From assembly GCA_029001845.1 (NCBI GenBank), contig JAREWP010000014.1:1-45611 (forward strand): 45,611 bases of DNA. The letters are read 5' to 3'. Origin of the DNA: Candidatus Magnetocorallium paracelense (GTDB lineage Bacteria > Nitrospirota > Thermodesulfovibrionia > Thermodesulfovibrionales > Magnetobacteriaceae). Positions 1 through 45,611 of this stretch are shown one piece after another (position 1 is the stretch's first letter; each line of letters opens with the position of its first letter). The notes beneath the pieces were generated by a model, which was not told the DNA's origin, made no database searches, and was given only the letters and a program-made list of their open reading frames with translations. The translations under genes were made by a program, and so were the position numbers.

Positions 1-254
1 GTACTTAATGGTTGTTTATAATCAAATAACAGCAGGATAAATTATATCATGAACAAGGGAGACGCCTTTTCTAAAATATATTGTGCAGTTGTTATTGCAA
101 GATGGGAAAAAGTTTGCTTATTTTTATGCGACATTCTGTTTATCAGATATTATAAGGCTTTTTAAGTTAACAATCCAGTATAAATAACCAATACAGATAG
201 TACCAAGTGCCTTTATGATACTATTTCTCATGAATTTTTTTGTCCTGTACTTAG
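1..254. repeat. 254-bp terminal inverted repeat, left copy
   Basis: These 254 bases are the exact reverse complement of 45358-45611 by eye; the match ends at base 254, one base before the ATG of the first gene. The repeat begins GTACTTAATGG and ends CCTGTACTTAG, so GTACTTA occurs at both of its edges (1-7 and 247-253). It has short frames only: a 38-codon plus-strand frame starting at the ATG near base 50, and an opposite frame that runs to the contig edge. No transposase motif is recognisable. Because the gene content is chromosomal, the simplest reading is that the contig was cut where two copies of one repeat lie in opposite orientation. A linear replicon end cannot be excluded from sequence alone. 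Confidence 0.95.
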
Positions 255-1187
255 ATGTCTGATAGAACTGAGTGGCACAAATTATTGGGATTGGTTTTAA
301 GTCCTTTATTTGAACAATTAGGCTATGAAACAAGGCTTGAAGTAGATCTTTCGTTAAAAAGCCACTTCATCGATATCGTTGTTATCAGGAGAGTTGAGGT
401 AAAGGATTTCAATCAGGTTATAGACAGGGTATACTGGGAGGCATTTGACGATTTAAATGAACATAATCTGATATCCTTTAAGTCCTACTCGGAGTCATTC
501 GGATCATTCGAAGCAGAGGAACTATTAGGGCACCTGATCAACTATTGCAAACAATATGATGTATCCCGTAAGGATGTAAATCTATATGCCATAGTACACC
601 ATTATCCTGAACAGTTTCTTAAGCCATTTATCAAAACGGGTTTTTATAAGAAGATCAAGGGCGAAGAGATAACAGACCTTGATCTTGAGGGCTTTAAGAG
701 GATAAGGTTTATAAAGACAAGGACAACGAATAATCCTGTATTGGGACTGTTTTCAGGAGATCCGGTTAGGATAAAAAAGAGCTATGAATTCTTGAAGGCA
801 GAGGGAAATCTGATTTCCGAGGTCAGTAGTTATCTTAAAAAGATAGGCAAATATATAGGAGAGGTGATAGAGATGTATACAAAAGAAGACTTTTTTAAGG
901 AATTTCCTCCTGATGAGAGTCCGTTCGTATTTCCCTGGGAGGAGGAATACCACAATAAAGAAATAGAAGCAATTAAGCAAAGGGTTGAACAGGAGAAGCA
1001 AAGGGCTGAGCAGGAGAAGCATAGGGCTGAGCAGGAGAAGCAAAGGGCTGAACAAGAGAGGCAAAGTATCGAACAAGAGAGGCAAAGTATCGAACAAGAG
1101 AGGCAAAGGGCTGAACGAATCGAGCAGGAGAAGCGGAAGGCAGAGGAATTATTAAATGAATACAGGCGTCGATATGGAGAGCTATAG
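255..1187 (+). CDS. Rpn/PD-(D/E)XK-like protein with coiled-coil tail
   Basis: A 310-aa protein. Residues 1-230 form a globular domain starting with TEWHKLLGLVLSPLFEQ and then LSLKSHFIDIVVIRR, which resembles the N-terminus of Rpn-type (recombination-promoting nuclease / PD-(D/E)XK transposase-like) proteins of unknown cellular role. Family assignment is from memory of the motif and is tentative. Residues 240-300 are an almost perfect heptad coiled coil (EQEKQRA type) encoded by a 21-bp tandem repeat. The ATG at 255 is the first base outside the terminal repeat and is preceded directly by an in-frame TAG, so it cannot start earlier. No Shine-Dalgarno is visible, and any promoter would lie inside the repeat. 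The gene is convergent with comM. Confidence 0.6.
   Translation: MSDRTEWHKLLGLVLSPLFEQLGYETRLEVDLSLKSHFIDIVVIRRVEVKDFNQVIDRVYWEAFDDLNEHNLISFKSYSESFGSFEAEELLGHLINYCKQYDVSRKDVNLYAIVHHYPEQFLKPFIKTGFYKKIKGEEITDLDLEGFKRIRFIKTRTTNNPVLGLFSGDPVRIKKSYEFLKAEGNLISEVSSYLKKIGKYIGEVIEMYTKEDFFKEFPPDESPFVFPWEEEYHNKEIEAIKQRVEQEKQRAEQEKHRAEQEKQRAEQERQSIEQERQSIEQERQRAERIEQEKRKAEELLNEYRRRYGEL
984..1109 (+). repeat. 21-bp tandem repeat, six units, coding for heptads
   Basis: Six consecutive 21-bp units (984, 1005, 1026, 1047, 1068, 1089) with few differences each encode the heptad (V/A/I)EQE(K/R)Q(R/S) or a close variant. The first three units and the last three form two sub-types (GGAGAAGCA versus AGAGAGGCA), which suggests expansion by two rounds of duplication. 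In-frame unit gain or loss would change coiled-coil length without breaking the protein. Confidence 0.9.
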
Positions 1188-1232
1188 AATTTTAGATTTG
1201 AAGTTGTAGATTTTAGATTTAATTTTAAACGT

Positions 1233-2765
1233 TTAAAACACTCCTCTGTCCAATGTCCTGTACTGAATCGCCTCGGATATGTGGGTAGCCTGAATTGCCT
1301 CATTCCCTTCAAGATCGGCTATGGTGCGGGAAACTTTGAGGATTCGTGAATAAGCGCGAGCCGAAAGACCCAGTTTCTGCATGGATTCATCTATGATTGA
1401 CCTGGCCTCAGGGGCGAGTTTGCAGTATTTCCTCATATGACGAGTCTTCATCTGACCGTTTGAGTAGATTTTGTCCTTTTTGAATCGTTTCAATTGGATA
1501 TTTCTCGCTTCTAACACCCTGGCTCTGATTACATCAGAGGGTTCACCTTCATAGTCTGATGAGAGTTCCTTATAGGGAACAGCGGGGACATCTACGTGTA
1601 TGTCTATTCTGTCAAAAAGAGGGCCTGAAACGCGGTTTCTGTATTTCTGCACCTGAGAGGGGGTGCACACGCATTGGTGGCGGCTGTCTCCCAAATAACC
1701 GCAGGGGCAGGGATTCATCGCAGAAATGAGCATGAATGAGGCAGGATAAGTAATGGAGGCCACTGCTCTCGATACAGTTACCTCGCCGTTTTCAAGTGGC
1801 TGCCTTAGTACTTCAAGTACATTTCTCTTAAATTCAGGCAGTTCATCGAGGAAGAGTACTCCGTTATGCGCGACCGAAACCTCACCGGGTTTTGGAATCT
1901 GACCGCCTCCAATTAACGCGACATCGGAAATCGTGTGGTGTGGAGACCTGAACTGACGCTTAGAAATGATTGCCATATTATTTTTCAGCATCCCTGCGAT
2001 GCTGTGTATCTTGGTGGTTTCAATAGCCTCATCAAATGTCATGTCCGGCATTATGGTAGGTATTCTCTTTGCCAACATAGTCTTACCCGATCCGGGTGGC
2101 CCTATCATAAGAACATTGTGGCCGCCTGCTGCAGATACCTCCAGTGCTCTTTTCGCATGCTCCTGTCCTTTGACCTCTTTAAAATCTTCATCATATACCG
2201 AATTCGCCCTCATTGCATTATCTATGTCTATGATTAACGGCAGTTTTGGAGTTGAATCGTTGAAAAAATCCACAACCTCGATAAGGTTTTTCATTCCATA
2301 TACGGCTACGCCTTCTACAACAGATGCTTCAGAGGCGTTATTATCAGGGAGGATTATGCCCGAGAGCTTAAGCTCTCGGGTTTTAATGGCCATTGAGAGG
2401 CTGCCTTTAATTGGTTTGATGGCGCCGTCAAGAGAGAGTTCTCCTGCAATTAAGTAGTCAGTCAGTGCGTTTTTTGGGATCACTCCTTCTGAGGCAAGCA
2501 ATCCTACGCTTAAAGGAAGATCGAATGAGGCGCCTTCTTTTTTGATGTCCGCGGGAGCGAGGTTAACGATAATTCTCTTTAAAGGGAAATTGTATCCTAT
2601 ATTCTTAAGTGCAGCTCTAACTCTGTCCTTACTCTCTCTGACCGCCACATCGGGAAGGCCTACGATAGCAAAGTAAGGCATCCCCTTAGCAACAATGTCT
2701 ACTTCCACTTCTACTATATGGGCGTCTATCCCAAGAACGGTCGCACTTAATACTTTCGATAACAT
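1233..2765 (-). CDS. comM: YifB/ComM family Mg-chelatase-like AAA+ ATPase
   Basis: A 510-aa full-length protein of the YifB/ComM family, a AAA+ helicase that promotes branch migration during natural transformation and homologous recombination in species where it has been studied. It has the N-terminal ChlI-like domain (VGLPDVAVRESKDRVRAAL, residues 35-53; NLAPADIKKEGASFDLP 68-84), Walker A GPPGSGKT at 222-229, Walker B VLFLDELPEF at 303-312, and a cysteine cluster at 353, 355, 365 and 367 (CPCGYLGD...CVC). It lies 56 bp downstream of cimA on the same strand and probably shares its transcript. A competence role here is inference. Confidence 0.93.
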   Translation of the reverse strand: MLSKVLSATVLGIDAHIVEVEVDIVAKGMPYFAIVGLPDVAVRESKDRVRAALKNIGYNFPLKRIIVNLAPADIKKEGASFDLPLSVGLLASEGVIPKNALTDYLIAGELSLDGAIKPIKGSLSMAIKTRELKLSGIILPDNNASEASVVEGVAVYGMKNLIEVVDFFNDSTPKLPLIIDIDNAMRANSVYDEDFKEVKGQEHAKRALEVSAAGGHNVLMIGPPGSGKTMLAKRIPTIMPDMTFDEAIETTKIHSIAGMLKNNMAIISKRQFRSPHHTISDVALIGGGQIPKPGEVSVAHNGVLFLDELPEFKRNVLEVLRQPLENGEVTVSRAVASITYPASFMLISAMNPCPCGYLGDSRHQCVCTPSQVQKYRNRVSGPLFDRIDIHVDVPAVPYKELSSDYEGEPSDVIRARVLEARNIQLKRFKKDKIYSNGQMKTRHMRKYCKLAPEARSIIDESMQKLGLSARAYSRILKVSRTIADLEGNEAIQATHISEAIQYRTLDRGVF

Positions 2766-2821
2766 AATAAGTACCGGCTCTGTAAAGAGCGGTTAGAACA
2801 AATCACGGTAGTAAAAGTGCA

Positions 2822-4396
2822 TTACTCCCCTTTAAGCAGTTTGTACTCTATGCTGTCTACAAGAGCCTGCCATGAGGCGTCTATTATGTTTTCGCTTACA
2901 CCAACAGTACCCCAGGACGAGCTGTCATCTCCTGATTCTACCAAGACTCTCACTTTTGTAGCCGTGCCCACACCACTTGTAAGAACCCTGACTTTATAAT
3001 CATAAAGTTCAACCTCTTTGAGCACTGGATAGTATTTATCAAGAGCCTTTCTAAGGGCGTTGTCAATAGCATTTACAGGACCGTTGCCGGTGGAAGCTGT
3101 ATGCTCCACATTGCCGTCAGGGAGTCTGACCATTACCGTTGCCTCTGTAATCGGCTCTTTATCTTCTCTTCTCTTTTCTACGATCACTCGGAAACCAATG
3201 AAATCAAATACTTCTTTATAGAGACCGAGTTCCTTTTTCATTAAAAGTTCAAAAGATGCATCGGCAGCTTCAAACTGGAAACCGTTTTTTTCGAGATTTT
3301 TTAGTCTTTTAAGGATTTCACCTGCTCTGGCCTTTCTCTCTTCATTGTGAAGGTCCAAACCAAACTCCTCGGCTTTCCTTGTTATATTGCTCTTTCCGGC
3401 AAGATCGGATACAAGTATCCTCTGAGAATTCCCTACCAGTTCCGGATTGATATGCTCATAAGTCTCGGATCTCTTTCTTATTGCGTCGACATGTATGCCC
3501 CCTTTGTGCGCAAAAGCACTATCTCCGACAAAGGGTTGTCTCTTAAAATGTCTTAAATTGGATATCTCGTCTACATATCTGGAAATCTCTCGTATAAGTT
3601 TGAGGTCTCCGGGGGCCATACAATCATAACCTGATTTTAACTGAAGATTAGGGATTATGGAGCAGAGATTTGCATTACCGCATCTTTCGCCAAGCCCGTT
3701 TATCGTTCCCTGTACATGAACCGCTCCCGAATGTACAGCTATTATTGTGTTAGCTACTGCGCACTCGGAGTCGTTGTGGGTGTGTATACCTATCGGTGCG
3801 GTTGTATTATTTATAACATCTTCGGTTATTTTCCTCACCTCGTCCGGCATTGAACCGCCATTTGTGTCACACAAAACAAGACAGTCAGCCCCTGCTTCTT
3901 CAGCTGCCTTGATACTTTGCATTGCATATTCGCTGTTGTGTTTGTATCCGTCAAAAAAGTGTTCACCGTCAAAAAATACCTTGTCAGTATGTCTCTTTAA
4001 ATAATAAACTGAATTTCCGATAATATCCAGATTCTCTTCCAGGGATATTTTAAGAGCTTCTTTTACATGAAAGTCCCAGGTCTTTCCGAATATTGTTATA
4101 ACACCTGTCTCAGCCTTTAACAGATGCTTTATGTTGGGATCGTCCTCAACTTTCAGCTTAGCTTTATGAGTACTGCCAAAAGCGGTAAGGACGGCCTTAC
4201 TGAGTCTGAGACTCTTTGCTTTGTCGAAAAAGTCTGCGTCTCTGGGATTGGACCCCGGCCAACCGCCTTCGATATAATTAACGCCGAAGTCGTCAAGTTT
4301 TTCTGTGATTCTGATTTTATCTTCTACTGAAAACCAGACGTCTTCAGCCTGCGACCCGTCTCTTAAAGTCGTATCGTAAATATCTATTTTTTTCAT
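2822..4396 (-). CDS. cimA: (R)-citramalate synthase
   Basis: A 524-aa member of the isopropylmalate/citramalate/homocitrate synthase family, of the CimA type. It should condense acetyl-CoA with pyruvate to give (R)-citramalate, the first step of the threonine-independent route to isoleucine. The catalytic TIM barrel starts with [17 protein letters not shown] (residues 6-22); the metal-binding [14 protein letters not shown] and [13 protein letters not shown] motifs follow. The C-terminal 150 residues are the LeuA dimer regulatory domain, which contains a typical [12 protein letters not shown] motif. The sequence pattern favours CimA over LeuA, but substrate choice cannot be proven by reading. 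No Shine-Dalgarno stronger than AGAGAT precedes the ATG. Confidence 0.88.
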
Positions 4397-4641
4397 ATCT
4401 CTTTATACATCCTGTGTTTATGTTTAGTTTTTTAACCGAATACAGCTCTCATGGTTCGGAGGTTAGTACTTTGGAATTATTCCGTGAAGACCGGGATTCT
4501 GTATCAAACCTCCGTCGATATACCTGCATAACAACAAAAATTATAGTAATGTTATTAGGCGCAATGAGTCATTAAGCATTAAATTAACATATTACATAGT
4601 AATATCTCAATAAGCCGACAATAAAGATTCAAAATAATCTT
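4397..4641. other. intergenic region upstream of tRNA-Gln and cimA
   Basis: No gene is seen. The stretch must carry the divergent promoter for cimA. It has a weak stem (GGAGGTT near 4458 with AACCTCC near 4506) and, at 4599-4618, a 20-bp word (GTAATATCTCAATAAGCCGA) that recurs with two changes at 23099-23118. Confidence 0.5.
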
Positions 4642-4669
4642 TTGACAACTTCTTAGTCGATCATATAAA
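4642..4669 (+). promoter_or_regulatory. sigma-70-like promoter for tRNA-Gln/prs
   Basis: A perfect TTGACA (-35) at 4642-4647 is followed after 16 bp by TATAAA (4664-4669); TAAAAT two bases on gives 18-bp spacing. The tRNA begins about 30 bp downstream, so this is the obvious promoter for the tRNA-prs unit. Confidence 0.7.
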
Positions 4670-4699
4670 ATATCAGACTTAATTTTCTATATTCTTTAA

Positions 4700-4774
4700 T
4701 GGGGCGTCGACAAACGGCAAGTCAGGAGACTTTGGATCTCCCATTTGGAGGTTCGAATCCTCCCGCCCCAGCCA
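4700..4774 (+). tRNA. tRNA-Gln (UUG anticodon)
   Basis: A 75-nt cloverleaf with acceptor TGGGGCG pairing with CGCCCCA, anticodon stem GGAGA/TCTCC around the loop CTTTGGA (anticodon TTG), T-loop GGTTCGAATCC, discriminator G and an encoded CCA at 4772-4774. prs begins 27 bp further on, so tRNA and prs probably share a promoter. Confidence 0.96.
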
Positions 4775-4801
4775 TAAAATGCCTCACAGAGGAGAGATTG
4801 T

Positions 4802-5746
4802 ATGTCTAAAAATATTCAAATTTTGACCGGCAATTCCAACAGGAAACTCTCTGAAGAGGTTGCCGATTACCTTGAAATTCCGATTGCAGATGCTTCTGTG
4901 CAAACTTTTAGCGACGGTGAGATATCGGTAAGAATCAGCGACAATGTGCGGGGAGACGATACATTCGTTATTCAGTCCACATGTAATCCTGTTAATAACA
5001 ACATAATGGAGTTGTTATTAATGATTGACGCCTTAAAACGAGCGTCCGCCGGCAGGATTACGGCCGTGATCCCTTATTACGGCTATGCCAGGCAGGACAG
5101 GAAAGTGCAACCCAGAGTGCCTATCTCTTCCAAGCTTGTTGCCGATCTTATCCAGACGGCAGGCGCGGACAGGGTTTTAACCATAGATCTTCATGCAGGG
5201 CAGATTCAGGGTTTTTTTAATATACCGGTTGATCATATTTATGCAAAACCTGTTCTTCTGGATTATATCAAGAACAATTATCCCATTAAGAATCTCGTTG
5301 TAGTATCTCCCGACACCGGCGGAGTAGAAAGAGCCAGAGCTTTTGCAAAAAAGCTGACTACTCCTATTGCAATCATCGATAAAAGAAGGGAGGAAGCAAA
5401 TGTGTGCGAGGTTATGCATGTCATAGGCGATGTAAAAGGTAAGGATATATTGATGCTTGACGATATGATAGATACTGCCGGCACAGTTGTACAGGGCTCC
5501 GATCTTTTAAAAAAATCGGGAGCCAGGAATGTTTACGTCGCCTGTACTCACGGCGTTCTCTCAGGTCCGGCAATAGAAAGGATAAACAATTCTTCAATTA
5601 CGGAAGTGCTTGTAACAAACACCATACCGGTTGAGGAAAAAGTTGCTTCCTGTGACAAAATTACCGCTTTAAGTGTAGATTTTTTAATAGGGGAAGCAAT
5701 AGAACGTATCAACAAAGAGACGTCTATAAGTTCTCTCTTTGTTTAA
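4802..5746 (+). CDS. prs: ribose-phosphate pyrophosphokinase (PRPP synthetase)
   Basis: A 314-aa class I PRPP synthetase that makes 5-phosphoribosyl-1-pyrophosphate from ribose-5-phosphate and ATP for nucleotide, histidine, tryptophan and NAD synthesis. Visible motifs are [10 protein letters not shown] (36-45), the flexible-loop/ATP region [14 protein letters not shown] (92-105), [11 protein letters not shown] (129-139), [11 protein letters not shown] (169-179) and the PRPP-binding loop DDMIDTAGT (220-228). Length is normal. GAGGAGAG lies seven to ten bases before the ATG. It follows tRNA-Gln and precedes rplY and pth, the common bacterial order prs-rplY-pth, although 192 bp separate it from rplY. 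Confidence 0.97.
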
Positions 5747-5938
5747 ATTGCAGGAATTTTTGTAACCGCTAAGGATTTATCCCGGAAGATTATAGACTTT
5801 ATATAAAACATCCTTTCAATAGAGCATTACGACAAAAGCGTAGCCTATGAACCTAATCCGGTAGTTTTTTACTTCAGCCTTCAGTCTTCGACCTAAATAC
5901 CTAAGCAGTTATGAATTATAAATTATTCAGGAGGACAG

Positions 5939-6577
5939 ATGGAAAGATTTGTTTTGAATACGGACATCAGAAACACTTACGGCAAGGGACATGCCCGTTC
6001 ATTGAGAAGGCAGGACATTATTCCCTGTGTGGTTTACAGAAAAGGGGAGACACAGTTGATACAGATTAATAAAAAGGAACTCATAAAATTCATTAACTCC
6101 ACTTTTAATGCGCAACTTCTTGCAAACCTCTCTTTTCCCGATGGTAAAAGCAAGTTGGCTTTACTTAAGCAATATCAGGTTGATCCTGTAAAAGGTGATT
6201 TATTACATACGGATTTTTATGAAGTTTCTCTTGAGGAGAAGGTTAAAGTATCGGTAATTGTAAATTTAATCGGTATACCCGTAGGAGTGAAGAGAGACGG
6301 CGGAAATCTGCGTAAAGGGCTGAGAGAAATAGAGATAGAGTGTCTTCCCGACAACATACCTTCTCATATAGATTTTGACATAACATCGCTTGAAGCAGGT
6401 CAGTCAATCCACGTTCGAGATCTTAAGCTGGATGAGAGTATCAAAATAATTACCGACATTGACAGCGTGCTGGCCGGCATATCGATTCCTTCCAGAAGTG
6501 CAGAGGAAACGACTGAGGAGTCAGAAGAGGAGCAGACTGAGCCGGAAGTGGCAAAAAAGGGTAAGTCAGAGGAGTAG
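5939..6577 (+). CDS. rplY: 50S ribosomal protein L25, Ctc form
   Basis: A 212-aa long-form bL25 (TL5/CTC type). The N-terminal domain, which binds 5S rRNA, contains TYGKGHARSLRRQDIIPCVVY; the C-terminal beta domain spans about residues 95-185; an acidic Glu-rich tail (EETTEESEEEQTEPE) closes the protein. A strong AGGAGG lies eight bases before the ATG. The end of the gene supplies the ribosome-binding site for pth six bases downstream, so the two are probably translationally coupled. Confidence 0.95.
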   Translation: MERFVLNTDIRNTYGKGHARSLRRQDIIPCVVYRKGETQLIQINKKELIKFINSTFNAQLLANLSFPDGKSKLALLKQYQVDPVKGDLLHTDFYEVSLEEKVKVSVIVNLIGIPVGVKRDGGNLRKGLREIEIECLPDNIPSHIDFDITSLEAGQSIHVRDLKLDESIKIITDIDSVLAGISIPSRSAEETTEESEEEQTEPEVAKKGKSEE

Positions 6578-6583
6578 AATTTT

Positions 6584-7135
6584 TTGTGGTTAATTGTCGG
6601 GCTGGGAAATCCGGGCAGAAGATATATAAAAACCAGACACAATATCGGTTTTCTGGTTATAGACAAACTCGCTGACAGATTTTCCGTTAATTTAAAAGAA
6701 AGTGAACTTTTCGAAATCGGCGAAGGGGATATAGCAGGTGAAAGGGTCATACTGTTAAAACCATTGACTTATATGAATAAAAGCGGAATTGCCGTATCAG
6801 CCGTTTCAAGACGTAATGGAGTCATGTCGGAAAATATCGTTGTGATTCACGACGATCTCGATCTTGAGACAGGCAGAATCAGAATCAGGAAAAAAGGTTC
6901 CGCAGGAGGGCATAATGGCGTTAAATCCGTTATTCAATCTACAGGCACGATCGAATTCATCAGAGTGAAAATTGGTATTGACAGAGATATGACGATGAGA
7001 ACTGAAGATTATGTTTTGAAAAAATTCAGTTCCGAAGAGGTTCCGTTAATAAGGGAGGCTGTTTCGCTTGCCTCGCTGGCCGTTCCTGAGATTATTGCAA
7101 AAGGTGTTGAAACGGCAATGAATAGTTTTAATTAA
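6584..7135 (+). CDS. pth: peptidyl-tRNA hydrolase
   Basis: A 183-aa Pth that cleaves peptidyl-tRNA released from stalled ribosomes. It shows VGLGNPGRRY (5-14), the catalytic His19 with Asn20 in TRHNIGF, YMNKSG, VIHDDLDLETGRIRIR with the catalytic Asp, and GSAGGHNGVKS. The start is TTG at 6584; GAGGAG within the end of rplY precedes it at good spacing, and no in-frame ATG or GTG fits the conserved N-terminus. It is followed nine bases later by the 7145 gene, which also starts with TTG. Confidence 0.95.
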   Translation: MWLIVGLGNPGRRYIKTRHNIGFLVIDKLADRFSVNLKESELFEIGEGDIAGERVILLKPLTYMNKSGIAVSAVSRRNGVMSENIVVIHDDLDLETGRIRIRKKGSAGGHNGVKSVIQSTGTIEFIRVKIGIDRDMTMRTEDYVLKKFSSEEVPLIREAVSLASLAVPEIIAKGVETAMNSFN

Positions 7136-7144
7136 GGGGGGATA

Positions 7145-7714
7145 TTGGAAAAAAGAGTTACATACTTTGATAAACCCGGTAAAGAGAATACAATATATTG
7201 CCTGGATATCGTTAAGGAAACGGTTCGTGAATACAAATATAAGCACATCGTCGTTGCTACAACAGCCGGCGATACGGGCTTATTGTTTTCAGAAACCTTA
7301 AAGAGCAGTGATTTAAATCTCGTTGCCGTCACCCATTCTTACGGCTTCAGAGATCCCAATACGATCGAGATGCCCCCTGACGTCAGGCAAAAGATAATTG
7401 AAAACGGTGCAAAAGTTTACACAGGAACAATGATAACACACACTCTGGAAACGTCTCTGGCATCCAAATTTAAAGGTTTTTCTCCTACTTTGATTGTCTC
7501 CAACACTCTCAGAAGGTTTGGGGAGGGGCCGAAAGTATGCTGCGAGATCGTTATGATGGCTGCCGATGCAGGACTTATACCCGAAGGCGAAGAGGTTGTT
7601 GCTGTCGCCGGGACAGGCAGAGGCGCTGACACTGTTATGATAATAAAATCTTCAACATCAAAAAGATTTCTTGATCTAAGGGTTTTAGAGATACTTGCCA
7701 AACCCAGGGTGTAG
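7145..7714 (+). CDS. stand-alone pyruvate kinase C-terminal (alpha/beta) domain protein
   Basis: A 189-aa protein matching only the C-terminal alpha/beta domain of pyruvate kinase. The catalytic barrel is absent, so it cannot be a pyruvate kinase. Visible features are HIVVATTAGDTGLLF near residue 32, a predicted phosphate-binding TTAGDTG turn, and the ending VAVAGTGRGADTVMIIK. Such single-domain proteins occur in several anaerobic bacterial groups and their role is unknown; small-molecule sensing is a guess. The start is TTG at 7145 after AAGGGGGGAT. It lies nine bases after pth, so it probably belongs to the prs-rplY-pth transcript. Confidence 0.75.
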   Translation: MEKRVTYFDKPGKENTIYCLDIVKETVREYKYKHIVVATTAGDTGLLFSETLKSSDLNLVAVTHSYGFRDPNTIEMPPDVRQKIIENGAKVYTGTMITHTLETSLASKFKGFSPTLIVSNTLRRFGEGPKVCCEIVMMAADAGLIPEGEEVVAVAGTGRGADTVMIIKSSTSKRFLDLRVLEILAKPRV

Positions 7715-7736
7715 CTTCTTTTATATCATTTCTCTC

Positions 7737-7765
7737 TTGACAAAAGTTTGTCATTTGCTTTATTC
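7737..7765 (+). promoter_or_regulatory. candidate promoter for speH operon
   Basis: A perfect TTGACA at 7737-7742 is followed after 16-17 bp by the AT-rich TTTATT/TTATTC. It lies after the stop at 7714 and upstream of the TTG start chosen for speH. If it is used, the transcript starts downstream of the longest possible speH frame, which supports the shorter protein. Confidence 0.45.
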
Positions 7766-7825
7766 TTTCTATTTCCAAATTACATTTGGATTGCATATCT
7801 CACATCACGGAAAGGGGGTAGGGAT

Positions 7826-8233
7826 TTGTATGCTTTAGGTACACATTTATTAGTTGAATTAAAGGACTGCAACCCCGCAATCTTAAAAAACCTCGATGAA
7901 GTATCCGACGCAATGGTAAATGCCGCCAAAGATGCAAAAGCAACTATCGTAGACGTATCTTTTCATGAATTCAATCCTTTCGGTGTCAGTGGCATGGTGG
8001 TGATCGCCGAATCGCATCTCTCTATACATACCTGGCCTGAATACCATTACGCTGCAGTAGATATTTTTACCTGTGGCGACATAATAAAACCTGAAGTGGC
8101 GGCCAATTATCTTATAAAAAGGTTTGAATCCAGAAATCCCTCGATTGTAGAAGTAAAAAGAGGGCTTATTTCATGCGATAATATAAAACTTCCTCATAAG
8201 GTTTCCAATGTTGAACTCCAAATGGTTTCTTGA
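7826..8233 (+). CDS. speH: S-adenosylmethionine decarboxylase proenzyme (prokaryotic class 1B)
   Basis: A small AdoMet decarboxylase that makes decarboxylated SAM, the aminopropyl donor. The open frame reaches back to 7748, but the TTG at 7826 after AAAGGGGGTAGGGA gives a 135-aa protein beginning MYALGTHLLVEL. In this numbering the autocleavage serine that becomes the pyruvoyl group is Ser63 (ESHLSIHTWPEY), with His68 and Cys83 downstream, exactly the numbering of the Thermotoga maritima enzyme; that is good evidence for this start. The last 26 bases overlap the start of the next gene, an aminopropyltransferase, indicating coupled translation. Confidence 0.93.
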   Translation: MYALGTHLLVELKDCNPAILKNLDEVSDAMVNAAKDAKATIVDVSFHEFNPFGVSGMVVIAESHLSIHTWPEYHYAAVDIFTCGDIIKPEVAANYLIKRFESRNPSIVEVKRGLISCDNIKLPHKVSNVELQMVS

Positions 8234-9113
8234 GGTTTCAACTCCCAAAGAAGTAAATCTCCATGCTCTGGAAGGAGTTTTATACAGCTCTGTCAGTAAA
8301 TACCAAAAGGTTGAAATACTCAAGCTGGCCAGCTTTGGAACTGCACTTGTCCTTGATGGTAAAATACAGTCCGCCGAGTACGATGAGTTTATCTATCATG
8401 AAGCGCTCATTCAGCCGGCCCTGATAACATCAACGGATCCAAAAAAAGTACTTATAGCAGGAGGGGGGGAAGGCGCTTCGGTCAGAGAAACGCTAAAACA
8501 CCCGTCCATTCAGAGCGTAAGTATGGTAGACCTTGACAAGGAAGTCGTAGATATCTGTAAAAAGCACCTCACTTCATGGCACCAGGGGGCTTTTGACGAT
8601 TCAAAAGTGGATGTCTATTATGAAGATGCAAGGGGCTTCATTAAAGAGAGCACCGATACATTTGATGTTATCATATTGGATCTCCCTGAGCCTGAAGAAA
8701 CCGGCCCTGCCGTTAACCTGTATACGAGTGATTTTTATGAAGAGGTTTTTGAAAAACTTGGTCCCGACGGGATAGTTGTCACTCAGGCTACATCAGTTGC
8801 AGTTAATAACATTGGTACTTATACAACAATATTCAATAGCTTAAAATCAGTATTTCCTCTGGTGAGAGGTTATTGGGTCTCTGTCCCTTCATTTTACACT
8901 CCCTGGGGGTTCGTCTTTGCATCAAAAGGAGCAGATCCGCTTCTTCTTGATAAGAACACCATAGGCAAGAAAATCGCTGCACTGACAAAAAAACTAAGAT
9001 TTTATGATCATGAAACTCATAATGGCATATTCTCGCTCCCCAAATATCTCAGAGAGGCCATTGATAAGGAAACAAGAATAAATACCGACGCCTCTCCGAT
9101 TTCTTTTTATTAA
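8208..9113 (+). CDS. speE: aminopropyltransferase, thermospermine/spermidine synthase-like
   Basis: A 301-aa polyamine aminopropyltransferase. It has the beta N-domain, YHEAL at 63-67, the SAM-site loop GGGEGASVRETLKH (85-98), acidic VDLD (107-110), and DLPEP at 158-162 followed by GPAVNLYTSDFY. The bacterial spermidine synthase signature is DSSDP; DLPEP with GP..LYT is closer to the ACL5/thermospermine synthase and archaeal long-chain group. It overlaps speH, which supplies its co-substrate. The true product (spermidine, thermospermine or another polyamine) cannot be read from sequence. The window also has a canonical speE at 14835-15668, so this one may be specialised. Confidence 0.85.
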   Translation: MLNSKWFLEVSTPKEVNLHALEGVLYSSVSKYQKVEILKLASFGTALVLDGKIQSAEYDEFIYHEALIQPALITSTDPKKVLIAGGGEGASVRETLKHPSIQSVSMVDLDKEVVDICKKHLTSWHQGAFDDSKVDVYYEDARGFIKESTDTFDVIILDLPEPEETGPAVNLYTSDFYEEVFEKLGPDGIVVTQATSVAVNNIGTYTTIFNSLKSVFPLVRGYWVSVPSFYTPWGFVFASKGADPLLLDKNTIGKKIAALTKKLRFYDHETHNGIFSLPKYLREAIDKETRINTDASPISFY

Positions 9114-9232
9114 AAAATCCAATACAATCGACATAGGACAGACAAGAGTATCGACTGACTTTATTACGATTATTCTGTTGCTTTTCGGAAATATCTCTAA
9201 AATCTACTGTTTTAATCTTCTCAGACAACAGG

Positions 9233-9973
9233 TCAACTTAAGATTGAAAAGAAAATAGTAGTCATATTAAAGAACATTTTTTGCGGCAGACCTCCCAGCA
9301 GGTAGATGTCATCTTCCAAACGGGTCAGAATTTTCGTTAGAATAACCTCATAACCCATATTCATATAGCCTTCTTCCCCGGTTTCGTTGGTAAGGAACAA
9401 CAGCTTCCCGTCCTTATCTCTATATGTTTTCAATCTCCACTTAACTTGGCGAACATTAAGGTAAAGCTTATTAATCCTTTCAATTGGGATTTGAAGGCCG
9501 CTTATAAACAGCACATCTTCCAGTTCATATGCTTCCTTAATGCTTTTGGCGAGTCCTAAACTCAGTAAATATACTCTGTCGGTATATAGTGTTTCATTGT
9601 CAAAGGCGGCTGTAAGAACTTCATGGGAGGGCCTGTTACTGTACACACTTTCTAAAGGCGGTCCGCCATGGAAAATAGCAGTAATCTTTTGTTTTCTTAT
9701 TTTATTATCCTTTTCATATTTCGGATTTTTCAGATAAAGTCGTCTTGTTAACTCCTCCAAAGACTTCAGATTTTCCTCGACATGGTATTTGATTAATCTG
9801 GCGTCTGTTGAAATAACTGCATTTTCGATACTTTTGGCAGAACCGTTGATATCCGATGCGCAACCGGACAGGATTAATAATGAAAAAACAGTTGAAATAA
9901 AAGAAATGACAAAAAGACAGCCTGTAAAGGGGAACGCTTTTTTTTTATGTTCTAAAACGCCGGGGCGAATCAT
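9233..9973 (-). CDS. hypothetical lipoprotein
   Basis: A 246-aa protein with a basic N-terminus, one hydrophobic stretch and a lipobox LSGC ending at Cys38, so a membrane-anchored lipoprotein is likely. The mature part is mainly alpha-helical and charged (IENAVISTDARLIKYHVEENL, residues 49-69, is split by no obvious domain boundary). A terminal hydrophobic stretch (FFNMTTIFFSILS) is unusual for a lipoprotein. I do not recognise the family. Its start codon directly abuts the stop of the YgbA_NO gene (9974), so both are probably in one transcript. Confidence 0.65.
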   Translation of the reverse strand: MIRPGVLEHKKKAFPFTGCLFVISFISTVFSLLILSGCASDINGSAKSIENAVISTDARLIKYHVEENLKSLEELTRRLYLKNPKYEKDNKIRKQKITAIFHGGPPLESVYSNRPSHEVLTAAFDNETLYTDRVYLLSLGLAKSIKEAYELEDVLFISGLQIPIERINKLYLNVRQVKWRLKTYRDKDGKLLFLTNETGEEGYMNMGYEVILTKILTRLEDDIYLLGGLPQKMFFNMTTIFFSILS

Positions 9974-10300
9974 TTATTCCTTTTTTCTTTCGGGCTTCTT
10001 CTGAAATCCATCCAAAGAATGCCTAATTGCAAGATAAGGATGCCTGTAAATCATACGCGGCCCTGAAAAACGCATTATCTTTCTGGCTTTTTCCCTAATA
10101 TCTGATTTGTAGCAATGCCTCGGGCATTTGGCGCAGGTGGTCTTATTCTCCTGAAAGGGACACTTGTCAAGTCGTTTATATGCATATGAAAGAAAATCGA
10201 TACATTCGCCGCACACTTCACTCTCTGTTCCATGAGAAGAGCGACAAAAAATAGTTACCATCGCTTTAATGGTTGTTTTTTCACGGGCGATTCTTTTCAA
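9974..10300 (-). CDS. YgbA_NO / nitrous oxide-stimulated promoter family protein
   Basis: A 108-aa Cys-rich protein that matches the family named after nitrous-oxide-stimulated promoters (YgbA of E. coli). It shows IFCRSSHG, CGECIDFLSYAYKRL, KCPFQENKTTCAKCPRHCY and the diagnostic MRFSGPRMIYRHPYLAIRH. About nine cysteines and histidines in CxxC-like spacing suggest a metal site. In enterobacteria the homologue is induced by nitric oxide through NsrR. No operator could be confirmed here. It lies between the secreted DUF1566 pair and the lipoprotein. Confidence 0.85.
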   Translation of the reverse strand: MKRIAREKTTIKAMVTIFCRSSHGTESEVCGECIDFLSYAYKRLDKCPFQENKTTCAKCPRHCYKSDIREKARKIMRFSGPRMIYRHPYLAIRHSLDGFQKKPERKKE

Positions 10301-10320
10301 TTTATCTGCTAAAATTACCT

Positions 10321-11100
10321 TTATGGGCGAACGGCGAAAACTCTACCCCGGTTGTTACTGCGGAGGCCGGTGAATGCCTTTCCTTCGTTAAATAGAAAAC
10401 CTCGTGCATCTGAAGAACCGACAGCCTCCTTTGTCCACACCCATGTCCCGTTAAATTGGAATGGAGAAGGCAAATTTTTACTCCCTAAACCTTGAACATA
10501 GAGACTCTTCAACTCTTTGAGAGAGGGCATTCTCCAGCCGCCTCCGGCTGTTGTTAACTCAATGACCATTTGGTTCGCTCTATTCCAATCCATACCGTCA
10601 TTAGAGGCAATATACCATTGAATCCCTCTTAAGGAGTCGGAAATGATTCCGTTGATACTTTTTATGAACCTTTTTCCCCCTGTCTGTGGATTGATGATTT
10701 CGCTTTTTTCATTTAATATTTTTTCAATTATAATCGATTGCTCAATCTCGAAGGTTTCTCCATGTGGAGGTGTTGTTACAGAGACAGTTATTTCTTTCTC
10801 CTTCCGACTCCATTTCTTATGCCAAAATTCTAGTTGGTATGAAGAAAATGGGAACAGATTTGTGAAACTAAATTTTCCATCTACATCTGTCGTTGTGGTA
10901 AAAGAGTCATACCCTTGTGTTATGATCTTATTGGAGAGTGTTGCCTTAATTGTGACCCCCTCAATGCCTTTATCGTTTCCATCCACTACCTTCCCGGTTA
11001 ATCCCGATTTCAGATCACTATACACAGGCGTTGTCGTCAGAGACAATAATATTATTATGACAAACACGGATTTATATAAAACTTTTTGATTCCGTCGCAT
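10321..11100 (-). CDS. secreted protein with carboxypeptidase-regulatory-like and DUF1566 domains
   Basis: A 259-aa exported protein. A signal peptide (residues 1-28, ending near VYSDL) precedes a carboxypeptidase regulatory-like beta-sandwich (about 32-115: GLTGKVVDGNDKGIEGVTIKA, then the FTTTTDVDGKFSFTNL strand). The rest is a DUF1566/Lcl C-terminal domain (about 150-257) with IQWYIASNDGMDWNRA, GGGWRMPSLKELKSLY and an end VFAVRP. DUF1566 domains are often found in surface proteins with C-type-lectin-like folds; the ligand is unknown. Its ATG overlaps the stop of its paralogue at 11100 as TAATG. No catalytic residues are evident. Confidence 0.8.
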   Translation of the reverse strand: MRRNQKVLYKSVFVIIILLSLTTTPVYSDLKSGLTGKVVDGNDKGIEGVTIKATLSNKIITQGYDSFTTTTDVDGKFSFTNLFPFSSYQLEFWHKKWSRKEKEITVSVTTPPHGETFEIEQSIIIEKILNEKSEIINPQTGGKRFIKSINGIISDSLRGIQWYIASNDGMDWNRANQMVIELTTAGGGWRMPSLKELKSLYVQGLGSKNLPSPFQFNGTWVWTKEAVGSSDARGFLFNEGKAFTGLRSNNRGRVFAVRP

Positions 11101-11933
11101 TAGTTCAACTTACGTACAGCAATGGCGCGGTCGCAGTTACTGTGGTTACGGTCTATGGAGTACCAGGTTTCATTGTGGCAGTCAAAAAGCCATGCCTTAG
11201 AGGGTGTGTGTGCTTCACCGGACCAAATCCATGCTCCTGTCGTTCTAAATAAAGATGGCAGCCCATGACTATAGACGTTACTGCTTTTGTCGCCCTGAAA
11301 ACAGAGTGTTTCAAGTTCGTTCCGCTTTGGCAATCTCCAATGGCCGCCGTTTACTGTTAAATTCTCGATCCAAAAAAGTGCTTCATCGTAATTTGTGTCC
11401 TTATCAGGCCCTTCATACCACTGTAGTTTTGCATATGAATCTGAAATCATGCCTGTCTTGTTTTTTGTAAGCCTGATTTCGTTTGTATATGGATTTATTC
11501 CCTCGTTATTTTTATTTATCGGATTTTTCACAATCAGAGGTTTATCGAGTTCAAGCGTCTTGCTATGAGATGGTGTTTTTATGAAAATATTCGGTACATT
11601 AGGCTTCCATTGCCTGTGCCACAATCGAAGAACATAATTTGACAAAGGAAGTAATTCTTCAAATAGAAATGTACCGCTCGATGTCGTTGTCGTGTCGAAG
11701 TACTCATAACCGATAAGCATATCGGCAGTGACCTCAGTGGGTTTACTCTTTTTTTCGGAAGCGTTTTCAGGTAAAAGTCGCACCATGACTTTTACTCCAC
11801 CAATTCCATGACCGTTTACATCTATAACTTTTCCCTTAAGTGCTGATGTTTGAGCAGAAAAAGAGTGAGTAACAGGCAGACATAAGAATGCTAAAATCAG
11901 CCATGATTTGAATATACTTGTATGAGAAGACAA
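11100..11933 (-). CDS. secreted protein with carboxypeptidase-regulatory-like and DUF1566 domains (paralogue)
   Basis: A 277-aa tandem paralogue of the 10321-11100 protein with the same order: signal peptide (1-27), regulatory-like beta-sandwich with GKVIDVNGHGIGGVKVMV and FDTTTTSSGTFLFEELLPLS, then a DUF1566 domain with LQWYEGPDKDTNYDEA, GGHWRLPKRNELETL and ending RAIAVRKLN. The two have diverged well beyond recent duplication but kept the same short linkers (INPxTxxxRxxKS/KN). It is translated upstream of its partner with a one-base overlap, so the two are probably made in similar amounts and may act together. Confidence 0.8.
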   Translation of the reverse strand: MSSHTSIFKSWLILAFLCLPVTHSFSAQTSALKGKVIDVNGHGIGGVKVMVRLLPENASEKKSKPTEVTADMLIGYEYFDTTTTSSGTFLFEELLPLSNYVLRLWHRQWKPNVPNIFIKTPSHSKTLELDKPLIVKNPINKNNEGINPYTNEIRLTKNKTGMISDSYAKLQWYEGPDKDTNYDEALFWIENLTVNGGHWRLPKRNELETLCFQGDKSSNVYSHGLPSLFRTTGAWIWSGEAHTPSKAWLFDCHNETWYSIDRNHSNCDRAIAVRKLN

Positions 11934-11947
11934 AAAGCACCTCTTTT

Positions 11948-12325
11948 TCAGTTGTCACCTGCTATTAATGGTAATATAGTGAAAACGATAAACATAAGAT
12001 AGATGAACAAGAGGGCGAACGATGCCTTTGCTCTGCCATATTTTCCCTTGTGAAAAAAAGGTATTGTTATCAGAATGACGATGCAGGCTAAGGGAAGGAG
12101 AACAGCGCCTATGAAGGCCGTATTGCCCGGGAAATAACTTATCAACTTGTATAACCAAAGGAAGTACCACTCAGGCGTTGGCTGAAAAGGTGTTGTAAAA
12201 TTAATCTCCCTGCCGGGCTCCTGTGGAAAGAGCATGGCCAAAAAGAATATCAACTCAATTATGAGAAAAAAAGCAATAAATACTTCAAAAAGATAATCGG
12301 GATAAAACTTTTTTTTATTTCCCAT
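11948..12325 (-). CDS. solitary cytochrome b subunit IV-like (PetD-type) membrane protein
   Basis: A 125-aa polytopic protein with three hydrophobic helices (about 12-32, 69-89, 100-120). It contains TPEWYFLWLYKL, in which PEWY is the Qo-site motif of cytochrome b. This is the layout of the C-terminal half of cytochrome b as a separate subunit (b6f subunit IV type). No cytochrome b6 half, Rieske protein or cytochrome c gene is nearby; upstream lies a broken C-family repeat and an A-family element. No Shine-Dalgarno is seen. Either its partners are elsewhere or the gene was cut off from its operon. Confidence 0.75.
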   Translation of the reverse strand: MGNKKKFYPDYLFEVFIAFFLIIELIFFLAMLFPQEPGREINFTTPFQPTPEWYFLWLYKLISYFPGNTAFIGAVLLPLACIVILITIPFFHKGKYGRAKASFALLFIYLMFIVFTILPLIAGDN

Positions 12326-12332
12326 GATGATT

Positions 12333-12389
12333 CAATACCATTAACTTAAGGACCTTCCGCCTTCACCGGCTGAACTCGAAGGCGCCGCT
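12333..12389. repeat. family C palindrome, broken half copy
   Basis: CAATACCATTAACTTAAGG starts here, followed by CTTCCGCCTTCACCGGCTGAA and similar core bases shared with the full copies at 38985 and 42511. The right half is missing; ten bases later the A-family element at 12400 starts. Confidence 0.8.
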
Positions 12390-12399
12390 CAGGTACTTG

Positions 12400-12578
12400 G
12401 GGACTCGAAAATTACTAATATACCATAACGCATCCCGTCTTCAGGCCGTATTTGGGTGCGCCTCAATCGCAAAATCCTCAACATAGCGCTGCTATGCCTG
12501 CGGTTTTGCTCAATCGTTGCACCCAAATCCAGCCTAAATCCGGGCGCGATCCAGGTATATTAGTAATTTTCGAGTCCC
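12400..12578. repeat. family A palindromic element, copy A1
   Basis: A 179-bp element with perfect 25-bp terminal inverted repeats (GGGACTCGAAAATTACTAAT... at 12400-12424 and its complement at 12554-12578). Inner arms (ATTTGGGTGC with GCACCCAAAT) surround a core at about 12464-12516 with CATAGCGCTGCTATG in the middle. It ends on the base before the pepA stop codon (12579-12581), so it will be the 3' end of the pepA message. It carries no coding capacity. Confidence 0.9.
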
Positions 12579-14048
12579 TTATACTCTTCCTTTGAGAAAC
12601 TGTAAAATGAGCCTTACGCCGATTCCGGTGGCGCCCTTCGCCAGATAGGGCTTTACTTTGTCGTTCCATGCCGTAGAAGCGATATCCAGATGCGCCCAAG
12701 GCGTATCTCCGGCGAACTCCTTAAGAAAATAACCTGCCGTAACAAGAGAGCCGCTTTTGCCTCCGGTGTTTTTTATATCTGCAATATCGCTTTTAATATA
12801 ATCCTTGTATTCATTATATAACGGCATCTGCCACACTCTCTCAAAGGTCTCGTCCGATGCTCTTTTAAGAGCCGTCATCAAATCGTCATTATTTCCCATC
12901 ATGGCGATCGCCTCGTTTCCAAGAGCCACCGCGCACGCGCCTGTCAAGGTGGCGATATCAATAATACACCGGGGTTTGTACTTCTTTATCGAGTATTCGA
13001 TAGCATCCGCCAGAACAAGCCTTCCCTCTGCATCTGTGTTTATTATTTCGACTGTTTTACCTGATACGGTTTTAACGACATTGCCCGGTTGTGAAGCACT
13101 TCCGCCCGGCATATTATCGGAGGCAGGAAGAAGACCTATCAGATTAACCGGAATGTCGAGGGCTGCGACAGCCTTGAAAACTCCCAACACGGCCGCTCCT
13201 CCCGCCATATCGTATTTCATCTTCTCCATACCACCGGAAGGTTTCAAAGAAATACCACCGCTGTCAAAGGTAATAGATTTTCCTATTAAAACGACAGGTT
13301 TTTCCCTCTTTTTTTTATATTCAAGAATAATGAATCTGGGCTCTTCATGGGAACCTCTTGTAACCGATAGATAAGCGCCCATGCCCTCTTTTTCTATTTG
13401 CTGTTTCCCGAGTATTCGAACCTTTATTCCTTTACCGGAAATCGCTTTTGCACTCTCTGCAAGGTCTGTCGGAGTAAGATCGTTCGATGGCGTATTAACG
13501 AGATCCCTGGCGAAATTAGTCGCTTCCACAGTCAACTCCAATGTTTGAAGATCAATAGGTTTGCCATCTGTAAGTATCTTCATTGAGGTGAATTCATTAT
13601 TATTTTCCTTTTTTTTATATTTATCGAAACTGTAAAGTCTTAAAAGGGCGCCTTCTATAAAATAATGAGCCGGTTTCAGCAAAATATCGATTTTTTCCTC
13701 TATTAAATCAAAAGTTATTGTTGATAAAGCGATATCTTGAGTTTTTTTACCGGATAGAAAGGCCATTGCCTGTCCCCCTGCCTGTCTGATAGTCTCTCCC
13801 GTTACCTCAGACAGCTTTCCCAGGCCGACGAGCAATATACTGTCAATATCCATTCCCTTTATATGAATGAGTGTTGTTTGCTTTGTCTTTCCCGTAAACT
13901 CCTTTTTATCGATCACTCTCTTTAAGAGGTGTCCTGTCAACTCGTCCAGTTCGGAATACAAATCAGAGGGCTGATCTTCATAATATGGCAAAATAAGCGT
14001 ATCTGTCTTAATAGTATTCTCAGAGGTCTTTTTAAAAGAAATTTTCAT
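12579..14048 (-). CDS. pepA: leucyl aminopeptidase (M17)
   Basis: A 489-aa cytosolic M17 aminopeptidase that removes N-terminal residues using two metal ions. The N-terminal macro-like domain covers residues 1-160, followed by the catalytic domain with VNTPSNDLTPTDLAE, the metal-site stretch GKSITFDSGGISLKPSGG with MKYDMAGG, and the diagnostic NTDAEGRLVLADA. The length is standard. It is 17 bp after the 14066-14845 gene and likely ends that operon; its stop codon abuts repeat A1. Confidence 0.96.
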   Translation of the reverse strand: MKISFKKTSENTIKTDTLILPYYEDQPSDLYSELDELTGHLLKRVIDKKEFTGKTKQTTLIHIKGMDIDSILLVGLGKLSEVTGETIRQAGGQAMAFLSGKKTQDIALSTITFDLIEEKIDILLKPAHYFIEGALLRLYSFDKYKKKENNNEFTSMKILTDGKPIDLQTLELTVEATNFARDLVNTPSNDLTPTDLAESAKAISGKGIKVRILGKQQIEKEGMGAYLSVTRGSHEEPRFIILEYKKKREKPVVLIGKSITFDSGGISLKPSGGMEKMKYDMAGGAAVLGVFKAVAALDIPVNLIGLLPASDNMPGGSASQPGNVVKTVSGKTVEIINTDAEGRLVLADAIEYSIKKYKPRCIIDIATLTGACAVALGNEAIAMMGNNDDLMTALKRASDETFERVWQMPLYNEYKDYIKSDIADIKNTGGKSGSLVTAGYFLKEFAGDTPWAHLDIASTAWNDKVKPYLAKGATGIGVRLILQFLKGRV

Positions 14049-14065
14049 TTTCTCTCCTTAATGCT

Positions 14066-14845
14066 TCATTTTATGTTATACAACTTTTCGGATAAATCTT
14101 CGATTTTTAGATTTGGACATTTTTCCTGAAACAATTGCACCTGTTGCTCTATTTTAAAAGCGGATAAATCGCTGTTTGAAGCAAATGCGATCGTATTGCC
14201 GGAACTTTCGCATGGAAGAAGCCACATGTGATTATAAACGCTGCTTATTCTTTCACGTATCATCGTATAAAGAGAATTATCCCCTGTCATGAGATTTATA
14301 GCGGTTACGCCATGGGGAGAAAGAGCTCTCCCGGTATCCGAGAAAAATTCTCTTTTCGTTAAACGATCAGGTTGGCTGTTACCTATATAGGCGTCAATAA
14401 AAATTATGTCGTAAACACGCTGTTTTCTTTTAATATGTAATGCTGCATCGTCGATAATGACCTCTGTACCGTCTCTTTTCGTGAAGCCGAAATATTTTTC
14501 AGCGATTTCAACTATTGCCAAATCTATCTCTACAATATCGATTTTAAGGTTTTCAAATACCGAACTCAGAATATTCGATAAAGCACCTCCTCCAAGTCCC
14601 ATAATAAGCACCGATTCAGGCGCCGGGCAAAAGGCAAAAGCAAAGCTGAAATTCTTTAAATATTCAAGGCATGGAAACGACGGATTATCCATGTTTACGA
14701 CACTCTGCCTTATATTATGCGGCGACCAGAGGGTGACTTCACTACCTTCGCCGGTTACAACGATGTCGCTGTAATCGCTCTTGACTTTACATAAAACTCT
14801 CTTTTTAGAATCAGCTTTCCCAAACATGGTTGCTCTACCAGTCAA
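14066..14845 (-). CDS. spermidine-synthase-like Rossmann protein, probably not an aminopropyltransferase
   Basis: A 259-aa protein with the SAM-binding fold of the spermidine synthase family: VLIMGLGGGALSN, then DIVEIDLAIVEIAEKYF, then IIFIDAYIGNSQPDRL. The aminopropyltransferase YHE and DSxD motifs are absent (DAYIG stands where DSSDP would be), so a methyltransferase or a non-catalytic partner is more likely. It overlaps the canonical speE upstream by 11 bp, so the two are translationally coupled. Such SpeE-like neighbours are commonly annotated as fused-type spermidine synthase-like proteins without known substrate. Confidence 0.7.
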   Translation of the reverse strand: MTGRATMFGKADSKKRVLCKVKSDYSDIVVTGEGSEVTLWSPHNIRQSVVNMDNPSFPCLEYLKNFSFAFAFCPAPESVLIMGLGGGALSNILSSVFENLKIDIVEIDLAIVEIAEKYFGFTKRDGTEVIIDDAALHIKRKQRVYDIIFIDAYIGNSQPDRLTKREFFSDTGRALSPHGVTAINLMTGDNSLYTMIRERISSVYNHMWLLPCESSGNTIAFASNSDLSAFKIEQQVQLFQEKCPNLKIEDLSEKLYNIK

Positions 14846-15668
14846 GCTCCCTGTTTATCAGCTTGCGATAGAATCCCTTTGTGAGAAATGACTGCAAATG
14901 TATTTCCGAATCATAATACCTGGTTTTGATTTCACAGTGACGATTTATTGTTCTTGGATCGATGTCCGTGCCGCCTATGGAAAAAGTCCACCAGTTTCCG
15001 GGATAAGTGGCGATAGGGGTCGTATAAAGATCAACGACAGGGAAAACCTTTTTCAGCATTTCCTGCATCTCAATCACAATCTCTTTATGAAAATGGAGAG
15101 ATTCGGTATGAGTAACCAGCATACCTCGATTATTCATGGATTTTTTGGCTGACTGAAAAAAATCAATGGTAAAGAGAGTTCTCGCGAATCCGATAATGTC
15201 TGTGGAATCAACAATAATTATATCGAGATCATCTGTTCGCTTAATGAATTCCGCGCCGTCCATAACTTTTATTTGAACTCTCGGATCGTCGAGACCACTC
15301 GATAAAGACGGGAAAAACTCTCTGGCAATTTTTATGACCTCCTCATCAATCTCCACAAAATAGAGTTTTTCGACTCCTTGATGTTTCAATACCTCTCTTA
15401 CTGTACCACCGTCTCCGCCTCCAATCACAGCCACTCTTTTTGGCGCATGATGGGAATGCATAACAATGTGCGTCAGCATTTCATGATAAAAAAACTCATC
15501 CTTTTCAGTAAGCTGGACAATGCCGTCGAGAATAAGTATTTTTCCAAAAGTATTATTCTCTATGACCATGATATCCTGGTATTTGGTCTTACCTTTATAA
15601 AGAATTCGCTCTGCTTCATAGGAGTACTCTACAGGAGAATAGGGCTCTTTCTCAAAAAATTTAATCAT
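14835..15668 (-). CDS. speE: spermidine synthase
   Basis: A 277-aa canonical bacterial aminopropyltransferase that transfers the aminopropyl group of decarboxylated SAM to putrescine. Motifs are YHEML (61-65), VIGGGDGGTVREVLKH (81-96), EIDEEV (106-111) and the catalytic DSTD (154-157). The usual DSTDP proline is replaced by Ile158, a mild deviation. The speH gene is at 7826, not next to this one. It is first in a minus-strand operon with the 14066 SpeE-like gene and pepA. Family C's minimal palindrome lies 33 bp upstream of the start. Confidence 0.92.
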   Translation of the reverse strand: MIKFFEKEPYSPVEYSYEAERILYKGKTKYQDIMVIENNTFGKILILDGIVQLTEKDEFFYHEMLTHIVMHSHHAPKRVAVIGGGDGGTVREVLKHQGVEKLYFVEIDEEVIKIAREFFPSLSSGLDDPRVQIKVMDGAEFIKRTDDLDIIIVDSTDIIGFARTLFTIDFFQSAKKSMNNRGMLVTHTESLHFHKEIVIEMQEMLKKVFPVVDLYTTPIATYPGNWWTFSIGGTDIDPRTINRHCEIKTRYYDSEIHLQSFLTKGFYRKLINRELDW

Positions 15669-15700
15669 TACAACCTCAAGTGGAATTGCTAATATTTAAA

Positions 15701-15747
15701 CAATGACATTAACTTAAGGGGTGAAGCACCTTAAGTTAATGTCATTG
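15701..15747. repeat. family C minimal palindrome
   Basis: Two perfect 19-bp arms (CAATGACATTAACTTAAGG and complement) around a 9-base loop GGTGAAGCA. This is just the outer arms of the full C elements with the core removed. It lies between the stop of the FliL-like gene (15814, minus strand) and the start of speE (15668), so it would form a hairpin in the intergenic RNA. Confidence 0.93.
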
Positions 15748-15813
15748 AGTATTTAAAAAGAAGAAATGTAAGGGGTATTGTATTAAATGAGATGGACGAT
15801 TGTCAAAAACATG

Positions 15814-16278
15814 TTATTGAATAACAAATTCCGTAAAATAGATATTTGTGATAATATTCTCCCCGACCATTCTGTTCGCTCGTATTAAAATTTCGTCTTT
15901 CAGTTTGAACTTTCCTCTGGCGCCGGACAGGGAGTCTATGGTTTTATAATTCATTAAAATCATGATAGCGTCCCTTATTTTCGGCTCCACGCTCTTATAA
16001 TGCTCTTCAACGAGCCCGTTAATAAGTTCAAATTGTAAATCGAATTTAATATATCTGTTTGAATCTCTTAAATTCAATATAAAAGGCTCCATTGTAACCA
16101 AAATTGGCATGGTGCTCAACATTTCCTCATCGATTTTGGCATCGTCTTCTTCTTCTCCTGACAGAGGGGAGGCATTTATCGACAGAAGTATCAACGGAAT
16201 GAGCAGAAATGGGAGAAGTTTTCTTTTGATTGTATTTGTAAGAGACTTTATTATTTGTAGCATTTTTACAGGCATCAT
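15814..16278 (-). CDS. FliL-like protein
   Basis: A 154-aa protein with a positively charged N-terminus, a membrane or signal segment at about 20-36, a short acidic linker (EEEDDAKIDEE) and a FliL domain from about 58 (VTMEPFILNLRDSNRYIKFDLQ to the end). FliL sits at the flagellar basal body and strengthens the stator. No flagellar gene is near, so it may be a member of a non-flagellar FliL subgroup or an isolated copy. AGGAG lies six bases before the tandem ATGATG; either ATG could be used. Confidence 0.75.
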   Translation of the reverse strand: MMPVKMLQIIKSLTNTIKRKLLPFLLIPLILLSINASPLSGEEEDDAKIDEEMLSTMPILVTMEPFILNLRDSNRYIKFDLQFELINGLVEEHYKSVEPKIRDAIMILMNYKTIDSLSGARGKFKLKDEILIRANRMVGENIITNIYFTEFVIQ

Positions 16279-16413
16279 TTTACTCCTAAGGTATTATTGT
16301 GTTTTTTAGTGATATCCGACTTTTAATATGTAACAGAATCATTATGATAATATTCTCGACTGGAAAAGCAGGTTCAACTTTCATGCGTCTATTACGACAG
16401 CGACACTTTATCC

Positions 16414-16564
16414 TAAACAGCAGTCAGCTATCAGCGGTCAGCCTTCAGCTTAAGAAAGAATTGATGTTATGCCAATAATAAGTTTCACCTTACGGGTAAA
16501 TCTGTTTTGAATCATAAAGTGTTTCAATTAAAGAGCTGACAGCTGACAGCTAAATGCTGTTTTA
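16414..16564. repeat. family B element, copy B1
   Basis: A 151-bp element with ends TAAACAGCAGTCAGC and GCTAAATGCTGTTTTA, which are partial inverted repeats, and an inside that includes GATGTTATGCCAATAATAAG and TTCACCTTACGGG. Copy B2 at 18253 has the same orientation; copy B3 at 40626 is reversed. It lies in a 585-bp stretch (16279-16863) with no gene, which also has short echoing words around 16590-16650 (CTTATGTCTTACGCCTG, TTGCCTTATGCC). Confidence 0.9.
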
Positions 16565-16863
16565 GTTATATTAATCACTATTCAGTTATAAGACATCAGG
16601 CATAAAAAATCCAACCTTATGTCTTACGCCTGTTGCCTTATGCCTACCCGGTTCGCTGTATATAACAACGTGTCGATGTCGTAGTAATACTAAAATACCA
16701 TATGTCATGTATATAGTCAATTCGTCTTGTTAAAAAGCGAAGCAATTTGTAACAGGGTATTGCATTTTCAATATAGTTGCATTGTGCAGTTATTTAGTAA
16801 TACAATTTAAGCCAATGGCCCTTTTTTCACCGTGAAAATTTCCTCAGAGGACTTATCTTTCGT

Positions 16864-18195
16864 ATGCGTTGCCCTAAGTGCGGACATAATTTAAAAAAAT
16901 TTGTATCTCCCTGCCCGGCCTGTGGAGTTAAATTAAAGATCAAAAAAACCACTCAAAGGCCAACTGACAGTAAATCGATTAAGAAGCAGACTCCATCTGA
17001 GAAAGGAGAATTACCTGCCAATAAGAAAAAGAGTGATAAAACGCAGGCAAAACCTTCTATTGACGACAGGTTCGCCAAGCAAAAAAATGATACAACCCGG
17101 AAGAAAACTCCAATTAACAAAGATAAAGGGACATCAAAAACAGTCGCCCCGCCCCCCCCTACACCGGCGCCGGAAAAACCACTTGAAACTCCATCGAAAG
17201 CAGTCATTCCGACTATTCCCGAAAAGCAGGAATCCACGACAATATCGGAAAGGAAGGAGGTTTCTTTTTTAAAAAAAACACCGGAAGAAGTCAAAGAACC
17301 GGAGAAAACAAAATGGTATGACTACGGAAAGGGGTCTATTGCACTCTTTTTATTTCTTATCATTCCCCCTGTCGGAATTTTTCCCCTCCTAATGACGAAA
17401 AGACTATCTTTTAAGCTGAAACTCTTCCCTTTGCTTATTGTTCCTCTATTATGGTTTATAATTTTTCTTCCTGTCGCTGACGGGTATGACGATAGGGAAG
17501 CCGGTATCGGCAGAGAGGACACAGATCGTCTAAAGGAGGAATTCAGTACTGAAAAAATAATGCTTCTCGATGGCCTTGACCTTAAAGACGGCAGAGGAAA
17601 CGAAATAAACAGTCCTGATATCATAAAAATCGTATACACCGAGATAAGGCGGAGATTAATGAGAACAGGGGCGTATACAGACATTTTTAAGGGGGAAATG
17701 ATCTTTAAGACAATACCTGAGATCAGAGGAGTTAAGGTGCAGTCCCTATGCGAGACATCGACACTCTTTCTCAGCCTTCAACTCCTTAGAAGCCTCAGGC
17801 ATAACGATGTTATTCAGAGCGCCGGCGCAAAGGAAATATTCAATGCCCGTTTATGCAGAAAGCATCACTTGGGAGCCCTCTCTTTTATTGAACCATCAAC
17901 TCCTGTGGTAGTAGATCGTGAAACTGCCGTAAAAGTGACGATTGGAGAGCCCATAAAACTGTACCCCGAGATTTTTCCTGAAAATTTAAAAAACGCCTCT
18001 CCCGATAAATACGTCAGAATCGGTTACGATTACTTCGGATACAACAGACTGCAATATAAGTTTTATCTTGAAAAAGAATGCGAAAGGTGTGACATGAAAA
18101 TCGTCTCTGTTACAATACCGAAAAACTTCTCTTTAAATTATAGATTTTGGAGAGAAAACTATTGGATAGATAACAATAGTTTGCGAAATGAGTGA
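16864..18195 (+). CDS. zinc-ribbon membrane protein of unknown function
   Basis: A 443-aa protein that I cannot assign to a named family. It starts with a zinc ribbon (Cys3-x2-Cys6 and Cys17-x2-Cys20), then a long low-complexity Lys/Pro/Thr linker (about 25-140, with APPPPTPAPEKP), then two hydrophobic helices (about 158-175 and 184-202) that span the membrane, and a soluble 230-aa C-terminal domain. A C-terminal CERC (Cys-x-x-Cys) is present. The plan resembles a cytoplasmic sensor head joined to a periplasmic domain, but that is inference. It is flanked by family B elements in direct orientation (B1 and B2). Confidence 0.7.
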   Translation: MRCPKCGHNLKKFVSPCPACGVKLKIKKTTQRPTDSKSIKKQTPSEKGELPANKKKSDKTQAKPSIDDRFAKQKNDTTRKKTPINKDKGTSKTVAPPPPTPAPEKPLETPSKAVIPTIPEKQESTTISERKEVSFLKKTPEEVKEPEKTKWYDYGKGSIALFLFLIIPPVGIFPLLMTKRLSFKLKLFPLLIVPLLWFIIFLPVADGYDDREAGIGREDTDRLKEEFSTEKIMLLDGLDLKDGRGNEINSPDIIKIVYTEIRRRLMRTGAYTDIFKGEMIFKTIPEIRGVKVQSLCETSTLFLSLQLLRSLRHNDVIQSAGAKEIFNARLCRKHHLGALSFIEPSTPVVVDRETAVKVTIGEPIKLYPEIFPENLKNASPDKYVRIGYDYFGYNRLQYKFYLEKECERCDMKIVSVTIPKNFSLNYRFWRENYWIDNNSLRNE

Positions 18196-18252
18196 TCTGA
18201 TTGTGAAAACTCATCGTAATAGGTAATAATAAAGAGTTTACAGTTATTAAAC

Positions 18253-18412
18253 TAAGAACAGCAGTCAGCTATCAGCGGTCGGCCTTCAGCTAAGAAAAGA
18301 ATTGATGTTATGCCAATAATAAGCTTCACCTTACGGGTGAATCTGTTTTGAACCATAAAGTGCTGCAATTTAAGAGCTGGCAGCTAATGGCTGACAGCTA
18401 AATGCTGTTTTT
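18253..18412. repeat. family B element, copy B2
   Basis: A 160-bp copy in the same orientation as B1, with AACAGCAGTCAGCTATCAGC at the left, CCAATAATAAGCTTCACC inside and AATGCTGTTTTTAGC at the right. It begins 57 bp after the stop of the zinc-ribbon gene. The following 18430-18530 stretch has near-repeated words (CCGTCAACTGTA, twice). The region 18196-18537 holds no gene. Confidence 0.9.
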
Positions 18413-18537
18413 AGCTTAGATTGACAAGAGTCGATAGAAGAGGGTATTAGCAGTTTAAAGCTGCTCAGGTGTACACATTTTTTACCGTAACCCGTCAACT
18501 GTAAACCGTAAACCGTCAACTGTATAAGGAGATTTGT

Positions 18538-18960
18538 ATGGAAAAATATAAGCTTTTACTGCATGTCAATGAACTAAGGAGATGGGATATGGCCTTTGGA
18601 AATATGAGAAAACTTATCGCAGATGTTGGTGAGAACGCCGTTGATATCGTTGTACTGGCCAATGGCCCTGCTGTTACTGCCTTCACTGAAAAGCAGATGC
18701 TGGCGGACATGCGCGACCTGGCTATTAAGGGAGTCAACTTTCTTGCATGCAGAAATTCCATTAAAGAGCTCTGTCCCGGAGGTGAAGTTTGTATGCTCGA
18801 TGACCCTTCCTCAAACGTATGCATAAATAAGAAGGGTTTTGTTTTCAAAGACGTCTGTATGGCGGAAGAGTCATTGTCGCCATTTATCAAAGTGGTCCCT
18901 ACGGGAATCACCGAGATTGTAAGGAGACAGTCTGAGGGATACGCATATGTTAAGCCCTGA
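18538..18960 (+). CDS. DsrE-family protein
   Basis: A 140-aa protein with a DsrE/YchN-like fold pattern: LLHVNELRRWDMAFGNMRKLI, then VDIVVLANGPAVTAFTE, then GVNFLACRNSIKEL. Cys72 (LACRN) lies at the position of the conserved cysteine used by this sulfur-relay and thiol-binding family. The insertion with further cysteines (CPGGEVCMLDD...NVCIN) and an end VPTGITEIVRRQSEGYAYVKP are typical of its cytoplasmic single-domain members. AAGGAG lies seven bases before the ATG. It stands alone; a role in sulfur metabolism is family inference. A second, exported DsrE-like gene is at 44583. Confidence 0.85.
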   Translation: MEKYKLLLHVNELRRWDMAFGNMRKLIADVGENAVDIVVLANGPAVTAFTEKQMLADMRDLAIKGVNFLACRNSIKELCPGGEVCMLDDPSSNVCINKKGFVFKDVCMAEESLSPFIKVVPTGITEIVRRQSEGYAYVKP

Positions 18961-19019
18961 GGGGAGCGGCCATAGGTAAAAGGAATTTGTAGTGCTTCTG
19001 CTATACTCTATATTGTTTA

Positions 19020-19119
19020 TCACACAAAGGCGCAAAGACACAAAGTAGGAATAAAAAAGGTTTGATTAACTATGACTACAATGAAATATGGAACTTTGCG
19101 TCTCTGTGTCTTTGTGTGA
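19020..19119. repeat. inverted repeat between convergent genes
   Basis: The 26-base arms (19020-19045 and 19094-19119) match at 22 positions; the left reads TCACACAAAGGCGCAAAGAC and onwards. They lie between the DsrE stop (18960) and the nagZ stop (19179). The purine-rich CACAAAG words resemble a common spacer repeat of environmental genomes. It may terminate both transcripts but has no U-run, so this is only a possibility. Confidence 0.75.
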
Positions 19120-19178
19120 GTTCCGTTTTTTTGCAATAATGTGAACTGTTTTCCTGTTTTTTCACATGGGAAATAGTT

Positions 19179-20675
19179 CTATTGAAATACTTTGACAGGA
19201 AGTGTCCCTTTAAAACCGATATCTCCCTTAAGGCATCTTAGTACAGCCTTTTGCGCCTGCCCTGTGGCTTCAAAAGCAGCTATCATGTAATCCGCTCTTT
19301 CTGTAAACCCAAGCATATAGGGGCTTCCAAAAGAAATTACTATTGACGTTGACATCTTATCTAAAATCTTCTCTAACCGGCTTCTCTCAGCCCCGGCTAT
19401 TCCGGAATCGCCTTTCCAGGGTACGACTGAGGAGAACAAGGCAATTACAAGGCTTCCGGTGGAAGCGTTGTTTTCCAGGTCTTCAAAAGTACGAATATTT
19501 CCAAAAGATTCTTTCAGAGGCGAATAACGACAAAAGCTTTCTTCTCCAACAAAGAGCAGATCGAAGTTTTTACAGTCGATCGGCTTAAAAGGTTTATCTC
19601 CTTTTGTTATAAGAACGATCGATTTCTCTGAGATATCTTCCGATATTTTCAGATGTTTCGTAAAATCCACGACATCTTTTGTCAGGTTCGGTTTACTTTG
19701 TTTGACAGATAATATGCGGTTGTAGGCGATGTCTATTGTCTCTTCGTCGATTCTGCCGTTTTTCAAAGCTGATTCAAGGGAATTTACCGTTCTGTCCGGA
19801 TCGACTGGATGGAGCAATATATCTGCGCCTGCTTCCATGCATTTTACATCAATGTTCTCTATATTGTCCAAAGCATTCATATTCAACGCATCGGTCAGTA
19901 TCAGCCCTTTAAACCCCAAATCGTTCCTGAGTATATCTGTCGTGATTGTTTTTGAAAGAGAAGCAGGGCGGAAATCTATCTCAGGCGCCAGTAAATGACC
20001 GGTCATGATGCTGCTTACGCCTGATTCCAGAGCTTTTATAAAGGGAATCATATCTAAGGCGCGGAGCTCGCTAAGGTTCTTTCTCAGTTCCGGCAGTTCG
20101 ATATGAGAATCGACGGATGTGCTTCCATGTCCGGGGAAGTGTTTGGCGCAGGTAATAAACCCTCTGTCCTCAAGATTTTTTATAAATTGAGACGTAAAGA
20201 TAGCAACGCGTTTAGGGTCGTCAGAGAACGACCTTGTGCAGATAATAGGATTATCGGGATTTGTATTTGTGTCTGCAACAGGCAGCAACGGCATGTTTAT
20301 GCCGGCATCCGCTGCTTCCGAGGCCAAAACGTTCAAAAAATCGTCGATTAACTTAAGATTACAATCGTATTTAAATCCTACAGCCGAGGAAAGGGCCATT
20401 TGGCATGGTAAAGCAGTATAATCATCAATTTGCTGGCCAACGCCTCTTTCTATGTCAGAGGCAATAAACAGTGGTATGTCGGCTTTTGACCGAAGCACTT
20501 TGATAAAGGGCTTTAACTCGCAGGCAGCGCCACCGAAAAAGATAAAACCGCCGATGCCACTGTCTATATGTTCGAATATCTTATCTCTGTACTCAGCATT
20601 GACTGCCATGGGCCCGTCAATTCTTCGGATTATCAGCTGGTACAGTTTCCTGTTCAGTTCGTCCCGATAAGACAT
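19179..20675 (-). CDS. nagZ: glycoside hydrolase family 3, beta-N-acetylhexosaminidase (NagZ-like)
   Basis: A 498-aa GH3 protein. It has the TIM-barrel motifs FIASDIERGVGQ, KHFPGHGSTSVDSHIELP with the NagZ-type general acid/base His of the Asp-His dyad, IMTGHLLAPEID and the nucleophile Asp in LILTDALNMNALDN. The extra C-terminal 160 residues form a second alpha/beta domain, longer than minimal NagZ (about 340 aa) and like the two-domain Bacillus type. It should cleave GlcNAc from anhydro-muropeptides in cell wall recycling. No lipobox or signal is seen, so a cytosolic place is likely. It starts 16 bp after the small ribosomal protein gene. Confidence 0.88.
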   Translation of the reverse strand: MSYRDELNRKLYQLIIRRIDGPMAVNAEYRDKIFEHIDSGIGGFIFFGGAACELKPFIKVLRSKADIPLFIASDIERGVGQQIDDYTALPCQMALSSAVGFKYDCNLKLIDDFLNVLASEAADAGINMPLLPVADTNTNPDNPIICTRSFSDDPKRVAIFTSQFIKNLEDRGFITCAKHFPGHGSTSVDSHIELPELRKNLSELRALDMIPFIKALESGVSSIMTGHLLAPEIDFRPASLSKTITTDILRNDLGFKGLILTDALNMNALDNIENIDVKCMEAGADILLHPVDPDRTVNSLESALKNGRIDEETIDIAYNRILSVKQSKPNLTKDVVDFTKHLKISEDISEKSIVLITKGDKPFKPIDCKNFDLLFVGEESFCRYSPLKESFGNIRTFEDLENNASTGSLVIALFSSVVPWKGDSGIAGAERSRLEKILDKMSTSIVISFGSPYMLGFTERADYMIAAFEATGQAQKAVLRCLKGDIGFKGTLPVKVFQ

Positions 20676-20691
20676 GAATATGCGATTTTAG

Positions 20692-20787
20692 TTATCTTCT
20701 TCTTCTCTGAAATTTAGTTTTTCTTCTCAGTTTTCTGTGTTTGTGTTTGGACATCTTTTTTTTACGCCATTTTTTGACATTTCCCAC
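20692..20787 (-). CDS. 31-aa AURKAIP1/COX24-domain small ribosomal protein
   Basis: A very small basic protein read directly from the minus strand: it starts with GTG at 20787, has 31 residues with MSKHKHRKLRRKTKFQRRRR at its end, and stops with TAA at 20692-20694. An almost perfect Shine-Dalgarno (AGAAGGAGGTGA) precedes the GTG. The SKHKHRKLRRKTxxQRRR pattern is that of bacterial AURKAIP1/COX24-domain proteins, which associate with the small ribosomal subunit. Such genes are commonly missed by gene callers. It is 16 bp upstream of nagZ and likely co-transcribed. Confidence 0.85.
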   Translation of the reverse strand: MGNVKKWRKKKMSKHKHRKLRRKTKFQRRRR

Positions 20788-20819
20788 TCAATCACCTCCT
20801 TCTATATGTTTTTCAAGGC

Positions 20820-21027
20820 TAAGGGTCAAGTCAGCAATAAGTTGTGATTTAAAGGTTACACATTGACATCATTACTGAATCAAGTTCAGCACAGGCTTCG
20901 ATCAAATCTCAATCGCAAAATCCTCAACGTAACTCTGCTACGCCTGCGGTTTTGCTCAATCGGTTTAACCAAATCTAATGCCAATCTGTCACTTTAAATT
21001 TACAACTTATTTCTGACCTGACCCTAA
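20820..21027. repeat. family A palindromic element, copy A2
   Basis: A 208-bp element with 25-bp inverted ends (AAGGGTCAAGTCAGCAATAA... at the left; complement with three changes at the right, ending near 21027). The core at about 20910-20962 matches A1 and A3 except in the apical stem, where CATA/TATG is CGTA/TACG. It lies 33 bp upstream of the 31-aa ribosomal protein gene and 326 bp after the kinase stop. Confidence 0.9.
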
Positions 21028-21353
21028 GGACAATCTGTTTCCGTTAACATACAGGCTTCGCCGTTTTTAACGATGCCTGTATGTTGAATCTTATTATATT
21101 ACGGATGTATTTACTTTGCTTGAAGCTTATAAGACAAGGAAAAGCCATCCTGAGGAGTTCTAAATAATCTATGAGATTATCATAACCGGTCAAAACATGT
21201 CAATTGCATGTTATTATTAACTCAATTTTTGTTTAACAGGATTACAGTAAAAATTTATTGAATCAGTGGCTTAGCTTAAACAGCTTGCAGGAGAGTCTGG
21301 TGAACTTAGTGTATTTTATCCCACCCAGCCGGGGGTGGACTATTACATTCGTA
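21028..21353. other. gene-free stretch with a hairpin
   Basis: No gene is seen. An 11-bp perfect stem (AACATACAGGC at 21046-21056 and complement at 21075-21085) encloses 18 bases. A GC-rich short stem (CCACCC with GGGTGG) lies near 21322-21340, just after the kinase stop on the minus strand. Neither is followed by a clear T-run. Confidence 0.6.
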
Positions 21354-23009
21354 TTAGATTAAAGGTGGGGATTCTTGATCAGCAACTTTCAGCTCTATAA
21401 TAAACACGGAATTGTCGTCTCTGTTTTTGGTGTAGAGTTTTCCTTCCATATTTCTCTCTATTATCATTTTGGACATATATAATCCGATGCCCGTACCTTT
21501 GGAAGGGCCTTTTGTAGTAAAATAGGGTTCAAAGACCTTATCCAATATTTCATCTGGAATGGCGCCGGCATTATCACTTATGGAAATGAATATTATGTCG
21601 TCACCGTTAGTAAGGTTAATAGTTATCTCGCCTCCGTTATATCCTGCATCATATCCAAGATTCCCCTTTTCTCTCGCTTCCATAATCGCATCCATTGCGT
21701 TTTTAATAATATTTATTACAACTTGTTTAAACTCATTTTCATATCCCCAAATCGACTTATCCCCTTTTAAGTCGTTATCGAATCTGACAGTAATATAGTT
21801 GTCCTTTATCTGCGCCGAGAGAAGATATAGTACTTCATTGATGGTCTTTGCGGCATCGAAGGCGTTTTTCTCTTTTGAAGGTTTAAAGAAGTTCCTGAAG
21901 TCGTCTATTGTCTTAGACATATAATCGATTTGAAACAGTGATTTATCGACAACCTGATCGATAAATCCCTTTGTAAGTTCTTTGTAAAGATAAGCATCCT
22001 TTATACTCTGTATAATCAGACCGAGTGCATTTAATGGTTGTCTCCATTGATGGGCTATGGCGCCTATCATCTCTCCCATGGAAGCGAGCCTGGATTGCTG
22101 TATAAGAATGTGCTCTTTTAATCTTCGCCTTTCAACCTCTTTTTTTACTCTGTCCTCGAGCGTACAGTTTAGTGCAAAAAGTTTTCTCTCCGCTCTCTTG
22201 CGTTGGGTTATATCATGCATCTTTACAAACTTGGAGATACTTCCGTCCATGTTTTTTATGGCAGTATTGAATATATCGTAGGTCTTATTTGTCTTTGGCC
22301 GATACCACTCTTTTTGAACTGTCTTGCCCTTAAATATCTCTTCATTCTCGCACCACGGGCAGGGATTATCCCTGTTATGAATGTATTCGTAGCACTTACT
22401 GTTATCTACAGGTCCGAAGTTTTTTACTGAAGCCGGATTAATATACGTTATTGAGTAGTCTTTCCCGACAATATAGGCGACGTCATCCATTGCATCCATT
22501 ATATTTTTCAGCTTATCCTGCTCAACAATAAGGTTTTTTTCCGCAACGATTCTGTCCGTTATTTCCGTGGCGTTAATAGTTGCACTGTCTACTTTGTTGT
22601 TTATTTTTATTGGTCCAATATATGTTTGATACCAGCGTACAGAGCCGTTTATAGATATTCTCAGCTCGGCGTTGTCACTGTTTTCTCTTAAAAAAACACC
22701 TTCAATAACTTTTTTAGCGGCATCGATATTTTCATGATCCATAAAGTCATAAATTGATTTACCAACCAGATTATTTACTTTAAGGTTTGCAATGCCGCGG
22801 TTAATGTACTTGATTATTCCGTTTTCGTCGATTATCGAGATAAAATCGGGAGCGCTTTCCACAATCGAGCGCCATCTTTCCTTTACCTCTACTAATTCAC
22901 TCTCTGCTCCGTTAAGTTTTGATTGTAAGAGAGATGACTTGGAGTTAAAATTACTTTTTGTAATGTTATTAAAAATGTTGTTTTTGTCTGTTGGTTCATT
23001 TTCAAGCAT
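21354..23009 (-). CDS. PAS-PAS sensor histidine kinase (HPK4-like)
   Basis: A 551-aa soluble kinase without transmembrane segments. PAS1 covers about 45-155 and PAS2 about 165-275; PAS2 has a CPWC pair at 217-220, a possible redox or metal site. A short coiled coil leads to the H-box AHQWRQPLN with phosphorylatable His320, then the N-box NIIKNAMDAI, G1 DNAGAI, F-box FEPYFTT and G2 GTGIGLYMS. The G1 box DNAGA differs from the usual DNGGG. It is transcribed away from the receiver-GGDEF gene at 23362, with a 352-bp intergenic region. Its cognate regulator is unknown; the neighbouring receivers are candidates. Confidence 0.9.
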   Translation of the reverse strand: MLENEPTDKNNIFNNITKSNFNSKSSLLQSKLNGAESELVEVKERWRSIVESAPDFISIIDENGIIKYINRGIANLKVNNLVGKSIYDFMDHENIDAAKKVIEGVFLRENSDNAELRISINGSVRWYQTYIGPIKINNKVDSATINATEITDRIVAEKNLIVEQDKLKNIMDAMDDVAYIVGKDYSITYINPASVKNFGPVDNSKCYEYIHNRDNPCPWCENEEIFKGKTVQKEWYRPKTNKTYDIFNTAIKNMDGSISKFVKMHDITQRKRAERKLFALNCTLEDRVKKEVERRRLKEHILIQQSRLASMGEMIGAIAHQWRQPLNALGLIIQSIKDAYLYKELTKGFIDQVVDKSLFQIDYMSKTIDDFRNFFKPSKEKNAFDAAKTINEVLYLLSAQIKDNYITVRFDNDLKGDKSIWGYENEFKQVVINIIKNAMDAIMEAREKGNLGYDAGYNGGEITINLTNGDDIIFISISDNAGAIPDEILDKVFEPYFTTKGPSKGTGIGLYMSKMIIERNMEGKLYTKNRDDNSVFIIELKVADQESPPLI

Positions 23010-23361
23010 CCTTTAGAATAATGATAATCAAAGGAAAGATCAAGTGAAATTTTATTTACTTTAAAAAATAAACAGTAAAGAATTCTTGACGTATATACGT
23101 AATATCTCGATAAGCTGATGCAGACAACCCTTTTAAAGATAATTTTTGAAGGGGGAATTAGGGTGAAGGTTAAAGAAACTTCTAAGGGTAAAGAGTAATC
23201 AACTAACTCCTGCTATTATCTAAGAACATTTTACTTGTTCTGCTAATGTAATATATTTTATATTGTAATAAGCCGGGATTATATGGTGAAAGCTGATGTC
23301 AAAAGTACAATTACATCGTAAAAAACCGTATGTTCCGCGATTATGAATTATAATAAACATT
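23010..23361. other. divergent intergenic region
   Basis: No gene is seen. This should carry the promoters of the 21354 kinase and the 23362 GGDEF protein. TTGACG occurs near 23084 and is followed by a TATATACGTA palindrome-like run. The 20-bp word GTAATATCTCGATAAGCTGA at 23099-23118 is shared with 4599-4618. Confidence 0.5.
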
Positions 23362-25566
23362 ATGTTTAATAACAGGATTTTGATAATAGACGATGAAGAA
23401 ATAGTCAGGGATTCCATCCAAAGGACTTTGAGGAAGTATGATTATGAACTCTTTTTTGCGGAAAACGGCTTGAAAGGTCTTGAAATATTTAGAAAAGTGG
23501 AGCCTGTCCTTATTATTCTTGACCTGAAAATGCCTGTTATGGATGGATTCGGTTTTCTAAAAGAAATACAACCTTCTCCTGCTGATCCCTATGCCGTGCT
23601 TGTATTAACAGGGCACGGTTCAGACAAAGATACAGAGAGATGTTTCGATCTTGGTATTTCCTCTTTTCTCAGGAAGCCCTTTAACATCTATGAGTTAAAA
23701 GGAACTGTAAAACAGACAATAGCTCTGAAAAAGGCGGAAGCAGAGCTTAGTAAATATTGTCACTCCCTTGAAAGCAAGGTTGAGGAGCGTACATCCAGGT
23801 TGAGCGCCTTAAATAAGCAGTTATCTCTTGAAATCGAAGAGCGAAAGCGAGTTGATAAAGAGCTTATCAGGAGTTTTGATTTGCAAAGGACTATCAATTC
23901 GATTTTGGAATTATCCCTTGAGGATATTTCATTGAGTCAGTTGCTGGAAACGGTTTTACACAGACTTTTGGAACTGCCCGGCTTTTCCCATGAAAGCAGG
24001 GGGGCTGTTTTTTTGGTTGAAGATGCGCCGGATCGATTGATTATGAAGGCTCAAAAAGGGATGAGCGAAGAATCAATCGAAAAGTGCAGGGATGTTCCCT
24101 TTGGTAAGTGTCTTTGCGGAAAGGCTGCTGCTTCAGGGAGACAGCTTTTTTCCGATTGTATTACGGAGCTTCATGAGATAAAGGAAAGCGATCCCCATCC
24201 CCACGGGCACTATTGCATACCAATTATTTCCGATGGTGCGGTTTTGGGTCTGATAAATATAACTTTACAAGAGGGGGCCGTGAGAGAACGCCTGGAAGAG
24301 GGGTTTCTCGATTCCGTTTCAAGAGCTGTTGCCGGCGTGATACTTCGTAAAAGAGTTGAAGAAGCTCTTAAACTGAGTGAGGAAAATTTTCAGGCCATTG
24401 TGGACAGGAATACAGACGGTATAATCATTATAAATGATGACGGTGTCGTCCAATATTCCAATCCTGTTGTTAAGAAACTCTTTGGGAAAAAAGCAGAGAT
24501 TGTTGAGGGAGTTGTCTTTGGTTTTCCCATTGTGAACGAAAAAAAAACAGAAGTAGATATCATAAGAACGAATGGTGAAATAGGGATTGCAGAGATGAGT
24601 GTCTCTACAACAAGATGGTGGAGTAAGCCGGCGAAACTTGTTACACTTCACGATGTTACCGAACGAAAGATGGCTGAAAAAAAGTTAGAGCTTGCAGCGA
24701 AAATTTCTGAAAATATTTTGGAAGGTGTCGTTGTAACCGATATCGAGGGTAATATTCAAATGATAAATCCCTCTTTTGAAACCATAACAGGTTATTCCAT
24801 AGCAGAGGTCTCAGGAAAGACCTTGAGCATACTGAAATCGGGCAGGCACGATCCTGCTTTTTATAATGAGATGTGGGATGCCCTCAAAGTCCATGGTAAG
24901 TGGCAGGGAGAGATATGGAACAGGCATAAAAACGGTGTAACCTATGCGGAATGGCTCAGTATTACAGCAATAAAAGACGAAAGGGGCCTTACAACTCATT
25001 ATGTGGGGATCTTTTCCGACATTACGGAAAGAAAATTGACTGAAGAGAGGTTCCGATATTATGCATATACGGATATCCTTACAGGACTGGCCAACAGGCT
25101 TCTATTTAAGGATCGCCTGGAACAGGCTCTTTCCCATGCAGAGAGAAACAACCGATCTATTGCACTAATGTTTCTGGACCTCGATAATTTTAAACATGTC
25201 AACGATACGGCAGGTCATGATACGGGCGATCTTTTACTAAAAGAGGTTGCTTTTCGATTAAAGAGAGTTGTACGCAAAACCGACACAGTAGCCAGAATGG
25301 GTGGAGATGAATTTACAATCATACTTTTCGATTTAGATGAACCGGAGGATTCGGCCGGTATTGCACAAAAAATTCTTTCATTCATGAATCAACCTTTTAT
25401 TTTAAAAGGAAAAGAATACGCCATTGGCGCCAGCCTTGGAATCAGTATATACCCGGTCGATGGCGGGGAGCCTGATATTCTCATAAAAAATGCAGACCTT
25501 GCTCTGTATCAGGCAAAGGAAAACGGTAAAAATCATTTTCGTTTTTATACAACATTTATGAACTAA
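23362..25566 (+). CDS. receiver-GAF-PAS-PAS-GGDEF diguanylate cyclase
   Basis: A 734-aa soluble response regulator. The receiver (1-125) has acidic Asp10/Asp11 and phosphoacceptor Asp54 (LDLKMPVMDG). A coiled linker leads to a GAF domain (about 185-330) with GKCLCGKAAASGR, a cysteine-bearing loop found in redox- or metal-responsive GAFs. Two PAS domains follow (about 340-432 and 445-558), then the GGDEF domain (565-734) with an intact GGDEF at 647-651 and the RxxD inhibitory site RKTD (638-641) five residues before it. It should make c-di-GMP with product inhibition. There is no EAL domain. No Shine-Dalgarno is clear before the ATG. The next kinase starts 22 bp downstream. Confidence 0.93.
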   Translation: MFNNRILIIDDEEIVRDSIQRTLRKYDYELFFAENGLKGLEIFRKVEPVLIILDLKMPVMDGFGFLKEIQPSPADPYAVLVLTGHGSDKDTERCFDLGISSFLRKPFNIYELKGTVKQTIALKKAEAELSKYCHSLESKVEERTSRLSALNKQLSLEIEERKRVDKELIRSFDLQRTINSILELSLEDISLSQLLETVLHRLLELPGFSHESRGAVFLVEDAPDRLIMKAQKGMSEESIEKCRDVPFGKCLCGKAAASGRQLFSDCITELHEIKESDPHPHGHYCIPIISDGAVLGLINITLQEGAVRERLEEGFLDSVSRAVAGVILRKRVEEALKLSEENFQAIVDRNTDGIIIINDDGVVQYSNPVVKKLFGKKAEIVEGVVFGFPIVNEKKTEVDIIRTNGEIGIAEMSVSTTRWWSKPAKLVTLHDVTERKMAEKKLELAAKISENILEGVVVTDIEGNIQMINPSFETITGYSIAEVSGKTLSILKSGRHDPAFYNEMWDALKVHGKWQGEIWNRHKNGVTYAEWLSITAIKDERGLTTHYVGIFSDITERKLTEERFRYYAYTDILTGLANRLLFKDRLEQALSHAERNNRSIALMFLDLDNFKHVNDTAGHDTGDLLLKEVAFRLKRVVRKTDTVARMGGDEFTIILFDLDEPEDSAGIAQKILSFMNQPFILKGKEYAIGASLGISIYPVDGGEPDILIKNADLALYQAKENGKNHFRFYTTFMN

Positions 25567-25588
25567 TGAGGAGCGGAGGACTCAGGCC

Positions 25589-27139
25589 ATGAATCTTTTG
25601 TTGATAACCGGGGAGGAAGAGGCGGCAGAAGAAACAAGACGAATCGTGTCTTCCTGGGATTCGTGCTCTCTAACGATACATACTTCCGACAATCTTAAAA
25701 CAATCCTTGGACATCTCACCGACAACGATACGGACGCTGTCATTCTGGACATCGATTCATCTAAAAGAAACTACCTGAGCAGAATTAGAGAGAGCTTTTC
25801 ACATATACCTGTCATAGTTCTGTCGTCTATAAATGACGAAGAAATCGTTACCGATGTATTTCAAAGCGGTGCACAGGATTATATAGTCAAAGAAAAGACG
25901 GATTGTAAAAAATTTAAAAAATCTCTTCTCTATGCAGTCAAGAGGCAGAGATATACTGCCGACTTTGAGCGATTTTTTGGCAGTAGTTTTAAAGAGATCA
26001 TTGAAAAGATCGGAGACGGAATCGTTGTGCTGGACAGAGAGGGTGTTGTACTACTTGCCAATCCGGCAGCTTTGGATTTGTTTGGCATGGACGCTGACGA
26101 TTTTATCGGTGAGTTGATAGGCTTTCCTGTCATTGGAGGAGAGTCTTCGGAGATAGAGATATTAAATCGTAACAGTGAGATCATAAATGTGGAAATGAGG
26201 GTTGTTAAAGCAATCTTGGACGGTAAAGAGGTGTCTATTGCCACTCTTAGAGATATTACAAAGCATAAACGCATGCTTTCCGAGTTAAGGGCTATGAACC
26301 GTGAACTGGAGAAAAAGGCGCAACTTGAAATCGAAAAGAGAAAGCTCGAAGAGCAGTTGCTGATACAACAAACCAGGCTTGCCGCAATGGGAGAGATGGT
26401 TGGTGTGATCGCGCATCAGTGGAGACAACCTCTTAACGGATTGGGACTGATTATACAGGATATAGACGATGCCTTTAGTTACGATGAGCTGAATAAGGAG
26501 TATCTTTACAAGAGTACTGCAAAATCCATGGAGTTGATAAACTATTTGTCCTCCACAATTGATGATTTCAGTAAGTTCATAAAACCTAATAAAAAGAAGG
26601 AGATTTTCGATATAAAATCAGCGATTAGAGACTCTCTGTCCATCGTTTCGGCAAGGTTGAAGAATTATCTTATTTCTATAAAGCATAAGTGCGTATGCGA
26701 TCGGGAAACCATAGAAATTCAGGATAATCTTGAAATAGGTGTTTGTGAGTACGGTTACATGAACACTTACGGTTTGCCGAACGAATTTAAACAGGCGGTG
26801 CTTAATATTCTAAATAATTCGATAGACGCCATCCTGATGCAAAGAAGAAAGGGGGCGCTTGGAAAAAATGAAAAAGGCGAAATCAGGATAGATATTTTTC
26901 ATGAAAAAGAGAAGAAGAAGATTGTAATTAAGATAAGTGACAATGGGGGAGGAATATCAAAGGATGTTAGAAAGAAAATCTTCGAACCATATTTCACAAC
27001 AAAAGAATCCATGCAGGGCAGTGGCATCGGGCTGTATATTACAAAGGTAATTATTGTCGATAACATGGGGGGAGAAATTAATATAGAAAACAAAGACAGT
27101 GGCGCTGAATTTACAATTGCGCTGTACAATCGTACCTAA
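25589..27139 (+). CDS. receiver-like/PAS histidine kinase (HPK4-like)
   Basis: A 516-aa hybrid-order kinase. The N-terminal receiver-like domain (1-115) keeps Asp54 and Lys101 but has Glu (GEEEA) in place of the usual acidic Asp pair, so phosphorylation may be weak. A PAS domain (about 130-225) resembles the first PAS of the 23362 protein (GFPVI...EIEIL...INVEM). The kinase core has the H-box AHQWRQPLN with His276, N-box NILNNSIDAI, G1 DNGGGI, FEPYFTT and GSGIGLYI. It forms an operon with 23362 (22-bp gap) and its catalytic half is a paralogue of 21354. AGGAG lies upstream of the ATG. Confidence 0.9.
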   Translation: MNLLLITGEEEAAEETRRIVSSWDSCSLTIHTSDNLKTILGHLTDNDTDAVILDIDSSKRNYLSRIRESFSHIPVIVLSSINDEEIVTDVFQSGAQDYIVKEKTDCKKFKKSLLYAVKRQRYTADFERFFGSSFKEIIEKIGDGIVVLDREGVVLLANPAALDLFGMDADDFIGELIGFPVIGGESSEIEILNRNSEIINVEMRVVKAILDGKEVSIATLRDITKHKRMLSELRAMNRELEKKAQLEIEKRKLEEQLLIQQTRLAAMGEMVGVIAHQWRQPLNGLGLIIQDIDDAFSYDELNKEYLYKSTAKSMELINYLSSTIDDFSKFIKPNKKKEIFDIKSAIRDSLSIVSARLKNYLISIKHKCVCDRETIEIQDNLEIGVCEYGYMNTYGLPNEFKQAVLNILNNSIDAILMQRRKGALGKNEKGEIRIDIFHEKEKKKIVIKISDNGGGISKDVRKKIFEPYFTTKESMQGSGIGLYITKVIIVDNMGGEINIENKDSGAEFTIALYNRT

Positions 27140-27215
27140 AACAACCTCCTTTTGAAGTATTTGTTTGCGAGAAAAAATAACATACCCCACATAACACCAA
27201 CTCTTTCCAATTGAT

Positions 27216-27413
27216 TCACACTCTTCTAAAATTGTGTAAATCTCTGACTCCCGTTATTTGCGCATCATCCGATACTCCCACAGCAATAACACCTCCCTTC
27301 GTATTCGCCATTGCCGATATTTCGGCGGCAAGTGCATCTATACCGGTAAAGTCAGACTTAAATTGAGTCTTTGAATCTTCACCTTGTTGAAGTATCTCGT
27401 CTAAATTATGCAT
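27216..27413 (-). pseudogene. AlbA_2-domain protein, N-terminal remnant
   Basis: A 65-aa frame that begins like the AlbA_2 (Schlafen-type ATP-binding) family: EDSKTQFKSDFTGIDALAAE, then SAMANTKGGVIAVGVSDD and ITGV. Intact members continue for several hundred residues; here it stops after LHNFRRV with no recognisable continuation in any frame down to 27140. It is therefore a truncated gene. Confidence 0.75.
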
Positions 27414-27732
27414 TTTAAGCTGCTAAAGCAATGACTTTTCTTTGAAGTTATTTTAAAAAGGACAGACCACTTACTTGTCTTGTTTTCCGTTATTATTATA
27501 CACAATTTTTGAATAATAGTCCCTCTGAATCCGGCAATAACCCTGTTAAAGACTATCTTACATCTCTGACAAACCACCCTGACAAGCAAAATTTTCCGTG
27601 TGTCTTCCCTTTGCACGGCCTCTTTCCAAGTTTGAGTTAACTTATAGTGCGTGTAATACAGGTTGACTGTTAGGCCAAAACTGTCTAATTGAGGGTGTAC
27701 CGTAGTGCATGTTAACCGATTTGTTAAACCAC
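27414..27732. other. gene-free stretch
   Basis: Upstream of the AlbA_2 remnant and before the inverted-repeat element at 27733. A minus-strand open frame crosses it but has a composition unlike a real protein and no Shine-Dalgarno. I see no other structure. Confidence 0.5.
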
Positions 27733-27897
27733 TGTAACAGTTCACAGGGGGCGGAGATCGGAGGCCGGTTTTATATGACAGAGCCTTTCTCCAATCAAAA
27801 TAACCGGATTTATGAGTAATGATAGCCTGTCAGACAATGGATGAAGAAATTATAACAGTAACTAACCTCTGATCTTTGCCCCCCGTGAACTGTTACA
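27733..27897. repeat. 165-bp element with 32-bp inverted ends
   Basis: The left arm (27733-27764, TGTAACAGTTCACAGGGGGC...) and the right arm (27866-27897, complement ending TGAACTGTTACA) match in all but a few of 32 positions. The 101-bp inside has no gene. No sequence relation with families A, B or C was found; it may be another MITE-like unit. Only one copy is present. Confidence 0.85.
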
Positions 27898-27967
27898 AGC
27901 CACTTAATTTTTAAACAACACTTAATTGAGACAGAAAAACCACAATAATTCATTAGATTTTTCCGGC

Positions 27968-28154
27968 CTAAGGGTTGACTCAAAAATAAATTCGCATTAA
28001 AAGGTGACACCTTCACATCATCTTTGATTGCACTTCAATCGCAAAATCCTCAACATAGCGCTGCTATGCCTGCGGTTTTGCTCATTCAGTGCAACCAAAT
28101 ATAATGCAATTCTGTCTCTTTTAATTACGAATTTATTTTTGAGTCAACCCTTAG
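27968..28154. repeat. family A palindromic element, copy A3
   Basis: A 187-bp element with near-perfect ends CTAAGGGTTGACTCAAAAAT... (27968 on) and complement ending at 28154. The core at about 28036-28087 matches A1 almost exactly, including CATAGCGCTGCTATG. It is separated from the 27733 element by 70 bp. Confidence 0.9.
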
Positions 28155-28207
28155 CGCAAATTTTGATATATCAATCGGAATTGTCATGGAGTTTGTACTA
28201 TTTAAAA

Positions 28208-28245
28208 ACTAAAAACAGCAGTCAGCGGTCATCCTTCAGCTAATG
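28208..28245. repeat. family B element, truncated copy B4
   Basis: Only the left end (AAACAGCAGTCAGCGG, then CCTTCAGCTAA) is present, with the rest of the element missing. It lies 30 bp before the GTG proposed for the nucleotidyltransferase and may carry its upstream signals. Confidence 0.75.
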
Positions 28246-28274
28246 ACAAACCGGCTCTGTCTCATGTCATTTTC

Positions 28275-28913
28275 GTGGATGTTGCTAATAATCAGATACA
28301 ACCGTATAATAACAGTGATGAATCTGATGAATTATCATGTCAAGCGGAAAGAGTCATTGACAAAGTAATGGAATATACAGATATCTTCCATCTCCTCTCC
28401 ACTGATTTCAAAAACAAGAGTATTTTCTGCGCCCTGATCGGCGGTTTTGCCGTTAACTATTACAAGGTCACTCGTCAAACGGCGGATATAGATTTTTTGG
28501 CTGATAAAAAGGACATAGAAAAAATAGTCGATATATTAGAACCGGCAGGATATATATTTGAGAAGAACCATCAAGTGTTCGCCAGGTTTGCTGCCCCTGC
28601 AAATTATCTGATGGACGTTGATTTTATGTTTGTCGGAAGCGAAACATTATCCCGAATAATAAGAGAGGGAAAGGAGATATATATTGCAGGGCAGGAGTTT
28701 ACAGTTCCTTCCCTTGACCATTTGATCGCATTGAAGCTTCACTCCCTAAAATACAACTTAAAGATACGTGAGTTTAAAGACTTACCTGACATAATCAACC
28801 TGATCATAATCAACAAGATAGATACTAAAGGTGAGCAATTCAGGGGATTGTGCATGAAATACGGAACCGAAGAGCTGTATAATAGAATTATCGATAATAT
28901 AAGAGAGGTCTGA
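28275..28913 (+). CDS. nucleotidyltransferase (AbiEii/DNA-polymerase-beta-like fold)
   Basis: A protein of up to 212 aa with minimal nucleotidyltransferase motifs: GGFAVNYY (56-63), then TADIDFLAD with Asp71/Asp73, and MDVDFMF with acidic residues at 114/116, followed by DHLIALKLHSLKYN. This is the pattern of AbiEii/MenT-like or MNT-type enzymes found in toxin-antitoxin and phage-defence loci. No AbiEi partner is upstream; a 56-aa gene follows after three bases. The start is uncertain: GTG at 28275 lacks a Shine-Dalgarno and an ATG exists at codon 32. Toxin function is a guess. Confidence 0.75.
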   Translation: MDVANNQIQPYNNSDESDELSCQAERVIDKVMEYTDIFHLLSTDFKNKSIFCALIGGFAVNYYKVTRQTADIDFLADKKDIEKIVDILEPAGYIFEKNHQVFARFAAPANYLMDVDFMFVGSETLSRIIREGKEIYIAGQEFTVPSLDHLIALKLHSLKYNLKIREFKDLPDIINLIIINKIDTKGEQFRGLCMKYGTEELYNRIIDNIREV

Positions 28914-28916
28914 AAA

Positions 28917-29087
28917 ATGGACGATCTGGATTTGCCGGTTCTTGTCGGAAATAAGTCAAACTCTAAAATATTATCTATGGATGACTATTTTGAGTTTGTT
29001 AAGTTTCACCTGGAACATACTTTTGACAGGGCGGCATATAAAACCTGGAAGGAATTACTGACAGTAGATGTTACTTTTTCTTTATGA
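28917..29087 (+). CDS. 56-aa partner of the nucleotidyltransferase, unknown function
   Basis: Read directly: ATG at 28917, TGA at 29085-29087. The protein has LDLPVLVGNKSNSKIL, a middle MDDYFEFVKFHLEHTFD and an end TVDVTFSL. It starts three bases after the stop of the nucleotidyltransferase, with GAGAGG before it, so the two form a tight pair. I do not recognise the family. Size, spacing and co-expression are compatible with an antitoxin or regulatory subunit; that is inference. Confidence 0.65.
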   Translation: MDDLDLPVLVGNKSNSKILSMDDYFEFVKFHLEHTFDRAAYKTWKELLTVDVTFSL

Positions 29088-29107
29088 AGTGTGCATCATT
29101 ATCAGCA

Positions 29108-29403
29108 TTTGTTCGACAATCCCTGTTCCCTCGTCTCCCTTTGTCGTAAAGTAAGGTTCGAATTTTTTTTTATAGAGTCCTTCAGGTACTCGCCGTCAAA
29201 CTCTCCATATTCGTATGAGTCCCGGGTATCCTCGGCAATGACTATTATAGAGTTAAGAGGCTGCCTCCACTGGTGAGCTATGGTCTCTATCATTTCCCCC
29301 ATTGTTGCCAGTTTGGATTTCTGTATAAGCATTTGCTCCTGAAATTCATTGAGTTTTTTCAGGTTTTCCCTGGATTTCTTTAATTCCAGGTCAATGTCAT
29401 TAA
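29108..29403 (-). pseudogene. internally deleted HPK4-type histidine kinase remnant
   Basis: The frame holds a coiled piece (LKKSRENLKKLNEFQEQM) and an intact H-box (TIAHQWRQPLNS) but then, near 29163, jumps in another frame to FEPYFTTKGDEGTGI, the F and G2 boxes. About 150 residues (N-box and G1) are missing. The junction is at a run of A residues in front of TTCGAACC, which encodes the start of the F box. It is related to the kinases at 21354 and 25589. Confidence 0.8.
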
Positions 29404-29406
29404 CTT

Positions 29407-29820
29407 TTAGATAAAATGCGTATTTTTCAGTTCTTTACTTGCTTTGTCAAATAGAGCTTTATCGGAAGTTATGAAGATGTCCGCTTTAGAGAGGTATCCG
29501 GAGGCCAGTTGTAGGCTATCAAGAGTTTTCAACTGATATTTTTGAATTAATTCCAAGCCTTTTTGTTCCAGATTCTTGTTATATTGAACCTTGCTAAAAA
29601 ATTTAAAATCTATATTTATTTCTTTTCTGATCCATAATGCTTCCTTTTTAGATAGAGATTTATCTCTCACCCTGCGCTCAATAACAGAATTCATTTCTAA
29701 CAGAGTAACAGGAGATACAATAATCTCCAATATTTTATTCAATAGTTCATCAAACTCTTTAGAACCCATTTCTTCTATATATTTCTTAAACAGAGATGAT
29801 GTATCTATAAATGCCTTCAT
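29407..29820 (-). CDS. vapC: PIN-domain toxin, VapC-like
   Basis: A 137-aa PIN ribonuclease with MKAFIDTSSLFKKY (Asp6), the acidic Glu42 in TLLEMNSV, Asp101 (TLDSLQLA) and Asp120 (FITSDKAL), the usual catalytic acidic set. VapC-type toxins cleave tRNA or rRNA. It overlaps the antitoxin at 29817 by four bases. The histidine kinase remnant follows three bases after its stop. Confidence 0.9.
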   Translation of the reverse strand: MKAFIDTSSLFKKYIEEMGSKEFDELLNKILEIIVSPVTLLEMNSVIERRVRDKSLSKKEALWIRKEINIDFKFFSKVQYNKNLEQKGLELIQKYQLKTLDSLQLASGYLSKADIFITSDKALFDKASKELKNTHFI

Positions 29821-30047
29821 CGTTCCTCTTGTCTGTTTTTAACGGTTGCTTCAGTAAAACTCTCTTTATTTATTTTCACTTTGTTGATTTTTCTTTTCCA
29901 TCCCGGTTGTATTACATTTTCATTATGAGGGATCATATTTGCAACAGGCTTATTTCTTTCCAAGATGGTAATTTGCTCTCCAGATTTAACCTCCTTTAAA
30001 TATCTTGAAAAATTATGTGTAAGCTCTCTTATGTTTACAGTTATCAT
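29817..30047 (-). CDS. Phd/YefM-like antitoxin
   Basis: A 76-aa antitoxin with the Phd/YefM N-terminus (VNIRELTHNFSRYLKEVKSG, then EQITILERNKPVANMIP), which should bind DNA and autoregulate, and a basic/charged C-terminus that would cover the PIN toxin. AGGAG lies nine bases before the ATG. It is the first gene of the antitoxin-toxin pair. Confidence 0.88.
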   Translation of the reverse strand: MITVNIRELTHNFSRYLKEVKSGEQITILERNKPVANMIPHNENVIQPGWKRKINKVKINKESFTEATVKNRQEER

Positions 30048-30184
30048 AATGGGTGCTCCTTTTAAAAAAGTCTAACAAATTGTCATGCAAAATGTCAAAC
30101 GTTCCGGTTGCTTCCCTTCAATTTAAACACTAAACAGAGGATTCACCTCCCTGTTTCATCGTTTATTGAGTTTAGTTTTAGTTT

Positions 30185-31162
30185 GGATTTGTTGCTGCCT
30201 TTTTCATTATCGGCATAGTCTCAAGTCTTGATTCTGCCGGCGGAATTGTCACTTGTCAAAAAATGAATGATCCCGATTGGCGCAGACCGAATATGCGTAC
30301 CTTGATGAACGGCCTGTCTGTTGACGGATTTGGAAACGTACTCAGCGGAATATGTGGGGGCTTCGGTATGGGGGTTTCTTCTGCTAATGTCGGTTTAGCC
30401 ATGGCAAACCGTGTTTCTTCAAGAAGCATAGGATTTTTCACCGGAGCAACTCTTATCGTCCTCTCTTTTTTTCCGCAGCCTGCCAACTTTATGGCTGCGA
30501 TACCGGTGCCGGTAATGGGGGCTATATTGATTTATGTGACTTCCATCCTGATTGTGTATGGCTTTGAACTTATTATGACACGTATGCTGGATAACAGGAG
30601 AACTGCGATGATCGGTTTGGCTTTTATTGCAGGTATGAGCGCCATTCTTACTCCTGAGCTTTACCGGCACACTCCGGAGTGGATTCGAGCGGTTTTCGCT
30701 TCACCTCTCTCTTTGGCTGCCATTGTTGCCGTATTGCTCAACTTAGCTTTCAAACTAGGCATTCGACGTACGGCAAGCCTGACTTTTTCAACCGGTCACG
30801 ATTGGCGCCTCCATGTTCGTGAGTTCTGGACAAGGCACGGCGCTACCTGGGGCGCCTTCAGGGATGTAATTCAATCGGCGGAGTATTCGGTGCTTGAGAT
30901 TGTAGAGTCAATTCCTGAAGTGATTGTCGGAAAGGGAACCATGACTGCGGAATTCGATGAGTTTAATCTTAATATTCGAATTCGTTATACTTCGGAAACC
31001 ACTCCAAACTTAAATGTGAGCATGCCTTCTCCAGAAGAATTTTTGACAGATCCGGCTGCAGAGGAGAAGCTTCCCTGGGCTATGATCAAACAATTCGCCG
31101 ATCAAATCAAAGTGAAGCGCAAAGACGGGGAAGTAACGATTTTATTGCATTTTGATCATTAG
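30185..31162 (+). pseudogene. NCS2-type uracil/xanthine permease, N-terminally truncated
   Basis: The C-terminal half of a purine/pyrimidine permease. Homology starts at 30185 (GFVAAFFIIGIVSSLDSAGG) directly after an in-frame TAG at 30179-30181 and runs through TM helices (GGFGMGVSSANVGLAMANRV, PVPVMGAILIYVTSILIVYG) and a long cytosolic tail (about the last 130 residues). The first seven or so helices are missing, so a working transporter is improbable; the ATG at 30263 is only the first in-frame methionine. The cut point shows no clear repeat. Confidence 0.8.
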
Positions 31163-31623
31163 ATCTGTTTTTAGATATCATTCTGACCCGGCAAGTGATG
31201 AAATGTTTCAGTAAAAAAATGTGTAAGGGTTTTAGTCATATTTTCCATTTAAAGGCATTGTATCCCGGAATGCCGGTTCACCACATTGCATTGAGTTTGA
31301 GACGTATCTGTTCCTCAGGGTTGGTTATGCAGATGCTTTGACTTTGTTGAATCGTCCTGAAAAGATCCACCCCCCCCTGATACGGTCATGCAACGTATCT
31401 TTGCTGGCTATCATGATCTCTTATTCTTATGATCATTTTTGTCAATAACTCTGTTAGGAAGTTGGTAGGAAGTATTAAGGGGGAGGATATGTTACACTTT
31501 GCACATGTTTTTTTGCATTATGAGGAACTACTTGGAAAAGAGCTGAAGTCCATACCGTAGTCTCTTGGCAGCCCTTATTTTTTAGATGCCTGGTAAGATA
31601 AGTGTTGATTTAATGGATTCTTT
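31163..31623. other. gene-free stretch with a possible 23-aa frame
   Basis: No ordinary gene. At 31489-31560 a 24-codon frame (MLHFAHVFLHYEELLGKELK, then SIP and stop) follows GGGGGAGGAT, a good ribosome site. It may be chance or a leader peptide; no downstream gene on this strand is near enough to be obviously controlled. Confidence 0.35.
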
Positions 31624-31710
31624 TGGTGCCGAAGGGGGGATTCGAACCCCCACGGAGTTGCCCCCACAAGATCCTGAATCTTGCGTGTCTGCCAATTCCA
31701 CCACTTCGGC
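31624..31710 (-). tRNA. tRNA-Leu (CAG anticodon)
   Basis: An 87-nt minus-strand tRNA with acceptor GCCGAAG, D arm TGGAATTGGCAGACACG, anticodon stem CAAGA/TCTTG around TTCAGGA (anticodon CAG), a long variable arm, T-loop GGTTCGAATCC, discriminator A and encoded CCA (31624-31626). The long variable arm fits Leu. Confidence 0.96.
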
Positions 31711-31753
31711 TAGAGCGGATTGTCTTGATTTTAAAGGGTTTGAAAGATGAGCT

Positions 31754-31783
31754 ATAGTAGCATAGAGTGTCACAGGATGTCAA
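31754..31783 (-). promoter_or_regulatory. candidate promoter of tRNA-Leu within a hairpin arm
   Basis: On the minus strand TTGACA (31783-31778) is followed after 18 bp by TACTAT (31759-31754), with the tRNA 5' end about 44 bp downstream of the -10. The -35 lies inside the 30-bp palindrome arm. Confidence 0.45.
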
Positions 31784-31830
31784 AGCCGGGTACATATTGC
31801 ACCCGGCTTTGACATCCTGTGACACTCTAT
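31762..31830. repeat. 30-bp perfect inverted repeat with 9-base loop
   Basis: Arms 31762-31791 and 31801-31830 (CACAGGATGTCAAAGCCGGG within the left arm) are exact complements. The hairpin lies between the sfsA stop (31879) and the tRNA-Leu 5' end. No T-run follows in either direction; it could stop sfsA transcripts or be a replicated/cruciform element. Confidence 0.93.
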
Positions 31831-31878
31831 AGCCCTTCCATTGCTTTACCTGCTACAACCTGTCTTATTTATTAATAG

Positions 31879-33021
31879 TCAGATGCCTTCGACTACTCTG
31901 TCCATTCGGAAATATTGAAGTATGTCATGGAAGCATTGAGAGTGCAGCGGGTTGGTTTTAGTCCAATATAGATGGGAATGACATGAACAGTCTGACGTTC
32001 CAAAGCCTGGTGTAATGTTTTCTGTTTGTTCCTTCAATGCCTCTGCAAGGAGGCATTCGATATCACCCGAATTTCTTATGGGAAGTGCTATATGGAATTC
32101 GGTTTTTTCTCTTAGATAGTCTATATGCCAGTGCTTCTTTTTTGATATTTTTTTGTGTCTGTTTATGCGTTTCGATAGATTTTTTAATGCCGATCCAATA
32201 TAAATATAATAACCGGGTTTTATAGAAATCTCACCCAGAGCGCCTGCTTCAAATGTGACAGGCCCTTGTGCTTTAAGAATAACCAAATATGCGCCCCTGT
32301 CGTGCGCCTCGCGTTTTATTATGTTCCATGGTATATTGATTACTCTTACATCTTTGGCGGAAAGAGTAATGTCTTGTCTCCATTTAATTGAAAGGGGGAT
32401 AATATCTATTGCATCTTTTGATTCAAGAAGTGTTTTTGAGAAATCAAGGTCTGTATGATATTCCGGCATGAAAAATTCTATGCCCCACATGTGTATGAGA
32501 AAAAGCACTGCATATTTGACGCCCCCTTTGCTCTGTTCTGCAAGCTCCTCAATATGTCTCCTGCCGCGAGCCGTAACTGCGTCGGGAAACATGGCTACTC
32601 TTTTTCCAAAAAGCGTGCATGATTTTACCTCAAGAAATACTCTTTCGCCATTACGGAGGAGTAAAAAATCGAATCTGCTTCCGCCGGACTTCACTTCTCT
32701 CTTTAAAACTTTCACATCCTCCATCCCCGGGATAAGACCGTTATTCAATAAGAATTCCGCCACATCGTTGGACTTATGGGTATGGAGAATCACAGGTTCC
32801 CCGTCTCTCTCTACAGCAACGGCAGTATATTCCATTTGTCCTTCTGATGGGTTGACTCTCTTTTCCAGATACATCTTTATTCCCGGCAGAAGCAGTTCAT
32901 TAAGCCTTCCGGGATTTGGAAGGTATGCAGCGGTAACTCTTCCGTTCAGATTGCAGAGTACCTTATATCTATTTGGTCTTTCGATAAAAAAAGCGGTTTC
33001 TATGTTATTGAAGAATTTCAT
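31879..33021 (-). CDS. sfsA: SfsA fused to a DUF123 GIY-YIG-like domain
   Basis: A 380-aa fusion. Residues 1-230 are SfsA (LPNPGRLNELL; the PD-(D/E)XK-like core SRFDFLL with Asp118, then VFLEVKS with Glu131 and Lys133; FPDAVTARGRRHIEEL), a nuclease-fold protein first named for sugar fermentation stimulation. Residues 241-367 are a DUF123 domain (GAYLVILKAQGPVTFEAGAL, KPGYYIYIGSALKNLSKRIN, KHWHIDYL) of GIY-YIG-like kind. No frameshift or stop separates them. The pairing suggests a nucleic acid function. It starts nine bp before the 33030 gene ends, on the same transcript; the next feature is tRNA-Leu. Confidence 0.9.
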   Translation of the reverse strand: MKFFNNIETAFFIERPNRYKVLCNLNGRVTAAYLPNPGRLNELLLPGIKMYLEKRVNPSEGQMEYTAVAVERDGEPVILHTHKSNDVAEFLLNNGLIPGMEDVKVLKREVKSGGSRFDFLLLRNGERVFLEVKSCTLFGKRVAMFPDAVTARGRRHIEELAEQSKGGVKYAVLFLIHMWGIEFFMPEYHTDLDFSKTLLESKDAIDIIPLSIKWRQDITLSAKDVRVINIPWNIIKREAHDRGAYLVILKAQGPVTFEAGALGEISIKPGYYIYIGSALKNLSKRINRHKKISKKKHWHIDYLREKTEFHIALPIRNSGDIECLLAEALKEQTENITPGFGTSDCSCHSHLYWTKTNPLHSQCFHDILQYFRMDRVVEGI

Positions 33022-33029
33022 GAGTATTA

Positions 33030-35243
33030 TTATACTCCTTGCAGGGTAGATTTATGAATTTTTGAAATATCGCCACCTTTTAGGAAAAACATGGCAGATA
33101 CAATTTTTACAACCCCTGTGAGAAGGCAGACATTTATTGTACCGATTAGTGGAATCAAGAGAGCGCTTACAAGAACGGCGCCTGTAAAGGCGCCTGCAAA
33201 ATCGGCCAAATAGAGCTCCGAGGCAGCGGCGGCGCCTTTGTCCGGCATAAGTCGTGACGCCAGAGGAAATTCGGCGCCTGTTAATATGCCTGTAATTAAT
33301 GCAATTCCCGGAAAAATAAGGATGTCGGAAAGGTAAATAACGTTTTCTTCGCCTCTGTTATTAATAAAGAGTATTACGAAAGGTATCAATAAAGAGAGTG
33401 CGACAAACAGACACTCCGTCAAGAATAGGGCCTTGGCGACAAGAGAACGTGATAATCTGTTGGCAATAAAAGCCCCTAAAGCCACTCCTGCCATAAAAAA
33501 TGTTATAAGCACCCCGACTTTGTGGTATACATATCCGTGAATAACCTGGAAAGAGAGAAGTATTACGACCTCAAATGCAGAACCTGCTATTCCTGTAGTA
33601 AAAATAGTCGCACCTATATAATTTAATCTTGAAATAATAAAAACAACGACAACTGCCACGGTTGCTAACAGCAAAAAGGAATTCGTATTATAAAAAGCAG
33701 CTTCATAGAGCAGATAATGGAAGTAAGCCAGAGGTTTCAAGTCTCTGTTTAAATCCGATTCTTCATTGACAATATCGGCAATATAGCGGATTCTCTCTTC
33801 TGATAGCAGGGCATTCAGATATTCCTCTTTCACATAAACCGTGTCAATCCCACTTTTCTTCAGCCTCTCTGCAATCTTGTAGTCCATGTCAGAGTCAGAG
33901 GCGATATAAAAGTTCATTCCCCCCGGGATTATAATTACATTTTTGAAATTATTGATCAATGTGTTATAGATAACGGCATTAAGGCCGGCAGCCTCTTTGC
34001 TCATGTAATTCTCATCCGAACTCAGAGAGATTCCCAATACACCATTATTGTGAAGCCTTATCTTAGCTTCTTTAAAAAACTCATCTGTGTAAAACCTGTT
34101 TATCCTTGCTGAAACAGGATCGGGCATATCGACGATTATAACATCGTAAAAGGTGTCGGAGGTCTTCAGGAATTTTCTTCCGTCACCATGAACGACACGG
34201 ACTCTGTTACTGTCAATATATGTTGTATCAAGGGATCGTTGCTTGTTAATCTCTTTCCAAATAGCGATTATCCTGTAATCTGCTTCTATGTAATCGATCC
34301 TTGTTTTATACTTTAAAAGTTCTTTTACAGTTCCTGATATCCCTCCTGAGATTAAAAGAGTTTTGCCCGGATTTTTCGACTGACTCATTGGATAGTGTAC
34401 TTTTTCCTCTATGTTTATAATATTATCGGTTGAAAAAAGAGGCACGCTGTTTTCATAGAAGTTATATTGATTTTCCTGTTTTGTTATGACAATGTCACCA
34501 TAAGGCGATGTTGTTCGTGTAATCAGCTCCTGTTTCGGAAAGAGACGCTCCATTGTCAAACGATCGATGTCAAATGACATGTTTATAGCGAAAAAAACAA
34601 TTGCCGTCACCAATGTCAGAGATAATAGAATTCTGTCTTTTAAGATAACCATGGAGAGAAGGAAAGCTGAAAAGAGATTCAGCCATGCAATGAAGGAAAG
34701 GTTCTCTAATGTGCCAAGTACATAAATCAACAGAAAGCTGAATAATGCTCCCCCAATAATATCGCCAATATTGTCTATGAAGTAAACTGCGCCAATCGAT
34801 TTCCCTCTCTTATCGGATGTATAAATGGCTGTAGCCAGTGTAAGCATCATTCCGCTTATTATACAGTAAGGAGAAAGGAGAATAAGAGAAGTCAGAAGCG
34901 TTTCGTTAAGAGATAAGAACCTTCCCGTCATAAAGACGTTGTTTTTCAGTGTCCTGAGAAGGACTACTAAAATAAAGGGCAAAAAAGCTATTAACAACTG
35001 GCAGCAGGTAAGAAGTGTCAGCTTTGCTCTGTGGCTTAGTTTCTCTGAAAATTTACCTGAGAAGCTGCCGATTCCTGTTAGCAAAAACCAGGACCCCAAT
35101 ACAATTCCGAATACAGCTTCATTGCCATGGAAGATATGTAATGACTCCCTGATAAAGAGTATTTGTGTAATAACGGAGCCGATTCCCAGAGAAGTTATGG
35201 AAATGAAGAGGATTCTTTTAAAAGAGAGGGTAAGATGCGGCAT
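33030..35243 (-). CDS. membrane-embedded spermidine-synthase-like protein (fused MFS/SpeE type)
   Basis: A 737-aa protein with about seven N-terminal helices (1-225), a cytosolic spermidine-synthase-like Rossmann domain (about 240-430: LLISGGISGTVKELLK, YIEADYRIIAIW, VIIVDMPDPVSARINRFYT) and about seven C-terminal helices (525-730). The VDMPDP motif keeps the acidic residue, but YHE is absent, and GGISG is used where GGGDGG is usual. Such fused proteins are widespread and their substrate is unknown; a membrane-linked SAM-using or polyamine role is inference. It sits in a minus-strand run with the 35272 gene, AMMECR1, ispB and mtnA. Confidence 0.8.
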   Translation of the reverse strand: MPHLTLSFKRILFISITSLGIGSVITQILFIRESLHIFHGNEAVFGIVLGSWFLLTGIGSFSGKFSEKLSHRAKLTLLTCCQLLIAFLPFILVVLLRTLKNNVFMTGRFLSLNETLLTSLILLSPYCIISGMMLTLATAIYTSDKRGKSIGAVYFIDNIGDIIGGALFSFLLIYVLGTLENLSFIAWLNLFSAFLLSMVILKDRILLSLTLVTAIVFFAINMSFDIDRLTMERLFPKQELITRTTSPYGDIVITKQENQYNFYENSVPLFSTDNIINIEEKVHYPMSQSKNPGKTLLISGGISGTVKELLKYKTRIDYIEADYRIIAIWKEINKQRSLDTTYIDSNRVRVVHGDGRKFLKTSDTFYDVIIVDMPDPVSARINRFYTDEFFKEAKIRLHNNGVLGISLSSDENYMSKEAAGLNAVIYNTLINNFKNVIIIPGGMNFYIASDSDMDYKIAERLKKSGIDTVYVKEEYLNALLSEERIRYIADIVNEESDLNRDLKPLAYFHYLLYEAAFYNTNSFLLLATVAVVVVFIISRLNYIGATIFTTGIAGSAFEVVILLSFQVIHGYVYHKVGVLITFFMAGVALGAFIANRLSRSLVAKALFLTECLFVALSLLIPFVILFINNRGEENVIYLSDILIFPGIALITGILTGAEFPLASRLMPDKGAAAASELYLADFAGAFTGAVLVSALLIPLIGTINVCLLTGVVKIVSAMFFLKGGDISKIHKSTLQGV

Positions 35244-35271
35244 ACTTTATGCAGCCATTTATATGAAATCT

Positions 35272-35577
35272 TTATTCAGTCTTTGTTTTTTCGGCAGGTG
35301 CTTTTGCCTCTTTTCTGTCGTGGGGCAGAACTTTTTCTCTCATTTTGGAAAGTTCTTTTAAGAGATTATCCCTCTCGATTTCCAGGGATTCACATTTGGA
35401 AGCGACAGAGAGGAGTTTCTTTTTTGTTTCACTAAGTTCAAGATAATTTATATAATAAAAATAACCTGCAGCAGAGAGAAGAAGGAAAACAAGAAGAACC
35501 AGGAAGATGGCGCCGTAGTTTCTGTTTTTGTATTCCGACTGCTCCAGTTCGAGTTCGAGCCTGGTTTTATTGCTCAA
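35272..35577 (-). CDS. small single-pass membrane protein with coiled coil
   Basis: A 101-aa protein: polar N-terminus (1-20), one TM helix (about 23-45, [21 protein letters not shown]), then a Glu/Lys-rich coiled coil (47-85) and a charged tail ([10 protein letters not shown]). No family is recognised. Its start overlaps the AMMECR1 stop by four bases, so it is translated from that transcript. It resembles small divisome- or envelope-type coiled-coil proteins only in layout. Confidence 0.7.
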
Positions 35578-36086
35578 TAGTACCTTTTCACCTCAAATCT
35601 GAACATCTCGACATCGCTTTCGTTGGGGTCAATTCCGGCCTTTTGCTTTGCTATCTCCAGTTGAGCGGCAGGTGAATCGACGCCTTCCAGGTCAGGCAGT
35701 AAAAGTCCTCTCCTGAAACCGCTTGAAACAATTACACCATATTTTTTTTCATCGAGTTCCGATATGTCTTCAACTTTTTCGGGCTCTGACAAAACATCGA
35801 CAGAGTATGTAAGATCATCCAGTTCGTCCGGTCTGACCGGGTTAAAACGAGGATCTTCGGTAGCAGCGGCTATGGCGTTTCTGATTATCTCATGAGCTAT
35901 ATCCTCAGTGGTCGGAGAGAATGTACCTATACAACCCCTCAACTGACCGTGTTTTTTCAATGAGACGAATACGCCGGCCTTTTTTTTCATCTCATCGGTA
36001 AGATCGTCTTTAAGGGGGGAAATTATCTCCCTGTTAACAACATATTCATGAATAGCTTTTTTTGACAGCGCAACAAGTGAGTGCAT
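35574..36086 (-). CDS. amrA: AMMECR1-domain protein (AmmeMemoRadiSam protein A)
   Basis: A 171-aa AMMECR1-domain protein. The open frame extends to 36224, but those residues overlap ispB; the ATG at 36086 follows AAAGGAG at good spacing, one base after the ispB stop (TGAgATG), and starts [16 protein letters not shown]. It shows [26 protein letters not shown] and [13 protein letters not shown]. AmmeMemoRadiSam systems pair such a protein with a MEMO-like and a radical SAM partner; neither is here. The gene is translationally coupled to ispB. Confidence 0.88.
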
Positions 36087-36087
36087 C

Positions 36088-37080
36088 TCACTTTCTCCTT
36101 TGAAGGGCGAAATCCGCCATAGCCAGGAGGTCATCCTTTTGTGCGGAGTTTTCGAAAATCGAAAGCTCTCTGCGCGCTTCGGAAACAATTTCTCCGGCTC
36201 TTTTTTGCGTGTCCTGAATAACACTGTATTTATTAAGTAATGAAAGAATTTTTCTTAGGTCTATCTCAATACTTTTATCTCCAGCGCCGTTATTACGTCT
36301 TTTAATAATATCGGATATCTCCTTTTTTTCTTTTTTGTTAACAGCTTTAAGCAGGTGTATCAGGGGGAGAGTTATTTTCCCCTCTTCCAGATCCTTTCCC
36401 AAAGACTTGCCGAGTTCTTCTTCATTGGCTTCAAAATCTAAAATATCGTCTGACATTTGAAAGGCTATCCCGGTTTTTAAACCGAAATTTGTAAGGGCCT
36501 CTATTTCTTCGTGATTACGATTTCCAAGAATTCCTCCTATACGCGATGCAGCGGAAAAAAGGGCGCCTGTTTTTGAAGCAATAATCTTTAAATACTCGTC
36601 TTCCTCTATGGCAGGATCAGCTATCTTTTGTAATTGCAGCAGTTCGCCTTCAGTCATTCTGATAATACCGGAGGTAATCGCCTCCATTAACGACGGGCTG
36701 CCAAAGCCGGCTGCAATGGAAAGGGCGTGAGCGTAAATAAAATCTCCTGTAAGGATTACAAGTTGATTTCCCCATGTATGATGAGCAGCCGTTTTTCCAC
36801 GCCTGATTTCTGCTCCGTCGATAACGTCATCGTGTAGTAATGAAGCCGTGTGAATGGCCTCTATGATACTTGCCAGGACAAGTCTGGATTTCTCTCTGTA
36901 ACCTGAAAGTTCCGATGTCAGAATGAGATAGAGAGGCCTTAGTCTCTTTCCGCCGCCATCGAGAATATGTTTTCCAATAGAGGGAACGGTTACGGCTCTG
37001 CTGTTGAAGATATTGTGCAGTTCTTTTTCTACTTTTTCCAATTCAGGTTCAAAACGCCTGAAAATTTCTTTAACGCTCAT
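36088..37080 (-). CDS. ispB: trans-polyprenyl diphosphate synthase
   Basis: A 330-aa long-chain polyprenyl diphosphate synthase for quinone side chains. It has GGGKRLRP (42-49), the first aspartate-rich motif LLHDDVID (81-88), [12 protein letters not shown] and the second motif DDILDF. It is octaprenyl/heptaprenyl-like because small residues precede the first motif, but chain length is not proven. I chose the ATG at 37080 ([11 protein letters not shown]) over 37116; it overlaps mtnA by 11 bp. Confidence 0.9.
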
Positions 37081-38143
37081 AAGATGATATCCTGAAGTTT
37101 TCAGGCTCCCTTTCACAATCTTCCAGGCGATGGATATCCAAGGGGCTGAAAGCGCCTTTCTCTGTTATAATTGCGGAAATATAAGCTGCAGGGGTAACAT
37201 CGAATGCAATGTTCCTTACTTTTACCCCTTCCGGGGCGATTCTGTAAGAACCGCAGATTGTTGTAACCTCTTCGCCTGCTCTCTCTTCTATCGGAATATC
37301 GTCTCCAGAGGAAATTCCGAAATCTATGCTGCTCATAGGAGCCGCTACATAAAAGGGCACATTGTTCTCCTTAGCGAGAACAGCAACTGAATATGTTCCG
37401 ATTTTATTAGCTACATCTCCGTTGCGCACCGTTCTGTCAGTACCTACGATGCAGAGGTCTATCTCTCCCCTTTTCATTAAAAAACCGGCAGTATTATCGG
37501 GGATAAGAGTTACGGAGATATTGTCTTCCATGAGTTCCCACGTTGTCAGTCGTGCTCCCTGTAAAACGGGACGTGTTTCATCGGCAATGACTTCGATTTT
37601 TTTTCCTTGTGCTACTGCCGCCCTGATAACAGCCGTGGCAGTACCGCAACCTCCGGTGGCAAGGCTCCCTGCATTGCAGTGCGTAAGAATTCTGTCACCG
37701 TCTTTAACAAAAGAAGCACCCCATTCGCCAATCGTTCTGTTAATAACGATATCCTCTTCGAGTATGGCCTGAGCCTCTTTTATTATAAGTTTTTTTAAGA
37801 AATCCAATGACAGGTCTCTGTTTTTTTCGATGAGAGTCATGATCCTCTTCACCGCCCACTCAATATTCACTGCCGTTGGCCTGCTTTCTGTCATTTCAAC
37901 GCCAATGTTACGGAGTTGTTTTGTAAACCCGCCATAATCGGAGGAATGAATATCTTGAGCAGCCAGAGCCAATCCCATTGCTGCGGCGATCCCAATAGCG
38001 GGAGCTCCCCGAATGCTGAGATTCGTTATACAGTCAATGACTTTTTTGTAATTGTCGCAGTCAATATAAGAGACATCCAGGGGGAGCTTTCTTTGATCGA
38101 GAATTCTGATCCTGTCGTTTTTCCATTCGATAGACTTAACCAT
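37070..38143 (-). CDS. mtnA: S-methyl-5-thioribose-1-phosphate isomerase
   Basis: A 357-aa aldose-ketose isomerase of the methionine salvage pathway that converts methylthioribose-1-phosphate to methylthioribulose-1-phosphate. Motifs are RGAPAIGIAAAMG (45-57), catalytic Cys156 in LTHCNAGSLATGG and Asp236 in VGTDR. It forms the head of the run with ispB, amrA and the 33030 membrane protein. It would recycle the methylthioadenosine made by the aminopropyltransferases in this window; the step before it (MtnN or MtnP) is not here. Confidence 0.95.
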   Translation of the reverse strand: MVKSIEWKNDRIRILDQRKLPLDVSYIDCDNYKKVIDCITNLSIRGAPAIGIAAAMGLALAAQDIHSSDYGGFTKQLRNIGVEMTESRPTAVNIEWAVKRIMTLIEKNRDLSLDFLKKLIIKEAQAILEEDIVINRTIGEWGASFVKDGDRILTHCNAGSLATGGCGTATAVIRAAVAQGKKIEVIADETRPVLQGARLTTWELMEDNISVTLIPDNTAGFLMKRGEIDLCIVGTDRTVRNGDVANKIGTYSVAVLAKENNVPFYVAAPMSSIDFGISSGDDIPIEERAGEEVTTICGSYRIAPEGVKVRNIAFDVTPAAYISAIITEKGAFSPLDIHRLEDCEREPENFRISSYER

Positions 38144-38390
38144 AATAATGCAAATTCGTCATCTATTAAAATATTTTTAGATGAAGCCCTTAATTATACC
38201 ACCAAAGAGAGGAATATTAGCAAGATAAAAAGAATTTTTTTGTTGACGGTTGGTATCTATCCCACCGTTTAAGATTTCTCACGATCCTTCGCTACGTTCG
38301 AAATGACAGATTGCTTACGTCAATTAATGCTCGACATGACACTAGTCATTTGATGTTTTGCTTCAGCCTTCAGTCTGTCTGCTTATGTAA

Positions 38391-38714
38391 TTACGTTCTG
38401 CTGTACAAACTGCATATGCCGATGTTATCTTGGTTATGCAAAATGCAGTTAAGGGAATCTCTTAATGTGCTCACTCCGCTTGAGTGGTGCATTACAACAG
38501 GCATGTTGCTCTTTTTTGCCATATCCATGATTTCCTTTTTCGCCCTGTGTGAAACAAAATTGGTAAATATTATTACGGCATTATAATTCCTTACTTTTAG
38601 AGCCATGCCTGTGGTAGCTTTATTAAACACCCTGAGATCGATATTTCTTTTGTCGGCCTCAAGCTTATAGTTCTTTTCCAGGCTTTTAACTCCTCCGATA
38701 AGTGCTATGTTCAT
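38391..38714 (-). CDS. DUF2325 protein
   Basis: A 107-aa protein matching the DUF2325 pattern: starts MNIALIGGVKSLEKNY, then AVIIFTNFVSHRAKKEIMDM, PVVMHHSSGVSTLRDSL. DUF2325 members are small Rossmann-like proteins sometimes linked to metal-responsive control. The 247 bp before mtnA (38144-38390) hold no gene, only repeat scraps such as CTTCAGCCTTCAGTCTG near 38363, which also occur near 5873 and 44610. It appears to be monocistronic. Confidence 0.75.
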   Translation of the reverse strand: MNIALIGGVKSLEKNYKLEADKRNIDLRVFNKATTGMALKVRNYNAVIIFTNFVSHRAKKEIMDMAKKSNMPVVMHHSSGVSTLRDSLNCILHNQDNIGICSLYSRT

Positions 38715-38984
38715 GCTTTTCTCCGGTTATCTGATCTCAGGCTTTTGGCTCAGTTGAATCAACTTTAAAAAAAGCTGACAGCTGTTTTTAGGATCAATTT
38801 TTTTTACCGTTATAGTGTAGCATTCTCATAGATCTCTTGTAAAAAAAGAAGCCTAAAACGATTGGTGCTTAATGATTAATCTGCAGGTTCAAGGTAACTC
38901 TTATCGATATGTATACATGACGGATTTGTTCTATGTTGTACAGTTCGGTATGCAGGGAGATGAACGGTGTTGATAAAACACAGG
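38715..38984. other. gene-free stretch upstream of DUF2325
   Basis: No gene is seen. A short AAGCTGACAGCTG word near 38771 resembles the right end of family B. The rest has no recognised structure. Confidence 0.4.
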
Positions 38985-39118
38985 CAATACCATTAACTTA
39001 AGGGGTAAAGCACCATCCGCCTTCATCGGCTAAACTCGAAGGCTCCGCTTCGCTGCGCCTTCTCAAACATGACCCGCTTCCGTCGGAAGGTGCTTCACCC
39101 CTTAAGTTAATGACATTG
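38985..39118. repeat. family C element, copy C2
   Basis: A 134-bp palindromic element: CAATACCATTAACTTAAGGG at the left, complement ending AATGACATTG at the right, with a core that reads CCGCCTTCATCGGC then TCCGCTTCGCTGCGCC then CATGACCCGCTTCCG. It begins 11 bp downstream of the stop of the 39130 gene (minus strand). Compare C3, where the core is inverted. Confidence 0.92.
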
Positions 39119-39129
39119 AAAACACAGGA

Positions 39130-40611
39130 TTAATGGGGGAAATAATAACTGTTCCATAAGTCTGCGTTTAAAGTAATATATCTGTTACTCCTCCAATCAT
39201 ATGCCTGAATGGGAACATTCTCTAAGTTGTTCCAAATGCGATATCCCGAGAGCATTGCGAATACCTCACTATATCTACATGGAATGGGGCGATTTTTTTC
39301 GATGTCAAAGCAAATCAGGGGGGTCCTGCTCTTGTTTGTTTCCTCCAAAAGATACCATAATGACTCCTGCGGCGTTTCCTTAATGCTAAGCCACGGTTTA
39401 AAAGAATGTTTACTTTCATTATCTGTATATTTTATATTCTGCATATATGACCAGGTATGATTTACAGGTATTATCAGGCACAATAGAATTCCGGTATATT
39501 TAATTAATTTCTGCCTTGGATTGTGATGAGTGAAAAAAAGGTAATTAATTGAATACATGGCATATATTGCCGTTAAAATACCTGTACACCTTCTTATACC
39601 GGGCATGCCTTTTAAAGAAAGGTTCGGTATGAATAAGCTTAAAACAAAGAGTAATAGGATAGATAAGAACACTACTCTATTTGTTTTGTTAAGACACCCG
39701 ATAGTTATAAATGTTATGATTGAAGAAATTAAACTAAAATACGATATTGCCGTAGAAAAGTCAGATTGTCTTAATTCATAATAAAAGCTGTAATCAATGC
39801 CCAGCAAATCCTCTATCGTTGTCATAACGCCTCTCCTGATGATGGTGAAATCGAAGCTAACCTGACCTCCTCCACGAAAGAGCCCGGCATTTACATTTGG
39901 ATCGTATAATAACATCTCAGGGTTATTCAGATAGATTATGGAGATTATGAGAGGCAGAAAAAAACCGGACAGACTTGCTAAAACATAGTAGATGATCCAA
40001 TGCAATGACAGATCCTTTTTGTTCTTTATAAACATATATATATAAATTAACAATAATGAGGGTATATACAATACAAATGAAGGATAGGACATGCAAGCAA
40101 GCATTACAATAAACCAGAACAATACAATTTTCACAATATCGGACTGTTGTTGCCGGAATTTTGTTGTGTAAAGTAGAAAAACAGCTATTGGTGTATATTG
40201 CAGATCAATTCCAAAGCTGGTCTGAAGAGTATTAAAAAACAGTAATGTCGGGGACAATCCTATTGTTGAAACAGGCAATAGCGCCATTTTATATCCAATC
40301 AATCTTCTGAAGATTTCCGCCAGGCAAAATAATGACAGGAGATGTAATAAAAGTCGAAAAAATTTCGCTGTAAATAATGTAAAACCGAAAGTTTTATAAA
40401 CTAAAAGAAGCGAACCATACCATCCTATATTACTGGATACACCATCATATATCGATCCCTGATCCAGCCAATAGACATTACGTATCGATTCGGCGACTTC
40501 TTCTCTACGGATTTGGTTTGTTGTCTGTAGTGAATAATATGCCTGAAAAATAAATACTATCAGTAACAAAAACCAATAAAGTCGTTTTCCTGTTACGATT
40601 CCGTTTAACAC
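39130..40611 (-). CDS. polytopic membrane protein, GT-C-like, function unknown
   Basis: A 493-aa integral membrane protein with about nine to ten TM helices over residues 10-385 and a 100-aa soluble C-terminus. The layout (first helix, loop with SNIGWYGSLLLVYKTFGF, many helices, soluble end) is that of GT-C glycosyltransferases or wzy-like polymerases. I see no clear DxD or catalytic Asp pattern. AT-rich composition and Lys/Ile/Asn-rich codons differ from the neighbours; it sits between repeat C2 and repeat B3. Horizontal acquisition is a possibility, not shown. Confidence 0.65.
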   Translation of the reverse strand: MLNGIVTGKRLYWFLLLIVFIFQAYYSLQTTNQIRREEVAESIRNVYWLDQGSIYDGVSSNIGWYGSLLLVYKTFGFTLFTAKFFRLLLHLLSLFCLAEIFRRLIGYKMALLPVSTIGLSPTLLFFNTLQTSFGIDLQYTPIAVFLLYTTKFRQQQSDIVKIVLFWFIVMLACMSYPSFVLYIPSLLLIYIYMFIKNKKDLSLHWIIYYVLASLSGFFLPLIISIIYLNNPEMLLYDPNVNAGLFRGGGQVSFDFTIIRRGVMTTIEDLLGIDYSFYYELRQSDFSTAISYFSLISSIITFITIGCLNKTNRVVFLSILLLFVLSLFIPNLSLKGMPGIRRCTGILTAIYAMYSINYLFFTHHNPRQKLIKYTGILLCLIIPVNHTWSYMQNIKYTDNESKHSFKPWLSIKETPQESLWYLLEETNKSRTPLICFDIEKNRPIPCRYSEVFAMLSGYRIWNNLENVPIQAYDWRSNRYITLNADLWNSYYFPH

Positions 40612-40625
40612 TATTTCCCTTTATC

Positions 40626-40814
40626 TTAAAAACAGCATTTAGCTGTCAGCCATCAACTGTCAGCTTTTTAAATTGCAACACTTACGGTTCTAAATACATT
40701 CATCCGTAAGGTGAAGCTCAATACCATTAACTTAAGGGGTGAAGCTTATTATTGGCATCACATCAATTCTTTCCTTAGCTGAAGGCTGACCGCTGAGAGC
40801 TGACTGCTGTTTTA
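40626..40814. repeat. family B element, copy B3, with nested family C fragment
   Basis: This is the reverse orientation of B1/B2: AAAAACAGCATTTAGCTGTC at the left and TGACTGCTGTTTTAG at the right. In the middle, the stretch CCGTAAGGTGAAGCT is interrupted by CAATACCATTAACTTAAGG followed by GGTGAAGCT and the rest of B (TATTATTGGCATCAC). The C fragment thus sits between direct GGTGAAGCT copies. The element ends 27 bp after the stop of the 40842 kinase. Confidence 0.9.
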
Positions 40815-40841
40815 GGACTAATCCCCGGGCTTTGTTGCAGA

Positions 40842-42404
40842 TTACAGGCGATCCTGAGCAGGGAGGATTACTTTAAATGAGCTTCCCTCATTCATTACTG
40901 TATGAAGTTCTATCTTTCCGTTGTGAGATTCGATTATTTTGTTTGAAATGGACAGCCCTATGCCGGTTCCTTTACCTGGTTTGCTTGTTGTAAAAAAGGG
41001 TTGGAATATTTTATCTTTTATTTCCTCCTTTATACCGTCGCCATTGTCGCAAACCTCTACTACGACACAGGGTTTATTCTCCGGGGAAAGAGTTTCATAG
41101 GTTTTAACGGAAATTTTTTTGTCTTCTTTGCAGCATCTGATGAGAGAATTTTTTGCATTTGTAATAAGATTAAGAAGCACCTGCTCGATCTGTATCTGAT
41201 TAATTATGACATCGGGCAGATTGTCGGACATTACAGCTTCAATTTCGATATCCTGCTTTTTCAAAAGCTGACCTACCAGCTTGAAGGGGCCGGTAACGAC
41301 GGTGTTGATATTCGACGCCATACGAGGCGCTTCTTCCGTATCTCTTGCAAATAATCTCATGTGGTCTATAATATCGGACATCCTCTTTACCTGTTGAAGA
41401 ATATCGTCTACATCCTCCCTGAGTGTCTCACTATCCGGATTTTCACTGTTACAGCCTCTTAATATGGATTGTGTAATAATATGAATACCATATAAAGGCT
41501 GGCTGAGCTCATGCGCTATTCCGGCCGCCATTTCGCCCAGGGCCGAGAGCTTTTCCGATTGTATTAGTTGAGAGGTTGTCTCTTTTAGTTCCCTGTTGGA
41601 TTTTTCCAGGTCCTTTAAAAGCCTGCTCTGCCTCATATCTCTTGCAATAAATACAAAACCCTCAATCTTATCGTTGTCGTCCATCAAGCTTGAAACCAAA
41701 ACGCTTACAGGTATCTCTTTTCCTCCTTTATCAAGGAAAGACATTTCGCTCTCTCCGGCAACGCCGCTCCATATATTCTCGGCGCCGCCTGAATTGTCCA
41801 AAAATCCGGTGCATTCAGAACTCAATACTTGTGACAAAGGAGAGCCCTTCAACTCATTTACACTGGATTGCAACATAGCTGCAGCGGCATCGTTAACGCT
41901 TATAATATTCAATTCCCGATTTACGACGATCAGGGCTTCTGCTATTGATTTTATAATGTTGTCAGTATACTTTTTCGCCTCTTTGAGCTCCTTTTTGGCG
42001 ATAACACGTCTTTTTCTCTCCAGCTCCACTTCGATTGCCCGGTCGATAGACGGGACGAGTCGTTTCAGATTGTCCTTTAAAACATAGTCGGTAGCGCCTG
42101 CTTTAAGTACTTCTATCGCCTTCTCCTCTCCAATTGATCCGGAAACAAAAATAAAAGGTATTTCGGGCCTGATTCGACGTGAGATCGTCAGGGCGGAAAT
42201 ACCGTCAAAATCAGGGAGATTATAGTCGGCAAGTATGATATCGAAGTTATCCTTTTTCAGGATGTTAGTGAACTCATTTTCCGAAACGACGTGAATTATA
42301 GTACAATCCCTTCCTTCATCGTCTAAGGTAAATTTTATTATCTCGGTGTCGTCGGGATCGTCTTCAAGGTGAAGTATTCTTAAATTCTTTCCCTCTGTTT
42401 TCAT
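40842..42404 (-). CDS. receiver-PAS histidine kinase (NtrB/HPK4-like)
   Basis: A 520-aa (540 if GTG at 42464 is used) soluble kinase. The receiver (about 5-125 here) has [10 protein letters not shown] and phosphoacceptor Asp60 ([12 protein letters not shown]), and a PAS domain follows (about 145-260) with the linker [19 protein letters not shown]. The kinase core has [10 protein letters not shown] with His298, [23 protein letters not shown] and [10 protein letters not shown] prefer the ATG at 42404 because it starts just before the receiver and is preceded by GAGAGCGAG, whereas the GTG has no ribosome site. It stands alone between repeats B3 and C3. The H-box differs from the AHQWRQPLN of the other two kinases. 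Confidence 0.88.
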
Positions 42405-42510
42405 CTCGCTCTCATAAACAGCTTCGTTTGATAGATTACACTCCCAAAGTGTATTGAGAGTCACTTTGATATTGTCTTCAATGCCCTCTGTAAGGTTGTT
42501 GGATACATTT

Positions 42511-42642
42511 CAATACCATTAACTTAAGGGGTGAAGCACCTTCCGACGTAAGCGGGTCATGTTTGAGAAGGCGCAGCGAAGCGGAGCCTTCGAGTTTAGC
42601 CGCTGAAGGCGGAAGGTGCTTCACCCCTTAAGTTAATGACAT
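42511..42642. repeat. family C element, copy C3
   Basis: A 132-bp palindrome with ends CAATACCATTAACTTAAGGG and complement ending AATGACAT. Its core is the reverse complement of the C2 core, although the outer asymmetric ends point the same way. It lies 9 bp downstream of the sdhA stop (minus strand). Confidence 0.92.
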
Positions 42643-42651
42643 GGGATACAC

Positions 42652-44394
42652 TTAATATTTCCTTTCTACAGGCTCGAATCTGCCGGCGGAAAGGGGTTTA
42701 TATCTCAGGTCAATCCTTTTTTCGCTCTTAAAGGCAAATGTATGTGTGAGCCAATCCAAGTCATTGCGATCGGGAAAATCCTCTCTGTAATGGGCTCCCC
42801 TGCTCTCTCTTCTGTGCAATGCGCTGACAGCGAGGGCTTCCGAAATATCCAGCATATTTCCGAGCTCTATGGCTTCTGTCAGCTCGGTATTAAATATCTT
42901 ACCCTTATCCGTTATTTGGATCCTTTCATATCTCTCTTTAAGAACCTTTAGAAGGTTCACTGCCTCCCAAAGCCCCTGTTCTGTTCTGAAAACGGAGCAG
43001 TTATTCATCATAACTTCCTTAAGGTCTATAGCTATAAGGTTAACCGAGTCTCCCCCTTTGCTTCCTTTCAGGCCGCTAATGCGGTTTAATGCAATATCTG
43101 CATGAAGATCGAAGCTCTTTTGGCAGGATTCAAAATCAATGGATTTCATCTGTTTAACCATCGCCTTACCGGCCCTCCTTCCGAAGACAACTGTATCGAG
43201 GAGAGAATTGCACCCAAGGCGATTCGCACCGTGTACCGATACGCAGGCGCATTCGCCCGCTGCATAGAGTCCATCGATTATATCACCGGTTTCGCTTCTT
43301 AATACCCTTCCGTCAATATCTACGGGAATGCCTCCCATGGCGTAATGAGCAGTGGGCTGTACAGGAACGGGATTTTCCACAGGATCGATCCCCATATAGA
43401 GTCTTACAAAGGAAGATATTTCAGGGAGCCTTGTTTCGACGATTTTTCTGCCAATCCCTGTCAGGTCGAGATAAACATAGTCTTTTCCGTTAATTCCCCT
43501 GCCTGCTTTTATCTCCGACAATATTGCTCTTGAAACCATATCCCTCGGGGCCAGGTCCTTTATGGCAGGTGCGTAGGTTTCCATAAACCTTTCACCTTTA
43601 TCGTTAATCAATATTCCGCCCTCTCCTCTGGCGCCCTCTGTAAGCAGTATGCCAAGCCCGGAAAGACCGGTGGGATGAAACTGGAAAAACTCCATATCCT
43701 CCAGAGGCACACCTGCATTAAACAACATGGCGATGCAGTCTCCTGTTCCGGCGTAGGCGTTTGAAGTTGTCTTAAATATTCTGCCATATCCTCCGGAGGC
43801 CGTCATTACGGCCTTTGCCTTAAAAAGATGGAGCTCGCCGGTATGGATCGAAATCGATACAACACCGCAACAGACGTTATTTTCGATAATAAAGGAGAGA
43901 ACATAAAACTCCGAAAAAAAATCCACTCCTCTGCGCATGCACTGCTCGTAAATCGCATGGAGCATGACATGGCCTGTCCTGTCTGCAGAATAGCAGGCTC
44001 TTCTTACAGGCGCTTTGCCGAAATCTCTTGTATGACCTCCGAAGTTTCTTTGTGCAATGCGCCCCTTAGGGGTCCTTGAAAAGGGGACGCCCATATGTTC
44101 GAGTTCAATGACGGTTCTTATGGCATCTTCAGTCATTACCTCTATGGCGTCCTGATCTCCGAGAAAGTCGCTTCCCTTTACCGTGTCGAACATATGCCAT
44201 TCAGGGCTGTCATCTTCTTCGTTTCCAAGGGCCGCCGCAATACCGCCCTGAGCGGCCGATGAATGGGAGCGTGTGGGGTAGAGTTTGGTAAGCACCGCTG
44301 TCTTCAGCTCTCCAGAAACCTCCAAAGCCGCTCTGGACCCGGCCAGTCCTGCGCCTACTATCAGGATATCGTATGTGTGAGTGATATAATTCAT
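42652..44394 (-). CDS. sdhA: succinate dehydrogenase/fumarate reductase flavoprotein subunit
   Basis: A 580-aa flavoprotein subunit. The Rossmann site is [10 protein letters not shown] (14-23); covalent FAD attaches to His44 in [11 protein letters not shown]; catalytic motifs include [14 protein letters not shown] with the active Arg, [10 protein letters not shown] and [14 protein letters not shown]. The C-terminal domain ends with [17 protein letters not shown]. It would oxidise succinate or reduce fumarate. sdhB, sdhC and sdhD are not next to it: downstream is repeat C3 and upstream 258 bp of unrelated sequence. Direction of the reaction cannot be told. Confidence 0.95.
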
Positions 44395-44582
44395 AAGTGT
44401 GATTATTCGGTAAAAAGTGTTATTTTAGATTGATCCCGAGTTTACAACCATATTATATAACTCCCGTTCGGTACAGTCAATAAAGGAGCTGTCAAATTTT
44501 TACAGTAAAGTTTTCGGATACTTTCGCCTGTCTTTAAACCTGCAAACAATCACTGGAAAAGCTTTAAGCCGGATTTCATAGA
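44395..44582. other. intergenic region before sdhA
   Basis: No gene. It should carry the sdhA promoter on the minus strand; the last bases encode the C-terminus of the next gene. I see no palindrome. Confidence 0.4.
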
Positions 44583-45041
44583 TTATAAGTAATATCTCAG
44601 GTATTTAGATGAAGACTGAAGGCTGAAGGAAAAAAGTAAATGACTTGGGAGTTTAGCCGCTGAAGGCGGAAGGAGATCGTCTTTGGTTTTACTCTTTTTC
44701 TTAAGACATGTAGGACACACATACATAGTAATCCCCTTTTGCCTTAAGATTTCGATATACTCCTTTGCTGTTTTATCAAAAGCCATGCATTTGATTTCGT
44801 CTGTGTTTTTCAAAACAGCTTCCACTCCGTTGATGTCAAAATAGAGAAGCACATCCTTATCCTCGGACATGATATTCGCCATTTTCAGAGCCATCAAAAT
44901 TTTAGGCGGCGCCTCATCTCCTGATGAAACATGGATAAAAACACCGTCCTTTGTCTGTCCCATGACGTCACTTTGTAAAGGAATAAGAAACAGTGAAAGC
45001 ATCATGGCAAGTACAATGAAAGACCATCTTCCTGTTTTCAT
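44583..45041 (-). CDS. exported DsrE-like protein with repeat-derived C-terminus
   Basis: A 152-aa frame: signal peptide (1-28), then a DsrE-like domain with GVFIHVSSGDEAPPKILMALKMA, VLLYFDINGVEAVLKNT and CPTCLKKKSKTKDDL with a Cys-x-x-Cys. The last 30 residues (from PPSAAKLPSH) come from DNA that matches family C and its neighbouring words (GTTTAGCCGCTGAAGGCGGAAGG near 44652, and GACTGAAGGCTGAAGG near 44613). Intact relatives usually continue for about 30 more residues. So the gene was cut by a repeat and is probably not fully native. A plain AAGGAG precedes the ATG. Confidence 0.7.
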   Translation of the reverse strand: MKTGRWSFIVLAMMLSLFLIPLQSDVMGQTKDGVFIHVSSGDEAPPKILMALKMANIMSEDKDVLLYFDINGVEAVLKNTDEIKCMAFDKTAKEYIEILRQKGITMYVCPTCLKKKSKTKDDLLPPSAAKLPSHLLFSFSLQSSSKYLRYYL

Positions 45042-45230
45042 ATGCGAAATCTCCTTATTTTAGAAAATTAACAGACCGCATGATCTGTTGGAATTTTATT
45101 CCCGCTACCATCGGTGAATGTTTTATGTGATGTTATCAAGGGATCAAAGGGCCTATTTGAATTTCTGTCAAAAAATCAGTGCAAAACGGCAATAAAGTAG
45201 ATATAACTGATTGCAAACATGTAATTATCT

Positions 45231-45327
45231 TAGAAACAGCAGTCAGCCTTCAGGTAAGGGGAAACGATATTGCGCCAAAATAAGCATCACCTAAAGAGTG
45301 AAAGAGTTTTAAACGGCATAGAAGTGA
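45231..45327. repeat. family B element, degenerate copy B5
   Basis: The left half of family B (TAGAAACAGCAGTCAGCC, CCAAAATAAGCATCACC) can be followed with many changes for about 95 bp, then the match fades 30 bp before the right terminal repeat. It may be a decayed copy truncated by the terminal repeat. Confidence 0.6.
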
Positions 45328-45357
45328 CTCATAAATATTATGAAGTCTCTTTCAAAG

Positions 45358-45611
45358 CTAAGTACAGGACAAAAAAATTCATGAGAAATAGTATCATAAA
45401 GGCACTTGGTACTATCTGTATTGGTTATTTATACTGGATTGTTAACTTAAAAAGCCTTATAATATCTGATAAACAGAATGTCGCATAAAAATAAGCAAAC
45501 TTTTTCCCATCTTGCAATAACAACTGCACAATATATTTTAGAAAAGGCGTCTCCCTTGTTCATGATATAATTTATCCTGCTGTTATTTGATTATAAACAA
45601 CCATTAAGTAC
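45358..45611. repeat. 254-bp terminal inverted repeat, right copy
   Basis: Exact reverse complement of 1-254, beginning CTAAGTACAGG and ending CCATTAAGTAC at the last base of the window. An open frame entering it from 45270 continues for 42 codons inside it. The inner flank is different from that of the left copy (TTCAAAG here versus ATGTCTGA there), so the repeat boundary is sharp. Confidence 0.95.

Follow-up and report, generated by a model that had tools for sequence, protein, structure and literature searches.

Two neighboring copies of a short repeat, C2 and C3, share their outer ends and carry their cores in opposite orientation, raising the question of whether the core of this repeat family (family C) flips in place. 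Both lie in a single 45,611-nucleotide contig, analyzed over its full length and referred to here as the window, of the 6.0-Mb, 103-contig draft genome of Candidatus Magnetocorallium paracelense. C2 occupies positions 38985-39118 with its core on the plus strand and C3 positions 42511-42643 with its core on the minus strand. Each starts with CAATACCATTAACTTAAGGGG and ends with CCCCTTAAGTTAATGACAT, and the left and right end dinucleotides are identical in the two copies. The interiors are reverse complements of each other, the 131-nt arms at 38991-39121 and 42508-42638 being 95% complementary, as the earlier note had described when it reported the same ends around an inverted core. This likeness is not due to chance, because the same element is found throughout the genome (about 200 cores and 228 arms) and reversed-pattern controls returned zero copies.

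C2 and C3 are full-length copies of a quasi-palindromic, non-autonomous transposon (MITE) of 134 bp. Family C elements are short, repeated and devoid of coding capacity, possess terminal inverted repeats and are roughly 95% identical to each other across about 200 copies. The distance from CATTAAC motif to CATTAAC motif is exactly 122 bp in 140 of the 168 collected arm pairs, which gives the element length of 134 bp once CAAT..ATTG is included. Of 140 full-length copies, 102 show a target duplication, with a fixed length of 10 bp. C2 is flanked by two identical copies of AAAACACAGG (38975-38984 and 39119-39128; 10/10 match) and C3 by GGATACATTT (42501-42510) and GGATACACTT (42644-42653; 9/10). 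The element is predicted to fold into a long hairpin (z of -8.3 as DNA and -9.75 as RNA). Each of the two copies immediately follows the stop codon of a gene on the minus strand (39119-39132 for C2, 42644-42654 for C3), and the hairpin could act there at the transcript 3' end. The flavoprotein of the fumarate reductase/succinate dehydrogenase type adjoining C3 has its nearest named relatives in Nitrospirota (Thermodesulfovibrionales; 63-66% identity). No match to the element was found in 39 relatives searched, none of the same genus, and the viral contigs searched contained no exact match to the arm.

Window repeat comparison revealed further pieces of family C, namely a solo core-right arm (CAATACCATTAACTTAAGGGGTGAAGC; 40719-40745, minus strand) and a 25-bp internal fragment (44649-44673, minus strand). 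A copy with a missing right half, C1 (12333-12389, plus strand), has a CAATAC end fused to core-left interior and an 8-bp deletion in its arm; within 12331-12578 it is followed by another element with 25-bp perfect inverted repeat ends (GGGACTCGAAAATTACTAATATACC). Core-less mini elements of 50 bp consisting only of arms are present at 15701-15750 of the window and around 2294-2328 of locus L011. The former has symmetric ends (CAATGAC/GTCATTG) and probably moved in that form, since it is flanked by a 9/10 target duplication (AATATTTAAA/AGTATTTAAA). Two other dispersed repeat families were observed, one built from units of the CAGCAGTCAGC/CAGCCTTCAGC type, which lie in either orientation (16402-16565, 18243-18413, 28200-28243, 40617-40671 and 45221-45253) and one of three copies (CAATCGCAAAATCCTCAACATAGCGCTGCTATGCCTGCGG; 12439-12528, 20885-20974 and 28011-28100) with 72-86% identity.

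The ends of family C are of the IS4 type (CAATRYCATTAACTTAAGG). Subgroup IS4 is characterized by the terminal pattern -AATR--------WTW---- and direct repeats of 10-13 bp (PMC2266710). Both CAATGTCATTAACTTAAG and CAATACCATTAACTTAAG match this pattern and the 10-bp duplication agrees in length, the difference being that family C has no transposase of its own. A relative from the same family (G015) carries a complete 1459-bp insertion sequence (L289) with ends CAATGTCATTAACTTAAG, which encodes a 437-amino acid transposase matching NF033592 (IS4 family) with 183 bits against a cut-off of 115. An element combining these ends with an IS4-family transposase was thus found in G015 and not in the genome that hosts family C; a search of that assembly with the G015 transposase returned no match, a weak negative given that the genome is a draft. 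The DDE_Tnp_1 transposases of the host genome were rejected as a source, as these ends are absent from them, and an IS231 origin, considered initially, was dropped in favor of subgroup IS4 after comparison of published terminal patterns. These ends also bound short elements, roughly 220-270 bp in length, in G006, a relative that belongs to a different genus of the family; loci L293, L297 and L299 of G006 combine family C-type ends with different interiors, L293 being flanked by a 10 bp duplication (ACTGTATAAT). Judged by these sequence features, family C is a non-autonomous IS4-family transposon, putatively mobilized by a G015-type transposase. Its copies represent a large burst of IS4-type MITEs in a Nitrospirota-like genome that seems to lack the transposase behind it.

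The two ends of family C are near-identical inverted repeats, and the few fixed positions at which they differ give the element a polarity, with CAATGT at the core-left and CAATAC at the core-right end. To survey this linkage, all copies were turned to one core orientation and the left end was compared with the reverse-complemented right end. Strict end dinucleotides in 165 copies were GT/AC in 135, GT/GT in 5, AC/AC in 3 and AC/GT in 2, the remainder being other single variants. Genome-wide end-to-interior patterns gave 141 GT-left against 3 AC-left matches, and 140 AC-right against 8 GT-right matches, 6 of them truly GT. The only element in both lists of reversed patterns is C2, whose core-left end is CAATAC and core-right end CAATGT. 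C3 is canonical, with core-left ATGT and core-right CAATAC, and carries the GGGGTGAAGC type in both arms. Because core and end orientation are normally linked throughout the genome, C3 is the ordinary copy and C2 the exception. The survey of all copies called for earlier therefore returned linked orientation in nearly all of them, with C2 and one other, L088, swapped at both ends. The latter is an old copy and a weak second case: it is diverged, with many differences, has a target duplication of 7/10 and shows mismatches at the arm start.

These results change the reading of the C2/C3 pair. A flip of the core through the arms, as put forward in the earlier note, is still the simplest one-step account of C2, which has kept its own target duplication, but it does not describe the family, in which 135 of 165 copies are canonical. 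The wider implication of a flipping core fails, with 2 of 165 copies swapped and C3 among the canonical ones. Family C is an ordinary MITE family of fixed polarity; the flip seen in C2 is a rare accident that befell this copy and possibly a second, and is not a family trait.

Typing of the arms at diagnostic positions locates the exchange in C2. The ends are swapped at positions 5-6, both arms are of core-right type at 20 and 22, and the element is canonical from 23 inward, so the junctions lie within positions 7-22. L088 is likewise swapped at 5-6, and its two arms are both of core-right type at 20-23. At position 20, core-right type is carried by both arms in 8 of 139 copies, and the two swapped copies are among these, an overlap with a chance probability of about 0.003 in a test that, like the other arm and swap tests, was selected after data inspection. 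At inner diagnostic positions no swap was seen in any well-aligned copy, the one exception being a misaligned copy.

C2 probably arose through a single inversion of its interior in place, mediated by the terminal arms and accompanied by partial arm conversion. After insertion of C2, all sequence between the end dinucleotides would have been turned round once. The exchange may have occurred within arm positions 7-22, either by template switching between the arms during replication or by arm-to-arm recombination, one arm acquiring the type of the other at positions 20 and 22. The hairpin-forming arms would make such accidents likely. As expected for a spacer inversion, the ends of C2 are swapped relative to the core and the flanking target duplication is intact. 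One interior inversion can yield this state; two successive arm-to-arm copying events within one element cannot, because the first erases one of the two types. Against an inversion in place stands the small number of cases, one clear (C2) and one weak (L088). A strictly reciprocal crossover also predicts junctions at the same position in both arms, and C2 can be accommodated only by an additional conversion at 20 and 22, unless its parent carried those variants beforehand.

Ectopic gene conversion is a possible but less probable origin of C2, either through replacement of its interior by an oppositely oriented copy or through donation of the end dinucleotides one at a time by other copies. Potential partners are abundant, the about 200 copies being roughly 95% identical, and donors exist because an A31+T42 subfamily of 18 members includes the C2 interior; however, none of the copies compared comes closer to the C2 interior than 3 differences. 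Single end exchanges do occur, as evidenced by the 5 GT/GT and 3-4 AC/AC copies, but conversion end by end requires two independent rare events, with another copy as donor at least once. Independent end changes are expected to produce only about 0.09-0.2 double swaps (about 0.09 with the swapped copies left out).

An assembly or consensus error, in which short reads unable to order a hairpin repeat of roughly 200 copies left the C2 interior misoriented, is unlikely. Such an error is conceivable for a short, repeated and self-complementary element in a draft assembly of 103 contigs. Both ends of the contig consist of a perfect inverted repeat of 254 bp (1-254 and 45358-45611), perhaps an assembly stop point. 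Yet nearly all other copies were assembled in canonical form, and C2 combines a coherent mosaic of arm types with a perfect target duplication in its flanks. An inversion in place is favored over both ectopic conversion and assembly error on account of the target duplication, the arm types and the precedent of template switching described below.

A programmed or recurrent inversion of the core, as in a phase switch, is highly improbable. The contrast between C2 and C3 taken alone would suggest it, and C2 resembles invertible DNA switches, which combine an invertase with inverted repeats, in the reversal of an asymmetric segment between such repeats. Nevertheless, swapped copies number 1-2 in roughly 140-165 typed, inner diagnostic positions are not swapped outside the one misaligned copy, the segment is too short for a gene, and no invertase was identified among ten window proteins tested. 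Nothing observed points to a programmed or recurrent switch. Finally, a crossover between C2 and C3 inverting the intervening 3.4 kb, conceivable from their inverted orientation at that distance, has a negligible probability and was rejected, since one side of each target duplication would have been exchanged and each copy has kept its own matching pair; the perfect duplication of C2 likewise disfavors a crossover with any other copy.

In addition to the swapped copies, the arms of family C carry possible signs of exchange within single elements. Derived variants common to both arms of one element number 33 compared with 10.6 in shuffles (0 of 1000 shuffles reaching this value), and rarer ones 8 compared with 2.0 (1 of 1000). 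Sharing is found at mirror positions (33) and almost never in shifted registers (0-3). This excess is only suggestive because it is lost for the rarest variants, those with no more than 3 occurrences per arm (1 compared with 0.5, no clear excess), and part of it may reflect subfamily history. We tentatively suggest that, in a bacterial MITE of high copy number, the quasi-palindromic ends might continually exchange sequence within each copy, leading to homogenization and occasional inversion of the whole interior, and that wild bacteria could hold, in their MITE copies, a natural record of template switching. If inversions in place and arm conversions are real, this MITE of about 200 copies would offer a record in which template switches at a single hairpin type can be counted.

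Inverted repeats are reported to undergo template switching that can homogenize the arms as well as invert the spacer (PMC8604942). Long arms are favored in this process, and 9 of the 10 inversions described in yeast involved arms that had been perfect beforehand (PMC8604942). The published yeast spacer inversions involve substitution of only 2-5 bp (PMC8604942), in contrast to the inverted segment of more than 90 bases in C2, and the host repeat is here a bacterial MITE of about 200 copies. What family C shares with the yeast cases (PMC8604942) is the combination of homogenized arms and an inverted spacer, both of its swapped copies possessing homogenized arm positions.
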